DNA of 64,000 bases from Thermoanaerobaculia bacterium (lineage in GTDB: Bacteria > Acidobacteriota > Thermoanaerobaculia > Gp7-AA8), in the NCBI GenBank assembly GCA_017883205.1, contig JADGNZ010000003.1, positions 62,001-126,000 on the forward strand, read 5' to 3'. How positions within the stretch are numbered: position 1 is the first letter of the stretch; each line of letters starts with the position of its first letter. A program made the translations under genes and the position numbers. Under the pieces are notes generated by a model. It searched no databases and had not been told where the DNA came from. It worked only from the letters and a program-made list of their open reading frames with translations. Positions 1 through 64,000 of the stretch are shown one piece after another.

Positions 1-1093
1 TGGCGTAGGCGACGATGGTGGCGCGGGCGTCGCCGCTGAGCGGCAGCATGCGGATGTTGTAGAGGTAGAGAAACATCAGCGCCAGCATCAGAAAGAGTTG
101 CGACCATTGCGCGACGTCGCGCGTCAGCGTGCGCACTTCCTTGCCGATCATGGCGCGCGTCGGTGCCGAGAACGGCGCGAGAAGGATGTCGGCCGCCCGC
201 GTCATGCCACCCGCGCCGAGCGCTGCAGGTGCCATACTCTCGCGGGCGCGCACGAACGCCGTGAAGTAGATCCGCCTTGCCACGAGAACGAAGATCGCGA
301 AGAGTGCGAGCGCGGTTACGCCGATCTTTGGCGGCAGGATCGATGCAGGCCGCCCTTCCGCCATCGCCACCATGACGTCGGCGAGGGCCGTTCCCGGATA
401 GCGGTCGAGCGATGGCAACTCGACGGAGCGGAGCACGCGCGTAACGTCGTCCGTGTTGATGCTGGCGAACAGCCGCTCAGGACGGCTCATACGGAAGGCC
501 ACGACGGCAACAGTGAGAACGATGATGGCGATCGTGGCGACGATCTGGCTGACGCGCTGCACCGGAAAGAAGCGCACCAGGACGATGATCATCAGCGCGC
601 CGAGCGTCACAGGAATCGCCAGCAAGAGCCCCAGATTCACGAGCACGATCGGGTAGAGCCGAGCCGGCGTGTTGTAGCGGAGCGCAAAGGCGACGAACAT
701 CGGCGCGATGAAGACGTAGACGATCGTTGCGCTCTGCGCGAAGGTCTTTCCCCATCGCTGCACGACGATGCGCGTCTTCGACAGCGGCGCGGCGTGGAAG
801 GTGTCGAGATCGAGATCGCTGAAGAACGCGCCGATCGCCGCCGTCATCGAGGACGAAAACAGCATGACCACGGCCGTGAGAAACACGAGCGACAGGAGAT
901 TGCGCAGCAGGCCAAGCGCAAGAAAAGGCGACTCCTGCTCAACCTTCGCCATCGTGGCAAAGAGCCGCCGGAAAAGCGCAAAGTCGCCGTACAAAAACGC
1001 TGCAAAGAGCACCGACACGATCGAGGTACGGGTGATCGTCGCCGCGTTGAACGGACGGAGTTTGGCGAGCGTGATGCGTAGCGGCCAAAGCAT
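1..1093 (-). CDS. ABC-2-type exporter permease (partial, C-terminus off window)
   Basis: The minus frame is open from an ATG at 1093 to the window edge (364 codons) without a stop. The protein is strongly hydrophobic. It has membrane segments near residues 23-38, 62-85, 122-140, 148-175, 183-200 and 258-275, and soluble loops rich in Arg and Asp. This pattern, with a long loop and paired helices, resembles the putative ABC exporter / ABC-2 permease families, which work with a separate ATPase in the inner membrane. The ATPase should lie outside the window. I name the family from topology and general sequence character, not from a diagnostic motif, so the substrate is unknown. No clear Shine-Dalgarno precedes the ATG. 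Confidence 0.6.
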   Translation of the reverse strand, partial: MLWPLRITLAKLRPFNAATITRTSIVSVLFAAFLYGDFALFRRLFATMAKVEQESPFLALGLLRNLLSLVFLTAVVMLFSSSMTAAIGAFFSDLDLDTFHAAPLSKTRIVVQRWGKTFAQSATIVYVFIAPMFVAFALRYNTPARLYPIVLVNLGLLLAIPVTLGALMIIVLVRFFPVQRVSQIVATIAIIVLTVAVVAFRMSRPERLFASINTDDVTRVLRSVELPSLDRYPGTALADVMVAMAEGRPASILPPKIGVTALALFAIFVLVARRIYFTAFVRARESMAPAALGAGGMTRAADILLAPFSAPTRAMIGKEVRTLTRDVAQWSQLFLMLALMFLYLYNIRMLPLSGDARATIVAYA

Positions 1094-1149
1094 GCGCTGG
1101 GGAGGTTACGCGGTTTGGGGGCGGCGGGGTTGCTCGGTCGAAAAAGAAT

Positions 1150-1216
1150 GCACCACAGAGACACTGAGGACACAGAGTTGAAGCCCTTCTCTGCGACCTC
1201 CGCGTCTCTGTGGTGC
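1150..1216. repeat. Inverted repeat of the CACAGAG family
   Basis: Perfect 13-bp arms GCACCACAGAGAC (1150-1162) and GTCTCTGTGGTGC (1204-1216) flank a spacer that itself carries degenerate ACTGAGGACACAGAG. A second, diverged copy lies at 6601-6637. The element sits in the 195-bp gap between two minus-strand genes. Confidence 0.75.
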
Positions 1217-1288
1217 AAAGGGTTCGGTGGCGTCACGATTCGCGGTCGCAAGCGGGGGAACTTTTTTCGGAGCGAAAGTTGTGCCCGG

Positions 1289-1726
1289 CTAATCGCCTGA
1301 CAACACTGTCTCCTCAGGCACGTCCGTAAGGCTCTCGAACTCGATGCGGTAGCCGTCCGGATCGGAGAGAGACGTACACCACATTCCGTTTCCGACGAAG
1401 GGACGCGACGCCTGAAGGCCGCGCGAGATGACGTCGCGGTAGATTGCCAGAGCATCGCGACACTGGAAGCAGATCGAGACGCCGACGCCCACCTTCGTCT
1501 CAGGCACCCAGGAATCGTGCCCTTCCTTGCGAAACTCTTGAAGCATCAGCGCAGCGCCGCCAAGCTCGAGCCAGCACCACCGCAGCTTCCCCTCGTCAAT
1601 CCACTTCTTCGTCATCACGAAGCCGACGCCGTCGACGTAGAACCGCAGAGACGCCTCCATGTCCGATACGCGGAAGAAGGGAACAACTTGGGTGACGTTG
1701 GGCTCGGATGGCTTGGTCGAGCTCAT
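1289..1726 (-). CDS. VOC / glyoxalase-fold protein
   Basis: A 145-residue single-domain protein of the vicinal oxygen chelate superfamily. The N-terminus reads PFFRVSDMEASLRFYVDGVG, the usual beta-alpha opening of the fold. The C-terminus has SDPDGYRIEFESL, where the Glu is the typical metal ligand. Related proteins include glyoxalase I, bleomycin-resistance and dioxygenase-like proteins, and the sequence alone does not separate these, so no reaction is assigned. It lies 45 bp downstream of metH on the same strand and could be co-transcribed with it, but nothing links it to methionine metabolism. Confidence 0.85.
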   Translation of the reverse strand: MSSTKPSEPNVTQVVPFFRVSDMEASLRFYVDGVGFVMTKKWIDEGKLRWCWLELGGAALMLQEFRKEGHDSWVPETKVGVGVSICFQCRDALAIYRDVISRGLQASRPFVGNGMWCTSLSDPDGYRIEFESLTDVPEETVLSGD

Positions 1727-1771
1727 CTCAATTCTCCCGCGAACTTCTGTCAGAGCCTTACCCCGTCGTCG

Positions 1772-4700
1772 TCACCCGACCGTCTCCGGCTCGTACGCCA
1801 GCGACGGTGCGAGCCAGCGTTCGACCAGCGGCAGCGGCATGTCTTTGCGAGCGTGGTAGTCGGCGACCTGATCGCGGCCTATGCGGCCGACTGAGAAGTA
1901 CTTCGAGTCCGGGTGCGCGAAGTAGAGACCGCTCACGGAGGCAGCCGGCGTCATGGCGAAGTTCTCGGTCAGCTCGATGCCGGCGCGTCCGGCGTCGAGC
2001 AGCGCGAAGAGCGTCGCTTTCTCCGTATGGTCGGGCGAGGCCGGATATCCCGGTGCGGGACGGATGCCGCGGTACTTTTCGGCGATGAGATCCTCGCTTG
2101 AGAGATCTTCATTCGGCGCGTACCACTCCGCTCTCGTCTCTTTGTGCAGCATCTCGGCGAGCGCCTCGGCAAGGCGATCTGCCAAGGCCTTGGTCATGAT
2201 GGCGTTGTAGTCGTCGTGGTCTTTTTCGAAACGTTCCACGACCTCGTGCACTCCAATTCCGGCCGTGACCGCGAAGCCGCCGATGTAATCGATGATGCTG
2301 CTCTCTTTAGGGGCGATGAAATCGGCCAGCGCGTAATTGCGTCCGGTGTTCGTCTCCTGTTGCTGCCGAAGCGTGTGGAAGCGCGCGATGACATCGCTGC
2401 GCGACTCGTCGCCGTACACCTCGATATCGTCGCCCACCGAATTGGCGGGCCAGAAGCCGTAAGCGGCGCGGGCATGAATTAGACGGTTGTCGATGATCTC
2501 GCGGAGCAGCTTGCGGCCGTCGTCATAGAGCTCTTTCGCCCGAGGCTCGTCGAGGATCTGCGGAAAACGCCCGCGAAGTTCCCAGGCGGCGAAGAACGGA
2601 TTCCAGTCGATGAACGGCTCGATGCGCTCGAGCGGGACGTCGTCGAGAACGCGCACGCCGAGGAATGGCGGGCGATCGGGCGAGAACGAAAGCGCCGGCT
2701 TGCGGCGGCGCGCCGCTTCGATCGACAGGATCTTGACCTCGCTCTGTCGTTTGGCCTGCGCTTCGCGGAGGTGCTCGTATTCGGTGTGACGCTCGCGCAC
2801 GAACTCGTCGCGGCGATCGGAAAGAAGCGTGCTGACCACGCCGACGGCGCGTGAGGCATCGAGCACATGGACCGTCGCGTGCGAATAGCGGGGAGCGATT
2901 TTGACGGCCGTGTGCAGCTTCGATGTCGTCGCGCCGCCGATCAGCATCGGCAGCGTGAAGTTGCGCCGCTCCATCTCACGCGCCACGTGCACCATCTCGT
3001 CGAGCGATGGCGTGATGAGGCCGGAGAGGCCGATGATGTCGACGTTCTGCGCGATGGCGGTGTCGAGGATTTTGTCCGCGGAAACCATCACGCCGAGGTC
3101 GATGACCTCGTAGTTGTTGCATCCGAGTACGACGCCGACGATGTTTTTGCCAATGTCGTGAACATCGCCCTTCACTGTCGCTATCAGCACCTTGCCGCGC
3201 TGCGAGAGGTCGCCCGCTTTCGCCTTCTCCGCTTCCATGAACGGGAGCAGATAGGCCACCGCCTTCTTCATCACGCGCGCGCTTTTCACGACTTGGGGAA
3301 GAAACATCTTGCCCGCGCCGAAGAGGTTTCCGACGATATTCATACCGTCCATCAGCGGCCCTTCGATGATCGAGAGAGCGCTCGGATAGGTTTGCCGCGC
3401 CTCTTCGAGGTCTTCGTCGAGATGCTCGATGATTCCTTTGACGAGCGAGTGCGAGAGCCTTTCTTCGACGCTGCCGCTGCGCCAGGCCTCTTCCTCTCTT
3501 GCCGTTGCCGGCCCCTGTTTCACGTTGTCCGCATATGCAAGCAGGCGTTCGGTCGCATCAGGACGACGGTTGAGGAGCACGTCTTCGACCAGCGCAAGCA
3601 GCTCGGGAGGAATCTCTTCGTAAATTGCGAGCTGCCCGGCGTTGACGATTCCCATCGTCAGGCCCGCTTTGATGGCGTGATAAAGAAACGCCGCGTGCAT
3701 CGCCTCGCGCACGGCCTTGTTGCCGCGGAACGAGAACGAGACGTTGCTGATGCCGCCCGAAAAACTGACGAGGGGGAAACGCTCGTGCAGTTGCCGGACC
3801 GCTTCGATGAAGCCGACACCGTAGTTGTTGTGCTCTTCGATTCCGGTGGCCACCGTGAGGACGTTGGGATCGAAGATGATGTCGGTGGGATCGAAGCCGG
3901 CATCATCGACGAGGATCTGGTAGGCGCGTGAGCAGATGGCGACTTTGCGCTCGATCGAGCCGGCCTGCCCCTGCTCGTCGAAAGCCATCACGATTGCGGC
4001 GGCGCCGAAACGGCGGATGATGCGCGCCTGCTCGCGGAACTTGTCTTCGCCCTCTTTTAACGAGATCGAGTTGACGACCGACTTGCCCTGTGTGCATTTG
4101 AGGCCGGCCTCGAGCACCGTCCACTTCGACGAGTCGATCATGATCGGGACGCGGGCGATATCGGGCTCCGAGGCGACGAGGTGAAGAAACTCGGTCATCA
4201 CCTTCTCGGAGTCGAGCAGGCCTTCGTCCATGTTGACGTCGAGGATGTTGGCGCCGCCGTCGATCTGTTGTTTCGCGATCGCCAGCGCCGGCTCCAGATC
4301 GCCCGCCTTCACGATCTGTGCGAACTTCGGCGAGCCGGTGACGTTCGTGCGCTCGCCAACCATGATGAACTGCGACCCCTCGCCGCCGTCGTTGCGTACC
4401 GTGAGCGCTTCGAGCCCGCTGAGCCGCAGATGCTTCTCGACCTGCGGCGGCACGCGCGGTGGAAACATCTTTACCGCATCGACAATGGCGCGTATGAAGT
4501 CGGGCGTCGTTCCGCAGCAGCCGCCGACGATGTTGATCCAGTTGTTGCCTGCGTATTCGTGCAGCAGCGCCGCCATCTCCTCGGGCGTCTGATCGTACTC
4601 ACCGAGCGCATTCGGCAGGCCGGCGTTCGGATAACAACTGATGTAGACCGGCGCGATGCCGGCCAGCTCTTCGATGTGTGGCCGCATCTCGGCGGCCCCG

Positions 4701-5446
4701 AGCGCGCAGTTGATGCCGGCGGCGAGAAGGTTGGCGTGCGAGATCGAGTTCCAGCACGCTTCCACGGTCTGGCCTGACAGCGTGCGGCCCGACGCGTCGG
4801 TGATCGTGATCGAGGCGATGATCGGAAGGCGGACGCCGGTGTCGGCGAAGTACTTCTCGATCGCGAAAAGCGCTGCCTTGATGTTGAGCGTATCGAAGGT
4901 CGTCTCCGGCATCAGGATGTCGGCGCCGCCGTCCACCAGACCGCGTGTCTGTTCGTAGTAGGCATCGACCAGCTCATCGAACGTGACTCCACGAAATGCA
5001 GGATTGTTCACATCGGGCGAGAGCGAGGCCGTGCGGTTCGTTGGGCCGAGGGAGCCGGCGACGAAGCGGGGGTGCTCGGGAGTTGCGTACGCGTCGCACG
5101 CCTTTCGCGCGAGCCCGGCCGCGGCCTTGTTGATGTCGTAGGAGTACTCGACGAGGTCGTAATCTGCGAGCGAGATCGCCTGCGCGTTGAACGTGTTGGT
5201 CTCGATGATGTCGGCGCCGGCCTCGAGGTATTGCCTGTGGATCGATTCGACGACGTCGGGGCGCGTCAGACAGAGGATGTCGTTGGCTCCTCGGAGGTCG
5301 CGCGGATGCGCAGCAAACTGCACACCGCGGAAGGCCGCTTCGTCGAGCCGGTAACGCTGGATCATCGTCCCCATCGCGCCATCCAACACGAGGATGCGGC
5401 GATCGAGCAGCTCACGAAGTTCAGCAGTACGGTCCGGTTGCGCCAT
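1772..5446 (-). CDS. metH: Cobalamin-dependent methionine synthase
   Basis: MetH transfers a methyl group from 5-methyltetrahydrofolate through cob(I)alamin to homocysteine. At 1224 residues it is almost the length of the E. coli enzyme. Domains in order are: homocysteine-binding barrel (start [11 protein letters not shown]; zinc motif GGCCGTTP near 308-315), pterin-binding barrel ([10 protein letters not shown] near 358), cobalamin module with the axial-His motif DVHDIGKN near 750, and a C-terminal SAM-dependent reactivation domain. I chose ATG 5446 because GGGAG lies 5 nt upstream. A longer frame from a TTG at 5464 would start inside the leader terminator. The leader carries a SAM-II-like aptamer and terminator, so SAM feedback is expected. 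Confidence 0.97.
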
Positions 5447-5457
5447 CGATTCTCCCG

Positions 5458-5490
5458 AAAACAAAAAGCCCCGCGGAAATTGCGGGGCTG
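5458..5490 (-). terminator. Rho-independent terminator in the metH leader
   Basis: On the minus strand GCCCCGC (5488-5482), loop AATTTCC, GCGGGGC (5474-5468) is followed by TTTTTGTTTT. It lies between the SAM-II-like aptamer and the metH ribosome-binding site, so it can only act as a leader attenuator for metH. Confidence 0.9.
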
Positions 5491-5518
5491 AAAATCGGCG
5501 TCGGAACGCGGACCACTG

Positions 5519-5574
5519 CCGGCTCTTTAGCTTTTTTTAACCTGGTTGCAAGCAGCCCCGCAAATCAGTCCAGG
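5519..5574 (-). promoter_or_regulatory. SAM-II-like riboswitch aptamer upstream of metH
   Basis: Read on the minus strand, the leader has P1 arms CCTGG (5574-5570) and CCAGG (5545-5541). Between them is ACTGATTT, then a loop segment and CTTGCAA, and after the second arm comes TTAAAAAAAGCTAAAGAGCC. CTGATTT, TTGCAA and GCTAAA are the conserved blocks of the SAM-II H-type pseudoknot, in the right order. AGCC at the 3' end can pair with GGCT in the loop to form P2. SAM-II aptamers are known upstream of methionine and SAM genes, which fits metH. The loop segment GCGGGGCTG (5561-5553) is exactly complementary to the terminator 5' side CAGCCCCGC (5490-5482), giving an antiterminator that excludes both P2 and the terminator. 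Confidence 0.87.
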
Positions 5575-5637
5575 AAGTCGGAGGGTACGGCAGGCGGCGG
5601 AAGGTTGTCAAACGGCGCTGCCGCCTCTCGCCACGAG

Positions 5638-6450
5638 CTACGAAACCAAGCTCTCATTTCCCTGCTGGTGCTCCCGAATCGCGAGCGTTCCATCGATCAG
5701 ATGAAAATCGCCACGCTGCCGGATGAACGGCAGGAGGAGCATTTTCCCGACCGTCACGTCCGACGGATCAGAGTAGGCGGGGACGCCGATCGTGATCTCC
5801 GGCTGCGGAACGTTGAGCAGAATCGTCCGATGCAGATAGTCCCACCACGAGAGCAGACTCGACCAGTTGCTGTTCGTCTCGTTCAGCCGGTCGGAGTGAT
5901 GGATGCCGTGCATGCGCGGTGTAACGATCAGCCGCACGAGCACCCGCTCGACGCGGAGCGGCACACGCACGTTTCCATGGTGGAAGAGGATTGAGCCGAA
6001 AAGGATCGTCTGCCATAGCCACAACGTGTGCGGATCAACCCCGATGAGCACCATCTGCGCAGCGCGCACCGGAATCGAGAGCGCCAGCTCCCCGAAGTGA
6101 AAGCGCAGCGCGGTGGAAATATCGAGATCGCGATCGATATGGTGCACGAGATGGAACCGCCAGAAGAACGGGATGCGATGACTCGCCCAGTGCCACCACC
6201 AGAGGGTGTAGTCGAGCAGAATGATCGCCACGATCGTCTCGATCCAGCGCGGCCACTCCACTGCCTGCAGGAGACCGATTCGCTCCCGCACGATCCACGA
6301 CGCCACCGGCCGGAGAAGCGGCGCTTGAAGGAGCGTCATCATCGCAAGGGATACGCCGCCCACCGATAGATTGCGCGCCACTCGGCGCGGTTTCGGTTCG
6401 ACGGTTCGGCGTAACGGTGCGACGCGCTCCGCGAAGAGCATGAGGGCCAA
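5638..6450 (-). CDS. Sterol desaturase / fatty acid hydroxylase family membrane protein
   Basis: A 270-residue integral membrane protein with the histidine-box pattern of the di-iron hydroxylase superfamily: HWASHR, HLVHHID, HHGN and HGIHHSD, interspersed with hydrophobic helices. Family members hydroxylate or desaturate sterols, fatty acids, carotenoids or alkylglycerols, and the substrate here is unknown. The start is uncertain. The first ordinary start codon is the TTG at 6450, but the frame stays open a little upstream and encodes a hydrophobic stretch (PFIITATVILLTLALM). The true start may therefore be a rarer codon just upstream, inside a frame that opens after a TGA. Confidence 0.85.
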   Translation of the reverse strand: MALMLFAERVAPLRRTVEPKPRRVARNLSVGGVSLAMMTLLQAPLLRPVASWIVRERIGLLQAVEWPRWIETIVAIILLDYTLWWWHWASHRIPFFWRFHLVHHIDRDLDISTALRFHFGELALSIPVRAAQMVLIGVDPHTLWLWQTILFGSILFHHGNVRVPLRVERVLVRLIVTPRMHGIHHSDRLNETNSNWSSLLSWWDYLHRTILLNVPQPEITIGVPAYSDPSDVTVGKMLLLPFIRQRGDFHLIDGTLAIREHQQGNESLVS

Positions 6451-6600
6451 CGTCAGCAGGATGACGGTCGCTGTGATGATGAAAGGTGATGTGGCCGTGG
6501 GGGAGCGGACCTGCTCCAGAAGACTGATTCAGGCGGTACACATGCGAGCAGCTTATCCGCTCCGAAGATTCTCGGCGAAACGTTGAAGATGGCAAAGACA

Positions 6601-6637
6601 ATCACAGAGACGCAGAGGACACTGAGGTCTCTGTGAT
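6601..6637. repeat. Second copy of the CACAGAG inverted repeat
   Basis: ATCACAGAGAC (6601-6611) and GTCTCTGTGAT (6627-6637) are perfect 11-bp inverted arms. The spacer GCAGAGGACACTGAG resembles that of the copy at 1150-1216. It lies in the divergent region between the hydroxylase and the AhbA/B-like gene. Confidence 0.7.
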
Positions 6638-6695
6638 CTTTGTGCCTCGGTGGTGACCGGTTTTCAAATTTGGCTCATGCTATCTTCGAAGCGTT

Positions 6696-7829
6696 ATGTC
6701 CACCGTTACCGAGCTTCCGATTGCCCACACCGATCCGATCAACGCCCGGATCCTCGCCATCTCCGAAGACCGCATCCAGGGGTTCGTTCGCGATCCCATT
6801 GGAGTGATCGCCGAACAGTCAGGCGTCGACGCGGAGACCGTGATCGACCGCGTCCGGGCCATGCTGCGCGCCGGCACGATCCGCCGCGTGCGCCAGACGC
6901 TCATGGCCACGAACCTGGCCGAAGGTGCGCTGGTGGCCTGGCAGTACCCGGAGAAAAAGCTGGATGCGGCGTTCGACTACATGGTCAAGGACGATCCCTT
7001 CTCCGGCCACGTGGTGATCCGCTCGACGGACGCGGCCACCCCCGGATCGAATTACCGGCTCTGGACTACGGTGAAAGTGCCACAGGGATATTCGATCGAA
7101 AAGCATTGCGCGATGATCGGACGCCTCACCGGTGCCGAACACTTCCGGGTGATGCCCGCTAACCGTATCTTCGCCCTCGGCGTCGGTCACGTCCGGCGCA
7201 AGGGGATGGAGCCAGGAAGCAAAGCGGATGTTCCGGCTGAAGCAAAGGACACGACGAAGGTCATGCTCAGCGAGCTCGATTGGCGCGTGATGACCGCGCT
7301 GAAGCGTGAGGTCGAGCCGGACGAATTCGTCCGCGATCTTTGGCGTGCGCGTGCCGCCGAGGCGGGAGTGCCGCTGGAAACGTTTTACGAGGTGGCGGAG
7401 TCGCTGAACGCACGCAAAGTCGTCGGCCGCTTCTCCACCTTTCTCGAACACGTCAAGCCGCTGCAGACAGGAGAACGCGTCACGCGGTTCAATGCGCTCT
7501 TTCACTGGGCTGTGCCGCATGGACGCGAGATCGAAGCGGGCCGCGAAGTGGGACGCTTTCACATCCTCACGCACTGCTACTGGCGCGAGGGCGGCGCCGA
7601 GTTCCGCGACGTGAACATCATGGCGGTGGCGCACGGAACGGAGAAGGAAGCAGTTCTCGCGCACAAAGCCGCCATCGACGAGCACCTCGCAACGATCGGC
7701 ATTCCGGTGAGCTACACGAACGTCTTCTGGGGCGGACGCAGCGAGATCAAGCCGTCGGAGATCTCGCCGTTCGCGTACGTCGAGTTCTGCCGTTCGCTCG
7801 GCGTCGATCCGGAGACGATGCGGGAGTGA
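6696..7829 (+). CDS. Tandem Lrp/AsnC-type protein, siroheme-decarboxylase (AhbA/AhbB)-like
   Basis: A 377-residue protein that appears to be two Lrp/AsnC-like units. Residues ~15-165 begin with a winged-helix segment (RIQGFVRDPIGVIAEQSGVD) and an RAM-like half with VRQTLMATN. Residues ~185-375 repeat this (ELDWRVMTALKREVEPDEF) and contain FNALFHWAVP and ILTHCYWREGG. The latter resemble the M.VW.VP and VSHCY.R blocks of AhbA/AhbB and NirDLGH, which decarboxylate siroheme on the route to heme or heme d1. No other heme gene is nearby, so the assignment rests on sequence character only; a tandem regulator is the alternative. It overlaps the next gene as GTGA. Confidence 0.6.
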   Translation: MSTVTELPIAHTDPINARILAISEDRIQGFVRDPIGVIAEQSGVDAETVIDRVRAMLRAGTIRRVRQTLMATNLAEGALVAWQYPEKKLDAAFDYMVKDDPFSGHVVIRSTDAATPGSNYRLWTTVKVPQGYSIEKHCAMIGRLTGAEHFRVMPANRIFALGVGHVRRKGMEPGSKADVPAEAKDTTKVMLSELDWRVMTALKREVEPDEFVRDLWRARAAEAGVPLETFYEVAESLNARKVVGRFSTFLEHVKPLQTGERVTRFNALFHWAVPHGREIEAGREVGRFHILTHCYWREGGAEFRDVNIMAVAHGTEKEAVLAHKAAIDEHLATIGIPVSYTNVFWGGRSEIKPSEISPFAYVEFCRSLGVDPETMRE

Positions 7830-9550
7830 ATTTCGCGGGAGTCGGGAGTCGGGAGTCGGGGGTCGGATCCGCGGGGGTCGCAGGTCGGGAGTCGGGGGTC
7901 GGAGATGAACCGGCCTCTATTTCTCCGGCACCCGACACCCGACACCCGACACCCGTAGCTCCGACTCCCGACTCCCGAAACGCGACACTCTCACTCGCCC
8001 TCATCGCCACGGTCATCGCCGTCGCCGCAATCGCGTTCGCGCAGTCCTACGCACGCTGGCTCGATCCGATCATCGACACGGGACGCGATCTTTACATCCC
8101 GGAGCAGTTGGCAAACGGCGCGAAGCTCTATCGCGACATCCGCTATCAGTACCCGCCGCTTGCGCCGTATCTGCTGGCGCTGATCACGGGCGGCATCGGT
8201 CACTCGCTGCTGTCGTACATGGCCATCGGAGTCGCGCAATCGTTCGTGATCGCGGTCTCGCTCTGGATGGCATTGCGGCGTGCGGCCGGAGTGGTTCCGG
8301 CGTTCGCGGCAACGTTGTCGTTCGCGGCGCTGAGCTTCTGTGGCGCGTCGACGTGGGGGGCGAACTTTCTCTTTCCGTACAGCTACGGCGCGACGATCGG
8401 GATGACGCTGTTGTGCGTCGCGCTGGCGGCGCTCATCTACAGACGCAACGCCTTCGCCATCACGGCGCTCGTGCTCGCCTCCTGGTGCAAGGTCGAATAT
8501 GCGATTGCGGCGCTGCTCATCGTGGCGATCCTGACGGTTGCTCGACGGCTCAGGCCCGCCCACGCCGCATCGTTTGCCGGGGCGATGGTCGTGGCCTTCG
8601 CCGCGGCGTCCTTTTATTTTCGCGGCAGCGGCTGGCTCACGGAAGACGTCTTCGCCAGTTGGCAACACGGCGCAAGAGCGCAGCGCTTTTTCGAAATCGT
8701 CTCCGGCGCCGCGATGTGGCGCGACCAATTGACGCAGCTTGCGCTCGGACTGGCGGGCATCGTGGCAATCGCGCTGCTGATGCGGACGGGACGATGGGCG
8801 GCGGCGATCCCGATCATCATCATCGGCATCCTCATCGGGAACCACTCCTTCTTCCGCGCCTGGGCTCTCATTCAATGGCTCGCCCTCGGGTGGGCACTCA
8901 TGCGCGACCGCGAGAGTCCGCTGGTCATCTTCGCGGCGTTTTCGGTCGCCTCCACGCTGCGCATTCCACTCAACGTCTCGCCTTCGTGGTACGGCTTCGT
9001 GCTGACGATTCCCGTGTTCGCACTCGCTGCGTACACATTGTTCTGCTACATCCCGCGGCGCAACGCGATGGTGTATCTCTGGATCGTGCCGTTCGCCGCA
9101 AACGCAGTTGGCGACCTCTGGCAGCAGCACGAGCAGTATGCGCTGAAGTCGTTCCCGATCGTCTCGTCGCGAGGGACGTTCTTCGATTGGAACGCCGACC
9201 GCGCGCGCACGCTCAACGCGCTAATCGCAACAGTGCATGACGGCACGCTCGCCGTCATGCCCGAGGGAGTCACGATCAACTACCTGACGCGAACGCGAAC
9301 GCCGCTGACCTTCCACACGTTCACGCCCGTCGAAACTGCCGATACCGCCGCCGAAACCGCGATCCTTCGGGAGCTTGCCTCACACCCGCCCGACCGCGTC
9401 GCGATTGTGACGCGCGACGTGCGCGAGTACGGCTCGCGCGGCTTTGGCATCGACTACGGTTTGCGCATCACCGCGTTCCTGCAAACGCACTATCGCGTCG
9501 AGCAGGCGTGGCACGGGGAGCATTTCGACGCGCTGCTGTTACACCGCTGA
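7826..9550 (+). CDS. Polytopic membrane glycosyltransferase-like protein (GT39/ArnT type)
   Basis: A 574-residue protein with about ten membrane helices. The first loop carries DTGRDLYIPEQLANGAKLYR and the RYQYPPLAPYL segment typical of lipid-linked-sugar glycosyltransferases of the GT-C fold (ArnT, PMT, GT39-like). It probably transfers a sugar to a lipid or protein on the periplasmic side; donor and acceptor are unknown. The only in-frame early start I find is GTG 7826, overlapping the previous stop as GTGA. The first ~45 codons are then made of heptamer repeats (7838-7977), so the true N-terminus may lie closer to the first helix (~LSLALIATV). The 3' end overlaps prfC tail to tail by 12 bp. 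Confidence 0.65.
   Translation: MNFAGVGSRESGVGSAGVAGRESGVGDEPASISPAPDTRHPTPVAPTPDSRNATLSLALIATVIAVAAIAFAQSYARWLDPIIDTGRDLYIPEQLANGAKLYRDIRYQYPPLAPYLLALITGGIGHSLLSYMAIGVAQSFVIAVSLWMALRRAAGVVPAFAATLSFAALSFCGASTWGANFLFPYSYGATIGMTLLCVALAALIYRRNAFAITALVLASWCKVEYAIAALLIVAILTVARRLRPAHAASFAGAMVVAFAAASFYFRGSGWLTEDVFASWQHGARAQRFFEIVSGAAMWRDQLTQLALGLAGIVAIALLMRTGRWAAAIPIIIIGILIGNHSFFRAWALIQWLALGWALMRDRESPLVIFAAFSVASTLRIPLNVSPSWYGFVLTIPVFALAAYTLFCYIPRRNAMVYLWIVPFAANAVGDLWQQHEQYALKSFPIVSSRGTFFDWNADRARTLNALIATVHDGTLAVMPEGVTINYLTRTRTPLTFHTFTPVETADTAAETAILRELASHPPDRVAIVTRDVREYGSRGFGIDYGLRITAFLQTHYRVEQAWHGEHFDALLLHR
7838..7977. repeat. Heptamer repeats in inverted arrangement
   Basis: GGGAGTC occurs three times in tandem from 7838 with further GGGGGTC/GGGAGTC variants to about 7900. 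CACCCGA then occurs three times from 7929, and GACTCCCGACTCCCG lies at 7963-7977. The left and right halves are complementary and could fold into a long hairpin. The array lies in the apparent 5' coding region of the glycosyltransferase gene. Confidence 0.8.
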
Positions 9551-11161
9551 TAGGAACGTCACGCCGGGGTTTTCCTTCTCAGCGTAATCGAGCTCCCACT
9601 GCGAGCTGAAGAGGACGACGGCGCGGCCGGCGCTGTCGGTGGCAATCTTCGACCGGCTGGGAAGATTCATCTTCGTCGCCACATCGTGCACGTCGCGGCC
9701 GACCCAACGAGCCAGCTTGTACGGCAACGCCACCACCGTCGTCTCGACGTTGTATTCGCTCTCGAGGCGCGACTGCATGACGTCGAACTGCAGCTCGCCG
9801 ACGACTGCCAGGATCGGCTCGCTGCGAAGCCCTTCGTGCGCCGAGAGTACCTGCATCACGCCTTCCTCTTCGAGCTGCGCCAGCCCCTTCTGAAACTGCT
9901 TCTGCCGCGTGACCTGCTTCGCGCGCAGCACGGCGAAATGCTCCGGAGCGAAACGTGGAATCGGCGCGAACTCGACGGGCGCGCCGGACGAGACAGCATC
10001 ACCGATGCGAAACAGGCCCGGATTGACGAAGCCGATCACGTCGCCCGGCCACGCGGTCTCGATCCCTTCCCGCTCCCGCGCGAACAGGCGATGAGGCCGC
10101 GTCATCCTCACCTCGTGTCCGAGCCGCGAGTGGTGCACCAGCATGTCCTTCTCGAAGACGCCGGAACAGACGCGCATGAACGCCAGGCGGTCGCGGTGAC
10201 GCTTATCCATATTCGCCTGAATCTTGAAGACGAAACCGGTGAACATCTCGTCCGTTGCCTCGACGATCGTTTCTTCACCGCCGACGTGCGCCGGGTGCGG
10301 TGCAGGTGGCGGCGCGAATTCAAGGAGCGCGTCGAGAAACGGCTGCACGCCGAAGTTGTTGATGGCGCTTCCGAAGTAGACGGGGATCACGCGACCATGC
10401 CCGAACTCTTCGGGACTGAAGGCGATCCCTGCGCCGGACAGAAGCTCGGCCGCTTCGCGCAGCTCGTGCCACGCCGTCGGGCCGATCTCGTCCTCCAGCA
10501 TCGGATCATCCAGACCGCCGACCTTCACCGCGGCCACCGATGCGCCGTGCGCCGCGCGCTCGAATCGAAGAACCTGCTGCTTGCGCAGATCGAACACGCC
10601 TTGAAAGTTCGGACCATTGCCGATCGGCCAGTTCATCGGCACCGCTCCGACGTGCAGCTCCTTCTCGATCTCGCTCAGAAGGTCGAACGGATCGCGGCCG
10701 GGATGATCGAGCTTGTTGATGAAGCAGATGATTGGGATCTGCCGCATGCGGCAAACCTCGAAGAGCTTCCGCGTCTGCGGCTCGATGCCTTTTGCCGAGT
10801 CGAGCACCATGACTGCACTGTCGGTCGCGGCAAGCGTCCGGTAGGTGTCTTCGCTGAAGTCCTCGTGACCGGGCGTGTCGAGGAGGTTGAGGCAGCAGCC
10901 TTGGTACTCGAACTGGAGGGCCGTCGAGGTGATGGAGATTCCGCGCGTCTGCTCCATCGCCATCCAGTCGGAGGTGGCGTGGCGCTGGCCCTTGCGTGCG
11001 CGGACGGCGCCGGCCATCTCGATGGCTCCGCCGTACAGAAGGAGCTTCTCGGTCAGCGTCGTTTTCCCTGCGTCGGGGTGCGAAATGATCGCGAAGGTGC
11101 GGCGCCGGGCGACCTCGCGGCTGAGCTCCGGAGGCGCGGAAACTGGCGGAAGTGCCGTCAT
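9539..11161 (-). CDS. prfC: Peptide chain release factor 3
   Basis: RF3 is the GTPase that removes RF1/RF2 from the ribosome after peptide release. The 540-residue protein has G1 ISHPDAGKTTLTEKLL, the switch region RGISITSTAL, G3 LLDTPGHEDFSEDTYR and G4 FINKLD. These are followed by the RF3-specific middle and C-terminal domains (VVGELQFDVMQSRLESEYN). RF3 is distinguished from EF-G and LepA by length and by the YRTLAATDSA segment. It is flanked by unrelated genes and its end overlaps the glycosyltransferase end by 12 bp. Confidence 0.96.
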   Translation of the reverse strand: MTALPPVSAPPELSREVARRRTFAIISHPDAGKTTLTEKLLLYGGAIEMAGAVRARKGQRHATSDWMAMEQTRGISITSTALQFEYQGCCLNLLDTPGHEDFSEDTYRTLAATDSAVMVLDSAKGIEPQTRKLFEVCRMRQIPIICFINKLDHPGRDPFDLLSEIEKELHVGAVPMNWPIGNGPNFQGVFDLRKQQVLRFERAAHGASVAAVKVGGLDDPMLEDEIGPTAWHELREAAELLSGAGIAFSPEEFGHGRVIPVYFGSAINNFGVQPFLDALLEFAPPPAPHPAHVGGEETIVEATDEMFTGFVFKIQANMDKRHRDRLAFMRVCSGVFEKDMLVHHSRLGHEVRMTRPHRLFAREREGIETAWPGDVIGFVNPGLFRIGDAVSSGAPVEFAPIPRFAPEHFAVLRAKQVTRQKQFQKGLAQLEEEGVMQVLSAHEGLRSEPILAVVGELQFDVMQSRLESEYNVETTVVALPYKLARWVGRDVHDVATKMNLPSRSKIATDSAGRAVVLFSSQWELDYAEKENPGVTFLSAV

Positions 11162-11291
11162 ACGAGTCCCTTAGAACAGGGTCGCCATCTGAACATTCCG
11201 AGTAGATGGCGTCTTGGAATATGAGTTCAATCAGCTAAGGTTTAATACGATCTGAGCATCGAAAGCTCATATCTACAAAGGGAGGCAAACC

Positions 11292-11759
11292 ATGACTTAT
11301 CTGACCCGATCCAGCAATCCCCGCAACGATTTCCGCGTCCTCCAGGCCCGCGTTTTCGAGCCGTTCTTCGGCCGCTTCAACTTCCTCGAGGACGAGTTGA
11401 AGTCCGGAACCTGGGCGCCGCCGGTCGACGTCGCCGAGGAGAAAGAGAAGATCATCGTGCGCGTCGAGGTCCCCGGCATGAACGAACAGGACCTCAAGGT
11501 CAGCTTCGAGGACGGCGTCCTCACCGTGAGCGGCGAGAGGCAATTCGAGCGCAAGGAAGACCGGAACTACCACCGCATCGAACGGACCTACGGCACTTTC
11601 AGCCGCACGTTCTCGCTGCCGCGCACCGTCGATCAGGACGCGATCGCTGCCAGCTACCGCGACGGCATCCTTGAGATCACGATTCCGAAGCGCGAGGAAG
11701 CGAAGCCGAAGCAGATTCAGATCAACGCGACGGCCGGCGCAGCGCAAGTCAACCAGTAA
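11292..11759 (+). CDS. Small heat-shock protein, Hsp20/alpha-crystallin family
   Basis: A 155-residue ATP-independent holdase chaperone. The alpha-crystallin domain spans about residues 40-145, with WAPPVDVAEEKEKIIVRVEV at its start and SYRDGILEITIPKREEAKPK at its end. The conserved A/S-x-x-x-D-G-I-L-x-I/V-x-I/V motif and the terminal IPKREE are clear. A strong Shine-Dalgarno (AAAGGGAGG) lies 7 nt before the ATG. I saw no CIRCE element, and the upstream 130 bp hold no convincing heat-shock promoter. A rho-independent terminator follows the gene. Confidence 0.95.
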   Translation: MTYLTRSSNPRNDFRVLQARVFEPFFGRFNFLEDELKSGTWAPPVDVAEEKEKIIVRVEVPGMNEQDLKVSFEDGVLTVSGERQFERKEDRNYHRIERTYGTFSRTFSLPRTVDQDAIAASYRDGILEITIPKREEAKPKQIQINATAGAAQVNQ

Positions 11760-11784
11760 CAACCTTCTCGATCGCGTCACGAAG

Positions 11785-11809
11785 GGCCGCCGGAAACGGC
11801 GGCCTTTTA
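11785..11809 (+). terminator. Rho-independent terminator after hsp20
   Basis: GGCCGCCG (11785-11792), loop GAAA, CGGCGGCC (11797-11804), then TTTTA. It ends the hsp20 transcript and touches the 3' end of the convergent gene. Confidence 0.9.
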
Positions 11810-12697
11810 TTTTCGGACGCCGGCGTTGCGGCGGCGAAAGAGCCGGAGCTCGGTGGCGTAGCGCCGTTCCTTCGGTGAAAGCCGCTCCGCTTTCTCATAG
11901 TAGCCGCGCGCACCTTCGACATCCCCAATGGCCTCGGAGACCGCAGCGAGGTCGAAGAAAAGCGCCGCCGAGTCCTGATGCCGGGCCGCCGCGGCCTGCC
12001 AGATGGCGCGCGCGTCGGTCAGCCGCTCTGAGCCGATCATGGCGAATGCCACATCAAACGAAGGAGCACTTTCGTCCAGCTCGATCGTTTCGCGCAATGT
12101 GCGCGGAGTGATCTCATCCGCGGCGATGACGGCGGCAAAGCGGGCAGCCTGTTCGTAGGCGATGTCCCGCTCGTCATCGGTCAAAGACACCATTCGCGGT
12201 GAAGTGCCGTCGCCATGGACCGAGTACGAAAACAGTTTCTTTCCCTCGACGCTCAGCACGTCGATGCGGGCCGAGCAGGTCGCGTCGATCCAGTGATGCA
12301 GGCGCTTGATTCGCTCGCCGTTCTCGAGGTGCTCGCTGCCTTCGGCACTCTTTTCGACGCCCGAACAACTGAACCGGTTCACGCCCACGTACACGTCGGC
12401 GGGATGGTTCCTGCGAAGGACCGGAAGCGAGCGTTTGTCGAAGAAGAGGTAGTGATTGTTCTCGACTGCATTTTCGATCCGCACTGCGCCTGCGCGCGAA
12501 ACCAGATCGACGAAGCGGTCGAGGAAAGTATCAATCTTGTTGCTGTCGCCGATCGCGTAGATGACCGAGAGGCGCTCGACGGGCCCGAGGTCCCGCACCG
12601 CCGGCAGCGTGCGCGTGAACGAGATTCGCGGCGGTGCGGCATGCGCCAAACCGGAATACGACACGAGCGCCGCCCACAGAAACCAATGCACCTTCAT
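11807..12697 (-). CDS. Secreted protein with C-terminal TPR-like segment
   Basis: The start at 12697 gives MKVHWFLWAALVSYSGLAHA, a clean Sec signal peptide with an AHA cleavage site; a longer frame from 12718 would add seven residues before it. The mature protein (about 275 residues) has a middle region with two to three Cys and no motif I recognise. The C-terminus (~205-290) resembles one or two TPR units (ARAIWQAAAARHQDSAALF, GDVEGARGYYEKAERLSP). It is probably periplasmic. It runs divergent from arcA, with about 60 bp between start codons. The function is unknown. Confidence 0.7.
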   Translation of the reverse strand: MKVHWFLWAALVSYSGLAHAAPPRISFTRTLPAVRDLGPVERLSVIYAIGDSNKIDTFLDRFVDLVSRAGAVRIENAVENNHYLFFDKRSLPVLRRNHPADVYVGVNRFSCSGVEKSAEGSEHLENGERIKRLHHWIDATCSARIDVLSVEGKKLFSYSVHGDGTSPRMVSLTDDERDIAYEQAARFAAVIAADEITPRTLRETIELDESAPSFDVAFAMIGSERLTDARAIWQAAAARHQDSAALFFDLAAVSEAIGDVEGARGYYEKAERLSPKERRYATELRLFRRRNAGVRK

Positions 12698-12756
12698 CGG
12701 TTCCGCAATCTTACTCAAACTCCGCGCGCAAATCGCTGCGATAGAATCGCGCCCGA

Positions 12757-14022
12757 ATGCAGTTGAATGTCACGAGTGAGATCGGCGGGCTGAAGAGCGT
12801 GCTGGTCCACCTTCCCGGGCGGGAGATCGACGTAATGATCCCGCCGATGATGAACCAGCTCCTGTTCGACGACATCCTCTACGGGCAGGTCGCCCGCGAG
12901 GAGCATCGCCGGTTCCAGCAGCTCATCCGCTTCATCGCCCCCGAGGTCCTCGACATCCAGGATCTTCTCGAAGAAGTGCTGGAAAGCGAAGAGGGCAAGC
13001 GCCTCGTCATCCGGGATCTGGAGAAACGCAAAATCCTCGGCCGCAAACTCGCGTCCGCGCTGCGCGAGCAGCCAGCGGCGCTGCTGGCGCAGACTCTGAT
13101 CGGCGGCATTCCTCATGTGCGCGACGGCAAAGGCGAGCTCCCCTCGTTCGATCTCCTGCCTGTTCCCAACTACTTCTTCATGCGCGACCCGCAGGTCGTG
13201 ATCGGCAACGGCGTGGTGGTCTGCGGGATGGCCACGCAAGCGCGAAGCCGTGAGTCGCTGCTCTCCGGCTACGTGTTCGCGCATCACCCATTGTTCCGCG
13301 AGAGCCGCCGTTGGTCGGACTTCACGGCCGGCATTGCCCCAGGCCGCGAGCACAAACGCATGCCGACGATCGAGGGCGGCGACATCCTCGTGCCGTCGCG
13401 CGATCTGTTGCTGGTCGGAGTGACGGAGCGAACGAACCGCGCCGGCGTACGCCAGTTGGCCACATCACTGCGCGAGGCCGGCAGCGAGGTTCGCACGATC
13501 ATCGTCGTTGAGCTGCCGCGGCAACGCTCGTTCATGCATCTCGACACCGTCTTCACGTTCACAAGCCGCAATGAGTGTCTGATTTATCCACCCGTGATCC
13601 TGCCGGGCGGCAGTCAGGCAGCCACTGTCACGACGATCGATCTGACGAAGAAGGGCATTTCGTACTCGCCGCAAACGTCGCTGCTTGCCGCGCTGAAAAA
13701 ACGCGGGTTCGATCTCGATCCGATCTACTGCGGCGGCAGGAGCGCCGTCGATCAGCAGCGCGAACAATGGACCGACGGTGCCAACGCGTTCACTCTCGCT
13801 CCCGGCATCATCCTGTTGTACGAGCGCAACGTCCGCACTGCTGAGGAGCTCGCGGCGCACGGTTATCACATCATTTACGAGGACGATCTCCTCCTCGGGC
13901 GCACCGAGCTGGAGACCTGGACCGACACCAAATACGCAATCCAGATGGCCGGCCACGAGCTTTCGAGAGCGCGCGGCGGGCCGCGCTGCATGACGATGCC
14001 GCTCGTGCGCGAGGACGTGTAG
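12757..14022 (+). CDS. arcA: Arginine deiminase
   Basis: Hydrolyses L-arginine to citrulline and ammonia in the ADI pathway. At 421 residues it is the usual family length. The catalytic features of the guanidino-modifying fold are present: FMRDPQV with its Asp, HLDTVFTF with the catalytic His and Asp, and a C-terminal nucleophile Cys in GGPRCMTMPLVRED. The N-terminal IGGLKSVLVHLPGREID is typical. The carbamate kinase gene starts 1 bp after the stop, so the two form an operon. No ornithine carbamoyltransferase gene is adjacent. Confidence 0.95.
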   Translation: MQLNVTSEIGGLKSVLVHLPGREIDVMIPPMMNQLLFDDILYGQVAREEHRRFQQLIRFIAPEVLDIQDLLEEVLESEEGKRLVIRDLEKRKILGRKLASALREQPAALLAQTLIGGIPHVRDGKGELPSFDLLPVPNYFFMRDPQVVIGNGVVVCGMATQARSRESLLSGYVFAHHPLFRESRRWSDFTAGIAPGREHKRMPTIEGGDILVPSRDLLLVGVTERTNRAGVRQLATSLREAGSEVRTIIVVELPRQRSFMHLDTVFTFTSRNECLIYPPVILPGGSQAATVTTIDLTKKGISYSPQTSLLAALKKRGFDLDPIYCGGRSAVDQQREQWTDGANAFTLAPGIILLYERNVRTAEELAAHGYHIIYEDDLLLGRTELETWTDTKYAIQMAGHELSRARGGPRCMTMPLVREDV

Positions 14023-14023
14023 C

Positions 14024-14974
14024 GTGTCGTCGCCAACGAAACTCGCCGTGGTCGCGTTCGGTGGCAACGCGCTGCTGCGCCCCGAGGACCGCGGTACGCA
14101 GGAGGAGCAGATCGCGCGCGCAAAGCAGGCCGCACGCTGGCTCGCCGAGATCGTTCGTCACGGCTACAAGCTGATCGTCGTCCACGGCAACGGCCCGCAG
14201 GTAGGCAACATCCTCGTGCAGAACGAAGAGGCGTCGACGAAGATCCCGCCGCAGACGCTCGATGTGTGCGTAGCGCAGACAGAGGGGTCGATGGGATTCC
14301 TCCTGCAGCAGGCCATACGCAACCGGCTCGACAGCATCGGCGTCAGCGGCGACGTGGCGACGATCCTGACCGAGGTGGAAGTCGATCCGACCGATGCGGC
14401 GTTCAAGCGCCCGACGAAGCCGATCGGACCGTTCGTCACGCGTTATCGCGCCGAGGCACTCGAGCGCGACCTCGGATGGACGATGCGCGAAGACGCTGGC
14501 CACGGATGGCGGCACGTCGTCCCATCGCCCCGGCCGCTACGAATCCTCAATCTCCAGACGATCGTGCACATGCTCGACAGCGCCGCGGTCGTGATCGCAG
14601 CGGGAGGAGGCGGAATCCCCGTCGTGCGTGGGCGCGACGGTCAGTGGCGGGGCATCGAGGCGGTGATCGACAAGGATTTCGCATCGAGCCTTCTCGCGTC
14701 AGAACTGCACGCCGAGATGTACGTCGTACTGACCGGTGTCGCCAAGGTGTCGATCGACTTCGAGAAGCCGTCCGAGAAAGCGCTCGATCGCATGACGGTC
14801 GCCGAGGCAACGCGCTATCTCGCCGAGGGCCAGTTCCCAGCCGGCTCGATGGGACCGAAGATCGAAGCAGCGATCCAGTTCGTCAACCGCGGTGGCAAAC
14901 AGGTGTTGATCACGGACGTCGAGCACCTCCGCGACGCATTGCAAGGAAACGACGGAACGCTAGTCCTGGCGTGA
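14024..14974 (+). CDS. arcC: Carbamate kinase
   Basis: Converts carbamoyl phosphate and ADP to ATP, carbamate and then CO2 and ammonia, the energy-yielding step of the ADI pathway. The 316-residue protein shows the amino-acid-kinase fold: AFGGNALLRPEDRG, VVHGNGPQVGNILVQNE, IAAGGGGIPVV, and VIDKDFASSLLA for nucleotide binding. It starts with GTG at 14024, next to the arcA stop, consistent with translational coupling. Its 3' end overlaps the convergent toxin-antitoxin operon by 15 bp. Confidence 0.95.
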   Translation: MSSPTKLAVVAFGGNALLRPEDRGTQEEQIARAKQAARWLAEIVRHGYKLIVVHGNGPQVGNILVQNEEASTKIPPQTLDVCVAQTEGSMGFLLQQAIRNRLDSIGVSGDVATILTEVEVDPTDAAFKRPTKPIGPFVTRYRAEALERDLGWTMREDAGHGWRHVVPSPRPLRILNLQTIVHMLDSAAVVIAAGGGGIPVVRGRDGQWRGIEAVIDKDFASSLLASELHAEMYVVLTGVAKVSIDFEKPSEKALDRMTVAEATRYLAEGQFPAGSMGPKIEAAIQFVNRGGKQVLITDVEHLRDALQGNDGTLVLA

Positions 14975-15496
14975 CTTCTTGTGCTTCGCGTACCACTCCT
15001 CGTCGGAGAGAAAGTGCGGGATCCGGTTCTCCCTGATGAGCATCCGAAGAGCGTTGTTCACTTCCTCGGAAGTGCGGAAGATGGCATAGACGTCCTCGTC
15101 GAGGGTCGCAGTACCTTTTTCGCGAGGGATGTAGTGGAGACCGCGCACGGCTTTGCTCCAGTCGAAGTGCATTGTCTCTTCGTCTTCAGGCTCCAGCGAT
15201 TCGTCGCGAATCATCGATTTCTCATCCATATAGCTCCTCTTTTCAAAACGAGTTGCTCTACGCGCGCTGATCAAGCGTACATCCTCGTCTTCGATTGCGT
15301 AGCAGACGAACAGCACTCTACCGGCAGCGGTCGATCCGAAGCCGGTATAGCGATCTTCGTCATCGGAATGAGCGTGATCGTTCTCTGCTGCGAGGAAGGG
15401 GTCGCCGAACACTTCTAAGGTTTCGTCAAACAACACGCCGTGTTTCCTGACGTTCTCGGCCGCCTTCAACGGATCCCATGTAATTCGCATCGTCAT
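14960..15496 (-). CDS. BrnT-type toxin fused in frame to an antitoxin-like domain
   Basis: Residues 1-~88 match a BrnT RNase toxin: MRITWDPLKAAENVRKHGV, EVFGDP, DRYTGFGSTAAGRVLFVCY and the signature ISARRATRFEKRSY, where BrnT proteins normally end. The frame continues for about 90 residues. That tail contains HFDWSKAVRGLHYIPREKG and LDEDVYAIF..SEEVNNALRMLI, homologous to the small antitoxin-like protein encoded just upstream (DFSGGVRGKYYRPG). At the junction GAGGAG lies a few nt before an in-frame ATG (15229-15227), so the tail may also be made separately. The start overlaps the upstream gene as ATGA. Toxin and antitoxin roles are inferred from family. Confidence 0.75.
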   Translation of the reverse strand: MTMRITWDPLKAAENVRKHGVLFDETLEVFGDPFLAAENDHAHSDDEDRYTGFGSTAAGRVLFVCYAIEDEDVRLISARRATRFEKRSYMDEKSMIRDESLEPEDEETMHFDWSKAVRGLHYIPREKGTATLDEDVYAIFRTSEEVNNALRMLIRENRIPHFLSDEEWYAKHKKSRQD

Positions 15497-15738
15497 GAGC
15501 CCGACGCGTCATCGCGGGGTTCAGGCGCGCGTCCCTCGGCTATCAATTGGCGAAGGGCGGCGTTGAGAAGCTCCGCCGAATAGAAATACCGCGCCACGTC
15601 TTCATCGATCGTCATGCGGATCGTCGTCTTACCCGGGCGGTAGTACTTGCCTCGAACGCCACCGCTGAAATCGTACTCGGGCAGCAGGTCGTCTACTTCG
15701 TCGGTTGCGTCGTGGATCGTGTCAGCTTCCCTTTTCAT
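15493..15738 (-). CDS. Antitoxin-like protein of the BrnT locus
   Basis: An 81-residue protein, first gene of the toxin-antitoxin pair. An acidic N-terminus is followed by EYDFSGGVRGKYYRPGKTT and MTIDEDVARYFYSAELLNAAL. This is a short domain with a strand-helix pattern typical of ribbon-helix-helix antitoxins associated with BrnT or PIN toxins. It is paralogous to the C-terminal half of the downstream protein. Antitoxin before toxin with an ATGA overlap is unusual for brnTA (normally toxin first). DNA binding and autoregulation are expected but are not visible as an operator. Confidence 0.7.
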   Translation of the reverse strand: MKREADTIHDATDEVDDLLPEYDFSGGVRGKYYRPGKTTIRMTIDEDVARYFYSAELLNAALRQLIAEGRAPEPRDDASGS

Positions 15739-15874
15739 ATCGCGTCATATTTCGGAGCGCATGGCGCGCCGTGAACTGGTGATGCGTAATCGGTCCGCGC
15801 TCGGCGTACGCGATGACCATTGCTTGACCCTAACAACGTCCCGCCGATCGACGTGGCCCGAGGATACCTCGGTG

Positions 15875-16192
15875 TTACTTCTTTCCGCAGGATCCGCAGG
15901 GGCAAAAGGCGCGCAGACTCTCATGAGTCCACATCCCGTAGGAATGGCCGTCGGCCCAGTTCGGCTGGAGCGCGTAGTTTCCGATCGGAATGACGCTATC
16001 GAGCTGGAACGACGCGGGCGTGTAGCGCGCGGGCGGACCGCTGGACATGCGGCCGAACAGATCGGGCTCGCCGGAGCAGGCGGCGCAGGGGCAGGCGCGG
16101 CGGAGCGCTTCGAGCGGATAGTATGATTCGTGCCCGTCGTCCCAGAGGACTGCGAGCAGATCTCCGATCACCTGATACGACGCGGGACGCAT
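15875..16192 (-). CDS. DUF971 family protein
   Basis: A 105-residue protein with the DUF971 / gamma-butyrobetaine-hydroxylase N-terminal-like pattern: WDDGHESYYPLEALRRACPC, AACSGE, a central IGNYALQPNWADGHSYGMW, and a C-terminal CPCGSCGKK. Members of this family occur alone or fused to Mrp/ApbC-type Fe-S proteins, and the Cys pairs suggest metal binding. Its start codon overlaps that of the divergent truA gene: both lie in the four bases CATG at 16190-16193. There is no room for an intergenic promoter. Confidence 0.85.
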   Translation of the reverse strand: MRPASYQVIGDLLAVLWDDGHESYYPLEALRRACPCAACSGEPDLFGRMSSGPPARYTPASFQLDSVIPIGNYALQPNWADGHSYGMWTHESLRAFCPCGSCGKK

Positions 16193-16973
16193 GCCGACTT
16201 ATAAGCTCACGATCGAGTACGAAGGGACGCGGTACTCGGGCTGGCAGGCGCAGGGTAACACGCCGAAAACCGTGCAGGGACACCTCCAGCGGGCGGCCGA
16301 ACAAGTGCTTGGCGACGCCGACATCGGAGGAGCCGGGCGCACCGATTCGGGCGTTCACGCGGCGGCGCAGGTAGCGCATCTGCGCGCGCATAAGGGCGTC
16401 GATCCGCTGCTTCTCTCGCGCAAGATCAACGACCTGCTGCCGCACGACATCAGCATCGTTGCGGCATCGCGCGCGAGCGACCGCTTTCACGCGCGACACG
16501 ATGCCATCTCGCGCGTCTACCTCTACCAGATCGCCACGCGACGCACCGCGTTCGCAAAACCGTTCGTCTGGTGGATCAAAGACAAGCTCGACGTCGACGC
16601 GATGACGCGCGCGGCGAAGCTGCTCGAAGGGCGTCACGACTTCAGCGCGTTCAGCGACAAGCGGATGAAGGAAGAAGACTCGCGCATCGTTGTCGTTACG
16701 CGCTGCGATGTCGCCGCTGCCGGCGATCTCATTCTCTTCCGCATCGAGGCGTCGCACTTTCTCTGGAAGATGGTGCGAAAGCTGGTGGCGTTCCTGGTCG
16801 AGATCGGGCGCGGAAACGCCAAGCCGGAAGATCTCGCCGCTCGTCTAAAGAAGAACGCGGCGAACGTCGAACCGACAGCGCCACCTTCGGGACTCTTTCT
16901 CGAGGCGGTGATCTATCGCGGTGAAACGTTCGACCGCCCTCTCGAACCGATTGTGCCGGTGGTCCGGCGTTGA
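16191..16973 (+). CDS. truA: tRNA pseudouridine(38-40) synthase
   Basis: Isomerises uridines 38-40 in the tRNA anticodon arm. The 260-residue protein begins YKLTIEYEGTRYSGWQAQG and has the catalytic-Asp motif GAGRTDSGVHAAAQVAH at about residues 45-60. Later FRIEASHFLWKMVRKLV matches the TruA C-terminal conserved block. The start is fixed by the conserved N-terminus and overlaps the start of the divergent DUF971 gene by two bases. The stop overlaps the thiL start as TTGA. Confidence 0.96.
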   Translation: MPTYKLTIEYEGTRYSGWQAQGNTPKTVQGHLQRAAEQVLGDADIGGAGRTDSGVHAAAQVAHLRAHKGVDPLLLSRKINDLLPHDISIVAASRASDRFHARHDAISRVYLYQIATRRTAFAKPFVWWIKDKLDVDAMTRAAKLLEGRHDFSAFSDKRMKEEDSRIVVVTRCDVAAAGDLILFRIEASHFLWKMVRKLVAFLVEIGRGNAKPEDLAARLKKNAANVEPTAPPSGLFLEAVIYRGETFDRPLEPIVPVVRR

Positions 16974-17875
16974 GCGAGCGCGACGTCATCCGCCGCATTC
17001 GCGAGCTGTTTCCGCGAACAGGCGACGATGCGGCAGTCGTGGGCACACAGGTCATCACGAATGACGTACTCGTCGAAAACGTCGACTTCACCCGCGACGT
17101 GCCGCTGCGCCTCGTCGCGCGCAAGAGTCTGGCCATCAATCTCTCCGACATCGCTGCGATGGGCGGCCGGCCGCAGTACGCAATTGTCGCCATCGGCTCG
17201 CCCGAGGAAGCGCTCGCTTCAACGCTCATCGAGGAATTGGCAGTGGCCGCCCGCGATCACGATGTCGAGATCATCGGCGGCGACCTCTCGCGGGCCGGCG
17301 AGATTTTCATATCGATCACGATCATCGGCGAGGCGGCACAGCCGATTCTGCGCAGTGGCGCGCGGCGCGGCGATCGAATCTACCTGAGCCGTCCGATCGG
17401 TGGCTCCGCTGCGGGACTCACTTTCTTGCAACGCAAGACCGTGGGAGCAAGCTACGCCGAACGCGAGCTCATCGAGTCTGCAATCCGCCGCCATCTCGAG
17501 CCGGAAGCGGAAGTCGCGCTCGGCCTGAAACTCGTGGGCATCGCGACGAGTTGCATCGACATCTCCGACGGCCTGTCGACCGACCTTCATCATCTCTGCG
17601 ACGCCTCGAGCGTTGGCGCGGCGATCGAGCGCGAACGGATTCCGGTCTTTCCCGATCTGCAGCGCTCCGGGCCGCAGCTTGGCATCAACGTTCGCGACGC
17701 GGTGCTCCACGGCGGCGAAGAGTACGCGCTCCTCTTCACATCATCGATGCGGGAATCCGAGCTGAGCACGCGCGTCGGACGTCCCGTCTACGCGATCGGC
17801 CGCATCGTCGAGGAGCGCGGAGTCCGCATCGATGGCGAGCCGCTTCCGCCGGGCGGCTTCGATCACTTCGCCTGA
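16970..17875 (+). CDS. thiL: Thiamine-monophosphate kinase
   Basis: Phosphorylates thiamine monophosphate to the active diphosphate. The 301-residue PurM-like protein has GDDAAVVG, NDVLVENVDF, the DIAAMGGRPQYAIVAIG segment, IIGGDLSRAGE, and DISDGLSTDLHHLCDAS near residue 195. It starts at TTG 16970, coupled to truA (TTGA overlap). The 3' end overlaps the convergent DUF1772 gene by 13 bp. Confidence 0.95.
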   Translation: MSERDVIRRIRELFPRTGDDAAVVGTQVITNDVLVENVDFTRDVPLRLVARKSLAINLSDIAAMGGRPQYAIVAIGSPEEALASTLIEELAVAARDHDVEIIGGDLSRAGEIFISITIIGEAAQPILRSGARRGDRIYLSRPIGGSAAGLTFLQRKTVGASYAERELIESAIRRHLEPEAEVALGLKLVGIATSCIDISDGLSTDLHHLCDASSVGAAIERERIPVFPDLQRSGPQLGINVRDAVLHGGEEYALLFTSSMRESELSTRVGRPVYAIGRIVEERGVRIDGEPLPPGGFDHFA

Positions 17876-18357
17876 CGTGGGCGCGCCAGATTCGAGGCCA
17901 CGGCGCAAAGAAACGCGCCGACTCCCAAGGTCGTGCGCACCGCGTGCGCGCGCGACCAGTTCTTCGCAAGTGACAGCGAACGGTCGCTCGGATAGTCGGT
18001 CGGCGCCTGCTGATCGAGCTCTTTGTTGATCGGAACCGTCACCATGATCGTCGCCGCCAGAACGCCGGCCAGGCTGATCGCCGATGCGGCGTCGAGAACT
18101 CGCTTCAGCGGCTTCACTCCCCGCGAGGCGACGGCGAGCGTCACCGCGGTACCAAGCGCCAGGGGGCCGATCGCATTGAAATAGCTCGTCGCGTCGGTCA
18201 GAGCAGCAATCGCCCGCGCCCGCCGGTCCGCGTGGTTCGGCAACTCGTGTTGCCATCCCGGAACAAGCGCCTGTTCGCCGAAGCCCAGCGAGCCTGCCAG
18301 CAATCCGGAGGTGGTGAGATTCACGAAGCGGAGCAGCGATTCGAATGTGTAGTTCAT
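17863..18357 (-). CDS. DUF1772 (anthrone oxygenase-like) membrane protein
   Basis: A 164-residue protein with four predicted helices: ~8-28, ~58-78, ~88-110 and ~143-160. The family signature TVPINKEL sits after the third helix. DUF1772 proteins resemble fungal anthrone oxygenases, but bacterial members are uncharacterised. Its start overlaps the end of the upstream TPR gene by 4 bp, so it is probably the last gene of that transcript. Confidence 0.8.
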   Translation of the reverse strand: MNYTFESLLRFVNLTTSGLLAGSLGFGEQALVPGWQHELPNHADRRARAIAALTDATSYFNAIGPLALGTAVTLAVASRGVKPLKRVLDAASAISLAGVLAATIMVTVPINKELDQQAPTDYPSDRSLSLAKNWSRAHAVRTTLGVGAFLCAVASNLARPRQAK

Positions 18358-21320
18358 TTGCGGGCGTCTTCGAGTTGTTTGATGCGCGTCACGATGTCGC
18401 GGTAGTTCGGATTCAAACCGTAGACTTCCAGAAACGCCTTCTGCGCACTGTCAGTATCGCCGACTTCCACGTACGCGGAACCAAGATCGTAGAGTAGCCC
18501 GACATGCTCGTCGGCGGTGATCTCGGTCATCTCCAGTCCCTTGCGATACCACTTGATCGCCAATTGCGGCATGCCCTTCTCGAGAAAGCAGAGACCGAGC
18601 ATCGACGAACACTCGACTGAGCGCTTGGGATCCTTCGAGGCCAGTTGAAACTCACCAATGGCCTCGTCGATTAGTCCCATCTCTTTGTATGCGATGCCGA
18701 GGTTGTAGTGAGTGTCGTAATCCTCGGAGTCGAGCTGCTGCTCGACGCCCTTCTTGAACTCCTTGAAAATCTCCTCGAGCGACTGCTCCTCTTCGCTGAG
18801 CGAGACGTTCTCTTCCTCTTCCAATTCTGATTCCAGCTCGGCAGCGAGATCGAAGAAATCGTCTTCATCCGCGAACAGGTTTTCCTCAACAGCAGCAGGT
18901 AGCGGCGGTGGTGGCGGGACCGCGACACGCGCCTCGGGCTGAACCGGCGGCGCGAAAAAGTCGTCATCATCGTCGGGGAGCGCCGAAAGAAGCTCGCTCT
19001 CGATCTCGTCGCGCGAAAGGACCGGCGGCGCAGCGATGGCACCGCGGTCGCGAACTTCTGATTGCGCAGGCCTCGCAGCAGCGTTCAGCCGCGCGCGCCG
19101 CTCGCTGATGCTGCTCGTGTCCGGAAAGCGTGAGGAAAGCGCGTCCATCTTTTCGCGCGCTTCGTCGAACAGCTCCTGCTCGATGTAGAAGTCCAGCTCG
19201 CGCAACTCCTCGGCAGACGGAGCGCTACTGAACGATGGGGCCTCGTCGCCGAAAACCGGCTGCTCGGCTGGCGATTCGAACGAAAAGCCTTCGTCGATCG
19301 AAGCCTCGAATGTGAGCGAGCTCTCCGGTTCGGGCTCCGGCTCAAGCAACGACATTGGCTCCTCGAAGCTCAGAGATGAGTCCGGCGAATCGAAGGAGAA
19401 CAATGGCTCCGGTGGCTCCGGCGCACTCGGAGCAGTCAATTCGAAATCCGCCACGGCGGTCTCGATGTCGAAGCTCATCTCATCGGCAAACTCCTCCACC
19501 GGCGCTGGCGCGGGTGGCGGCTCGGGCGCAGGCGCAGGCGGCTCGACCACAGGAGCCCGGACGGCGGGCTTGGGTGCCGCAGACTCCAGCGGGTATCCGC
19601 GTCCCGCGAATTCGTCACGGACGTCTTCGATCGAGGCGGTGTCGCCTTTCTCCTGCAGAACCTGAATGTACTGATTCGCCGCTGCGCGCGCCGCGCCGGC
19701 GTCGCCTTCGTCGAGCAGCACGCGATACAACTTCTGATGCGCGACCAGATGCTTCGGCGCACGCTCGATGATGGCCCGGAGGTGCTCTGTGGCCTTTTCG
19801 GCGAGGCCGTACTTCGCAAAGACGTCCGCCTCGGTGAGGTGCTCGGTGATGAAATCGAGGTTTTCGCCTTCCTCGTCCTGCTCGAGTCTGTCCGCGAACT
19901 GCTCGACCGCGGGCTGAAGGCCCGGAAGCGGCGGAGGAGATGGCGGAGGTGGCGGCGCGCGATCAGGCGACGGTGCCGCGAATTCGTGATCGAGATTTAT
20001 CTCAATCGGCTCGGAAGTATCGAGGTCGAGCGAGAGCGAAGGCTCGTCGTCGAAGGAATCGAACGTCGGTACAGGCTCCTCGATCTCCATCGACAACGGA
20101 GCGACGGGAACGGTTGCCTGCGGACGCGCCGGCATCGTGTCGACACCGCCCATCTGCGAGCGCACGAATTGAAGCTTCGTGCGGTGCTGCGCATTCTGCG
20201 GCTCGCGCTGGATCAGCTTGTCGAGCACCTCGGCCGCCTGCTCGTACTGCCCCTTCGCAACATGCGCCTCGGCCAGACTGCTCATCGACGAGAGGATGCT
20301 GGTCTCTTCGTTGAGGCGCGAGTAGAGAGCGACGAGGCGCTCCAGCGTCGGTGTGTGCGACGAATCGACGCGAAGGATTCGATTGAGCATCTCGACGGCG
20401 ATGCCGCGCTCTCCCCGTCCGATCGCCTTCTCGACGAGAGGCGCCAGCATCTCCAACGCGCCGTCGGCATTTCCAACGCGGACGTAAAGATCGGCAAGCG
20501 CCTCGCGCACCCCGGCGGCATTCGCGTCGCGCGACAGCGCGCGCTCGAGCGCGGCGCGTGCGCCGGCGAGATCGCCCTTCGCGAGCAGAATGCGGCCATT
20601 GATCGCCAGGAGGCGGGGGTCGTCACCCGACGTCTCGATCGACGTCTGCACGATCTGGATAGCGTTCTCGTAATCCTTCGCCTCGAGCAGCGCCGTGACC
20701 AGCGACTCGACCAGCTCGACGTTGCTGGAGTCGATCTTGAGCGCCTTCTTGAAAACCTGCACCGCCTCATCGAGCATGCTTCGCTTCAGCAGCATGCGGC
20801 CGACGCGGTCGTATTCTTTGAGCGCTTCCGCCTTCTGGTTGTTCTGCGAGTAGAGGTCGGCGAGCTTGACGTGAACGTTGATCGAATTCGGATCGAGCTC
20901 GGAAATCTTGCGGTAGATGACGAGTGCGTTGCCGGGATCGCCGTGCTTCAGGTAGTAGTCAGCGAGAACCTGGTACTGACTCTTGGCCTCCATCGCCAGG
21001 CCCTGTTTGGCGTAGAGATCGGCGAGCTTGGCGTAGATATCGAGCTTGGAGGGATCGAGCTTGTTGATCTTCTTGTAGATCGCGATCGCTTTGAGGAAGA
21101 AGCCGTCTTTGGAGTAGTGATCGGCGATCTTGGCGAAGACCTTGACCGCCTCATCGTTGCGGCTGATGCGCACCCAGAGGTCGCCGATGCGGTTCAGGGT
21201 GTTGACATCATTGGGGTTATCGTCGAGAAGGCGCTCGTACTCCTTGATCGCCGGCTCGATCTTCCCCTTCGCCACCAGCTTCTCAGCGCTGGCGATGATT
21301 TTATCGCGTTGGATCGCCAT
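18354..21320 (-). CDS. Large TPR-repeat protein with acidic linker
   Basis: A 988-residue protein starting at ATG 21320 (MAIQRDKIIASAEKLVAKGK); a GGAG lies just upstream, and an earlier GTG-type start would add an improbable Cys-rich leader. Residues ~1-380 are about ten TPR units (for example AVKVFAKIADHYSKDGFFLK, NALVIYRKISELDPNSINV). A long Pro/Ala/Glu/Asp-rich disordered stretch with a few TPRs follows (~400-840). The C-terminus is again TPR (YNLGIAYKEMGLIDEAIGEF). There is no signal peptide, so it is a cytoplasmic scaffold of unknown role. The 5' end overlaps rnhB by 20 bp. Confidence 0.85.
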   Translation of the reverse strand: MAIQRDKIIASAEKLVAKGKIEPAIKEYERLLDDNPNDVNTLNRIGDLWVRISRNDEAVKVFAKIADHYSKDGFFLKAIAIYKKINKLDPSKLDIYAKLADLYAKQGLAMEAKSQYQVLADYYLKHGDPGNALVIYRKISELDPNSINVHVKLADLYSQNNQKAEALKEYDRVGRMLLKRSMLDEAVQVFKKALKIDSSNVELVESLVTALLEAKDYENAIQIVQTSIETSGDDPRLLAINGRILLAKGDLAGARAALERALSRDANAAGVREALADLYVRVGNADGALEMLAPLVEKAIGRGERGIAVEMLNRILRVDSSHTPTLERLVALYSRLNEETSILSSMSSLAEAHVAKGQYEQAAEVLDKLIQREPQNAQHRTKLQFVRSQMGGVDTMPARPQATVPVAPLSMEIEEPVPTFDSFDDEPSLSLDLDTSEPIEINLDHEFAAPSPDRAPPPPPSPPPLPGLQPAVEQFADRLEQDEEGENLDFITEHLTEADVFAKYGLAEKATEHLRAIIERAPKHLVAHQKLYRVLLDEGDAGAARAAANQYIQVLQEKGDTASIEDVRDEFAGRGYPLESAAPKPAVRAPVVEPPAPAPEPPPAPAPVEEFADEMSFDIETAVADFELTAPSAPEPPEPLFSFDSPDSSLSFEEPMSLLEPEPEPESSLTFEASIDEGFSFESPAEQPVFGDEAPSFSSAPSAEELRELDFYIEQELFDEAREKMDALSSRFPDTSSISERRARLNAAARPAQSEVRDRGAIAAPPVLSRDEIESELLSALPDDDDDFFAPPVQPEARVAVPPPPPLPAAVEENLFADEDDFFDLAAELESELEEEENVSLSEEEQSLEEIFKEFKKGVEQQLDSEDYDTHYNLGIAYKEMGLIDEAIGEFQLASKDPKRSVECSSMLGLCFLEKGMPQLAIKWYRKGLEMTEITADEHVGLLYDLGSAYVEVGDTDSAQKAFLEVYGLNPNYRDIVTRIKQLEDARK

Positions 21321-21936
21321 CGGCTCCGTTCCGCACGAACAGCAACATCGGCTCGTCAACCCCCTCGAACGATCTTCGGTGAATCGGCGAAGGGCCGTAG
21401 AGCCTCAGAGCCGCTTGATGCCCCTCCGTCGCGTATCCCCGATTGTGTCGAAAATCGTAAACAGGGTAGAGGTCATGATACGACTCCATCAACAGATCGC
21501 GATAGACCTTCGCCACGATCGATGCGGCGGCGATGGAGACGCTGCGCCGGTCGCCGCCGATCAATGGAACCTGCGGCATCTCCACATCGATCGTCACGGC
21601 GTCGAGTAAAAGCACGTCCGGGCGGACGGCGAGGTTCTCAACCGCCTCGACCATCGCCAGCTTGCTGGCGCGGAGAATGTTGATCGCATCGATCATCCGC
21701 GGCTCGATCACGCCGACTGCGACGGCGCGGGCACGGCGAAGAATCAACCGGCAGATATCGACGCGGTCTTCGCGGTCGACAAGCTTGGAATCGTTCACGC
21801 CGAAGAGCAGCGGCTCGGAGTCCAGGATGACGCAGGCGGCGACGACAGGGCCAGCCAGACAGCCGCGCCCGACTTCGTCCGTGCCGGCGATGGCCCGAAA
21901 ACCAAAATCGCGGAGCCGGCGCTCGATCGCCGACAT
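21301..21936 (-). CDS. rnhB: Ribonuclease HII
   Basis: Removes RNA from RNA-DNA hybrids and single ribonucleotides from DNA. I place the start at ATG 21936 (MSAIERRLRDFGFRAIAGTD), which gives 211 residues, the usual length. The longer frame overlaps rplS and adds a basic non-conserved leader. Active-site motifs are present: GTDEVGRGCLAGPVVAA (D-E-G-x-G), DVLLLDA, and SIAAASIVAKVYRD. It is the last member of the rpsP-rplS translation cluster and overlaps the downstream TPR gene. Confidence 0.94.
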   Translation of the reverse strand: MSAIERRLRDFGFRAIAGTDEVGRGCLAGPVVAACVILDSEPLLFGVNDSKLVDREDRVDICRLILRRARAVAVGVIEPRMIDAINILRASKLAMVEAVENLAVRPDVLLLDAVTIDVEMPQVPLIGGDRRSVSIAAASIVAKVYRDLLMESYHDLYPVYDFRHNRGYATEGHQAALRLYGPSPIHRRSFEGVDEPMLLFVRNGADGDPTR

Positions 21937-21997
21937 CTCAGCGACACGCGCCAACTCCGCGAAGAGGTTCCGGACGAGTCGCTCGCCCGCCTTCGGT

Positions 21998-22351
21998 TTA
22001 GCCTTTGCGCTTTTCTTCGATGCGCGCTGCTTTACCGCGGAGATCCCGGAGGTAGTAGAGCTTCGCGCGACGGACCCTGCCATGGCGTTCGACCTCGATG
22101 CGATCAATGCTGGGAGAATTCAGGGGGAACATGCGCTCCACGCCGATTCCACCAGAGATCTTACGCACAGTGAACATCTGCCGCGCGCCGCCGCCTTTGC
22201 GCGAGATCACCAGACCCTGGAAGATCTGGATGCGTTCCTTGTCGCCTTCTTTGACTTTCACATGAACCTTGACCGTATCTCCAGGCGAAAATGCCGGAAT
22301 GTCGGTGCGCGTTTCACGCGATTCGACGAGCTTCATGAAATCCTGAGCCAT
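21998..22351 (-). CDS. rplS: 50S ribosomal protein L19
   Basis: A 117-residue ribosomal protein at the 30S-50S interface. Recognised by [60 protein letters not shown] and [17 protein letters not shown]. It sits between trmD and rnhB in the order conserved across many bacteria. About 130 bp separate it from trmD, with no clear hairpin. Confidence 0.98.
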
Positions 22352-22480
22352 GATGACAACCTTCCTGTGTTTCTGAGCGAGCCCGCAAGCATCGCCGATT
22401 TGGGCGGTTTGGGCAACCTCGTCGACTCGAATTCGTCTCGGGGAGGCTCCGCCCGCCGTAGAACCAGCCCTCAGACGGAC

Positions 22481-23224
22481 TCATTCCTCCCGAATGCGGC
22501 GCAACATCGCCTGCGCTTCCTCGTCCAGCTCCGCGCCGTCAAGCAGATCGGGCCGCTTTCGCAGCGTCGCCCGTAACGCCTGCTCCTTGCGCCACTTACG
22601 GATCTTCTCGTGGTGGCCGGAGAGGAGCACGTCCGGAACGCGCATCCCGCGCAGCTCCTCGGGGCGCGTGTAGTGCGGATAGTCGAGCAGACCGCGGAAG
22701 AACGAGTCCTCCTCGACCGATACGCTGTTGCCGACGACACCTTCGATCATCCGCCCCACCGCATCGGCGATGACCATCGCCGGAAGCTCGCCGCCCGAGA
22801 CGACGAAATCGCCGATCGAGATCTCGTCCGGTTGCAGCGCCTCGCGGATGCGCTCGTCGAAGCCCTCGTAGCGTCCGCAGAGAAAAATCAGCCACGACCG
22901 CGATGCCAGGTCCCGCGCGGCCGCCTGCGTGAACACGCGCCCCTGCGGCGACGTCATGAGAATCGCGGCGTCGCCCCCCTCGGCTGCCTCAGCACGAATC
23001 GCTTCTACGCAGCGAAGTACCGGCTCGGCCAGCATCACCATGCCCGGCCCGCCGCCGTACGCTTCGTCATCGGTAGACCGATGCTTGTCGGTCGCGAAGT
23101 CGCGCAGATCCCAGACGTGGACGTCGAGCAGCCCCTGTTTGATGCCGCGCGCGATGATCCCTTCAGCCAGCAACGGCTCGAACATCGAGGGAAAGATCGT
23201 GACGAAATCAATCCGCAACGGCAT
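22481..23224 (-). CDS. trmD: tRNA (guanine37-N1)-methyltransferase
   Basis: SPOUT-fold methyltransferase that methylates G37 next to the anticodon and prevents frameshifting. The start at ATG 23224 (MPLRIDFVTIFPSMFEPLL) fits the conserved N-terminus and gives 247 residues. The knot contains FLCGRYEGFDERI and SIGDFVVSGGELPAMVI. YGGGPGMVMLAEPV and YTRPEEL are further TrmD signatures. It overlaps the end of rimM by 17 bp. Confidence 0.97.
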   Translation of the reverse strand: MPLRIDFVTIFPSMFEPLLAEGIIARGIKQGLLDVHVWDLRDFATDKHRSTDDEAYGGGPGMVMLAEPVLRCVEAIRAEAAEGGDAAILMTSPQGRVFTQAAARDLASRSWLIFLCGRYEGFDERIREALQPDEISIGDFVVSGGELPAMVIADAVGRMIEGVVGNSVSVEEDSFFRGLLDYPHYTRPEELRGMRVPDVLLSGHHEKIRKWRKEQALRATLRKRPDLLDGAELDEEAQAMLRRIREE

Positions 23225-23741
23225 CGAGGTCGTCCAGCCCGACGGGCAAATCCACGAGAGCACGTTTCGCTGCGAGATCGATCTCCGTGACGATGCCGGC
23301 AGCGAACGGAACATCGAATCGGTGGCCGTCGCGCTCCACGTTCAGGAGCACGCCGCCTCCGCCCTCTTCCGTTCCGGCTACGACTCCGCGCACGCGTCCC
23401 TCGGCATCGACGAGCGTCAAGCCGACGAGATCGTGGAGAAAATACTCATCGGCTTCGAGCGGCCGCGCATCAGTCAGCGGCACTTCCACCGTCCAGTTTT
23501 GCAGCGTCCTCACATCCTCGGGTGCATCGATGCCGGCAAACTTCACCAGCGCCCGTCCAGCGTGAATGCGGACGCTTTCGATTGCGGCGTCGCGCGTCTG
23601 CGTCTCGTCAGGGGAAACGAGCGTGACGGCGGAGAGACCGGTGAAGCGGTCCGGAGAATCGCTCCAGGCCTCGACGCTCGCTTCGCCGCGCACGCCGTGC
23701 GCCTTGCGAATGATGCCGAGGGCGATGCGGTCGCCGGCCAT
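23208..23741 (-). CDS. rimM: Ribosome maturation factor RimM
   Basis: Helps assemble the 30S head and binds S19. The 177-residue protein has an N-terminal barrel (LGIIRKAHGVRGEASVEAWS) and a C-terminal PRC-barrel (EYFLHDLVGLTLVDAEGRV, DVPFAAGIVTEIDL). It lies between khpA and trmD in the conserved order and overlaps trmD by 17 bp. Confidence 0.96.
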   Translation of the reverse strand: MAGDRIALGIIRKAHGVRGEASVEAWSDSPDRFTGLSAVTLVSPDETQTRDAAIESVRIHAGRALVKFAGIDAPEDVRTLQNWTVEVPLTDARPLEADEYFLHDLVGLTLVDAEGRVRGVVAGTEEGGGGVLLNVERDGHRFDVPFAAGIVTEIDLAAKRALVDLPVGLDDLDAVAD

Positions 23742-23749
23742 GGTGCGCC

Positions 23750-23980
23750 TCAGTCGACGATGTCGAGCGTGTAGCGGCGGCGCGTTTTCGAGCCCGCCGC
23801 GGCCAACAGCGTCCGCATCGCGCGCGCCGTCCGGCCCTGACGTCCGATCACCTTGCCGAGGTCTGCCTGGGCGACCTCGAGCTCGACGACCGTCTGATCG
23901 CCGCGGTCGTAGACATGCGTGTTCACCGCGTCGGCATCATCGACGAGCGACTTGGCGATGAACTCGATCAGCTCTTCCAT
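23750..23980 (-). CDS. khpA: KH-domain RNA-binding protein KhpA
   Basis: A 76-residue single KH domain with the signature GKVIGRQGRTARAMRTLL. KhpA-type proteins bind RNA and, in several bacteria, act with KhpB in cell-size control and sRNA binding. The position between rpsP and rimM is the standard one. It lies 9 bp from each neighbour, so it is co-translated with them. Confidence 0.95.
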   Translation of the reverse strand: MEELIEFIAKSLVDDADAVNTHVYDRGDQTVVELEVAQADLGKVIGRQGRTARAMRTLLAAAGSKTRRRYTLDIVD

Positions 23981-23989
23981 GGAGGGAGC

Positions 23990-24229
23990 TTACGCGGTTT
24001 TGTTCTTTTTCAGGAGAGACTTGACGGTCGGCGAGAGCTGAGCGCCCTTGCTGACCCAGTAATCGACGCGCGCGCGGTCGATCTTGACGTCGGCAGGGTT
24101 CTTCTTCGGATCGTAATGCCCGATCTGCTCGACCGTTGCGTTGCTGGGGGTCTTCAGCGAGTCCGAAACCACCACGCGGTAGAACGGGGAATGGGTTGCG
24201 CCCTGGCGGCGCAGACGGATCTTCAACAT
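23990..24229 (-). CDS. rpsP: 30S ribosomal protein S16
   Basis: A 79-residue ribosomal protein: MLKIRLRRQGATHSPFYRVV at the start, then IGHYDPKKNPADVKIDRARV and YWVSKGAQLSPTVKSLL. It is the first gene of the rpsP-khpA-rimM-trmD-rplS-rnhB cluster. Its usual upstream neighbour ffh lies 1.1 kb away because an unrelated gene is inserted. Confidence 0.98.
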   Translation of the reverse strand: MLKIRLRRQGATHSPFYRVVVSDSLKTPSNATVEQIGHYDPKKNPADVKIDRARVDYWVSKGAQLSPTVKSLLKKNKTA

Positions 24230-24266
24230 GTCGTGTGATGCTCCTTCGTGAATCGGGCCGGCAATC

Positions 24267-25370
24267 CTACCGAACCGGGGCGTGAAACCGCAACCGGGAG
24301 GCTCTCATTCCGAGGCCGCGCCGTTGCGTCCTCACGACGGCTAGGCTTGCTTCGGATCTGGACCCAGTTCGCCGGATCCGAACCATCGAGGCGGGACGCC
24401 TCGATGGCCGCGGGCGAAGACGCCCGCACTCCTCGGCGCAACGAGAAATGCATTCGAAAGGAGTGCGGTCGTCTCGACCGCGGGCACTCGGGCGTCCTCG
24501 CCCGAGTGCTGTCAGTTGCGCAGGTCGGAATTCGTCGACGTTCTTGCTTGCGAAGTATGGCTTCGGGGTTTCTGCCGCGCAATTCGTGCCAGCCTGCACC
24601 TCGAGCCTAGCGAACAACGCGGGCTCCAACCTCGTAATAGCTTGGCAGGCTTCGCAGCGGAGACGCGCACCAGCCTCCATCTGGGTGACGGCGAAGTAGG
24701 TTTTCGTTTTACACTTCGGGCAGACAAATTCCTGTGTGACCTTTTCCCACTCCGAGTCATTTCCCGTCTCGGACACGAACCGATAAAGCACGCGGCAGCA
24801 TGAGTTCGGGCAACGAGCGAAGGGCGATTTTTCTACGGCGGACTTGCGCCGCAAGATTCGCCGGCCACACTCACAAGTCACGGTGTAGCGAACGTCGAAA
24901 TTGCTGATAATGCTAGCCTCGCGATAGGGCTCTAAAAGCGCGATCACCGTTTCGACCGACCGTCGAAGCTTTGCCGGATCTCGCTCGCCATCGCCGAAAG
25001 GCGTGTGAAGAAAGTTGCTCAGGCGATGGTATGCAGCTCGAATATGCTTGGGACTTAGACCTTTCTGCGAGCCCATTCTGAACCAGGTGGTTGGCTCGCC
25101 ATCAGAATTCTCAGATGCCATGTTCACGTCATGCGAGTGACGAAGCATTGGGTTTGCTTCAACCATCGCATCTAGGATGAGTTGCGGCCTCCACTCGTCA
25201 AAGAGTTCATCAGGTATCTCGTCTCGGTAGTACGGTTGGAACTGGTAGATCAAGCGCTCGATCGAAAATCGGAGTTCAAGCGCGGCATAGATCAGATCTT
25301 CAGCTTCGCCTCGATCAGCAAGCTTGATGGCTTTGTCTAGGTGGCTTATGGCTTTGTAATGAATTGACAT
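24267..25370 (-). CDS. Unrecognised protein with two zinc ribbons, inserted between ffh and rpsP
   Basis: A 367-residue protein. Residues 1-~150 are helical (YKAISHLDKAIKLADRGEAE) and resemble no family I can name. Residues ~168-275 carry two Cys4-type ribbons: CECGRR with CPNSC, and CPKCKTK with CEAC. The last ~85 residues are Arg-rich and low in complexity. They are encoded by a run of perfect hairpins (24383-24509), which suggests that the reading frame has run through an intergenic repeat after loss of the original stop. The gene body is less GC-rich than its neighbours and interrupts a conserved operon, so acquisition by transfer is plausible. Confidence 0.55.
   Translation of the reverse strand: MSIHYKAISHLDKAIKLADRGEAEDLIYAALELRFSIERLIYQFQPYYRDEIPDELFDEWRPQLILDAMVEANPMLRHSHDVNMASENSDGEPTTWFRMGSQKGLSPKHIRAAYHRLSNFLHTPFGDGERDPAKLRRSVETVIALLEPYREASIISNFDVRYTVTCECGRRILRRKSAVEKSPFARCPNSCCRVLYRFVSETGNDSEWEKVTQEFVCPKCKTKTYFAVTQMEAGARLRCEACQAITRLEPALFARLEVQAGTNCAAETPKPYFASKNVDEFRPAQLTALGRGRPSARGRDDRTPFECISRCAEECGRLRPRPSRRPASMVRIRRTGSRSEASLAVVRTQRRGLGMRASRLRFHAPVR
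24383..24509. repeat. Cluster of perfect hairpins
   Basis: Three perfect palindromes: CCATCGAGGCG/CGCCTCGATGG (24383-24407, 3-nt loop), GCGGGCG/CGCCCGC (24410-24427, AAGA loop), and GCACTCGGGCG/CGCCCGAGTGC (24484-24509, TCCT loop). A weaker GGTCG/CGACC hairpin lies between the last two. They fall within the 3' part of the zinc-ribbon gene frame. Confidence 0.85.
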
Positions 25371-25389
25371 CAGGCTGCCCCGCTCGCAA

Positions 25390-26730
25390 TTACCCCATCA
25401 AACCCGGCGGCATCCCTTTCATCATCTTGCCGAACTTCCGCGCGCCGAAGCCTTTCGAGAAGCTGCGCATCATCTTCTTCATCTGCAGGTATTGCTTGAG
25501 AAGCTGATTGATCTGCTGGACGGACGTGCCGGAGCCTTTTGCGATGCGCTTTTTTCGTTTGCCGTCGATGACTTGCGGGAACTCGCGCTCTTTTTTCGTC
25601 ATCGAGTCGAGGATGGCTTGCATGCGGACGATCGCTTTCTCGTCGATGTCTTCTTCGCTGATCTTGCCGGCGCCGGGGAGCATGTTCACGAGCGAGGAGA
25701 GTGGGCCCATCTTCTTGACCTGCAGGAGCTGCGAGCGAAGGTCTTCGAGGGTGAACTTGTCTTTGGCGACGCGTTGGGCGAGGCGCTCGGCTTCTTTGCG
25801 GTCGATCTCGGTCTCGACCTTCTCGATGAGCGAGAGGACGTCGCCCATGCCGAGGATGCGGGAGGCCATGCGGTCGGGGTAGAAGACGTCGAGATCGGTG
25901 TACTTTTCGCCGACGCCAACGAGCTTGATCGGACGATTGACGACCGACTTGATCGACAGGGCCGCGCCGCCGCGGGCGTCGCCGTCGAGCTTGGTCAGGA
26001 CGATGCCGGTGACGCCGAGACGATCGTCGAACTCTTTCGCGGACTTGACCGCATCCTGGCCGGTCATGGCGTCAGCGACGAAGAGGATCTCGCTCGGACG
26101 CGTGTCGCGCTTGATTGCGTCGAGCTCCGCCATCAGCTCGGCATCGATGTGAAGACGGCCTGCCGTGTCGAGGATGACCGTGTCGTAGAGAAGCGTGCGG
26201 GCGTCGGTGACGGCACGCCGCGCGATCGAGAGCGGGTCGCGGTCGTCGCCGATCTCGAAGAACGGAACGTTGACACCCTTCGCAACGATCCGAAGCTGCT
26301 CGATCGCGGCGGGACGGTAGACGTCGCACGGCACCAGCATCGGACGGCGTCCGCGATTCTTGAGGTGCAGAGCCAGCTTCCCCGAGGTCGTGGTTTTGCC
26401 GGAGCCCTGAAGGCCGACCATCATCACCACCGCGGGTGAGCCGACGAGCGCCAGGCCGACTTCGTTGCCGCCGAGAAGCTCCTGCAGCTCATCGCGGACG
26501 ACTTTGGTGACCTGTTGCGCCGGCAAGAAGGCGGTGAGCACGTCCTGGCCGACGGCCTTTTCGCGGACGCGGTTGGTGAACTCTTTGACGACTTTGAAGT
26601 GAACGTCCGCTTCGAGCAGCGCGACGCGAATTTCCTTGAGGGCGTTGTCGATGTGCCACTCGTTGAGAGCGGCCTCGCCGCGAAGGGTCTTGAAGACCCT
26701 GTCCATCTTGTCCTGCAGGTTGTCGAACAT
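25390..26730 (-). CDS. ffh: Signal recognition particle protein Ffh
   Basis: SRP54 homologue that binds signal sequences and 4.5S RNA and delivers ribosomes to FtsY. The 446-residue protein has the N domain, then the G domain with GLQGSGKTTTSGKLA, DVYRPAAIEQL, DTAGRLHID and TKLDGDARGGAALS. The M domain is Met-rich (MKKMMRSFSKGFGARKFGKM) and holds the KGSGTSVQQINQLLKQY RNA-binding motif. It heads the translation cluster upstream of the inserted gene. Confidence 0.98.
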   Translation of the reverse strand: MFDNLQDKMDRVFKTLRGEAALNEWHIDNALKEIRVALLEADVHFKVVKEFTNRVREKAVGQDVLTAFLPAQQVTKVVRDELQELLGGNEVGLALVGSPAVVMMVGLQGSGKTTTSGKLALHLKNRGRRPMLVPCDVYRPAAIEQLRIVAKGVNVPFFEIGDDRDPLSIARRAVTDARTLLYDTVILDTAGRLHIDAELMAELDAIKRDTRPSEILFVADAMTGQDAVKSAKEFDDRLGVTGIVLTKLDGDARGGAALSIKSVVNRPIKLVGVGEKYTDLDVFYPDRMASRILGMGDVLSLIEKVETEIDRKEAERLAQRVAKDKFTLEDLRSQLLQVKKMGPLSSLVNMLPGAGKISEEDIDEKAIVRMQAILDSMTKKEREFPQVIDGKRKKRIAKGSGTSVQQINQLLKQYLQMKKMMRSFSKGFGARKFGKMMKGMPPGLMG

Positions 26731-26781
26731 GCGGAGGGTTAAACGCCGTCAGCGTCGAAAAAATCCGGGGAAAAGCCGGTC

Positions 26782-27678
26782 TCAGCGAGGCGCCGGGGGG
26801 TGAATCGCGAAGACCCCGTCGCGCTGCAGGATCTCCAGCAACGCCACGCTTCCGCGCTCGTTGAGGTGAACGCGGTCGGCAAACTCCTCGGGGTCGCTCA
26901 CAGCGCCCGCGTAGTTCAGGACGTGCAACTGCGGGTCGGCCCGGCGGACAGAGACATCGATCGCATTCGCAATCGCCGGCATGTTGACCGGCACGGGCCA
27001 GTAGGGAGCGATGACCAGGCGGACCTCGATCCCGCGTTGCCGCAGGAGCGTGACGATGCGGTTCAACGCCTCGACATTCTCCGGCCTGGGTTGCGCCCAC
27101 CCTCCTGGCGGCTCGGTACGAAGCGACGCCGGCATCGTCGAACGGTTGATCCAATCCTGATCGGACTGATTCCAGTAGTGCAGCGCCTCGAGATAGAACT
27201 CACTGTTGAGCGAAAAGAGATGGAAAAGACGTCCCATGAGCGCGCCGTCCGGATGTCCCTCGGCATACAGCGCAGCAAGCCGCGGCGAAAAACTCGCGTA
27301 CGTTCGCAACTCGCCGGCGAGCGCCCCCTCGGGAATCGTACACGTCGCCTCGATGACGACCAGACGCGGCGCGCGATTGTGGTCGAGGTAGTCGCGCAGA
27401 ACCGCTTCCGCAATCCGCGTCGACATGCTGTTGTACGAGAGATTGAACGTTCGCAGCCCGGTGAGTTTCTCGATCTCCGGCTGGTAGAACGAATGGACGC
27501 CGCGCGAGTCGCCGAGGATGACGATGCCGGCGTCGTTGCCGCCGCGATAAAGCCTCGAAAAGCGGAACTGGCTTCGCACCAGCACCTGATCGAGCGCCCA
27601 GGCCAGGATGCGATCGCCGGCACACACCAACGCCAGGAGCGCGGCGAACCAGATCAGTGCGCGTCGCCGGCCGGCCAT
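26782..27678 (-). CDS. SGNH-like membrane-anchored protein, partner of MBOAT
   Basis: A 298-residue protein with one N-terminal membrane segment (ALIWFAALLALVCAGDRIL) and a periplasmic domain. VILGDSRGVHSFYQP gives the GDS block and FADRVHLNERGS the D-x-x-H pair of an SGNH hydrolase-like fold, as in AlgX/AlgJ- and DltD-like proteins. Such proteins work with a membrane-bound O-acyltransferase to acetylate a polysaccharide or similar acceptor. The MBOAT gene lies immediately upstream (1-bp gap). The acceptor is unknown. Confidence 0.7.
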   Translation of the reverse strand: MAGRRRALIWFAALLALVCAGDRILAWALDQVLVRSQFRFSRLYRGGNDAGIVILGDSRGVHSFYQPEIEKLTGLRTFNLSYNSMSTRIAEAVLRDYLDHNRAPRLVVIEATCTIPEGALAGELRTYASFSPRLAALYAEGHPDGALMGRLFHLFSLNSEFYLEALHYWNQSDQDWINRSTMPASLRTEPPGGWAQPRPENVEALNRIVTLLRQRGIEVRLVIAPYWPVPVNMPAIANAIDVSVRRADPQLHVLNYAGAVSDPEEFADRVHLNERGSVALLEILQRDGVFAIHPPAPR

Positions 27679-27679
27679 G

Positions 27680-29155
27680 TCAGAACTGGAAGTAGATGAA
27701 GTTGTTGCCGGAGAACGAGCCGAAGATCAGCACGACCCAGATGCAAGCAGCGATGAACACCAGCCGCAGCGCGGGCGACGCCTCCAACGGATGCGCCGAG
27801 ACGGTGACCTTCTCCCCTTCGGTCGTCGCGAACACCGCCTTTCGCTGCTTCGGCAGAAACGCGACCGCTTCGAAGGCGAGCATGATCGCCACCATCAACG
27901 TGCATTTGACGATGCGTCCCCGATTGTCGATGCCCGCCAACTGCGGGCCGTGAACCGAGATGATCCCGGACAGAACCTGCCACGCATTCGCGAACGATGA
28001 CGCGCGAAAGAAGATCCACGCCAAGCAGGTCAGATGAAAGATCAGAAAAACGAGAAAGGCATTCGACGCGAGCGCGGGGATGCGCAGCGCGCCAGTCACG
28101 CGATTCCAAATCGGCGCGAGCAGCCGCTGCGCCACGAGGTAGATCCCGTGAAGTGCTCCCCATGCGACAAACGTCCAACTCGCGCCGTGCCAAAGCCCAC
28201 CGAGGAGCATGGTGATGAAGAGATTGCGGATCGTCGCCCATCGTCCGCCGCGATTCCCGCCCAACGGGATGTAGAGATAGTCGCGAAGCCAGCTCGAAAG
28301 CGAGATGTGCCAGCGCGTCCAGAACTCGCTGAAGCTGCGCGAGAAATAGGGCCGGTCGAAGTTGATGCCGAAATCGAATCCGAAGATGCGCGCCAGCCCG
28401 ATGGCGATGCTCGAATAGCCTGAGAAATCGCAATAGATCTGAAACGCGTAGAGGTAGACGCCGAGGAGCAGCGACAGCGCGTTGTGCGCCTCGGGATGCG
28501 CGAAGCGGATGTCGACCAGCGGAGCAATCGAGTCCGCGATCGCCACCTTCCGCACGTAGCCCGAGGCGACGAGCGTGAGGCCGGACACCATCTGCTCGAA
28601 GCGGAAGCGATGATCGCGCCGCAACTGCGGGAGCATGCGTGACGCGCGAACGATCGGTCCTGCCACGAGCTCCGGAAAGAAGACGACGAACGTCGTGAAT
28701 CGCAGCAGATCGCGCTCGGCCTTCTCCGTTCGCCGGTAGACATCGATCGTGTAGCTCATCGTCTTGAAAACGTAGAACGAGATGCCGACGGGCAGAACGA
28801 TGTGCAGCGTTCTCTCACTTGCCGGCAGGCCGAGCGAGCGGCAGAGATCGGCTGCTGATGCGACGAAGAAGTTGAAGTATTTGAAGAACCCGAGGAGCCC
28901 GAGGTTGACGGCGATGCTGAGGGCGATCAGGCGATGGCGGCGCCTGTCCTCCTGTTCGTTCTCGAGAAGAATCCCCAACGCGAAGTCGGCCACGCTCGAA
29001 AACAGGAGCAGAAAAACGAAGCGCCAATCCCACCACGCATAGAAGAAGAGGCTGGCAACCAGCATGAACCAGAGGCGAACCCGGCCGGACGCCAGCCAAT
29101 AGCCCGCGGCGAAAAGCGGCAGGAACGCGAGGAACGCCAGGCTGTTGAAACGCAT
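27680..29155 (-). CDS. MBOAT family O-acyltransferase (AlgI-like)
   Basis: A 491-residue polytopic membrane protein. The signature segments are FYAWWDWRFVFLLLFSSVAD, LGFFKYFNFF, FPELVAGPIVR, FWTRWHISLSSWLRDYLYIP and LWHGASWTFVAWGALHG, the latter with the presumed catalytic His. AlgI-like MBOATs pass acyl groups across the membrane to an SGNH partner for polymer O-acetylation. That fits the adjacent downstream gene. No alginate or other polymer synthesis genes are near. Confidence 0.92.
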   Translation of the reverse strand: MRFNSLAFLAFLPLFAAGYWLASGRVRLWFMLVASLFFYAWWDWRFVFLLLFSSVADFALGILLENEQEDRRRHRLIALSIAVNLGLLGFFKYFNFFVASAADLCRSLGLPASERTLHIVLPVGISFYVFKTMSYTIDVYRRTEKAERDLLRFTTFVVFFPELVAGPIVRASRMLPQLRRDHRFRFEQMVSGLTLVASGYVRKVAIADSIAPLVDIRFAHPEAHNALSLLLGVYLYAFQIYCDFSGYSSIAIGLARIFGFDFGINFDRPYFSRSFSEFWTRWHISLSSWLRDYLYIPLGGNRGGRWATIRNLFITMLLGGLWHGASWTFVAWGALHGIYLVAQRLLAPIWNRVTGALRIPALASNAFLVFLIFHLTCLAWIFFRASSFANAWQVLSGIISVHGPQLAGIDNRGRIVKCTLMVAIMLAFEAVAFLPKQRKAVFATTEGEKVTVSAHPLEASPALRLVFIAACIWVVLIFGSFSGNNFIYFQF

Positions 29156-29216
29156 CAGTCGGTTGGACGGAGCGGCATTCTAGCGGCGAAATTTCGATCG
29201 CTGCCAATCCGAGCTT

Positions 29217-29531
29217 TCAGTCGTCGCTGATGATGCCGAGTCGCTTCAACAAGACCTTCAACTCCAGGCCTGCTCCAGCAACTTCATCGGGCCCGAGAGA
29301 GTTGTAGTAGCGCCAGTAGTAGGCGAGATCGGCAGCAAATGCCTCAACGGCTTCCTCGATCGTGGAGCCCTTCGCAAAAAGGTGAAGAGATTCGTTCTCG
29401 ATGAAATACGCGCCGTCCTCGACAGAAATCTGAAGGACCAACGGTCTCGAGAGCGACAGCGTACGACCCTCGTCGACAAAGGATGTCAGAGAAAGGGTTT
29501 CGGGACGTAGAGACGCTGCAGCGTGTGCCAT
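29217..29531 (-). CDS. HicB-like small protein
   Basis: 104 residues from ATG 29531; the longer frame would overlap the divergent ferredoxin-MBL gene. RPLVLQISVEDGAYFIENES, LHLFAKGSTIEEAVEAFAAD and LAYYWRYYNSLGPDEVAG follow the strand-strand-helix pattern of HicB-type or partial RNase H-like antitoxins. No HicA-type toxin is adjacent. A solitary regulator or orphan antitoxin is possible, but the family call is tentative. Confidence 0.5.
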   Translation of the reverse strand: MAHAAASLRPETLSLTSFVDEGRTLSLSRPLVLQISVEDGAYFIENESLHLFAKGSTIEEAVEAFAADLAYYWRYYNSLGPDEVAGAGLELKVLLKRLGIISDD

Positions 29532-29595
29532 GAGGTCAGATGATGACACCACTCCTGCTCGAAATTGACCTGACCGGGTCGTCGTTTCAATCCCC

Positions 29596-30465
29596 GTGGC
29601 CTCCCTCGCTCTGCGCCTGACCGAGAACGTCCCCGGCGACTTCTTCGTCGACAGCACGTGCATCGATTGCGACGCCTGCCGCATCTTCGCGCCAAAGACT
29701 TTCAGCGACACCGGCGATCAGTCGTGGGTCTACCACCAGCCGGAAAACGAAGGGGAACTGCTCGCCGCGCAGAAGGCGCTCATTTCCTGCCCGACGGCAT
29801 CGATCGGATCGGTTGCCAGGCTCGACATGCGTCAGGCGCTCGACGATCTTCCGGAGCTCGTCGACGACGATGTCTTTCGATGCGGCTACGCCTCGGAGTC
29901 ATCCTTCGGCGCGATCAGCTATCTCATTCAGCGAACGGACGGCAATGTCCTGATCGACTCACCGCGCTTCTCCGGGCCGCTCGTGAAGAACATCGACGCC
30001 ATGGGTGGCGTCTCGCGGCTGCTGCTGACACATCAGGACGACGTCGCCGATCATGCCAAGTTTCACGATCGCTTCGGCTGCGAGCGCGTTCTGCATCAAG
30101 ACGACGTGCATCAGCGGACGGCAGCGATCGAACTTCAGCCGTCAGGAATCGAACCGATCACCCTCGGCAACGACATCGTGATGATCCCGACTCCCGGCCA
30201 CACGAAAGGCCACGCTGTGTTTCTCTATCGCGATCGCTATCTCTTCACCGGCGATCATCTCGCCTGGAGCGAGCGCCGCGGCCATCTCCACGCGTTTCGC
30301 AGCGCCTGCTGGTATTCGTGGTCCGAGCAGATCCGCTCGATGGAACGATTGCTCGACTATCGCTTCGAATGGGTCCTACCCGGCCACGGCCGCCCAGTCC
30401 ATCTCGATCCGGCTGCCATGCGCGCGAGTCTGGAGCGATGCGTTGTCTGGATGAAGGGCAATTGA
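29596..30465 (+). CDS. Ferredoxin-MBL-fold hydrolase fusion
   Basis: A 289-residue protein starting at GTG 29596. Residues ~1-80 are ferredoxin-like: CIDCDACRIFAPKTF and, later, SCPTAS, the spacing of one [4Fe-4S] cluster. Residues ~95-285 are a metallo-beta-lactamase fold, with THQDDVADH in place of THxHxDH, then PTPGHTKGH, FTGDH and VLPGHG. The substitution of the second His by Asp is notable for metal binding. The family is seen in bacteria and plants but I do not know its reaction. The TGA stop lies within a heptamer repeat array (30460-30487). Confidence 0.8.
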   Translation: MASLALRLTENVPGDFFVDSTCIDCDACRIFAPKTFSDTGDQSWVYHQPENEGELLAAQKALISCPTASIGSVARLDMRQALDDLPELVDDDVFRCGYASESSFGAISYLIQRTDGNVLIDSPRFSGPLVKNIDAMGGVSRLLLTHQDDVADHAKFHDRFGCERVLHQDDVHQRTAAIELQPSGIEPITLGNDIVMIPTPGHTKGHAVFLYRDRYLFTGDHLAWSERRGHLHAFRSACWYSWSEQIRSMERLLDYRFEWVLPGHGRPVHLDPAAMRASLERCVVWMKGN

Positions 30466-30487
30466 TAATTGATAATTGACAATTGAC
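30460..30487. repeat. Four tandem heptamers AATTGAT/AATTGAC
   Basis: AATTGAT, AATTGAT, AATTGAC, AATTGAC follow directly with a 7-bp period. The first unit supplies the TGA stop of the ferredoxin-MBL gene. Confidence 0.85.
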
Positions 30488-30498
30488 AGCGGACAGCG

Positions 30499-30556
30499 TT
30501 TTCCGGCTCGGCGGTTTTGTCTGCGGCCAGACTGGGCGCCAGGAAACCCTTCGCAC
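30499..30556 (-). pseudogene. Decayed duplicate of the C-terminal coding end of the 31783-32466 gene
   Basis: Bases from 30499 match 31831-31885 at about 49 of 55 positions (for example TTTCCGGCTCGGCGGTTTT in both). On the minus strand the copy still reads AKGFLAPSLAADKTAEPE, against AKGLMAPRPAAAKTAEPE in the intact gene. It has no start and lies just downstream of the next minus-strand gene, so I regard it as a relic of a partial duplication. Confidence 0.65.
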
Positions 30557-30584
30557 ATTCCCATCCGAGATCGGGCGATCGGGA

Positions 30585-30941
30585 TCAGTTGATTCGGACG
30601 TCCTTCCAGATGTGCCAACCGTCATGGTGTAGCACGATTCGGATAGCTTCCATCGCTCGCTTGACCTTCGGTTCCGTGCGATCCGCACGCATTTCGAAGC
30701 GATCGTGAATCTTTCTGAGTTGTTCACCGACGTAACTACCGCGAGCGGTTTTCTCCTGCGCGCGAATCAGTGATTCAAGCCAAGGCTTTACCTCTTCCTC
30801 GCGCTCGTACCGCGAGGTTATCAGGTCGGCTGCGTCGCCGATCGCGACGAGTGCGGCCCGTAGTTCAGGAGTCTTGCGTGCGAGGTGTTCGCTGAGTGGT
30901 AGTTTAGCCACGTCCCGTCCTTTCAATCGATGAACGATCAC
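30585..30941 (-). CDS. Unrecognised small protein
   Basis: 118 residues, predicted mostly helical: RDVAKLPLSEHLARKTPELR, EEEVKPWLESLIRAQEKTAR, RTEPKVKRAMEAIRIVLHHD. There is no signal peptide, membrane segment or Cys pattern. The neighbouring DNA holds a relic of another gene and heptamer repeats, so this is an accessory segment. The function is unknown. The start at ATG 30941 is the first of the frame and has no strong ribosome-binding site. Confidence 0.45.
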   Translation of the reverse strand: MIVHRLKGRDVAKLPLSEHLARKTPELRAALVAIGDAADLITSRYEREEEVKPWLESLIRAQEKTARGSYVGEQLRKIHDRFEMRADRTEPKVKRAMEAIRIVLHHDGWHIWKDVRIN

Positions 30942-31121
30942 GCCTGCTAGTCATCTCGCCGCGCAATTTCTTCGGCGCAGCTTTGGCCCGGACCCCTCCC
31001 GGGCGACATCGCACACCGCCGGAAAAAGGCGCAGTGGCTTCGCACTTCGTCGTCCTGCCTTGATTTACCTGGCATATTTCGCCGTTCGCGTGCATCCGCG
31101 CGCCCTGGACCGGCTTTTTCT

Positions 31122-31484
31122 TCACTTCCATGCGATCGCCTTGGCGCGCGCATGTACGTTTCGCGTGGAGCCACCCTTAGCTCCGAGGAATCCACTGTCG
31201 AATTTCCACCCCGAACTCTCTGACTGCGATTCGATGAAGATGGCATCCGCCCCGTGCTTTGCTCCTTCGTGCCGCATCGCGCGAACCATCTCGGCGTCGG
31301 TGTCGTATTCGCCCTCGGGAGGCGTGATGATGCCTAGCACCTCGTAGGGGCGTGTAGGCGGTTCATCCAGATACTGAACGTGGTCGAAGGATGTGCTGTG
31401 ACGTGGAACGGTCTGGATCGGAATCCACATCTCGGCAGGGCATCCGGTAAGCAGCAGGGACGCGCAGCAAAGAGCAGCGATCAC
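31122..31484 (-). CDS. Putative lipoprotein
   Basis: 120 residues with a lipoprotein signal (MIAALCCASLLLTGC; lipobox LLTGC). The mature part contains RPYEVLGIITPPEGEYDTDA and AMRHEGAKHGADAIFIESQ, a pattern shared by small outer-membrane-linked lipoproteins of unknown role. It is followed by about 180 bp with no gene. It is unrelated to its neighbours as far as I can see. Confidence 0.65.
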   Translation of the reverse strand: MIAALCCASLLLTGCPAEMWIPIQTVPRHSTSFDHVQYLDEPPTRPYEVLGIITPPEGEYDTDAEMVRAMRHEGAKHGADAIFIESQSESSGWKFDSGFLGAKGGSTRNVHARAKAIAWK

Positions 31485-31739
31485 GGCGAATGATTATTTC
31501 ATGGCGAGAACAAGATACGTGCTGAGCGGAGCCAGCGCAAACCGCAAGGAATGTTCCAACTGACGCACTCCCACCTGGTCAGCGCTCGATGGCCGCCACC
31601 TACACGTGGCCACCGCCACCATCGACGACGGTTACGGGTGCGTACGTGAATACGCCGCCGCCGCTGATTACCGTGCGAGCCTCCGGGCAGCACGCAAGTA
31701 CTCCAGACACTTGGTACTCCGAAGGAGTCACCCGGAAAG

Positions 31740-31772
31740 CGCCGCCCCCCACCCGGCCAGTGGGGGGCGGCG
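31740..31772 (-). terminator. Perfect 13-bp hairpin downstream of the 31783 gene
   Basis: CGCCGCCCCCCAC (31740-31752), loop CCGGCCA, GTGGGGGGCGGCG (31760-31772). On the minus strand it is followed only by CTTTCC, so it is a strong stem with a weak U-tract. It lies 10 bp after the minus-strand gene end. The remaining DNA to 31485 shows nothing I can name. Confidence 0.65.
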
Positions 31773-31782
31773 TATACGGGGG

Positions 31783-32466
31783 CTACTTCTTCGTCACGTC
31801 GTCGAGGGCTTTGTCGAAGAGGTCGGCGACGCTTTCCGGCTCGGCGGTTTTGGCCGCGGCCGGACGGGGCGCCATGAGACCCTTCGCGCCGGGCGGCAGT
31901 TCGCTCGGAGTCGGGGCTGGCGTCGGCGTGGGAACCGAGGTGGAGCCCTTGCGACGATTGAGAACCTTCTTCACAGAGCGGTCCATCTCTCCGACGTAGG
32001 GGTGAAGCTCCGCACCGTCGGGTTGTTTGGAGGCGTGCTGCGCCCACTTTTGCGTCTGGAGCGCTTGCACCGAGGAGATGGCCGCCTTGCTGTCGATCGT
32101 GAACAGCCCGTCGGCCGCAATCGAGGCCAGTTGTAGAAACAGAGGCATGACCTGACTGCGCAACTCCAACGCGAACTCACCGTCGTACACATTGAACAGG
32201 TTCCGCTCCTTCGCCAGCGAAGAGGAGGTGACCATGGCGATCGTCGGCTCGATCAAGCCGGGCGCGAACTTCGCGCTGGCGGCGATACGCCTGGTCTGGC
32301 GGGAGTCGTATTTCAGCAGAGGCATGATCTCCTGCAGCGCCGCGATGGCATCGCGATACTGCTGGGCGATCAGCTCCACTGCCTTCGCGGCCGACGAGGC
32401 GGGGCCGTCCGGGGTGGGTGGGGTGGTTGGGGTGGATAGAGAGGGGGAAGCATCCTTCACAGACAT
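31783..32466 (-). CDS. Unrecognised helical protein with Pro-rich tail
   Basis: 227 residues from ATG 32466, which has AAGGAGC 6 nt upstream; the upstream 19 codons of the frame are not needed. A Ser/Thr/Pro-rich N-terminus precedes a helical domain (AKAVELIAQQYRDAIAALQE, SQVMPLFLQLASIAADG). A linker TPTPAPTPSELPPG and a short C-terminal helix SVADLFDKALDDVTKK follow. There is no signal peptide. A partial copy of its 3' end lies at 30499-30556. The function is unknown. Confidence 0.6.
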   Translation of the reverse strand: MSVKDASPSLSTPTTPPTPDGPASSAAKAVELIAQQYRDAIAALQEIMPLLKYDSRQTRRIAASAKFAPGLIEPTIAMVTSSSLAKERNLFNVYDGEFALELRSQVMPLFLQLASIAADGLFTIDSKAAISSVQALQTQKWAQHASKQPDGAELHPYVGEMDRSVKKVLNRRKGSTSVPTPTPAPTPSELPPGAKGLMAPRPAAAKTAEPESVADLFDKALDDVTKK

Positions 32467-32644
32467 CGTCAAGCTCCTTGCTACAGCATCGTTAATCAAC
32501 TGCCCGCAGGCCTGTCTACTCACCCGGCAACGGACGCGTTGCCGGGCGGTCTGATTTCTCCAGACATACTCTTAGACGCAAGAGCCCGAACGAAGGTTGT
32601 TCTGTAGGAAAAAACATCTTCTAAGGAGGGTGAATGGAGGGGTT

Positions 32645-33010
32645 CGGATCAATCCAGACTTGATCCGGATCTAACAAGAGTTGATCGGGAGGAAAGAAGA
32701 GTTGATCCGGATCAACCCGAAGTTGATCCGGAGGAAAAAAGAGATGATCCGGATCAATCCAAAGTTGATCCGCGGAGGAAAAAAAGATGATCCGGATCAA
32801 TCCAAAGATGATCCGGATCAAAGCAAAGATGATCCGGACCAATCCAAAGTTGATCCGGAGGAAAGAAAGAGATGATCCGGATCAATCCAGAGTTGATCCG
32901 GAGGGGAAAAAAGATGATCCGGATCAATCCAAACTTGATCCGCGGAGGAAAAAAAGATGATCCGGATCAATCCAAAGATGATCCGGATCAAAGAAGAGAT
33001 GATCGGAATC
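32645..33010. repeat. 21-bp-period repeat array 1 (TGATCCGG units)
   Basis: The core TGATCC(G) starts at 32661, 32682, 32703, 32724, 32745, 32766, 32788, 32809, 32830, 32851, 32873, 32894, 32915, 32936, 32958, 32979 and 33000. Spacing is 21 bp, with three steps of 22. Two unit classes alternate: TGATCCGGATCAATCCAAAG and TTGATCCGGAGGAAAAAAGA. The first contains the palindrome TGATCCGGATCA and the second an A-tract. No spacers are present. On the plus strand each class-2 unit reads as GGAGG followed 8-10 nt later by ATG. Open frames (32681-32875 and 32872-33069, overlapping as ATGA) encode heptads such as LIRRKKE, MIRINPK and DDPDQSK. Whether they are translated is open. Confidence 0.9.
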
Positions 33011-33076
33011 GGCCGTTCCGGGATGCAGAGGGTCAGGCCTTTGTTTTCTTGGAAGTTGTAACTCATTGATAGCCAG

Positions 33077-34708
33077 TTACTTGCGCGCCGGATCATCCCG
33101 CATCCGGTCCGCAACCTCATTCACCTCCTCGGCGCTCCCACAGATGTAGAGGTGATCGTCCGCCTGAATTCGCGAATCGGCGGTGACGGGGAGAAACGCT
33201 CCGGCCCGCTCGATCGCGAGCACCGAACAGCCGCGCTGGCGTGAGGCCATGTCCCGCAGCGTGCGATCCGAAGCGCTTCGAATCTTCACCCGCACCACGC
33301 GCCGGTGCTCGTCGCGCGAGCGGGCCACGCGCCCGAGGAGGCGCGCAGAAAGCATCTCGCCGGAGATGTCGCTGATGGAGAGCGCGAAGTCGGCGCCGGC
33401 GCGGTACATGTTGTCGATGTTGCGCGAATGATTGACCCGCGCGATCACCGGCACATCGACGGCGGCATCGCGCGCGATGACGGTGGCAAACAGAGTGGCG
33501 TCGTCGCTGTTGAGCGCCAGGACGACGGCGCGGCATTCGCGAAGACCGGCCCGCTCGAGTAGGGACGGATCGAGAACGTTGCCAACCACGTCGACACCCG
33601 CTCGCTGCTCGCGCTCTACGACGCGCACTTCCTCGCCCGCATCGCTGAGAAGCTCGTGGACCTTGTGCCCGACCTCTCCAAATCCCGCGATCAGGAACGG
33701 TCCCGTGTTTCGCAGAAAAGGAGACCCTGCCATTGCCGCCGCGCGCTCGAGGGATGCAGCGTCGCCAACGACCTCGATGATCGATCCCGCTTCGAGCCGC
33801 ATCGCCGCATCGCATCGCGCGTCGAGCCGGTTGCGGATCCATTGCCCGGCCACGACCGCTCCGGTCACCGAGCCGAAGTTGGACTCGCCGAGGGTGCGGC
33901 CGGCGAGAGGGCTGGCCGCGGCGATGCGCAGCTCGCGCCGCTGCAGATGTTCGAGCGCCTCCGCGCCCGGAAGGCGAGGGCTGATCCGTTCACTGGCATG
34001 CGCGGCAAGCGCGGCAGCCACGATGTGCCGCGGTGTGTACGCCGCAGTCGCGCCGGCGAGCTCCATCGGCTTGCGGTGCGCCGGCTCTTCGACGAACGCA
34101 AAGATCTCGCCGCGGAACCCCATCTGCCTCGCCCGCAACGTAATGGCGGCGTTCTCCTCGTCGCGCCCATTGGCGACGAGCGCCCGCGCCTCGTTCAGCC
34201 GGCAGATGTCGAGCGCATCCTCCTCGGCACGGCTGAAAACGACGGCCTGACCCCGCTCGAGCACGGCTCGTGCCGTCGCTTCATCCGTCTCGACCACGAT
34301 GGAAGCGACGCTATGCGACGCCAGCCGCTGAAGCAACGTCTCCACCGCCGGCCCATAGCGATAGACCACGACGTGATTGTTCATCTTCGGCGCAACCCGC
34401 GGAACGCGCCGCTCGAATCTCTCTTCCAGGAACGGCACCAGAAAGATCGGCACGACCAGGAAGACGAGAAAGACTCCCGCGAACTGCACGACGACGACGA
34501 GCATCACCATCGCCGGATGGTTCCAGTGGCTGTCCGCGCCATAGCCGGTGGTGCTGAGCGTCTCCGCCGCCCACTCGAAGCTGTCCCAGAAGGTGCGACG
34601 CTGTCCCTCGAGCCGAGCCATCCCGAGCTGATAAAGAAGCGCACAGACGACGAGAAAGAGAACGAGACCAGCCGCGAGACCGATGAGTCGTCGCGTGGAG
34701 CGGTGCAT
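33077..34708 (-). CDS. Two-helix potassium channel with tandem RCK/TrkA domains
   Basis: A 543-residue protein. Helices at ~8-28 and ~65-92 flank a pore loop with the filter-like TTGYGAD, as in prokaryotic K+ channels. An RCK domain follows at ~108-320 (NNHVVVYRYGPAVETLL, with the GxGxxG partly degenerate, and TrkA-C-like LAGRTLGESNFGSV). A second RCK domain at ~335-540 has a good nucleotide-binding motif, LIAGFGEVGHKVHELL. It probably gates K+ flux in response to a nucleotide or ion. It is transcribed away from the BIME at 34728 and ends just beside repeat array 1. Confidence 0.85.
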   Translation of the reverse strand: MHRSTRRLIGLAAGLVLFLVVCALLYQLGMARLEGQRRTFWDSFEWAAETLSTTGYGADSHWNHPAMVMLVVVVQFAGVFLVFLVVPIFLVPFLEERFERRVPRVAPKMNNHVVVYRYGPAVETLLQRLASHSVASIVVETDEATARAVLERGQAVVFSRAEEDALDICRLNEARALVANGRDEENAAITLRARQMGFRGEIFAFVEEPAHRKPMELAGATAAYTPRHIVAAALAAHASERISPRLPGAEALEHLQRRELRIAAASPLAGRTLGESNFGSVTGAVVAGQWIRNRLDARCDAAMRLEAGSIIEVVGDAASLERAAAMAGSPFLRNTGPFLIAGFGEVGHKVHELLSDAGEEVRVVEREQRAGVDVVGNVLDPSLLERAGLRECRAVVLALNSDDATLFATVIARDAAVDVPVIARVNHSRNIDNMYRAGADFALSISDISGEMLSARLLGRVARSRDEHRRVVRVKIRSASDRTLRDMASRQRGCSVLAIERAGAFLPVTADSRIQADDHLYICGSAEEVNEVADRMRDDPARK

Positions 34709-34727
34709 GGTTCAATTGTAGTAGTTG

Positions 34728-34810
34728 TACGTAGGTCGGACTCTCCAGTCCGACTTTCACGTTCAGCGGAACTGCCATCTCCAGTCGGACTGGAGAGTCC
34801 GACCTACGTA
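34728..34810. repeat. BIME-like element 1: 27-bp perfect inverted repeat headed by GTAG
   Basis: The left arm 34728-34754 begins TACGTAGGTCGGACTCTCCA and the right arm 34784-34810 ends with its reverse complement ...CCTACGTA. Each arm contains GTAG followed by its own hairpin GTCGGACT-CTCC-AGTCCGAC. A GTAG tetranucleotide next to a palindrome is the hallmark of REP sequences mobilised by RAYT-type transposases. Two inverted copies make a BIME-like unit between the K+ channel and RlmA-like genes. Confidence 0.8.
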
Positions 34811-34814
34811 AACC

Positions 34815-35591
34815 ATGTCAGCCCTCCTCTGCACCGTCCGCGATTGTCACGAGCCGCTCGCGCGGAACGAGCACGGACTGGCTTGTCCGCGCGGTCATTC
34901 CTTTGACATCGCGCGCAGCGGCTATGTGAACCTTCTTCAGCCGAACGATCGGCGCTCGAAGAAGCCGGGCGATACGGCGGCAGCCGTCGCGGCGCGACGG
35001 CGGCTTCATGACCGCGGCGTCACTGCGTCGTTGCTCGAAGCGATCGGCGCGCTCGCCGGCATCGATCGCGATGACGTCGTTCTCGACGTCGGCTGCGGCG
35101 ACGGCTACTACCTCGGAACGATTGCTCTCAAGAGTGGATGCGAGGCGCACGGCATCGACATTTCAGTGCCCGCCATCGACGCCGCAGCGCGCCGCTACCC
35201 CGATTGCAAATGGGTCGTCGGCAATGCGGACCGGTTCCTGCCGTACGCGGACAAGACCTTCTCGCGCGTCCTGTCGATCACGGCGCGAATGAACGTATCC
35301 GAGATCCGTCGCGTACTTCGTGACGATGGACGGCTGCTCGTCGCGATTCCGGCTCCGGACGATCTCGTCGAACTGCGTGGCGCCGGCCGCGACCGCGTGC
35401 CGCGAACGCTTGCCGAGTTTGGAACGGCGTTCACGCTCATCGAGCAGCGGCGTGCATCGACCGCGGCCGATCTTGATCAAGACGCCGTTCACGACGTGCT
35501 GCTCTCGATCTACCGCCCGCGCAGTATCGAGAAGGTGACACTGGCGCGCGTCACGTTCAGTCTCGATCTTCTGCTCTTCGCGCCGCGCTGA
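34815..35591 (+). CDS. RlmA-type 23S rRNA (guanine-N1) methyltransferase-like protein
   Basis: A 258-residue protein with an N-terminal zinc finger (CTVRDCHEPL, LACPRGHSFD) followed by RSGYVNLLQP and GDTAAAVAARRR, the arrangement of RlmA(I)/(II) enzymes. The Rossmann methyltransferase domain has VLDVGCGDGYYLG and AHGIDIS. RlmA enzymes methylate G745 or G748 in helix 35 of 23S rRNA. The family call is good, but the exact nucleotide is not decidable. The start lies 5 bp after the BIME element. Confidence 0.85.
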   Translation: MSALLCTVRDCHEPLARNEHGLACPRGHSFDIARSGYVNLLQPNDRRSKKPGDTAAAVAARRRLHDRGVTASLLEAIGALAGIDRDDVVLDVGCGDGYYLGTIALKSGCEAHGIDISVPAIDAAARRYPDCKWVVGNADRFLPYADKTFSRVLSITARMNVSEIRRVLRDDGRLLVAIPAPDDLVELRGAGRDRVPRTLAEFGTAFTLIEQRRASTAADLDQDAVHDVLLSIYRPRSIEKVTLARVTFSLDLLLFAPR

Positions 35592-35611
35592 GCGCTACAA
35601 TCCGCGGCCCG

Positions 35612-36556
35612 ATGGCTGCGCCCTACTTTTCAGTCGTCATCCCGACGTACAAACGGCTGCCGATGCTGTTGCGCGTGCTCGATGCGCTCGAAGGGCAGCA
35701 GGCCGCGCCGGAATTCGAAGTCATTGTGATCGACGACGGATCGGGAGATGACACCGCGGACGTCATGCAGGCGCGCCGCGCAGAGCACTTCGCCCTCACC
35801 TTCGAATCGCAACCAAACTCCGGTCCGGGAAGAGCCCGCAATCACGGCGTCGAGCTGGCCACCGGCCGTTACGTCCTCTTCATCGGCGACGACACCGTCC
35901 CCGAGCCGCGCTTCCTCGCGCAGCATGCGCGATCGCACAGCGATGCCGGCGATGATCCGCACCTCGCTTGTCTCGGCTACACGGGCTGGCCGGCCGGAGA
36001 GCGCGTCACCGCCTTCATGGATTACATCAACGACTTCGGATTGCAGTTCGGCTACAAGCTCATTCGCGACGGCGAGATCGTTCCGTTCAATTTCTTCTAC
36101 ACATCGAATATCTCGATCGACCGGCAATTGCTTGGCCTCGAGCCATTCGACACGACGTTCCCCGCGGCGGCGTGGGAAGACATCGAGCTCGCTTTCCGCC
36201 TCGACGCTCTCGGCCTGAAGATTCGCTACAACGCGCAGGCGATCACCCGTCACTACCATCCGATGACGGTCGATTCGTTCGCTCGCCGGCAGTACACAGT
36301 GGGCCGCTCCGGCGCGATCTTTTACCGCAAGCATCCCGAGCTGGCCGGCTTCCTAGGCATCCACGAACTGGAAACGCGAACTCTCGCCAGCGACCGGCAA
36401 CTTGCCCATCTCCGCCGCCGCGCCCGCCTCGGCGAGCGATTCCGCCTCCTGGCCACCAACCGCGTGTTCGAGACGCTGATGCGCGAGCATTACCTGCGCG
36501 GGCTGCGTGACGGACTGGCCGGGTCGCCAGCTTCGAGCAACGAAACCTCGGGATAG
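35612..36556 (+). CDS. Glycosyltransferase family 2
   Basis: A 314-residue GT-A fold protein: SVVIPTYKRLPMLLRVLDAL, IVIDDGSGDDTADVM, and the DxD-type FIGDDTVP near residue 95. WEDIELAFRLDALGLKI supplies the acidic ED motif. The C-terminus is helical without membrane spans. The acceptor and sugar are unknown. It lies 20 bp after the RlmA-like gene and 13 bp before tmk, so it is probably in one transcript. Confidence 0.9.
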   Translation: MAAPYFSVVIPTYKRLPMLLRVLDALEGQQAAPEFEVIVIDDGSGDDTADVMQARRAEHFALTFESQPNSGPGRARNHGVELATGRYVLFIGDDTVPEPRFLAQHARSHSDAGDDPHLACLGYTGWPAGERVTAFMDYINDFGLQFGYKLIRDGEIVPFNFFYTSNISIDRQLLGLEPFDTTFPAAAWEDIELAFRLDALGLKIRYNAQAITRHYHPMTVDSFARRQYTVGRSGAIFYRKHPELAGFLGIHELETRTLASDRQLAHLRRRARLGERFRLLATNRVFETLMREHYLRGLRDGLAGSPASSNETSG

Positions 36557-36569
36557 AGTTCGCAGAACA

Positions 36570-37193
36570 ATGTTCATCACCTTCGAAGGCATTGAAGGCT
36601 CCGGCAAGTCGACGCAGCTCCGGCGCGTTGCAGAGCGCATTCCGGACGCGGTCGTGACGAAGGAGCCGGGAGGAACGCCGCTCGCCGACCGCATTCGCGC
36701 GGTTCTTCTCGACAGCAGCTCGCAAATGGATCCGGTAGCCGAGGTCTTGTTGTTTGCGGCATCGCGCCGGGAGAACACGCTCAAGGTCATCCGCCCCGCG
36801 CTCGACCGCGGCGGCATTGTCCTGTGCGACCGCTACACCGACGCGACGCTGGCGTATCAAGGTTTCGGACGCCTGTTGAATCTCGATCAGTTGCGCGCGC
36901 TGAATGCGTGGGCCACCAACTCGCTGGTCCCCGATCTCACGCTTCTCTTCGATTTGCCCGAACAGACCGGCCTCACCCGCGCCCGTTCGCGCAACGCCGA
37001 TGCGTCTCAGGACGAAGGACGATTCGAGGCCGAGGATCTTCGCTTTCACCAGCGCGTACGCGAGGGATATCTCACGCTCGCCGGCGCGGAGCCCTCGCGT
37101 TTTGCATTGATCGATGCAGTGGGCGATGTCGACGATGTTTACGCGCGCGTGGAAGCCGTGCTGGCTGCGCGATTGCCGAGGTACTTCCCGTGA
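36570..37193 (+). CDS. tmk: Thymidylate kinase
   Basis: Phosphorylates dTMP to dTDP for DNA synthesis. 207 residues from ATG 36570 (MFITFEGIEGSGKSTQLRRV with the P-loop). The start at 36507 would overlap the glycosyltransferase gene and adds a non-conserved leader. The DRY-type motif is DRYTDATLAYQGFGR, and the LID holds RARSRNADASQDEGRFE. The stop overlaps the holB start as GTGA. Confidence 0.96.
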   Translation: MFITFEGIEGSGKSTQLRRVAERIPDAVVTKEPGGTPLADRIRAVLLDSSSQMDPVAEVLLFAASRRENTLKVIRPALDRGGIVLCDRYTDATLAYQGFGRLLNLDQLRALNAWATNSLVPDLTLLFDLPEQTGLTRARSRNADASQDEGRFEAEDLRFHQRVREGYLTLAGAEPSRFALIDAVGDVDDVYARVEAVLAARLPRYFP

Positions 37194-37969
37194 GTGAGGC
37201 GGCGCGGCTGCTGCTGGAGACCGCACAGCGAGGGGAGTTGCATCACGCCATCCTCTGCTACGGACCGTCGGCACAGGCGCTGCGAGATGTGTCGGTCGGA
37301 ATCGCGAAGACGCTCAACTGCCTGAACGGTACGCAGGGCGACGATTGCACGGCGTGCCAGCGGATCGAACGGAGGATCCATCCGGACGTTCACTTCATCG
37401 AGGTCGCGGGCGAGCGGAAGATGATCAGCGTCGAGCAGATTCGAGAGATCGTTGCCGCTGCCTCGCTGCGTCCGTTCGAGGGGCGCAACAAGATCTTCAT
37501 CATCGATCCGGCGCACGCAATCAGCGTCGGCGGCTCGAACTCGCTCCTCAAGACGCTGGAGGAGCCCGCCCGCGACACGACGTTCATCCTGCTCACGCGC
37601 TCACCGGATCTCCTGCTGCCGACGATCCGCTCGCGCTGCCAGATGATTTTCGTCGGCGGCGAGCCAGAAGAGAACGATGCCCTCGCTGCATCAATCGCCG
37701 CCGGCCTGACGCGCTTCTCCGACAATCGTGACAGCGCTGCGCTTCTCGGCCTGGCCTCGCTTATCGCATCACAGGACGATGTGAGCGATGCGGTGGCATT
37801 ACTCGGGAAGGTGCTCTGCGACGCCGTGGCCGGCCGGCTGCCGCTCTCGATCGAGCGCGAGCGGCTGCTCGCTGCCGCCGACGCAACCACCGCCGCAATC
37901 CGCTGGCTCAACGTCAACGCCGATGCACGGATGCTGGTGGAACAGGCGCTGGCGGAGCTGGTGGTTTGA
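37190..37969 (+). CDS. holB: DNA polymerase III delta-prime-like subunit
   Basis: Clamp-loader ATPase-like subunit. 259 residues from GTG 37190, coupled to tmk. AILCYGPSAQALRDV replaces a proper P-loop, as in delta-prime subunits. CLNGTQGDDCTACQRIERRI provides the zinc-binding region, then KIFIIDPAHAISVGGSNSLL, KTLEEPARDTTFIL and the SRC sensor TIRSRCQMIF. The tmk-holB pairing is widespread, and this copy lacks the distal C-terminal collar domain of longer homologues. Confidence 0.9.
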   Translation: MSEAARLLLETAQRGELHHAILCYGPSAQALRDVSVGIAKTLNCLNGTQGDDCTACQRIERRIHPDVHFIEVAGERKMISVEQIREIVAAASLRPFEGRNKIFIIDPAHAISVGGSNSLLKTLEEPARDTTFILLTRSPDLLLPTIRSRCQMIFVGGEPEENDALAASIAAGLTRFSDNRDSAALLGLASLIASQDDVSDAVALLGKVLCDAVAGRLPLSIERERLLAAADATTAAIRWLNVNADARMLVEQALAELVV

Positions 37970-38004
37970 CCGGGACGAGCAGGAGCAACCCACGCGTAAC
38001 CGTT

Positions 38005-38042
38005 TACAAAAAGAACCGGCCCCGTTTTTTTGACGGGGCCGG
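38005..38042 (-). terminator. Rho-independent terminator on the minus strand
   Basis: On the minus strand CCGGCCCCGT, loop CAAAAAA, ACGGGGCCGG, then TTCTTTTTG. The arms are 38033-38042 and 38016-38025. On the plus strand the stem is followed by GGGAAATC, so it fits minus-strand termination better than holB. Confidence 0.85.
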
Positions 38043-38304
38043 GGGAAATCTACTGGATGTGAGTGGGTCGAACGCTCGGAGGAGAGATGTTGCTGGATCG
38101 GTAAGATTCAAAGAAGAATTCAAGCGGTAAAACGAGAGGCGGGCGGTTGAAACGGAAAGCTAATCCGCCCCACATCATCCAGTAAACTTGTCAAAGTTCG
38201 AACGGCGAAACTGATTATCGCACGACCTTGTGAAAAATTTCTCAATGTAACAGCAACGTGACAACCCTCGTAGTTGCTGAGACATAACCAACACTTTCGG
38301 AACG
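38005..38304 (-). ncRNA. Candidate small RNA (~300 nt), promoter and terminator visible
   Basis: A minus-strand unit without a credible ORF. A promoter with 17-bp spacing (38311-38339) predicts a start near 38304, and a terminator ends at 38005-38042. Inside, TACTGGAT (38191-38184 on the minus strand) pairs with ATCCAGTA (38058-38051), with a further GTG/CAC pair, closing about 140 nt. Within that, GGGCGG...CCGCCC is a nested hairpin. A second, extended -10-like TGCGATAAT lies at 38221-38213 and could give a shorter form. I cannot match it to 6S, tmRNA, RNase P or SRP RNA. Expression and function are untested. Confidence 0.5.
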
Positions 38305-38310
38305 GCGATC

Positions 38311-38339
38311 ATTGTAGTACAGAACAACCGTTCGGTCAA
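38311..38339 (-). promoter_or_regulatory. Sigma-70-type promoter of the candidate small RNA
   Basis: On the minus strand TTGACC (38339-38334), 17-bp spacer, TACAAT (38316-38311). It matches 5 of 6 at both boxes. No protein gene follows on this strand for over 3 kb. Confidence 0.6.
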
Positions 38340-38427
38340 TTATACGTGGCTGGGCCGTTCCAGGTTTCGGTCGCCGCCACTCCCTCACGCCGATCGCGTG
38401 CCAGCGTTGCTCGGATACACTCGGCTC

Positions 38428-40326
38428 ATGTCTCGCAAGAAACGCGTCGTCGGCACGGCCGGCCATATCGATCACGGCAAGACGGCTCTCGTGCTTGCCC
38501 TGACCGGTACCGACACCGACCGCCTTCCCGAAGAAAAGCGCCGCGGCATCACCATCGACCTCGGATTCGCGAGCTGGTTCACCGACGACTACCAGATCGG
38601 ATTCATCGACGTCCCCGGTCACGAGCGCTTCGTCAAGAACATGCTGGCCGGCATCGGCGGCATCGACAGCGCGCTGCTCGTCGTCGCGGCGGACGAATCG
38701 ATCAAACCGCAAACACGCGAGCACTTCGCCATCTGCCGGCTGCTCGATATCAAGACCGGCGTCATCGCGATCACCAAGCGCGATCTGGTCGAGAACGACA
38801 TCCTCGACCTCGTGCGGATGGAGATCGAGGAGATGGTGGCCGGAAGTTTCCTCGCTGGAAAGCCGATCGTTCCGGTGAGCAGCGTGACACGCGAAGGTCT
38901 CGACGATCTGCGGCACGCGATCGTGGCTTCGGTCGCCGAGGTCGAGGATCGCGATGCGTCGACGAGGGTGTTCCGACTGCCGATCGATCGCGTGTTCACG
39001 ATGAAAGGTTTCGGCTCCGTGATCACCGGCACCACGTTCGCCGGACGCCTTCACGTCGACAGCGACGTCGAGGTGCTGCCGGGTGGCAAACGCAGCCGCG
39101 CGCGCAACATTCAGGTGCACGGCGAATCCCGCGATTCGGCTTCGGCAGGCGAGCGGACCTCGGTCAACCTTCCCGACATCGAGCTTCAGGATCTTCATCG
39201 CGGCCAGCAACTCGTCGCTCCCGGCACGCTCCGCACTTCGCAAGTCATCACCGCGCGCCTCGATCTTTTGCCATCGTCCTTCGGCGGTGCCAAGCCGCTG
39301 AAGGACCAAACACGCATACGTTTTCACCACCTTTCTGCTGAATTGCTGGGAAGCATCCGCTTCGTCGATGAGACGACGGAGCTCAAGCCTGGCGGCAGCG
39401 CCTACGTTCAGATCCGGCTGGAATCGCCGGTCGTCGCCGTGGCCGGAGACCGTTTCGTCATCCGCCGCTATTCACCAGCGATGACCATCGGTGGCGGCGT
39501 GATTCTCGACACGCATCTGCCCAAGCTGAGCCGTAACACGCGCACCGGCCTGCTGGACGTGCTGGCTACCGGAACGCTGCAGGAGCGGGTCGAGCTGATG
39601 GCGAAACTCGAAGGGCTGCGCGGCCTTTCGATTCATGAAGTGCAGGCTCGGACGGGGATTCGCGTCGAGACGCTGACCAAAGAGCTGAAGAACGTTCCTC
39701 ATCTCGCTGACAGCGGGGAGCGGCGCTGGATTCATCTGGATGTCATCACCGACTTTCGCAGGCGAGCAATGGACTTTCTTCGGAAGTACTTCGAAGAGAA
39801 TCGGATGGCGCTCAACGTACCGAAAAGCGAGTTCGTGCAGAAGCTGCTCCCCCGCGGCGCCGATGCCGCGATGATTAACTTCCTGCTGCAGGATCTGGCG
39901 CGCGAAAAAATCGTAGCCATCGCCGGCGACGCCCTCGACATCCCCGGCCGCTCCAAGACCCTCGGCGGTGCCGAAGGCGAACTGGCGCGGATGATCGAGG
40001 GCCGCTTCGCGGAGGCCGGCCTGGCGCCGCCACCGGTCTCGGAGCTCATCAACGAGCGGACGCAAAAAGCACGCGTCATCGAAGGCGTGATCGGCTTCCT
40101 GGTCAAACAGGGAAACCTCGTCCGCCTCGCCGAGGGGATCTACGTGCACCGCGACGCACTAGCCGCGGCGCGCGAGCGCATCAGCACGCGCTCCGGCGAC
40201 ACGATCGACGTCGGCCAGTTCAAAGAGTTCTTCGGCCTCTCCCGCAAGATAGCCATCCCGCTGCTGGAGTGGATGGATCGCGAGGGGGTGACGAAGAGGG
40301 TGGGGGATGTGAGGAAGGTGCTGTAG
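38428..40326 (+). CDS. selB: Selenocysteine-specific elongation factor SelB
   Basis: Delivers Sec-tRNA(Sec) to in-frame UGA codons. 632 residues from ATG 38428 ([20 protein letters not shown]). G-domain motifs are [36 protein letters not shown] and TKRDL. Domains II and III follow ([20 protein letters not shown]). The C-terminal half (~370-632) consists of winged-helix repeats ([40 protein letters not shown]), which read the SECIS hairpin in the family. selA, selC and selD are not in the window. Confidence 0.93.
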
Positions 40327-40368
40327 GCAGAAATCTGAGTCCGAAACCTTGGGGAGTACAATTCGCGT

Positions 40369-40584
40369 GTGAGAGATATCGCCGAGATCCGCAAGCTGAG
40401 CGTTCCGGAGCGGCTGCAGCTGGTAACTGAAATCTGGGACTCAATTCTGGAGGCTCCAGAGCTCCTTCCGATTTCTGAGGAGTTAGAGCGCGAGCTCCAG
40501 CAACGGCTTCGCGCACACCGCGATTCACCGGAAAGCAGCGAACCGTGGGAATTGGTAGACCGGGAGGTCTTCGGTTCCGATTGA
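40369..40584 (+). CDS. ParE-associated antitoxin (addiction module component)
   Basis: 71 residues, GTG start: EIRKLSVPERLQLVTEIWDS at the front, SEELERELQQRLRAHRDSPE, then EPWELVDREV. This is the small acidic antitoxin family commonly paired with ParE/RelE toxins. The toxin gene overlaps it as TTGA, giving translational coupling. It neutralises the toxin by direct binding in characterised relatives. Confidence 0.85.
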   Translation: MRDIAEIRKLSVPERLQLVTEIWDSILEAPELLPISEELERELQQRLRAHRDSPESSEPWELVDREVFGSD

Positions 40585-40877
40585 AACGGCGCGTTGTTAT
40601 TAGCCCGCAAGCTCGCGCCGAACTTTCTGAGGCCGCTGAGTGGTACCGCAGAAAGTCACCCATCGTTGCACTAGGCTTGAGGTCAGCGGTTCGCGAAAGT
40701 ATGCGCAGTATCTCCGAATGGCCCTCGGGTTTTACCGAGGTATCAGACGGAATCCGCCGGGCATTGACGACAAGATTTCCGTATGCGATTTTCTTTTCGG
40801 AAGAGTCAGGTGTCATTGTCGTTCTCGCTATCAAGCATCAGGCACAGGACCCGGCATCGTGGCCAAAACGCGAATGA
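40581..40877 (+). CDS. ParE/RelE-family toxin
   Basis: 98 residues from TTG 40581, overlapping the antitoxin stop by 4 bp. A longer frame from 40545 starts inside the antitoxin gene and is less likely. VVISPQARAELSEAAEWYRR, then RALTTRFPYAIFFSEESGVI and VVLAIKHQAQDPASW follow the ParE/RelE fold: two helices and a sheet ending with the basic HQxRDPxxW-like motif. The target is gyrase or ribosome-bound mRNA in relatives; here it is undetermined. Confidence 0.88.
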   Translation: MKRRVVISPQARAELSEAAEWYRRKSPIVALGLRSAVRESMRSISEWPSGFTEVSDGIRRALTTRFPYAIFFSEESGVIVVLAIKHQAQDPASWPKRE

Positions 40878-40899
40878 GCTGTTGACCTGAACGCCGCCC

Positions 40900-41079
40900 T
40901 CAGTCTCGGGAATCGAGAAAACGGCGGAGCGCGCCCGGCTTCTTCGCAAGCTTCTTCAACGCGACCTTCGGCTCACTGGCGGGAATGGAGACGATTCCCT
41001 CCCGGCGGAGCTCATCGATGCGATTCGCGATCGAGGTATACGGACGGTCGGCCGGCGACAACTCGTGGGCTTTGGGCAT
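40900..41079 (-). CDS. Short unrecognised protein, possible orphan antitoxin
   Basis: A 59-residue frame, MPKAHELSPADRPYTSIANR... ending GALRRFLDSRD. It has a compact helical pattern (IANRIDELRREGI, EPKVALKKLAKKPGALRRF). Its codon use is similar to that of the surrounding genes and it lies next to a toxin-antitoxin pair. No strong ribosome-binding site is visible. The antitoxin idea rests on size and context only. Confidence 0.45.
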   Translation of the reverse strand: MPKAHELSPADRPYTSIANRIDELRREGIVSIPASEPKVALKKLAKKPGALRRFLDSRD

Positions 41080-41136
41080 GATGCAAGGTCTAGATTGAAC
41101 TGAATGGACGCAAACATCAACCAGAGGTCGGGAGTA

Positions 41137-41904
41137 TCACTTGCGCTGGATACCATCTGACTCACTGATGGCCTTCGTAGGTCTTGCTGGCGCCATTTCC
41201 TTGTAGCCGCCATCCACCTTCAGCCACGACGCCGCAACCTCGCCCTTCTCGATCTTCACCACCGCGTTGTCGACGACGAGTTTCCTCTTTTCGTACGGCA
41301 ATTCGGCGTGATCGGACATGGGAAAACCTTTGACTTCGATCAGCGCTTCGTCCGCTTGACGCATCACGCCGGCGAGTGGCGACAAGACCGGCTCGCTGGC
41401 TTGCATGATCGCGAACAGGCCCTGAGGAATGAGCGGGTGGGATGCGATCCAGAGCTCGCGTTGGTAGGCGCCGATGCGGATCGTCGACTGCTTTGCCACT
41501 ACGCCTTGAAGCGTCTTCTGCGCATTTCCGACGACGAATTGCGCGCGCGGGATTCCTTCCGGTAACGGCTGCGAGAGGGACGCGCGGTGAGCGGCTTCGA
41601 CGTCCTCGAAAGAGATCTTCCGATAGGTTTTGGACAGGTCATCGACGAACGTCACGCTCTCTTCTTTGAAATCGAAAAGGCGCCATTCGTCGACTTCATC
41701 GCTGCTGCGGGCACGATCGTTAGCGATGACGATCGTGTGCGTCCACGTTTTCGGCGACGGCGGCATCGTCGTCTGGATCGTGATGACGGTGGCGCGGATC
41801 TTCGGCTCGCTTGCGGCCAGCCGGGCCGGCTTAACCGACGGGCGATTGCAAGCGGCCAGGAAGACGATCAGCGCGGCGAGCCATTTCCTGCGAGCGAACT
41901 CCAT
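41137..41904 (-). CDS. Putative lipoprotein downstream of polA
   Basis: 255 residues from ATG 41904 (MEFARRKWLAALIVFLAAC), a lipoprotein signal with a lipobox near LAAC. The start shares one base with the polA stop (TAATG), so the two genes are translationally coupled. The mature protein is mostly beta (TWTHTIVIANDRARSSDEVD, LVVDNAVVKIEKGEVAASW) and resembles proteins that carry DUF4412-like periplasmic domains, though I cannot confirm this. The function is unknown. Confidence 0.65.
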   Translation of the reverse strand: MEFARRKWLAALIVFLAACNRPSVKPARLAASEPKIRATVITIQTTMPPSPKTWTHTIVIANDRARSSDEVDEWRLFDFKEESVTFVDDLSKTYRKISFEDVEAAHRASLSQPLPEGIPRAQFVVGNAQKTLQGVVAKQSTIRIGAYQRELWIASHPLIPQGLFAIMQASEPVLSPLAGVMRQADEALIEVKGFPMSDHAELPYEKRKLVVDNAVVKIEKGEVAASWLKVDGGYKEMAPARPTKAISESDGIQRK

Positions 41905-44558
41905 TACTCCTTCGCGTCGAACCAACTCCGCCCGTAGTGCGCATCGACTTTGAGCGGCACGGCGAGCGGGAAGATGTTCTCCATCGTCTCTTTCACGATT
42001 CCCGCCACGTCAGCGGCGCGCGTCTCCGGCACCTCGATCACGATCTCGTCGTGAACAGTCAGAAGCATCTGCGCAGCGTTCTCCAGCCGCTCGTCGAGAG
42101 CAATCATTGCCAGCTTCAGGATGTCCGCGGCCGTTCCCTGAATCGGCGCATTCGTGGCCATCCGTTCGGCGTTGCCGCGCACGGTGAACGACTTGTTGTG
42201 GATCTCGGGGATGTAGCGGACGCGCCCGAAGAGCGTCGTTACCTTCCCACTGCGCCGCGCTTCCTCGAGCGTCCGGTCCAGATACTCCTGAATCTTCGGA
42301 TAACGGCCGAAGTAGGCGTCGATGAAATCCTTCGCCTGGCTGGTGGGGATGTTGAGCTCATTTGACAGGCGGAAGGCCGACATGCCGTAGAGCACGCCGA
42401 AGTTGATCGTCTTCGCAGCGCGGCGCTGATCGTGCGTGAGCTGATCCTCCGGCACGTTGAACATCTTCGACGCCGTGGCGCGATGGATGTCCGCGCCGCG
42501 TTGAAACGTCTCGATCAGATCGGGATCCTGCGAGATGTGCGCGAGGATGCGCAGCTCGACCTGCGAGTAGTCGGCCGCGAGCAGGACATTCCCTTCCTCA
42601 GCGATGAACGCCTTTCGGATCTCACGTCCCAGCTCGGTGCGGATCGGGATGTTCTGAAGATTCGGATCAGACGATGACAAGCGCCCTGTTGCCGCAACGG
42701 CCTGGTTGAACGACGTGTGCACACGGCCGTCCGCGGCGACGAGTTGGGGAAGCGCATCGATGTACGTCGACTTGAGCTTATGCAGTTCGCGATGCGACAG
42801 GATCAGGCGGGGCACCGCGAAGCCGTGGCTCGCTAACTCCTGTAGCACGTCCACCGACGTCGAGAAGGCTTTTGTTCCCTTCGTTTTCTTCGAGACCGGG
42901 TACTGCAGCTTCTCGAAGAGAATCTGGCCGAGTTGCTGCGGCGAGTTGATGTTGAACTCCATCCCCGCCTCGGCGTAGATCTCTGTCTCGAGTTTTGCGA
43001 GCTGCTGCGCCATGTTGTTGGACGACTCCCGCAGCAGACCGGTATCGATCTTGATGCCGCGCGCTTCCATCCGCTGCAACACTGGAACGAGTGGCATCTC
43101 GATACGGTCGTAGATGTCGGTGAGAGCGGGCTCGCGGCCCAGTTCGGGTGCAAGCACCTCTTTCAGCGCCATCGCCACATCCGACTTTTCGCCGAGGTAT
43201 TGCTGGTAGGGCGAAAGTGCAGTGGAACCGATCTCGTGATCGAGCGCGAAAAGTGGAGCGGTCTCGACAACGTCTTTGCGCGATTCGACGTCCTGCTTCA
43301 GACGGTCGCGGGCGACGTTGCCCAAGGCGTGACTGGGCAGGCCGGGATTGATGACGTACGACATGATCATCGTGTCGGCGATGCGCGCCGGCAGCGGCCA
43401 GTGGTTCGCGGCCAGCCGGCGCAACTGAAGCTTGATGTCGTGCGCGACGAAGAGGCGGTCGGAGCGAAGCATTTCCTGCAACGCCTCGCGAAGCTCGGCA
43501 GTGCCGCCGGCGGAGCTTGCGATCGGGACGATCAGCGATTCCGCCTGCTTCGTCGACAGCGACGCCGCCAGCAGATCATCGTGACCGTCAGCCGTGACCG
43601 ACTCGAACCATATCGCCACTTCGGTGGCGCCGGCGATGAAATCGCGCACCTCGCCGGCGGTCGCAGCGATTCGGTACTCGCGCTCGACCGGCGGCGCCTG
43701 CGGCAGAAACTCCTGCATTAGCGAGGCGAACTCGAGACGCGAGAAGACGTCGTGCAGCTTTGCGCGGTCAGGCTCCTGCCGTTTGAGTTTCTCGAAGTCG
43801 ATGTCGTCGACCGGCAGGTCGCACTTAATGCGGGCGAGCTCGCGCGACATGAATGCTTTGTCGCGGTTCTCATCGAGCTTCTTGCGTTGCGCCGGTTTGA
43901 GTTTGTCGAGATTCTCGTAAACGCCTTCGAGCGAGCCGTACTCCGTGATCAGCGCTTTCGCGCCTTTCTCGCCGATACCGGGAACGCCGGGGATGTTGTC
44001 GATGGCGTCGCCCCAGATGGCCATAACGTCGACGACTTTCTCGGGTGGCAACCCAAATGCGCCGGCGACTCCATTCGCGTCGTAAAGGACTTCGCGGCCG
44101 GTGTGAAAGAGCTTGATGCCGTCGCCGACGAGCTGGAAGAAATCTTTGTCCGAGGTGGCGAGAACGACGTCGTAACCGCGGTCGCGCGCGACGCAGGCAA
44201 GCGTGCCGAGAAGATCGTCCGCTTCCCAGTCCTGAACGCCGATCACCGGGATGCCGAAACCCTCGAGTACTTCGTTAACGAGCGGCAACTGGATGGCCAG
44301 ATCGTCGGGCATCGGCCGGCGGTCTTTCTTGTAGTCGGCAAAGGCCTCGTGGCGTGTCTTCGCGCCGCTGATGTCGAACGCCACTGCGATGCAATCAGGC
44401 TCGAAGTCCTTCAGCAGCTTCTTGAGCGTTTGCGTGAAACCGTAGACCGCGTTCGTGGCCAGACCTGCGGAGTTCGTCAGGTTGCGGATGGCAAAGTAGG
44501 CGCGGTAGACGTTGTTGGAACCGTCGACGAGGAAGAGGGTTGGGCGTTTCGGCGGCAT
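41904..44558 (-). CDS. polA: DNA polymerase I
   Basis: 884 residues with three domains. 5'-nuclease (~1-290): DGSNNVYRAYFA, DWEADDLLG, TSDKDFFQL and DNIPGVPGIGEKG. Polymerase (~480-884): motif A AADYSQVELRILAH, motif B RRAAKTINFGVLYGM, motif C TVHDEIVIEV. The central proofreading fold (~300-460) has lost the catalytic acids: the Exo I FDTE site reads IWFES, Exo II reads HDIKLQL, and Exo III YLGEKSD. It is therefore probably inactive, as in Taq. It acts in Okazaki-fragment processing and repair. Confidence 0.96.
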   Translation of the reverse strand: MPPKRPTLFLVDGSNNVYRAYFAIRNLTNSAGLATNAVYGFTQTLKKLLKDFEPDCIAVAFDISGAKTRHEAFADYKKDRRPMPDDLAIQLPLVNEVLEGFGIPVIGVQDWEADDLLGTLACVARDRGYDVVLATSDKDFFQLVGDGIKLFHTGREVLYDANGVAGAFGLPPEKVVDVMAIWGDAIDNIPGVPGIGEKGAKALITEYGSLEGVYENLDKLKPAQRKKLDENRDKAFMSRELARIKCDLPVDDIDFEKLKRQEPDRAKLHDVFSRLEFASLMQEFLPQAPPVEREYRIAATAGEVRDFIAGATEVAIWFESVTADGHDDLLAASLSTKQAESLIVPIASSAGGTAELREALQEMLRSDRLFVAHDIKLQLRRLAANHWPLPARIADTMIMSYVINPGLPSHALGNVARDRLKQDVESRKDVVETAPLFALDHEIGSTALSPYQQYLGEKSDVAMALKEVLAPELGREPALTDIYDRIEMPLVPVLQRMEARGIKIDTGLLRESSNNMAQQLAKLETEIYAEAGMEFNINSPQQLGQILFEKLQYPVSKKTKGTKAFSTSVDVLQELASHGFAVPRLILSHRELHKLKSTYIDALPQLVAADGRVHTSFNQAVAATGRLSSSDPNLQNIPIRTELGREIRKAFIAEEGNVLLAADYSQVELRILAHISQDPDLIETFQRGADIHRATASKMFNVPEDQLTHDQRRAAKTINFGVLYGMSAFRLSNELNIPTSQAKDFIDAYFGRYPKIQEYLDRTLEEARRSGKVTTLFGRVRYIPEIHNKSFTVRGNAERMATNAPIQGTAADILKLAMIALDERLENAAQMLLTVHDEIVIEVPETRAADVAGIVKETMENIFPLAVPLKVDAHYGRSWFDAKE

Positions 44559-44570
44559 CAGAGCGCGATT

Positions 44571-44849
44571 CTATGACGGCGGGATCGGCTCCCCCATCAC
44601 CTGATCGCGGGCGGCTTCAACGGCGGCCAGAATCTCCTGGTAAAGATGAAAGGCCAGATCGCTACCGATCGGTTCCGCCGCGCCGCGATTCACCACCTCG
44701 GCAATCTGCGCGGAGAGGTACGACGCCAACGGCAAACGATCGCCTGACTGATGAAGCTGCCGGAAGCCGAAGATCAGCTCTTCCCGCAGGGTCTCGCGGA
44801 ACGATCCGTTGGCAACGTCGTTCTCGAGATTCTCGTAGTCGACGTTCAT
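44571..44849 (-). CDS. Small unrecognised protein after the metallopeptidase
   Basis: 92 residues from ATG 44849, overlapping the upstream stop as ATGA. The longer frame lies inside the upstream gene and is rejected. The protein is acidic and helical (NDVANGSFRETLREELIFGF, SDLAFHLYQEILAAVEAARD), with no signal or membrane segment. It is probably a cytoplasmic companion of the coupled gene. The function is unknown. Confidence 0.55.
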   Translation of the reverse strand: MNVDYENLENDVANGSFRETLREELIFGFRQLHQSGDRLPLASYLSAQIAEVVNRGAAEPIGSDLAFHLYQEILAAVEAARDQVMGEPIPPS

Positions 44850-46012
44850 CGCAGGAACGACTCCATCAACTTGTCGTCGGCTCCGTACGCGGCTTTCACG
44901 TGCGAGCCATCGACCTCCATGCGAGGATCGAGTCCCCGCTTGCGCAGGAAGGCGTCGTAGGCATCGCGGAAGGTTCGCGCGTGTGCAACATCCTGCCATT
45001 GCGTGTCGACGAGGACGGTCGTGTCGCATCGCAGATTCTGCGTAACGGTGACCCGATCGTCGACCCATCCGGCTCCGGCGTTGCCGACGAGGAAGCGCCA
45101 GTGAAACTCGCCGAGATGCTCGACGGTCAGAGCGCCAGGAAGGGAGGATTCGTCGTCGAATGCGGGCGGCGAGGCGGCAGACCCGGCCAGGCGCGTGAAG
45201 TACTCCGAGGGGTGCAGCACCTCGCGCGTGGACCGCGGCGGATTCTCATCCATGCTGTCGATCATCTTCCAGCCGCCGCGCCGGTAACCTTCGATTACGA
45301 GCTTCAACCCTTCCGCATACGGGAACTTCAGCGACTCGGCGAAGTAGCGTGGCGTGCCGGGATCGATCGTGGCATCCGCGGCGTTCATCGACGACGTGAG
45401 AATGTCCAACGCTTCAGGGCTGGCCATCACGTCGCTGATCTTCTGCCCCATGTGATCGAGGACGTAGTCGAGCATGACGAACGTGGCCTCGCCTTCCATC
45501 AGCGCGTGCAATGCCAGGCTGCCGTCGGTGTCTTTCTGCAGCGCGAGGTCGCGCGCACCGGCATGGAAGCGCTGATCCTGAAGCGCGTGGGTGAGCTCAT
45601 GGATCACGACCGACTCACGCATCGTGTCATTGTCCAGGAGCCCGCCGGCAGCCGACGGCATCCGATCGAGCGCGAAGTAGGTGTGCGTCAGCGGATCGTA
45701 GAAAGCCAGCACCTGTGACTGGTAGAGATCGAGCATCGTGCGCACGAGATCGGACGAGCCGGCGTCGACGAGTTGCAGCGCGCGCAGAATCAGGGCGTAG
45801 TCATCCGGTGAATATGGCAGCGACTTCTCCATCTGAGCGCGCAGCACTTTTGGCAGCTCGGCGCGTGTGATCGTGCGCTGCGTGACGGGATGGTCAAAGG
45901 TCAACCCACGCAATCGCTCGACGGTTTTCATCTCCGTTTCGAGCGAGGCTGCGTGCGCAGTCGCGGAGAGAAGCACGAGTGCGGCAGCAAACGTTGTCAG
46001 GCGGCGGAACAT
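44846..46012 (-). CDS. Secreted HExxH zinc metallopeptidase-like protein
   Basis: 388 residues with a Sec signal peptide (MFRRLTTFAAALVLLSATAHA). Near residue 138, VVIHELTHALQDQRF gives the zincin HExxH motif, and LMEGEATFVMLDY about 30 residues later supplies the third acidic ligand of a gluzincin-like site. ALLALYQSQVLAF-like helices precede it. The family resembles uncharacterised periplasmic or extracellular metalloproteins found in Acidobacteriota and Myxococcota. The substrate is unknown. The end overlaps the next gene as ATGA. Confidence 0.7.
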   Translation of the reverse strand: MFRRLTTFAAALVLLSATAHAASLETEMKTVERLRGLTFDHPVTQRTITRAELPKVLRAQMEKSLPYSPDDYALILRALQLVDAGSSDLVRTMLDLYQSQVLAFYDPLTHTYFALDRMPSAAGGLLDNDTMRESVVIHELTHALQDQRFHAGARDLALQKDTDGSLALHALMEGEATFVMLDYVLDHMGQKISDVMASPEALDILTSSMNAADATIDPGTPRYFAESLKFPYAEGLKLVIEGYRRGGWKMIDSMDENPPRSTREVLHPSEYFTRLAGSAASPPAFDDESSLPGALTVEHLGEFHWRFLVGNAGAGWVDDRVTVTQNLRCDTTVLVDTQWQDVAHARTFRDAYDAFLRKRGLDPRMEVDGSHVKAAYGADDKLMESFLR

Positions 46013-46108
46013 GGGGATCGGAACGGCGCGGATCTGCGGGCGATTCCGGTAGGAGTAAAGAGCGAAAGGGGAACGTGAACGAATCGATAACCTTTAGCGC
46101 TCAACAAC

Positions 46109-46150
46109 TTCCCTCTTCTAACTTCACCCTTCACTCTTCACTCTTCCCCC
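46109..46150. repeat. Heptamer repeat TTCACTC
   Basis: TTCACCC, TTCACTC, TTCACTC and TTCCCCC follow at 46123-46150 with a 7-bp period, preceded by a degenerate TTCCCTCTTCTAAC. The array lies in the divergent gap before the anti-sigma kinase gene. Confidence 0.8.
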
Positions 46151-46178
46151 TTTACAATGCCGCCGGCTCAAAGACTGA

Positions 46179-46631
46179 ATGGAACGTGACGGCGAGCGGA
46201 TAGAGATCACCATCAGCAGTCGGTTCGAGAACATCGAGCTCGTGCAGGTGATCGCGGAACATCTCTGTGAAAACGCGGGGATGGATGAAGATGGTTCGCA
46301 CTGGATCGGCATGGCCGTCCGCGAGGCAGTCGCGAACGCGATCAAACACGGTAACAAGCTTGACATCAAGAAGAAGGTGAGCGCCGTCTTCGAGTTGAAT
46401 GGTCACGATCTGGCCATCACGATATCGGATGAAGGCACGGGATTTGATCCGACGGCGGTGAGCGATCCGCTGAATCCTCAGAACCTGATGAAAACGAGTG
46501 GCCGCGGCATTTTCTACATGCGTACGTTCATGGATCAGATCCGATATTCGTTTCAGGACGGCGGCGGAACGTCGCTGATCATGACCAAGAACCTGGCCAA
46601 AGGAACCGGTATGGCCACCGGAAAAGCCTGA
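46179..46631 (+). CDS. Anti-sigma-type serine kinase (RsbW/SpoIIAB fold)
   Basis: A 150-residue GHKL ATPase: N box EAVANAIKHGN, G1 DEGTGFDP, G2-like GRGIFYMRTFMD, with no sensor domain. RsbW-type proteins bind a sigma factor or phosphorylate a STAS antagonist. The next gene encodes such a STAS protein, 54 bp downstream, so the pair is a partner-switch module. No sigma factor is adjacent. The short C-terminus ends TKNLAKGTGMATGKA. Confidence 0.88.
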   Translation: MERDGERIEITISSRFENIELVQVIAEHLCENAGMDEDGSHWIGMAVREAVANAIKHGNKLDIKKKVSAVFELNGHDLAITISDEGTGFDPTAVSDPLNPQNLMKTSGRGIFYMRTFMDQIRYSFQDGGGTSLIMTKNLAKGTGMATGKA

Positions 46632-46685
46632 TATCTTCCGCGTCCGGCGATCTTCGGGCCGCGAACGCAAACAAAGGAGAATGAC

Positions 46686-47021
46686 ATGAAAGCCACCACT
46701 CGCGACGTAAACGGAATCGAGATCATCAAGCTCGATGGCAAAATCACGATCGGCGCGGGCGACCAGCAGCTTCGCGACGTCATCGCCAATGCCGTTGCCA
46801 ACGGCAAGAACAAGATCCTGCTCGATCTCTCAGGGGTGACGACGATCGATTCATCAGGCATCGGCGAGCTCGTCGGCTCGTATACGACCGCCACGAATCG
46901 CGGCGGCAAGCTCAAGCTGCTCCATCTGCCCGCCAAATTGAACGAACTGCTGCACGTCACGCAGCTCATCACCGTCTTTGAGGTCTACGAAAACGAGGAC
47001 GAAGCCGTCAAGAGTTTCTGA
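46686..47021 (+). CDS. STAS-domain anti-sigma factor antagonist
   Basis: 111 residues. The phosphorylation segment is LDLSGVTTIDSSGIGELVGS, with the serine pair in the usual loop, and DGKITIGAGDQQLRDVI forms the front sheet. It is expected to bind the preceding kinase when unphosphorylated and to release a sigma factor or other target. A good Shine-Dalgarno (AAAGGAGA) lies just before the ATG. Confidence 0.9.
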   Translation: MKATTRDVNGIEIIKLDGKITIGAGDQQLRDVIANAVANGKNKILLDLSGVTTIDSSGIGELVGSYTTATNRGGKLKLLHLPAKLNELLHVTQLITVFEVYENEDEAVKSF

Positions 47022-47175
47022 GGTTCGGGGGTGGGTTGCGGGGAGTGGGGAGTGGTAGCCATGAGTACATGACTCCTACTCCCTGCGCCCCGCTCCTCAC
47101 TCCTGAATAACGCCGTTTCCACTTCGGGCGCGGCTCCTTCCCACACCCCACCCCCAACTCCCCACCCCCCGAACC
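47021..47175. repeat. Inverted repeat with heptamer core between STAS gene and lipoprotein gene
   Basis: The left side reads AGGTTCGGGGGTGGG, then GGGGAGT twice with a 7-bp period. The right side ends CCCCACCCCCCGAACCT, complementary except for one extra G. The 120-bp centre carries further C-rich heptamers (CTCCTAC, CTCCTCAC). No gene is seen. Confidence 0.7.
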
Positions 47176-47847
47176 TCACGTCCCCGGCTTGCGTCGGGTA
47201 GTCGTTCCAGTCGGCGCACCTTCCATCAACGCCGGCCGCGGAGATGTCATCCAGCGCATCGGGAGCGCATTCGTCGTCACTGTCTCATTCCCCTCGACCC
47301 ACTTCGGGAAGATCTCCGCGGCGAGCTGCTTGTCTCGCACCGCTTTCTCGGGGATGTCGATCAGACGCATGAACGGGCGCGGATCGCCGAGGAAGTTGAT
47401 GCGAAGCTGCAGCTTGTTCGGCCGCGGCGTCCAGGGAGACTGGAACGAAACGGCGACATTGATGTGCGCTCCCCCGTTGAACGAGCGCCGCGATCCGGAC
47501 GGAATCGAGATCAGGCGCGGAAGAAACTCTTCGCCTGGAATCTCCGAGCCGATGTCGATCGTCACCGTTCGCGTGTCCGGATCGTAGTTGGCCAGAGGAA
47601 TCAGATCCGCGATGAGGATCGGCCCGGCCCGCTGGTTGGTGACGTCGTACTTGATGGCGAGAGTCATGCCCTGCCTCATCTCGTCGCCGTAGATCTCGGC
47701 GTCGACGCGGACATCGTTCTCCGTGCCGACCATGCGCCGCGCCTCCTTCATGTCGATGTTGCCCGGTGTCTCAGAAGGCGCCGGTGGCGACGTCGAGGTG
47801 CAAGCCGCGGCAAGCAGGAGTGCCAACGCGCAGAGAGATCGTTTCAT
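47176..47847 (-). CDS. Putative lipoprotein
   Basis: 223 residues with a lipoprotein signal MKRSLCALALLLAAAC. After a Ser/Pro/Thr-rich linker the protein is mostly beta (MTLAIKYDVTNQRAGPILIA, RTVTIDIGSEIPGEEF). No catalytic motif is visible. It is convergent with the STAS gene and separated from it by the repeat. The function is unknown. Confidence 0.65.
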   Translation of the reverse strand: MKRSLCALALLLAAACTSTSPPAPSETPGNIDMKEARRMVGTENDVRVDAEIYGDEMRQGMTLAIKYDVTNQRAGPILIADLIPLANYDPDTRTVTIDIGSEIPGEEFLPRLISIPSGSRRSFNGGAHINVAVSFQSPWTPRPNKLQLRINFLGDPRPFMRLIDIPEKAVRDKQLAAEIFPKWVEGNETVTTNALPMRWMTSPRPALMEGAPTGTTTRRKPGT

Positions 47848-47911
47848 CAGCTCACCTCCGCAGGCAAATTACTACTGATCGCTTGCGGAAGTAGAAAACA
47901 AATGTAGAAAT

Positions 47912-47938
47912 GAAAAGGGCCTCCCGCGCGGGAGGCCC
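47912..47938 (-). terminator. Rho-independent terminator after the RRM gene
   Basis: On the minus strand GGGCCTCCC (47938-47930), loop GCGC, GGGAGGCCC (47925-47917), then TTTTC. It ends the RRM-protein transcript. Confidence 0.85.
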
Positions 47939-47963
47939 AATGAGTTACCAACGAACTGATCGA

Positions 47964-48461
47964 TCAGAGACCGCGTTTCTTCGCGCGGATGTTGCGCCGA
48001 CTGCCTTTCGGCTTGCCACCGCCGCCACCGTACGCTCCGCCGCCGCCACCACCGCCGTAGCCACCACCACCGCCACCGCCGTAGCCGCCGCCACCACCGC
48101 CGCCGTAACCGCCACCGCCGCCGCCACCGCTGTAGCCGCCACCGCCAGCACCCCGGCCAGCGCCACCGCCGCCGCCAAACGAACGGCCGCCGCCGGCGCC
48201 GCCAGCACGAGGCGGGCGATCCTCGGCGGCATTCACGCGAAGTGCGCGGCCACCGAGGTCATGTCCATTGAACTTTTCAATCGCCTTCGCCGCATCCTCA
48301 TCGGACTCGAACTCGACGAACGCAAACCCGCGGGGTCGACCCGACTCGCGATCGGTCGGAAGAAACACGTCTCGTACCGTTCCGACCTGCGCAAACAACG
48401 CTTCGACCTCGTCGCGCGTCGTGTTGAAGTCGAGATTCCCTACGAAAACCTTGGAAGCCAT
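47964..48461 (-). CDS. RRM RNA-binding protein with glycine-rich tail
   Basis: 165 residues from ATG 48461 (MASKVFVGNLDFNTTRDEVE), which has a GAGGAG about 8 nt upstream; the longer frame adds an unlikely leader. Residues 1-~82 are one RRM, with RNP2 KVFVGNL and RNP1 RGFAFVEF. The tail is nearly pure glycine with Tyr, Ser and Ala (AGGGGYSGGG) and ends RNIRAKKRGL. Bacterial RRM proteins of this type (cyanobacterial Rbp, others) bind single-stranded RNA and are often cold-responsive. The Gly tail is encoded by GGC/GGT-rich repeats. Confidence 0.93.
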   Translation of the reverse strand: MASKVFVGNLDFNTTRDEVEALFAQVGTVRDVFLPTDRESGRPRGFAFVEFESDEDAAKAIEKFNGHDLGGRALRVNAAEDRPPRAGGAGGGRSFGGGGGAGRGAGGGGYSGGGGGGGYGGGGGGGYGGGGGGGYGGGGGGGAYGGGGGKPKGSRRNIRAKKRGL

Positions 48462-48619
48462 CAACATCTCCTCTTCTGCGGCTAATGCCTGCCATCGATG
48501 GCTTCCGGCTTTCCGCGCGCCGAAGTGTATCGCGTTGCACACGACATGTGCGTGGGAAAACTCGGATTTACCGCGAAGCGCCTTGCTTTATCGCACACCT
48601 CCCCCAGCAGGGAGGTAAC

Positions 48620-50416
48620 TCAGTCGATCTTCAACACTGCCAGAAAAGCCTCCTGCGGAATCTCGACTTTCCCCACCCGTTTCATCCGTTTCTTTCCCTC
48701 TTTCTGCTTCTCGAGGAGTTTGCGCTTGCGCGAGATGTCGCCGCCATAACACTTGGCGAGGACGTCTTTGCGCATCGCTTTCACGGTTTCGCGGGCGATG
48801 ATTCGATTACCGATGGCTGCCTGCAAAGCGACTGCGAACATCTGGCGGGGGATGAACTCTTTCATCTTTTCGACGAGGAGCTTTCCGCGCGCGTATGCCT
48901 TCTCCTTGTGCACGATGAGAGAGAGGGCATCGAGCGGGTCCCCGTTGATCAGAATGTCCATCTTCACCAGATCGCTTTCGCGGTAACCCACGAACTGGTA
49001 ATCGAGCGAGGCGTATCCGCGTGAGATCGATTTCAGCTTGTCGAAGAAATCGAGGATCACCTCATTCAACGGCATCTCGTACACGATCATGACTCTGTTG
49101 GCGCTGACGTACTCGAGCTTCTTCTGTACGCCTCGCCGATCCGTCGCAAGCGCGAGAATCGGGCCAACGAATTCATCGGTCGTGAGGATGGTCGCTTCGA
49201 TCCACGGCTCCTCGATCGAGCTGATGTATGCGGGGTCGGGCATCTTCTGCGGATTCTCGATCCATATCTCATCGCCGTCGGTCTTCTGGATGCGATAGCG
49301 CACGCCAGGCGCGGACGTGAGCAGTTCCAGATTGAACTCGCGCTCCAGCCGCTCCTGAATGATCTCCATGTGAAGCAGTCCGAGAAAACCACATCGGAAA
49401 CCGAAGCCGAGGGCGAGCGAGCTCTCCGGCTCGTAGCTGAACGATGCATCGTTGAGTTTGAGCTTGCCAACGGCGTCACGCAGGTTCTCGTAGTCGTCGG
49501 TGTTGATCGGGAAGATGCCGGCGAAGACCATCGGCTTCACTTCCTCGAAACCCGGCAGCATCGGCGGCGATGCGTTCGCGTTCGTGATCGTGTCGCCGAT
49601 CTTGGCCTGGACGATGTCTTTGATGTTGCCGGAGAAGAAGCCGACTTCGCCAACGCCGAGGCTGTCGACCAGCTTGATCTTCGGCGTGAAAACGCCCATC
49701 TCGGTCACTTCGTAGATGCGATCGGTCGAAAGAAATTTGATGCGCATCCCTTTGCGAATCTCGCCATCGACGACGCGTACCAGACACATGACCCCGCGGT
49801 AAGAGTCGTACCAGGAGTCGAACAGGAGCGCGCGCAGCGGACCGTTCGCATCACCCTTCGGCGCGCTGATCTTCGTGACGATCTTCTCGAGGATCTCGTC
49901 GACGCCGATGCCCGACTTCGCGGAGGCAAGAACGGCGTCGTGAGCATCGAGTCCGATCACGTTCTCGATCTGCTCGCGCACCTTCTCCGGCTCTGCCGAT
50001 GGCAAGTCGACTTTGTTGATGACCGAGAGAATGTCGAGATTGTTGGCGATGGCGAGGTAGCTGTTCGCCAGCGTCTGCGCCTCGACGCCCTGCGTGGCAT
50101 CGACGACGAGCACCGCGCCTTCGCACGCGGCCAGACTGCGCGAGACCTCGTACGAAAAATCGACATGGCCCGGCGTGTCGATCAGGTTGAAGACGTAGTC
50201 CTGGCCGTCCTTTGCCCGGTAGTTGAGATTGACCGCGCGGGCTTTGATCGTGATGCCACGCTCGCGCTCGAGGTCCATGTCGTCGAGCATCTGCTCGTGC
50301 ATTTCACGGCCTTCGACAGCGCCCGTCTTCTGCAGCAGACGGTCCGAGAGCGTCGTCTTGCCGTGGTCGATGTGGGCGATGATCGAGAAATTACGGATGA
50401 ATTTGGGGTCTGGCAT
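48620..50416 (-). CDS. lepA: Elongation factor 4
   Basis: 598-residue translational GTPase: [55 protein letters not shown] and VINKVDLP. The C-terminus has the LepA-specific [22 protein letters not shown]4 can back-translocate ribosomes and is conserved in most bacteria. The gene is transcribed alone, with about 80 bp between it and the GNAT gene. Confidence 0.96.
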
Positions 50417-50453
50417 TGCGCGGCGTGCGGTCTAACACGAAGATCCGCGATTG

Positions 50454-50948
50454 TCATCCCTGAGAGGAATCCAGCAACTTCTCCACAATCACGACATCAC
50501 GCCAGATTCCATCGAGCTGCCCGTGACGTTCGTAAACGCCCACTTCGCGGAATCCGATTGAACGGAGAAGGCTGCGGCTGGCGGTGTTCTCGACAAAAAC
50601 ACGCGATACGAGCTTCCAGAAACCGGCGGTGCGGGCAGCGATAAACAGCGCTTCCATCGCCGCCCGGCCGGCGCCTCGCCCTCGCGCCGCGCGGGCGGCG
50701 TAAACCGAGAACTCGGCGATGCCGGCGTAGCAATCGCGGGGACGGTAGGTCGATGTCGCGGCGAACGCGATCAGCTCGCCGTCATCATCATCAACGACGA
50801 CGACCGGGTGGCGTCCGTCCAGCCACTGCACCACATCATCCGCGGTGCGGTGGCGCGTCTCGAACGTCGCTACCCGGTCGTCGATCCCTTCGTTGTAGAT
50901 GCGCGCGATCGCCGGGGCATCGGCGACCGCGGCATCACGCGTTTTCAT
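50454..50948 (-). CDS. GNAT acetyltransferase, phosphinothricin/ArsN1-type
   Basis: 164 residues from ATG 50948 (MKTRDAAVADAPAIARIYNE), overlapping the S46 peptidase stop as ATGA. The acetyl-CoA motif is AARGRGAGRAAMEAL, and the IYNEGI and RHGQLDGIWRDVVIVEKLL blocks match Pat / arsinothricin N-acetyltransferase-like proteins. The substrate could be an amino-acid analogue. The coupling with a peptidase gene offers no clear hint. Confidence 0.85.
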   Translation of the reverse strand: MKTRDAAVADAPAIARIYNEGIDDRVATFETRHRTADDVVQWLDGRHPVVVVDDDDGELIAFAATSTYRPRDCYAGIAEFSVYAARAARGRGAGRAAMEALFIAARTAGFWKLVSRVFVENTASRSLLRSIGFREVGVYERHGQLDGIWRDVVIVEKLLDSSQG

Positions 50949-53011
50949 TTCCCGGTCAGTTCCTTCACCAGCCCCGGCACTCCGTACACTTTGCGGAGCG
51001 CATCGAGAATGCCTGCCGAATGCACGGCCACGGCGCGGCCCTGGCGATCGTCGAACTGGTAATCCCACGGCAGCGACTGGATGTTGCCGTCGAAGATGAT
51101 GCCGACGAATTCGTTCTCACGGTTGACAACCGGGCTTCCGGAGTTACCGCCGATGATGTCCGCGGTCATCACAAAGTTGTAGGGAGTCTTGTCGTTGTCG
51201 AGCAGGGTCTTCTTCTCCATCCACGACTTCGGCAGCTTGAACTCCCCCTCGTTTCCATGATCGGCAGCGTGCTCGAACGTGTCGCCGATCGTCGTCGACG
51301 ATGCGACATCCTTCCCGTTCTCACTGAAGCTCTTCACCGTGCCATAGGAGAGACGCAGCGTGAAGGTGGCGTCGGGATACGTATCGCCGCCGCTGGTCTT
51401 GAACTGCGCGTTTGCGATTTTCGCGTACGACTGACGCAGCACCTCGGCGATGTTGTCGTCGTACTGCTTGCGCAGTTCGCGGGCGCGGGCATCGACCATG
51501 CGTGCGACCTGGATCATCGGATCGGTCGATGCGTCGACCGTGGCCTTGCCGCCTTCGCCGAGCGTCTTGCGAACCGCGACGTCGCGAAGCTTCGTGGTGC
51601 GCACGAGCTCCGAGGCCCGCTCCTGCGGCGACTTGCCGGCGAGCACCTGCTGCACGAGCGGATCGTTCGGAGCCACTTCCAGCCAGTTCGACAGCGAGTC
51701 CGCCAGCGTCACCGTCTCCAGATCCTCGTAGATCGGCGCTTCCGAATAGAGACCCTGCTTGAGCGACGGCATGTTCGATTCGCGGTACTCGCGCAGGCGT
51801 TCGCCGTTGGGCTTCGTTGACTCCTCAGCAAGCCGCAGCAGAGTCTTTGCCGTCTGGAAAAGCGCGCTATTGAAGGCGAGGCCGCCTTCGACGAACCGGA
51901 ATTCGGTGTAGATCGGGCGATACGCTGCGATCGCCGCATCGACGTTCTTCCACGCGTCGCCGTACGCTGCGCTGAGCTGCGGATCCGCCATCACTTTCTG
52001 CCGCAATGCCGCTTCGGAATCAGCTTTGATCTTCAGCACGGCCGGGTCCTGCAGGCCTGCGATGCGCCCGAGGTAGGCCTTGCGCGAGTTCTTGACGCCG
52101 AAGAGCTCATCGTGCGCGCGGCGGTCATTCTCGATACTGCGCTGCGCGTAGTTCGTGAGCAGGACCTCGCGGCGGCGGAGCAGCGTCAGCGTGAACGGGT
52201 AGGCGACATCGCGGAAAAACTGCAGGTGTGTCAGCGTGTTCAGCCGGCTGGTCGATCCGGGATGGCCGGAGACGAAGACGAGATCGCCGTCCTTCGCGCC
52301 GCCCGCGCTCCATTTCAGGTAATCCGCCGGATGCACCGGCTTGTCGTTTTCGTACGCGCGGAAGAAACAGACGTCGAGGTCGTAGCGGGGATACTCGAAG
52401 TTGTCGGGATCGCCGCCGAAGAAGGCGATGCCGACTTCCGGTGCGAAGACGAGCCTGACGTCGGTGTACTTCTTGTAGCGATAGAGGTGGTACTCGCCAC
52501 CCTGAAAGAGCGTGACCACATCGCTGCGGAGGCCGCTCTTCTGCACCGACTCCTGCTCGATGGCGCTCATCACGCCGCGGCGCGCCGCCTGCGCAGCCGC
52601 CGTGGTCATGCCGGGCGTGACCGAGGCGTTGACGCGCGCGGTGACGTCCTCGATCGACTGCAGCACGTTCAGCTCGAGGTCGACGCACTTCACTTCGTCA
52701 GCCTGCGTCTTCGCGTAGTAACCGGTCGTGACGTAGTCGTGGCCTTTGGTCGAGATCTTGGCCAGACAGTCCAGACCGACGTGGTGATTCGTCAGCGCCA
52801 GACCATCGGCGGAGACGAACGACCCGGAGCCGCCGCTGTTGAATCGGATCGACGACTTCTGCAGATGATCGAGCCACGCCTGCGTGGGCACGAAGTTGTA
52901 ACGCTGCTTGAAGATGGCGTTGGGAGTTCGGTTGAAAAGCCACATCCCCTCGTCCGCGACAAGCGGAAGTGCGAGGAGCAGCACGAGGAATGCGAGAAAG
53001 GACTTGCGCAT
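50945..53011 (-). CDS. S46 family dipeptidyl-peptidase (DPP7-like)
   Basis: 688 residues from ATG 53011, which yields the signal peptide MRKSFLAFLVLLLALPLVAD; the 53056 start adds a leader. The chymotrypsin-like triad is supported by LTNHHVGLDCLA and GGNSGSPVVNREN. The residue before Asn in FDGN is Gly, as in DPP7, whereas DPP11 has Arg there. It probably removes dipeptides from oligopeptides in the periplasm, with a preference for hydrophobic P1. DPP-type enzymes support growth on proteins. Confidence 0.9.
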   Translation of the reverse strand: MRKSFLAFLVLLLALPLVADEGMWLFNRTPNAIFKQRYNFVPTQAWLDHLQKSSIRFNSGGSGSFVSADGLALTNHHVGLDCLAKISTKGHDYVTTGYYAKTQADEVKCVDLELNVLQSIEDVTARVNASVTPGMTTAAAQAARRGVMSAIEQESVQKSGLRSDVVTLFQGGEYHLYRYKKYTDVRLVFAPEVGIAFFGGDPDNFEYPRYDLDVCFFRAYENDKPVHPADYLKWSAGGAKDGDLVFVSGHPGSTSRLNTLTHLQFFRDVAYPFTLTLLRRREVLLTNYAQRSIENDRRAHDELFGVKNSRKAYLGRIAGLQDPAVLKIKADSEAALRQKVMADPQLSAAYGDAWKNVDAAIAAYRPIYTEFRFVEGGLAFNSALFQTAKTLLRLAEESTKPNGERLREYRESNMPSLKQGLYSEAPIYEDLETVTLADSLSNWLEVAPNDPLVQQVLAGKSPQERASELVRTTKLRDVAVRKTLGEGGKATVDASTDPMIQVARMVDARARELRKQYDDNIAEVLRQSYAKIANAQFKTSGGDTYPDATFTLRLSYGTVKSFSENGKDVASSTTIGDTFEHAADHGNEGEFKLPKSWMEKKTLLDNDKTPYNFVMTADIIGGNSGSPVVNRENEFVGIIFDGNIQSLPWDYQFDDRQGRAVAVHSAGILDALRKVYGVPGLVKELTGK

Positions 53012-53119
53012 CAATGTTGCCTCCAGTTCAGTTTGCGAGCGGGATTCTATGCACAAACGGGGGAGGAGGCTGTGCGGGAGCCTGCATGAAACAACGCCGC
53101 AGGTCGTGAAGAGGCGTCC

Positions 53120-55780
53120 TTACCGCCAGTTCGCAACCAGCGTGAGCGGCGTCGGATCCGCTTCGCCGCCGTTGGCGATCACGCGGCCGTCCGCGGTCAG
53201 GTCGTAGTCGGAGGACGAGACGGGGTTCACATCGAGCCGGAACAGCGCGCGTGCCGCGCCGATCTCGAAGCCTAGTCCGCTTTTCACATCGACCTCGGTG
53301 AGGATGTTGTCGCTGGTCAGGTAATCGAGGTGCGCGCCGTCTGGGGACCAACGCGAGGAATGGCCGCCGGCGGTCGTGACCTGCCACTTTCCGCCGCCAC
53401 CGGCGAACGGGACGACGTAGATCTCATCACGGCCGCTCACGCTCGAGGTGTAGGCCATCCAGCGGCCGTCCGGAGAAATGCGAGGGTCGCGCGTACCGAT
53501 CTCTCCGGCGAGGAGCGGATGCGCCTTCTCGCCCGGCACGAGAGGTACGGCCCAGATCTGTGGATTGACTCCAGGCCTGTTCCACAGCGTCGCCACAACC
53601 CAACGGCCGTCCGCGGAGACCGTGCCGGGGTCGGCATCTCCGTCGAGGCGGGCCACGAGCTGGCGCGGTCCGTTGCCATCCCCGCGGCGGCGATAGATGG
53701 CGGCCCGTTCCGAAGGCGTATCGCGGGAGGCGTAGATGATCTCGCTACTGTCGGCGCTCCAGACAGGAGCCTCGTTCATCGAGCCTTCGAACGTCAGGCG
53801 CGTGCGGACGTTGCGGGCGACATCGACGATCCAGATCGCGGCCCGCGTCGGCTCGCCGGCGTTGGTGACGAGGCGGTGGCCGTCGGGTGAGAGTTTCAGG
53901 TCGTAGTATCTGGCCACGTCGGCGAGTGCACCGAGGCTCGCGCCGTCGTGTCCGAACCAGATCAGATGCGTGCCGGCGATGGAACCGCCGGCCTGATAGA
54001 TGAGCGTGCGGCCGGCGGCGTCAAACACTCCGTGCCACGTAGAGCTATCGAAATGGACGTTTTGCGCAACGATCGAGGGTACTTCCGTCAACACGCCCCG
54101 CGCGACGTCAAAAGGCTGAGCGACAAGCGTGCTCTCGCGCAGCATTAACAGCTTGCCGTCCACGTATGCGACATTCGCGAGAGTGTGAGTGACGACACGG
54201 TCGCTCTTGCCGTCCAGTGATCGCACGTGGAGAGCAGTGGCGGGCGAATCGAGAAGATCGTGGTTCGCGGCGAGGTAGAGAAACGATTCGCCGCCGGGGA
54301 GAAAGAGTGGCCAGCGATGTGTCGTCATTCCGCCCGAAGGCGTGGTCAGCGCCACGGGCGTGCCTCCATTCGCTGCCACACGATAGAGACCGGCGCGCGT
54401 TTCGGGTGTGTAGACAATGACGTTCTCGTCGCCCCAGGTGCCGCCGCGCGCATTGGGCGCATCGGCGATGACGGTCGGAACACCTCCGCCGGCATCGACG
54501 GTCTTCAGTTTGCCGTGCGCGAAGAAGGCCAGGAAATGACTGTCGGGAGACCAGAACGGAAACATAGCGTCGTCGCTGTTATCGATCACGCGAGGATCGG
54601 CGGAGTCGAGCGCGCGTACCCAGAGCGTTCGCTGCCCATCGGGCGACACGGCGACAAAAGCGACGCGGCGGCCGTCCGGTGAAAGCACTGGCGAGCCGGC
54701 GTAGTCGCCCGTGAAGACGAAGCGCAGCCCGCGCGGAGGAACGATGGAAGCGGTCAGCGGGCGGGCCAGCGAGTCCATCTCGCGCTTGGACCAGATGGCC
54801 GTTCCGATGGCAGCGCCGATCGCAACGAGCAGCGCGAGTGCCCAGGCGGTGCGCTCGCCCCATACGCGCCGGCGCGCACGGGCAAGCGGGATCGGCGCGG
54901 AAGGACTGGACTGTTCGTCGCGAATCCAATGAAGCGCCAGCATCACATCGTGCACGGTCTGGAACCGATCGTCAGGATTCTTGGCCAGACACGTGCGGAT
55001 AACGCGATCGAGAGCCATCGGGATCATCGGCCGGAACGTCGCAATCGCCGGCGGATCGCCGGCAATGATCTGGGCGATGGTACCGGCGCGGCTGGCCGAC
55101 GAGAATGCACGACGGCCGGTGAGCATCTCGTACATCAGGCAGCCGAAGGCAAAGATGTCGCTGCGCGCATCGGCCTGCCCGTACTCGATCAGTTCCGGTG
55201 CCATGTAGCAGAACGTGCCGACAAGCACTCCCTCGGCGGTGATCTGGTCTTCGATGTGAATGGCCGTGGAGCTTGAAGGAGAGATCGACGCGACGAGGGC
55301 GGCGTTCATCGCCTTGGCCAGACCGAAATCGAGAAGCTTCGCTCCGGAGCGCGTCAGGATGACGTTCCCGGGCTTGAGATCGCGATGGATGATCCCGGTT
55401 CGATGCGCCTTGTCGAGCGCATCCGCGATCTCGATTCCGTATCGCAGCACGTCCGCAATCGGCATCTGCCCGCGGGCAAGACGCTCCGTCAGCGGCTCGC
55501 CATCGAGGTACTCCATGACGAGGTAATCGACATCGTGCTGGCTTCCGACATCGAAGAGCATGCAGATGTTCGGGTGGTTCAGGCTGGAGATCGCCCGGGC
55601 CTCCCGTTCGAACCGCGCACGAAGCTGGGCGTCCTTCGCAAACTCGGCGGGGAGCACTTTGATTGCCACATCGCGCGCTAGCCGCGTGTCACTGGCGCGG
55701 TAGACCTCTCCCATCCCCCCCGAACCGATGGGGGCAGTGATCTCGTACGGACCGAGCCTTGTGCCTGGACGAAGGGACAC
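53120..55780 (-). CDS. Serine/threonine kinase with C-terminal PD40/TolB-like propeller
   Basis: 886 residues. The kinase domain (~12-270) is complete: IGSGGMGEVYRA, VAIKVLP (catalytic Lys), IIHRDLKPGNVIL, DFGLAK, MAPELIEYGQADARSDIFAF. One membrane helix (AWALALLVAIGAAIGTAIW) lies near 315-333. The extracytoplasmic half has repeated SPDG units (GSPVLSPDGRRVAFVAVSPD, ISPDGRWMAYTSSVSG) forming a beta-propeller sensor. This architecture is common in Acidobacteriota. The ligand and target are unknown. Confidence 0.94.
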   Translation of the reverse strand: MSLRPGTRLGPYEITAPIGSGGMGEVYRASDTRLARDVAIKVLPAEFAKDAQLRARFEREARAISSLNHPNICMLFDVGSQHDVDYLVMEYLDGEPLTERLARGQMPIADVLRYGIEIADALDKAHRTGIIHRDLKPGNVILTRSGAKLLDFGLAKAMNAALVASISPSSSTAIHIEDQITAEGVLVGTFCYMAPELIEYGQADARSDIFAFGCLMYEMLTGRRAFSSASRAGTIAQIIAGDPPAIATFRPMIPMALDRVIRTCLAKNPDDRFQTVHDVMLALHWIRDEQSSPSAPIPLARARRRVWGERTAWALALLVAIGAAIGTAIWSKREMDSLARPLTASIVPPRGLRFVFTGDYAGSPVLSPDGRRVAFVAVSPDGQRTLWVRALDSADPRVIDNSDDAMFPFWSPDSHFLAFFAHGKLKTVDAGGGVPTVIADAPNARGGTWGDENVIVYTPETRAGLYRVAANGGTPVALTTPSGGMTTHRWPLFLPGGESFLYLAANHDLLDSPATALHVRSLDGKSDRVVTHTLANVAYVDGKLLMLRESTLVAQPFDVARGVLTEVPSIVAQNVHFDSSTWHGVFDAAGRTLIYQAGGSIAGTHLIWFGHDGASLGALADVARYYDLKLSPDGHRLVTNAGEPTRAAIWIVDVARNVRTRLTFEGSMNEAPVWSADSSEIIYASRDTPSERAAIYRRRGDGNGPRQLVARLDGDADPGTVSADGRWVVATLWNRPGVNPQIWAVPLVPGEKAHPLLAGEIGTRDPRISPDGRWMAYTSSVSGRDEIYVVPFAGGGGKWQVTTAGGHSSRWSPDGAHLDYLTSDNILTEVDVKSGLGFEIGAARALFRLDVNPVSSSDYDLTADGRVIANGGEADPTPLTLVANWR

Positions 55781-55793
55781 GATGCTGGAGAGT

Positions 55794-55899
55794 GTAGCGC
55801 CGTCGGCTCGACGGCTGTATCGCCAGCGGCTCGCTGGCGGTTTCTGGAGAATCGCCGCCGGGCCGGGCGGCGGTCCAGCCGTCGAGCCGACGGCGCTAC
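55794..55899. repeat. BIME-like element 2: 24-bp perfect inverted repeat headed by GTAG
   Basis: The left arm is 55794-55817 (GTAGCGCCGTCGGCTCGACG...) and the right arm its reverse complement at 55876-55899, ending CTAC. Each arm holds GTAG plus a GCCGTC/GACGGC hairpin. Between them lies a GCCAGCG/CGCTGGC hairpin. The plan is the same as the element at 34728-34810, although the stem sequences differ. Confidence 0.8.
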
Positions 55900-55906
55900 G
55901 TCTGTC

Positions 55907-56779
55907 TCAATCCCACTTCGTGCCGTTCATCTGCGCCACGATCTTGGCCACCTCGATGTAGTCGGCTCCTTCGCCTAGCTGGTTGAGCGAGGCGGTAAAG
56001 AGATGCTGTGTCAGCGCAAGCATCGGCGTCGCCGCGTGCTGCTGGTGCGCAATCGAAGCGGCGATGCGGATGTCCTTGTCGTGATGCGCCAGCTTGAAGA
56101 CGAGCGGCCATTTGTGATCGAGAAGGCGCATCGGCAGCAGGTTTTCCGAGGCGTTCGAGCGGCCGCTGCCGGCGTTGGTCACCGCAAGCGCGGTCTTCAG
56201 ATCGATTCCGTACTGCTTCGCCAGGAGTAGACACTCGGACGTGATCCAGACCGTGGCTCCCATGATCGTGTTTGTCAGCACTTTGATGGCGTGACCGGAT
56301 CCGACCGGACCGGCGTGGATGATGGTCTTGCCGCAGAGCTGGAGGATTTCCTTCGCGCGCTCGAAGTCCGCGACTTCGCCGCCGATCATGATCGTCAGCG
56401 TGGCGTTCTCGGCACCGACCGTGGCGCCGGTGACCGGGGCATCGACGAACTGAACTCCCTTCATACCGAGTCGTGCCGCGGCGGGCTTGCTGGCGTTCGG
56501 GTCGCCGCTGGTGGCATCGATCCAGAGCGTTCCTGGACGCAGCGCCGGTAGAAGCTTGTCGATGATCTGATCGACCTCGACGCTGGTCGGCAGCATCGTG
56601 ACGATCGTTTCCGCGCCGGCGCAGTCGGTGAGATTCGCAGCGACGGTCGTGCCGTGCTCGCGCGCGTGCCGCTCCGCTTTTTCGCGCGTGCGGTTCCAGA
56701 CGAGGAGGTCGTGTTGTTGGGAAAGGTGGCGCGCCATCGGGAATCCCATGGCGCCAAGTCCGATGAATGCGATTTTCAT
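55907..56779 (-). CDS. 3-hydroxyisobutyrate dehydrogenase-family oxidoreductase
   Basis: 290 residues. The NAD(P) site is FIGLGAMGFPMARHLSQQHD, the substrate signature DAPVTGATVGAENATLTIM, and the catalytic Lys lies in GSGHAIKVLTNTIMG. Family members oxidise 3-hydroxyisobutyrate, tartronate semialdehyde or succinic semialdehyde, and some are imine reductases or GLYR-type. The exact substrate is not visible. The gene is flanked by a BIME and by the second 21-bp array. Confidence 0.88.
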   Translation of the reverse strand: MKIAFIGLGAMGFPMARHLSQQHDLLVWNRTREKAERHAREHGTTVAANLTDCAGAETIVTMLPTSVEVDQIIDKLLPALRPGTLWIDATSGDPNASKPAAARLGMKGVQFVDAPVTGATVGAENATLTIMIGGEVADFERAKEILQLCGKTIIHAGPVGSGHAIKVLTNTIMGATVWITSECLLLAKQYGIDLKTALAVTNAGSGRSNASENLLPMRLLDHKWPLVFKLAHHDKDIRIAASIAHQQHAATPMLALTQHLFTASLNQLGEGADYIEVAKIVAQMNGTKWD

Positions 56780-56870
56780 GGACGCATTCTAGCCAGCAGG
56801 GGCGATTGACGGGCCGTCTTGTGTCCGGCAGGTCGGGATTCAGAAATGCGCATTCGGCAAGTTTTGCCTC

Positions 56871-57224
56871 GATGCCGGGGTCTGCACCCCCGATGCTGTG
56901 GTCTGTACCCACGATGGGGTTTGCACCCAAGATGAGATGTTCCGCACCCCCGATGAGATGTTCTGCACCCCCGATGAGATGTTCCGCACCCCCGATGAGA
57001 TGTTCTGCACCCCCGATGAGATGTTCTGCACCCCCGATGAGATGTTCTGCACCCCCGATGAGATGTTCTGCACCCCCGATGAAGTGTTCTGCACCCCCGA
57101 TGCTGCGGCCTGCACCCACGATGCTGCGGACTGCGCCCACGATGCTGCGGACTACACCCACGATGCTGCGGACTACACCCACGATGCTGCGGCCCGCATC
57201 CACGATGCCGCGTTTCGAACCATC
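56871..57224. repeat. 21-bp-period repeat array 2 (GATG units)
   Basis: Seventeen units, 21 bp each except one of 18 (56913-56930). The middle is homogeneous: GATGAGATGTTCTGCACCCC plus C at 56931-57098. The flanks are GATGCTGCGGACTACACCCA-type (57099-57203) and GATGCTGTGG-type (56871-56912). No spacers are present. Open frames exist on both strands because 21 = 7 codons (for example DEMFCTP on plus, IGGAEHL or SGVQNIS on minus), but no start or ribosome-binding signal favours translation. Confidence 0.9.
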
Positions 57225-57699
57225 GATGTCGTCCTCTGGCTGAACACCGCCATCAAAAGACCCAGTCATCAACAGTTTTGACGCGACCGTCAAAAGATTT
57301 GAGTCTGGACTGAAGAAATGTGTTGAACCGACTCAAGAATCATGAGTCCGGAGTAGAAGTTTCCGAGTCGATCCCGGTGAAATATGACGACGCCGGACAG
57401 TGGGGTGTCGGGAGTGGGTGTCCGGCGTCAACTGGAACTGCGGGTGACTCGCGCGCCGGAGCCGGAAAAACGCGCGGGTGATGACGAGTGCACGTCTGCC
57501 ACGAGCCACCCCTCACTCACCATCCCCGCGAGAGTGAACAGCCCTTCGATCGAGACCCTCCGGCACGCGTTGCAGAGAGAGAGAGGTAGCTTCAGCAATG
57601 TCCACGGAGGCACGCCCATACGCCAGCTCTTCCGTGGTTGGGTCCGAGGTGGGAGCGTAACTGAAGGATCTCGATCCAGGGGTTGTTCGAATGTCAAAG
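57225..57699. other. Intergenic DNA with one inverted repeat
   Basis: No convincing gene. GACGCCGGACA (57389-57399) and TGTCCGGCGTC (57419-57429) are perfect 11-bp arms around a GGGTGTC/GGGAGTG heptamer-like core. A weak 89-codon minus frame (57428-57697) lacks a family resemblance and is not called. Confidence 0.6.
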
Positions 57700-57728
57700 A
57701 AACTAAAAAAGGGGCATTACGCCCCTTT
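57700..57728 (-). terminator. Rho-independent terminator downstream of the ferredoxin gene
   Basis: On the minus strand AAAGGGGC (57728-57721), loop GTAAT, GCCCCTTT (57715-57708), then TTTAG. It lies 80 bp past the ferredoxin gene and is the only minus-strand gene end it can serve. Confidence 0.8.
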
Positions 57729-57807
57729 GTTTGCCTCGCGGCTGTCTTGCTGTGGCCGTCAGTTTACGTTCGCAATGTTGGAAGGATAGTGATCCAGCTC
57801 ACAAAAC

Positions 57808-58074
57808 TCAAGTCGCTTTCTTGTACCAGTCTGCGTTGATCTGCGTGTAGTGCTTCCACTGCTCCGGCACGAGGTCCTCCGGGAAGATGGCCTGGACCGG
57901 GCAGGCGGGCTCACACGCGCCGCAGTCGATACAAACCTCGGGATCGATGTACAGCATCGTGTCTTCGGCAAACCCTGCCTCGTCTTTGCGAGGATGGATG
58001 CAGTCGACCGGGCAGACGTCGACACACGCGGTGTCTTTCGTATTCACGCACGGTTCGGCGATCACGTATGTCAT
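57808..58074 (-). CDS. fdxA: 7Fe-type ferredoxin
   Basis: 88 residues with two clusters. The first Cys set is CVNTKDTACVDVCPVDC and the second CIDCGACEPACPVQAI; the first set has the 3Fe-4S/4Fe-4S spacing of the FdxA family. It is a soluble low-potential electron carrier. EDLVPEQWKHYTQINADWYK is the typical C-terminal extension. It is convergent with nothing and ends with a terminator. The partner enzyme is unknown. Confidence 0.92.
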   Translation of the reverse strand: MTYVIAEPCVNTKDTACVDVCPVDCIHPRKDEAGFAEDTMLYIDPEVCIDCGACEPACPVQAIFPEDLVPEQWKHYTQINADWYKKAT

Positions 58075-58113
58075 CGGGGTAGGCTCCTTGGACGTTGGAA
58101 CTGCGGCGGCATT

Positions 58114-59052
58114 TTAAGTGAAGAAGTAGCGGGTCAAGTGAAAAAAGATCGGGCCTGCGAAACAGATGGAGTCGATGCGGTCGAGAACGCCGCCGTGTCC
58201 CTGGATCGATGATCCCCAGTCCTTCACCCCGCTGTCTCGCTTGATGGCCGACATGGTCAGCCCGCCGAGGAAGCCCATGATCGTGATGATGAACGCCATC
58301 CCCATCGTCTGCCACATCGTGAATGGGGTCGTGCGCCACAGCGCCGTACCGATCAGGGTGGCCGACACGGTTCCGCCGATGAATCCCTCCCACGTCTTGC
58401 TGGGACTGATGACGGGCGAGATCTTGTGTTTTCCGAGCAGCTTGCCCCAGACGTATTGCAGCACGTCGCTGAGCTGGACGATCACGACCAGAAAGAAGAG
58501 CAGCCGCGCGTTCTTGCCCGCGTAGCCGGGAATCTCGAGCATCAGCAACGCCGGAACATGACTGACGCAGTAGACGCAGACCATGAGTCCCCACTGGATC
58601 TTGGAGCTTCGCTCCAGAAAGGCGTTTGGGTCGCCGGAGATGGCGATGCGCGACGGGATGAAGAGGAAGGCGTAGACCGGGATGAGAACGCTGAAGAAGC
58701 CGTACCACTGCGTGGCCACCAGGTAGTACTGCAGCGGCAGGATGATGAAGAAGACCCAGAAGAGCGCGGAGTGATCGGCGGGACGTGTCGGCGTCAGGGT
58801 GATGAATTCGCGCAACGCGAAGAACGAGAGGAGCCCGAAGAGAATCACCGACCCGAGGCCGCCGGTCAGTAACGAGATAGCGAAGACCGCCGACATCACC
58901 CACCACGCCCGGATGCGCGCGTTGAGGTTGTCGACGACGTCGCTGCGGCGCCGCCATCGCATGATCTGGCCGATGAGCGTCGCCACCACGAGTAGCGCGA
59001 GGATTCCCGCGAAGAGGAGCAGCGTTTGCCTGTCGCGAATCATGTTTACCAT
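58114..59052 (-). CDS. CdsA-like phosphatidate cytidylyltransferase
   Basis: 312 residues with about eight membrane helices. The CdsA signature SPSKTWEGFIGGTVSATLIG and the late KRDSGVKDWGSSIQGHGGVL and DRIDSI (with the acidic pair) are clear. It makes CDP-diacylglycerol from CTP and phosphatidate. It overlaps the acyltransferase gene by 7 bp and belongs to a three-gene phospholipid cluster. The gene is YnbB-like rather than the housekeeping cdsA by context. Confidence 0.88.
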   Translation of the reverse strand: MVNMIRDRQTLLLFAGILALLVVATLIGQIMRWRRRSDVVDNLNARIRAWWVMSAVFAISLLTGGLGSVILFGLLSFFALREFITLTPTRPADHSALFWVFFIILPLQYYLVATQWYGFFSVLIPVYAFLFIPSRIAISGDPNAFLERSSKIQWGLMVCVYCVSHVPALLMLEIPGYAGKNARLLFFLVVIVQLSDVLQYVWGKLLGKHKISPVISPSKTWEGFIGGTVSATLIGTALWRTTPFTMWQTMGMAFIITIMGFLGGLTMSAIKRDSGVKDWGSSIQGHGGVLDRIDSICFAGPIFFHLTRYFFT

Positions 59053-59657
59053 TGGCGCAGCTCCAGGATTGCGTTCCGCGCGCGGTCCAGAAACGCGTTC
59101 TTGTCCTCGCCTTCGCCGACGTGCATCGGCTCACCGAAACTGACCGAGGCCAGCATCGGCACGGGAACGAACTCCCCTTTCGGCAGAACGCGGTTGACGT
59201 TGTTGATGTACGACGGAATCAGATCGACGTCCGGCCGCGCTTTTCCAAGCCGGTACAGACCGCTCTTGAACGGCGCAATCGTCGCTCCGTCGCCGCGCGT
59301 CCCTTCGGGAAAAATGATGAGCGAGTGCTTCTCGCCGAGGCCGTCGAGAAGAACATCGACCGCGTTCGGCGATCCGGCGGTCGGTTTTCGTTCCACCAGC
59401 ACGGCGTTGAATACTTTGACGCCAAGGTAACGGCGCAAGCCGGGCTTGTCCCAGTAATCCCTCGCCGCAACCGGACGAGTCATGGTGCGCAGACGCGGCG
59501 GCAACGCAGCCCAGACCAGAACAAAGTCAAGGTGGCTGGTGTGGTTGACGAAGTAGATCCTCTGTCGATCGTCGGGCGTGAAGCCCACGCGCCGCACGTT
59601 GCCGCCCGCGAGTATTCGAGCGAGACCGACGACCCCTTTCGCGACGACGCGCCTCAC
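59046..59657 (-). CDS. PlsC-type 1-acylglycerol-phosphate acyltransferase
   Basis: 203 residues. The acyltransferase motifs are NHTSHLDFVLVW (HxxxxD with the catalytic His), IFPEGTRGDGATIAPFKSG, and VPIPVMASVSFG-like strands. It adds an acyl chain to lysophosphatidate or a similar phosphoglycerol. It overlaps the CDP-alcohol transferase gene by 4 bp (ATGA type) and the cdsA-like gene by 7 bp, so the three are coupled. Confidence 0.88.
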   Translation of the reverse strand: MRRVVAKGVVGLARILAGGNVRRVGFTPDDRQRIYFVNHTSHLDFVLVWAALPPRLRTMTRPVAARDYWDKPGLRRYLGVKVFNAVLVERKPTAGSPNAVDVLLDGLGEKHSLIIFPEGTRGDGATIAPFKSGLYRLGKARPDVDLIPSYINNVNRVLPKGEFVPVPMLASVSFGEPMHVGEGEDKNAFLDRARNAILELRQW

Positions 59658-60298
59658 CGCGACTCCAACTCAGCGGCCATCCGGCTCGTCCGGCGAATCA
59701 TCGTTACGATCGTCCCGCTGATGATGACGATCAGCGCCAGCATCAACGCGTAGTCGCGGTAGCGGAAGTAGCCGCCGACCGCGTCGACGATCGCTGCGAA
59801 CGTGAGCGTGGCCATGCGGTGCGGCTTCGCCATCGGCCCGCAGAAGTCCTGTTTCGCACGCACGGAGCCGGCCAGGACACGCACGTACGCAGTCATGACC
59901 GCGAGAAGACCGGCGCACCATCCGAGAGTGGGTCCGAGCGAGCCGAAACGGACGATGGCGTAGCCGGCCGCGACGATGATCAAGGGATCGGCGATGCGAT
60001 CCGGCAGTTCGTTGAAGATGTCGCCCGTCTTCGAGGCCATCTTCCCTTCGACGGCCACCATCCCATCGAGCATGTTGCAGATCAGGCGGAGCTGGATTCC
60101 GGCCGCCGCCGCAATCAGCAACGCGACGCGAACCGCGCCCTCGGCGTCCCTGCTCGCGATGAACGCAACGCCCGAACCGAGCGCGAAGACGACGCTGAAG
60201 AGAGAGATCGCGTTCGGGCGCACCCGCCAGCGCACCAGCAAAGCCGCCAGCGCTTTCGCCCAGCCGCGGTCACGCGTCTTGAGAGGCCGACGGTCCAT
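59654..60298 (-). CDS. CDP-alcohol phosphatidyltransferase-fold protein with non-canonical motif
   Basis: 214 residues with six predicted helices. The family motif region reads NMLDGMVAVEGKMASKTGDI followed by FNELPDRIAD. Compared with DxxDGxxAR(x)8GxxxDxxxD, the first Asp is Asn, the Arg is Val, and the third Asp is Asn. This pattern is seen, as I recall, in a YnbA-like subfamily that occurs with a PlsC- and a CdsA-like gene, as here. It probably condenses CDP-diacylglycerol with an unknown alcohol, if still active. Confidence 0.75.
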   Translation of the reverse strand: MDRRPLKTRDRGWAKALAALLVRWRVRPNAISLFSVVFALGSGVAFIASRDAEGAVRVALLIAAAAGIQLRLICNMLDGMVAVEGKMASKTGDIFNELPDRIADPLIIVAAGYAIVRFGSLGPTLGWCAGLLAVMTAYVRVLAGSVRAKQDFCGPMAKPHRMATLTFAAIVDAVGGYFRYRDYALMLALIVIISGTIVTMIRRTSRMAAELESR

Positions 60299-60356
60299 GT
60301 CTTCGTGTGGCGATTGTAGCGGTTGACGTACGTTCAGCGCGGCACGAAGAGGCTCT

Positions 60357-62468
60357 TCAACTGCTCGCCCACATGCGGATCGACTCGATCTGGTAGTCGT
60401 TCCCCATGAATGTCACCAGGTCGCCGGCGGCGTGGCCGAGGAGCGCTTTGGCGACGTCGGACTGATTGGAATAGACGCCCTTCTCCGGCGCGGACTCCCA
60501 CGGCCCGAGGATCGTTACCTCGCGGCGCTCGTCGCCGTTTGCCAGACCGACTTTCGTTCCCACGCGGACGACCGACGTATCGACCTGCTCGGGATTGAGC
60601 ACCTGCACGCGCGAGATCTCCGCGGCCAGCTCGCCGACGCGTGCCGAAAGATACTCGGCTCTGGCACGCGCTGCTTTGTACTCGAAGTTCTCGCGCAAAT
60701 CGCCCATCTCCCGCGCGGCCTGAAGCGCGCGTGAGTTCGCCGGAATCTCCACCGTCTTCAGATTCGTCAGCTCGGCGCGCTTCTGCTCCAGCATTCCCGC
60801 CGTGGAGTAGACAGGCTCGGCCTCGGGCTCGCGAAGGTGCGGATACTTCATCATCGCGGCGTGCTTGGCGATCTCGCGCCGGTACTCTTCGATCGCGCCG
60901 TAGCGATCGAGCGTATCGACCAGCTTGCGAGCCTGTTCTTCGTTGTCGACGCCGGTGATGATCCGGAGCACGAGTCCGCCCTGATCGAACATGTCTTTGA
61001 GCCGGGCACGGACTGCATTGAACTCGTCGGAACTGATCGCGTCGATGATCTGGAAGAGCAGGTTGTAATTCGTCTTCTCAGTCAGCGTCTCCTGTTCGTT
61101 GAGCTGCTTGACGAACCAGTAGAAGGCGCGCGGATGACGGCGTGGGTAGCGAAGCGTCTCGTCGATCAGACGATCGCGAAGATCGTTGTGACCGCCCTCT
61201 TCGAGCGCGGTGACGATGAGCGACATGATGCGCGGCTCTTCGTCGAGGAAGAAGACCTCGGTGTAGACCTTCGGCCACTCCGGGTGCATCTCGCGCACCT
61301 GTGCGAGCGCGCGCTCACGAAGGGGTTTGTCGGTCATGGCGGCGATGACGCGTGACGCCAGCGGCCCGGTGATGAGGGTCTTCGGATCGATGAGCGTGGT
61401 GTATTCGCCGGGAAGCGTTTCAAGCGTCGCCGCGATCTGCCATGCTGCCGCCGGATCCCTCGGCGCTATGCGCGCGGCCTCGGCAGCGAGCTTGCCCGAG
61501 AAGTAATCCGCCAGATCCTTGCTCCGTGCGCTGTGCTTGCGTGCAAGATCGAGCTTGACCTTCGGTTCCGCGCGATCGAAGTCGCGCTTGATGGCCTGAT
61601 CGGCCTCGCCAGTCGACGAGCTCCACGAGTAGTTTGCCTTCGCGCCGCTGCCACTGATGACGATCTGCGTATTCTTGCGTGCCGCGGTCCACCAGGAGCT
61701 CCACTTCTCTTCGGGGACGATACCGATCACCGCATCACGTACCTCGGCCATCTGCATCGGCCGGCCAAAGCTCTGGAGGATTCTGGCGAAGAACTGCGAT
61801 GGTGACTTCTTCGCCTCGGCCTGCAATTTCTCGGCGTCGGTGAACTTCTCGCGCAGCACGTGGCCCGGCGGCAGAGCTACGAGATATTTCGCTGCCGCGC
61901 CGATGGGCATCGATACGCGCTCGCCTTTGTCGAAATCGAGCCGGGCGATGCCGAGCTCGGGATTCAACTCCGTGACGATGCCGGCGCCGCGGCCGGCCAT
62001 GAAATACATCTCGCCTTCGTCGTACCGAAGCCAGGTCTCGATCTTCTCCGCCTTCTCGACCGGGTTGCTGGTCGGATCGGAGAAACCGGCGAAGTCGTAG
62101 ACCCGTTGAAAGTTCTTGTGCGAACCGTGCGCGCCCCGCAGCGCCTGTTCGATCGTCGGACGCAGCGTGGCCGGATGCCGGGAAAGCCGGCCCAGCTCCT
62201 TCAGCACCTGAAGACGCAGCGGCCAGGCCTTCTTCTCGAGAAACGTGTCGGAGAGAAGCCCGAGGAGTGTATCGGATTGCGTGCGTTGCTCCGCCTTGCG
62301 AAGCGATCTGGCGATGGCGATGAATGAGTCGACGTCGCTCGGATCTTTTTCGAGCTGCGACATCCAAAGGGATTCGAGCTCGTCGAATTTTTTCTGATCG
62401 ATGGAACGCTGTGCATCTTCGCGGAACGGCAAAGTCGAAATCCCTCCGGGCGGAATAGAGCGGGCCAT
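60357..62468 (-). CDS. Long-form GreA-type transcription elongation factor
   Basis: 703 residues from ATG 62468. Residues ~1-530 are helical with an acidic, TPR-like character (KNFQRVYDFAGFSDPTSN, HPRAFYWFVKQLNEQETLT). Residues ~555-703 are a complete GreA: coiled coil AAREMGDLRENFEYKAARAR with the tip Asp and Glu, and a C-terminal FKBP-like VGTKVGLANGDERREVTILG. Chlamydial GreA is of similar size. It probably rescues backtracked RNA polymerase. The role of the N-terminal extension is unknown. Confidence 0.85.
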   Translation of the reverse strand: MARSIPPGGISTLPFREDAQRSIDQKKFDELESLWMSQLEKDPSDVDSFIAIARSLRKAEQRTQSDTLLGLLSDTFLEKKAWPLRLQVLKELGRLSRHPATLRPTIEQALRGAHGSHKNFQRVYDFAGFSDPTSNPVEKAEKIETWLRYDEGEMYFMAGRGAGIVTELNPELGIARLDFDKGERVSMPIGAAAKYLVALPPGHVLREKFTDAEKLQAEAKKSPSQFFARILQSFGRPMQMAEVRDAVIGIVPEEKWSSWWTAARKNTQIVISGSGAKANYSWSSSTGEADQAIKRDFDRAEPKVKLDLARKHSARSKDLADYFSGKLAAEAARIAPRDPAAAWQIAATLETLPGEYTTLIDPKTLITGPLASRVIAAMTDKPLRERALAQVREMHPEWPKVYTEVFFLDEEPRIMSLIVTALEEGGHNDLRDRLIDETLRYPRRHPRAFYWFVKQLNEQETLTEKTNYNLLFQIIDAISSDEFNAVRARLKDMFDQGGLVLRIITGVDNEEQARKLVDTLDRYGAIEEYRREIAKHAAMMKYPHLREPEAEPVYSTAGMLEQKRAELTNLKTVEIPANSRALQAAREMGDLRENFEYKAARARAEYLSARVGELAAEISRVQVLNPEQVDTSVVRVGTKVGLANGDERREVTILGPWESAPEKGVYSNQSDVAKALLGHAAGDLVTFMGNDYQIESIRMWASS

Positions 62469-62498
62469 TGTAGTGCAGCACACGCTAGAATCCCGCGC

Positions 62499-64000
62499 TT
62501 GAGCAACACTCCTGAGTCCGGCGCAGGTACAACCGTCCGCGCGTTACGACTTGGACTGGCCACCTTCGCTATCCTCGCTCTCGAGCTGGCCATCATCCGC
62601 TGGATGTCTCATCAGGTGCGGATCTTCGCGTACCTGAACAACGTGCTGCTCATGGCCAGCTTCCTCGGCATGGGCCTCGGCATCGCCATCGGCCGCCGCC
62701 GGCCGCGCCTGATCGACCTGGCGCTGCCGTCTCTGGTGGTGCTTGCCGCAATCCTGACCTTCTCGTCTCAACTGCACCTGCTGCGAATCGCCTTTCCTGA
62801 TCCAACGCTCTCAATCTGGGGTGCGGAGACGCTGCGCGGCAACGAGACGTTCATCACAAACCTGGCAAAGATCGTGGCGCTCTTCGCGCTGGTGGTCTGG
62901 ATCTTCATCTGTGCCGGCAGCGCCGTCGGACCGCTGTTCGCCAGCCTTCGTCCATTGCAGGCCTATACCGCCGACCTGGCCGGGTCACTTCTCGGCGTGG
63001 TCGCCATGACCGCCGCAGCGGTGCTCGGAACGACACCGCCACTCTGGCTGGCGCTGGCCGTGATTCCCCTGGTCGTCTTGTCTCCGCGCATTCTCTCGAT
63101 CGTTAGCGCAGTCGCCGTGGTGGTCCTCGCGCAACTCTCGGTTCAGCATGCGTTGTTCTCGCCGTACAACCGGCTCGATATCGGCTATTCGACAGTCATT
63201 CCCGGCCACCCGCTTGCGCTTGCAGCCAACCGTGACGCCCATCAACTGATGCTCGACCTGAGCGAGTCGAATATTTCCAATCCGCGCTTCACACCAGACC
63301 AGCAGGGCTTCCTGGCGACGTACCGCTACATGTACGACCTGCCGTTCCGCGTGCCAACAGGGAGAGGCCGGGCTCTCGTGGTGGGGGCAGGAACGGGAAA
63401 CGACGTCGCGGCCGCGCTGCGAAACGGTTTCGGTCAGGTCGTCTCCGTCGACATCGATCCGACGATCATCGCGGTCGGCAGACGCTTACATCCCGAGCAC
63501 CCTTACAGCAATGCTCGTGCGGTGCCGGTCGTCAACGATGCCCGCGCCTACTTCGAGCAACATCCTGACGAACGTTTCGACATCGTCTGTTTCGGCCTGC
63601 TGGATTCGCACGCCATGTTTTCTTCGATGTCGTCGTTGCGCCTCGACAACTACGTTTACACCGTTGCGTCGCTGCGCTCGGCCTGGAGGCACGTAGCTCC
63701 CGGCGGAGCGTTGAGCGTCTCATTCTCCGTTTACGCAGGAGACTGGATCGCAGACCGGATCTTTGCGGTGATCACGGAGGCCACCGGCCAGCGTCCCCGC
63801 GTCTTCGCGTTTCCCATCGCCACGGCGAAGACGTTCATCATCACAAAGGGACCTTCGCGGATGCCGAACCGCCCCCTGGTTTTCGAGGTATCGCAGGTCA
63901 CCGACCTCGTAGCCACGCGCGTGACCACCGACGACTGGCCCTTTCTCTATCTGAGACCGGACAGCTTCCCCACTGGCTACGTGACGATGCTGGCGTGCAT
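62499..64000 (+). CDS. Membrane-bound spermidine-synthase-like protein (partial)
   Basis: Open from TTG 62499 to the window edge (500 codons). About six helices in residues ~15-215 (LGLATFAILALELAIIRWM, VALFALVVWIFICAG) precede a Rossmann methyltransferase-like domain from ~285. That domain has ALVVGAGTGNDVAAALRNGF and VSVDIDPTIIAVGRRLHPEH, the latter like the polyamine synthase signature. Such fusions of a spermidine-synthase domain with a transporter-like membrane domain are widespread, but their substrates are mostly unknown. The TTG start is the first in frame, 30 bp from the divergent GreA-like start. Confidence 0.75.
   Translation, partial: MSNTPESGAGTTVRALRLGLATFAILALELAIIRWMSHQVRIFAYLNNVLLMASFLGMGLGIAIGRRRPRLIDLALPSLVVLAAILTFSSQLHLLRIAFPDPTLSIWGAETLRGNETFITNLAKIVALFALVVWIFICAGSAVGPLFASLRPLQAYTADLAGSLLGVVAMTAAAVLGTTPPLWLALAVIPLVVLSPRILSIVSAVAVVVLAQLSVQHALFSPYNRLDIGYSTVIPGHPLALAANRDAHQLMLDLSESNISNPRFTPDQQGFLATYRYMYDLPFRVPTGRGRALVVGAGTGNDVAAALRNGFGQVVSVDIDPTIIAVGRRLHPEHPYSNARAVPVVNDARAYFEQHPDERFDIVCFGLLDSHAMFSSMSSLRLDNYVYTVASLRSAWRHVAPGGALSVSFSVYAGDWIADRIFAVITEATGQRPRVFAFPIATAKTFIITKGPSRMPNRPLVFEVSQVTDLVATRVTTDDWPFLYLRPDSFPTGYVTMLAC

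Follow-up and report, generated by a model that had tools for sequence, protein, structure and literature searches.

As judged from its sequence, the leader of metH in the 64,000-nucleotide stretch of acidobacterial DNA analysed here (the window) carries a SAM-II-type riboswitch, for which SAM binding is predicted. Very likely this riboswitch works on metH as an OFF switch, through transcription attenuation with an antiterminator based on the loop of the P1 hairpin, and transcription would probably stop at high SAM. The observations behind this reading are the homology to SAM-II, the gene context, the terminator, a promoter, and a conserved and covarying complementarity between loop and terminator. 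Because the arrangement recurs throughout an order, matched pairing exceeds shuffled pairing, and a U-A/C-G swap is present, a SAM-off attenuator with a loop antiterminator is well supported. The comparisons also favor, with less assurance, the view that SAM-II has been rewired in this one Acidobacteriota order, the P1 loop alternating between the P2 3′ strand and the terminator arm; a loop-swap would then replace the usual tail-swap, and P1 possibly stays intact in both states.

Layout and probable SAM-II identity of the metH leader

The leader lies at window positions 5574–5458 of the minus strand, where a SAM-II aptamer, an intrinsic terminator, a Shine-Dalgarno sequence and metH follow one another in the 5′ to 3′ direction (Table 1). 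The original prediction had placed the SAM-II blocks and 5 bp P1 arms here, and all are present on this strand. The AGCC of P2 is separated by 30 nt from the terminator, which spans 5490–5458 (CAGCCCCGC-aatttcc-GCGGGGCT, with the RNA 3′ arm GCGGGGCU) and has an 8 bp stem and a U-rich tail.

Table 1. Features of the metH leader in window coordinates.
Feature	Position	Strand	Basis or remark
metH, cobalamin-dependent methionine synthase, 1224 aa	1772..5446	-	ATG at 5446; NCBIfam NF007024 1980 bits, TIGR02082 1674 bits
Shine-Dalgarno GGGAG	5452..5456	-	sequence
Terminator 3′ arm GCGGGGCT and U-tract	5458..5474	-	terminator prediction
Terminator 5′ arm CAGCCCCGC, also antiterminator 3′ strand	5482..5490	-	terminator prediction, pairing tests
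P2 3′ strand AGCC	5521..5524	-	sequence and relatives
Conserved block GCTAAA, preceded by a seven-A tract	5526..5531	-	covariance models and relatives
P1 3′ arm CCAGG	5541..5545	-	sequence and relatives
Conserved block TTGCAA	5546..5551	-	covariance models and relatives; as CTTGCAA 5552-5546
P1 loop GCGGGGCTG (RNA: GCGGGGCUG)	5553..5561	-	P2 5′ strand and antiterminator 5′ strand
P2 5′ strand GGCT, within P1 loop	5557-5554	-	
Conserved block GATTT	5562..5566	-	covariance models and relatives' alignment
P1 5′ arm CCTGG	5570..5574	-	sequence; pair swaps in relatives
-10-like box TACCCT, 18-nt spacer from -35, ends 7 nt upstream of P1	5582..5587	-	sequence and relatives
-35 box TTGACA, leader's own promoter	5606..5611	-	sequence and relatives

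Several features point to SAM-II as the class of the element. First, a covariance match to SAM-II is found over the full model length with two Rfam models, SAM-II (RF01726, 38.0 bits) and SAM_alpha (RF00521, 33.1 bits), with E values of 6e-6 locally and 2.7e-5 genome-wide, but both scores fall below the gathering cut-offs (44 and 36, respectively), and an Rfam scan of the window at gathering score gives no matches. Second, the window leader is the only SAM_alpha match in the whole 6.4-Mb genome (E 2.7e-5), and the SAM-II model finds it together with one further copy, located 5′ of a homocysteine S-methyltransferase/MTHFR (MetF) gene (NF006396); both downstream genes are methionine/SAM genes. 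Third, a clade model (R1) built from the leaders of 34 relatives scores both copies in the source genome at 81 bits with no other significant match, and is found in 19/19 genomes of the order, including one (G011) absent from model building, and in 0/130 others of the class. Genomes of the order usually have two copies of the element, upstream of metH and of the homocysteine methyltransferase/MetF gene.

The core blocks GAUUU, UUGCAA and GCUAAA are nearly invariant among the 34 relatives. P1 is a 5 bp helix with 98.7% of cells paired, and its outermost pair swaps between G-C and C-G in 13 of 30 distinct relatives. P2 is short: nearly every row keeps three pairs, GGY:GCC, which for the most part do not covary. 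The 4 bp GGCT:AGCC version proposed originally holds in the window, but its fourth pair (U-A) is present in only 4/30 distinct rows and is rejected as a general feature. There is a very slim chance that drift has given the aptamer a different ligand from SAM, such as SAH or a related metabolite, as the sub-threshold Rfam scores and the known change of ligand among SAM-I aptamer variants (PMC10853860) might suggest; against this, GATTT, TTGCAA and GCTAAA are all intact in the window and methionine synthase genes fit SAM feedback. In four leaders (L091, L241, L137 and L125) otherwise invariant aptamer sites deviate (TTGCAA to TTTCAA, GATTT to GGCTT, GCTAAA to GCCTAAA), and these may be errors, decay or altered ligand binding.

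The promoter is conserved. At least about two thirds of the 34 relatives have an exact TTGACA 16–18 nt upstream of a -10-like hexamer, several more match TTGACA at 5/6 positions, and the -10 ends 6–9 nt upstream of P1. A generic promoter scan of the window leader lists none because the -10 is weak, and the promoter is recognised by comparison of relatives. Since it is conserved so close upstream of P1, P1 would start at or near +1, and the predicted transcription start is at P1 or a few nucleotides before it.

Complementarity between the P1 loop and the terminator

An intrinsic terminator is present in 31 of the 34 leaders of the order, and its relation to the P1 loop has several features. First, the original prediction described a perfect complementarity of 9 bp between loop and terminator in the window; the complementarity is real but is 11 bp long (UUGCGGGGCUG/CAGCCCCGCAA; also TTGCGGGGCTG/CAGCCCCGCAA) with the flanking TT at 5563-5562 counted. 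When the loop is fixed and the downstream 79 nt are dinucleotide-shuffled, at least 9 bp arise in 0.8% of shuffles and at least 11 bp in 0.05%. Second, the loops of the order are almost always GGGG-Y-Y-G and the terminator arms R-G-CCCC. Third, the duplexes that the loops form with the terminator arms of their own leaders average -16.2 kcal/mol, compared with -15.0 kcal/mol for permuted pairs (31 leaders; 1 of 2001, p=5e-4); relatedness inflates this permutation test and thinning corrects it partly, the excess being kept when each genus and gene is represented by a single leader (p=4e-4). It is also seen in metH leaders alone (p=4e-4) and is not significant in homocysteine-methyltransferase leaders alone (p=0.13), because loops and arms hardly vary in that group. 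Fourth, the second-to-last base of the loop (position -2) covaries with the arm: U is found with A in 5/5 cases, and C is matched by G in 21 cases and by A in 2 (Fisher p=2e-4), the U-A version occurring in four genera. By the matched-pair test and this covariation the antiterminator overlaps both aptamer and terminator, and the mutual exclusion of P2 plus terminator with the antiterminator, as originally proposed, recurs in relatives with compensatory change. Finally, when the terminator 3′ arm is left out the minimum free energy (MFE) structure contains the loop:terminator helix in 27/31 leaders (L132, L128, L110 and L115 have no antiterminator in this pre-terminator fold), and when it is included the terminator forms in 22/31.

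The leader of G011 has the loop GGGGCC and the terminator arm GGCCCC, and in one leader (L134) loss of the GGGG loop goes along with loss of the terminator. The metH leader of another genome (L130, genome G007) lacks the terminator and the metH start codon relative to its relatives, and this gap may be a real deletion or an assembly collapse at the hairpin.

The single-strand MFE of the whole window leader is unremarkable (z -0.92), and the evidence is therefore comparative. This value and the sub-threshold window score could be taken to mean that there is no switch at all and that a chance match lies beside an ordinary terminator. Such a reading is strongly disfavored, to the point of being scarcely credible, since the element is conserved throughout the order at two methionine genes and its promoter, aptamer and terminator keep their register.

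In the attenuation mechanism that we propose, P2 is weak by itself, so that at low SAM the G-rich P1 loop would be free to capture the nascent 5′ arm of the terminator and permit read-through into metH. At high SAM, the ligand would close the P2 pseudoknot, with the loop held by the GCC located 3′ of GCUAAA, and the terminator 5′ arm would pair with its own 3′ arm, stopping transcription just upstream of the Shine-Dalgarno sequence. We infer SAM binding, the direction of the response and the kinetic competition between these pairings, and the copy at the homocysteine methyltransferase/MetF gene would act in the same mode. It seems unlikely that the element instead acts on translation, with P2 or an alternative fold hiding the Shine-Dalgarno sequence and the hairpin serving as a constitutive terminator or processing site. 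Such a case has been reported for the metA leader of S. meliloti (PMC9373788), and in the full-length MFE structure 5′ nucleotides base-pair with the Shine-Dalgarno region; however, the Shine-Dalgarno sequence is located about 65 nt 3′ of P2, past the terminator, and the match of loop and terminator is conserved.

Choice of antiterminator strand in different groups

An attenuator could also be built with the P2 3′ strand or aptamer core (the AGCC region) as the antiterminator strand, the loop complementarity being incidental. This wiring fits other groups well: the P2 3′ strand or core pairs better with the terminator in 47/49 terminator-bearing SAM-II leaders of other Acidobacteriota, where GCUAAANAGC pairs with terminator GCUNUUU and matched pairing exceeds permuted pairing (p=5e-4). 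The same strand (GGCCGGG, with arm CCCGGCC) is the better partner in 20/24 alphaproteobacterial leaders, although that call is weaker because loop and tail are near-palindromic there. For the order it is quite improbable and is rejected, since in 31/31 leaders the terminator arm pairs far more strongly with the loop (median -15.8 kcal/mol, compared with -6.7 kcal/mol for the P2 3′ strand) and the P2 3′ strand has no matched-pair excess with the arm. With the loop preferred throughout the order and the 3′ strand elsewhere, the order thus appears to have retained the aptamer and switched the antiterminator strand.

Several variants are seen outside the order. By eye, two or three leaders from further families (L163/L194, L177, L183) look loop-wired too. 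In most leaders of the set L141–L169, mainly of family f34, AAACAGC follows GCU and the terminator hairpin contains GCUGUUU, and the aptamer core therefore seems to be the antiterminator strand there. Tandem SAM-II aptamers, mostly with a terminator each, are present in L178, L180, L186, L187, L188 and L194 of other Acidobacteriota families, the last located by eye 5′ of a metK-like gene. In two Gemmatimonadetes records (L036, L067) SAM_alpha matches that exceed the cut-off lie close to metH-like genes, and one of them immediately precedes metH. Among the nearest Bacteroidetes metH genes, the four tested (L003, L009, L011, L016) have SAM-I upstream, not SAM-II.

Comparison with known SAM-II systems

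SAM-II expression platforms are, to our knowledge, little studied. The host group and the attenuation layout were both originally regarded as unusual for SAM-II, and both points carry less weight than was then given to them. In a sample of the phylum, 52/396 genomes have SAM_alpha matches, and SAM-II is thus ordinary in Acidobacteriota. Terminators were remarked upon when SAM-II was discovered (PMC1273637) and are the commonest SAM-II platform in alpha- and betaproteobacteria (PMC2258182, PMC1273637, PMC9481103); attenuation at S. meliloti metZ is backed by sRNA data (PMC9373788), and tandem SAM-II elements with terminators are known (PMC9481103). The modestly new part is the strand-swapped wiring, which seems to be unreported: a literature search found no description of an acidobacterial SAM-II or of a loop-strand antiterminator, itself weak evidence of absence. 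The loop-wired and tail-wired designs are a compact natural pair on one aptamer class in one phylum, so the effects of wiring on kinetics and dynamic range are directly testable. The Rfam cut-offs, in addition, leave the SAM-II switches of an entire acidobacterial order undetected.

The order's element shares with alphaproteobacterial SAM-II leaders with terminators (RF00521; PMC1273637, PMC2258182; metZ, PMC9373788) the P1 hairpin, the P2 pseudoknot, the blocks GATTT, TTGCAA and GCTAAA, a promoter just before P1, a terminator before the gene, and an association with methionine genes. It differs in using the loop rather than the P2 3′ strand, and in its targets, which are metH and the homocysteine methyltransferase-MetF gene as opposed to metA, metX, metY and metZ (mainly metY, metA and metX; PMC4239095). 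The Bacteroidetes long-loop form (RF01726) is the best-scoring Rfam model and has the same A-rich junction (AAAAAAA-GCUAAA), but its model is without the conserved G-rich loop of the order's element. The leaders of the other Acidobacteriota families (L141–L196) come from the same phylum and combine a SAM-II aptamer with a terminator at partly the same genes, but they use the GCUAAANAGC:GCUNUUU antiterminator and sometimes carry tandem copies.
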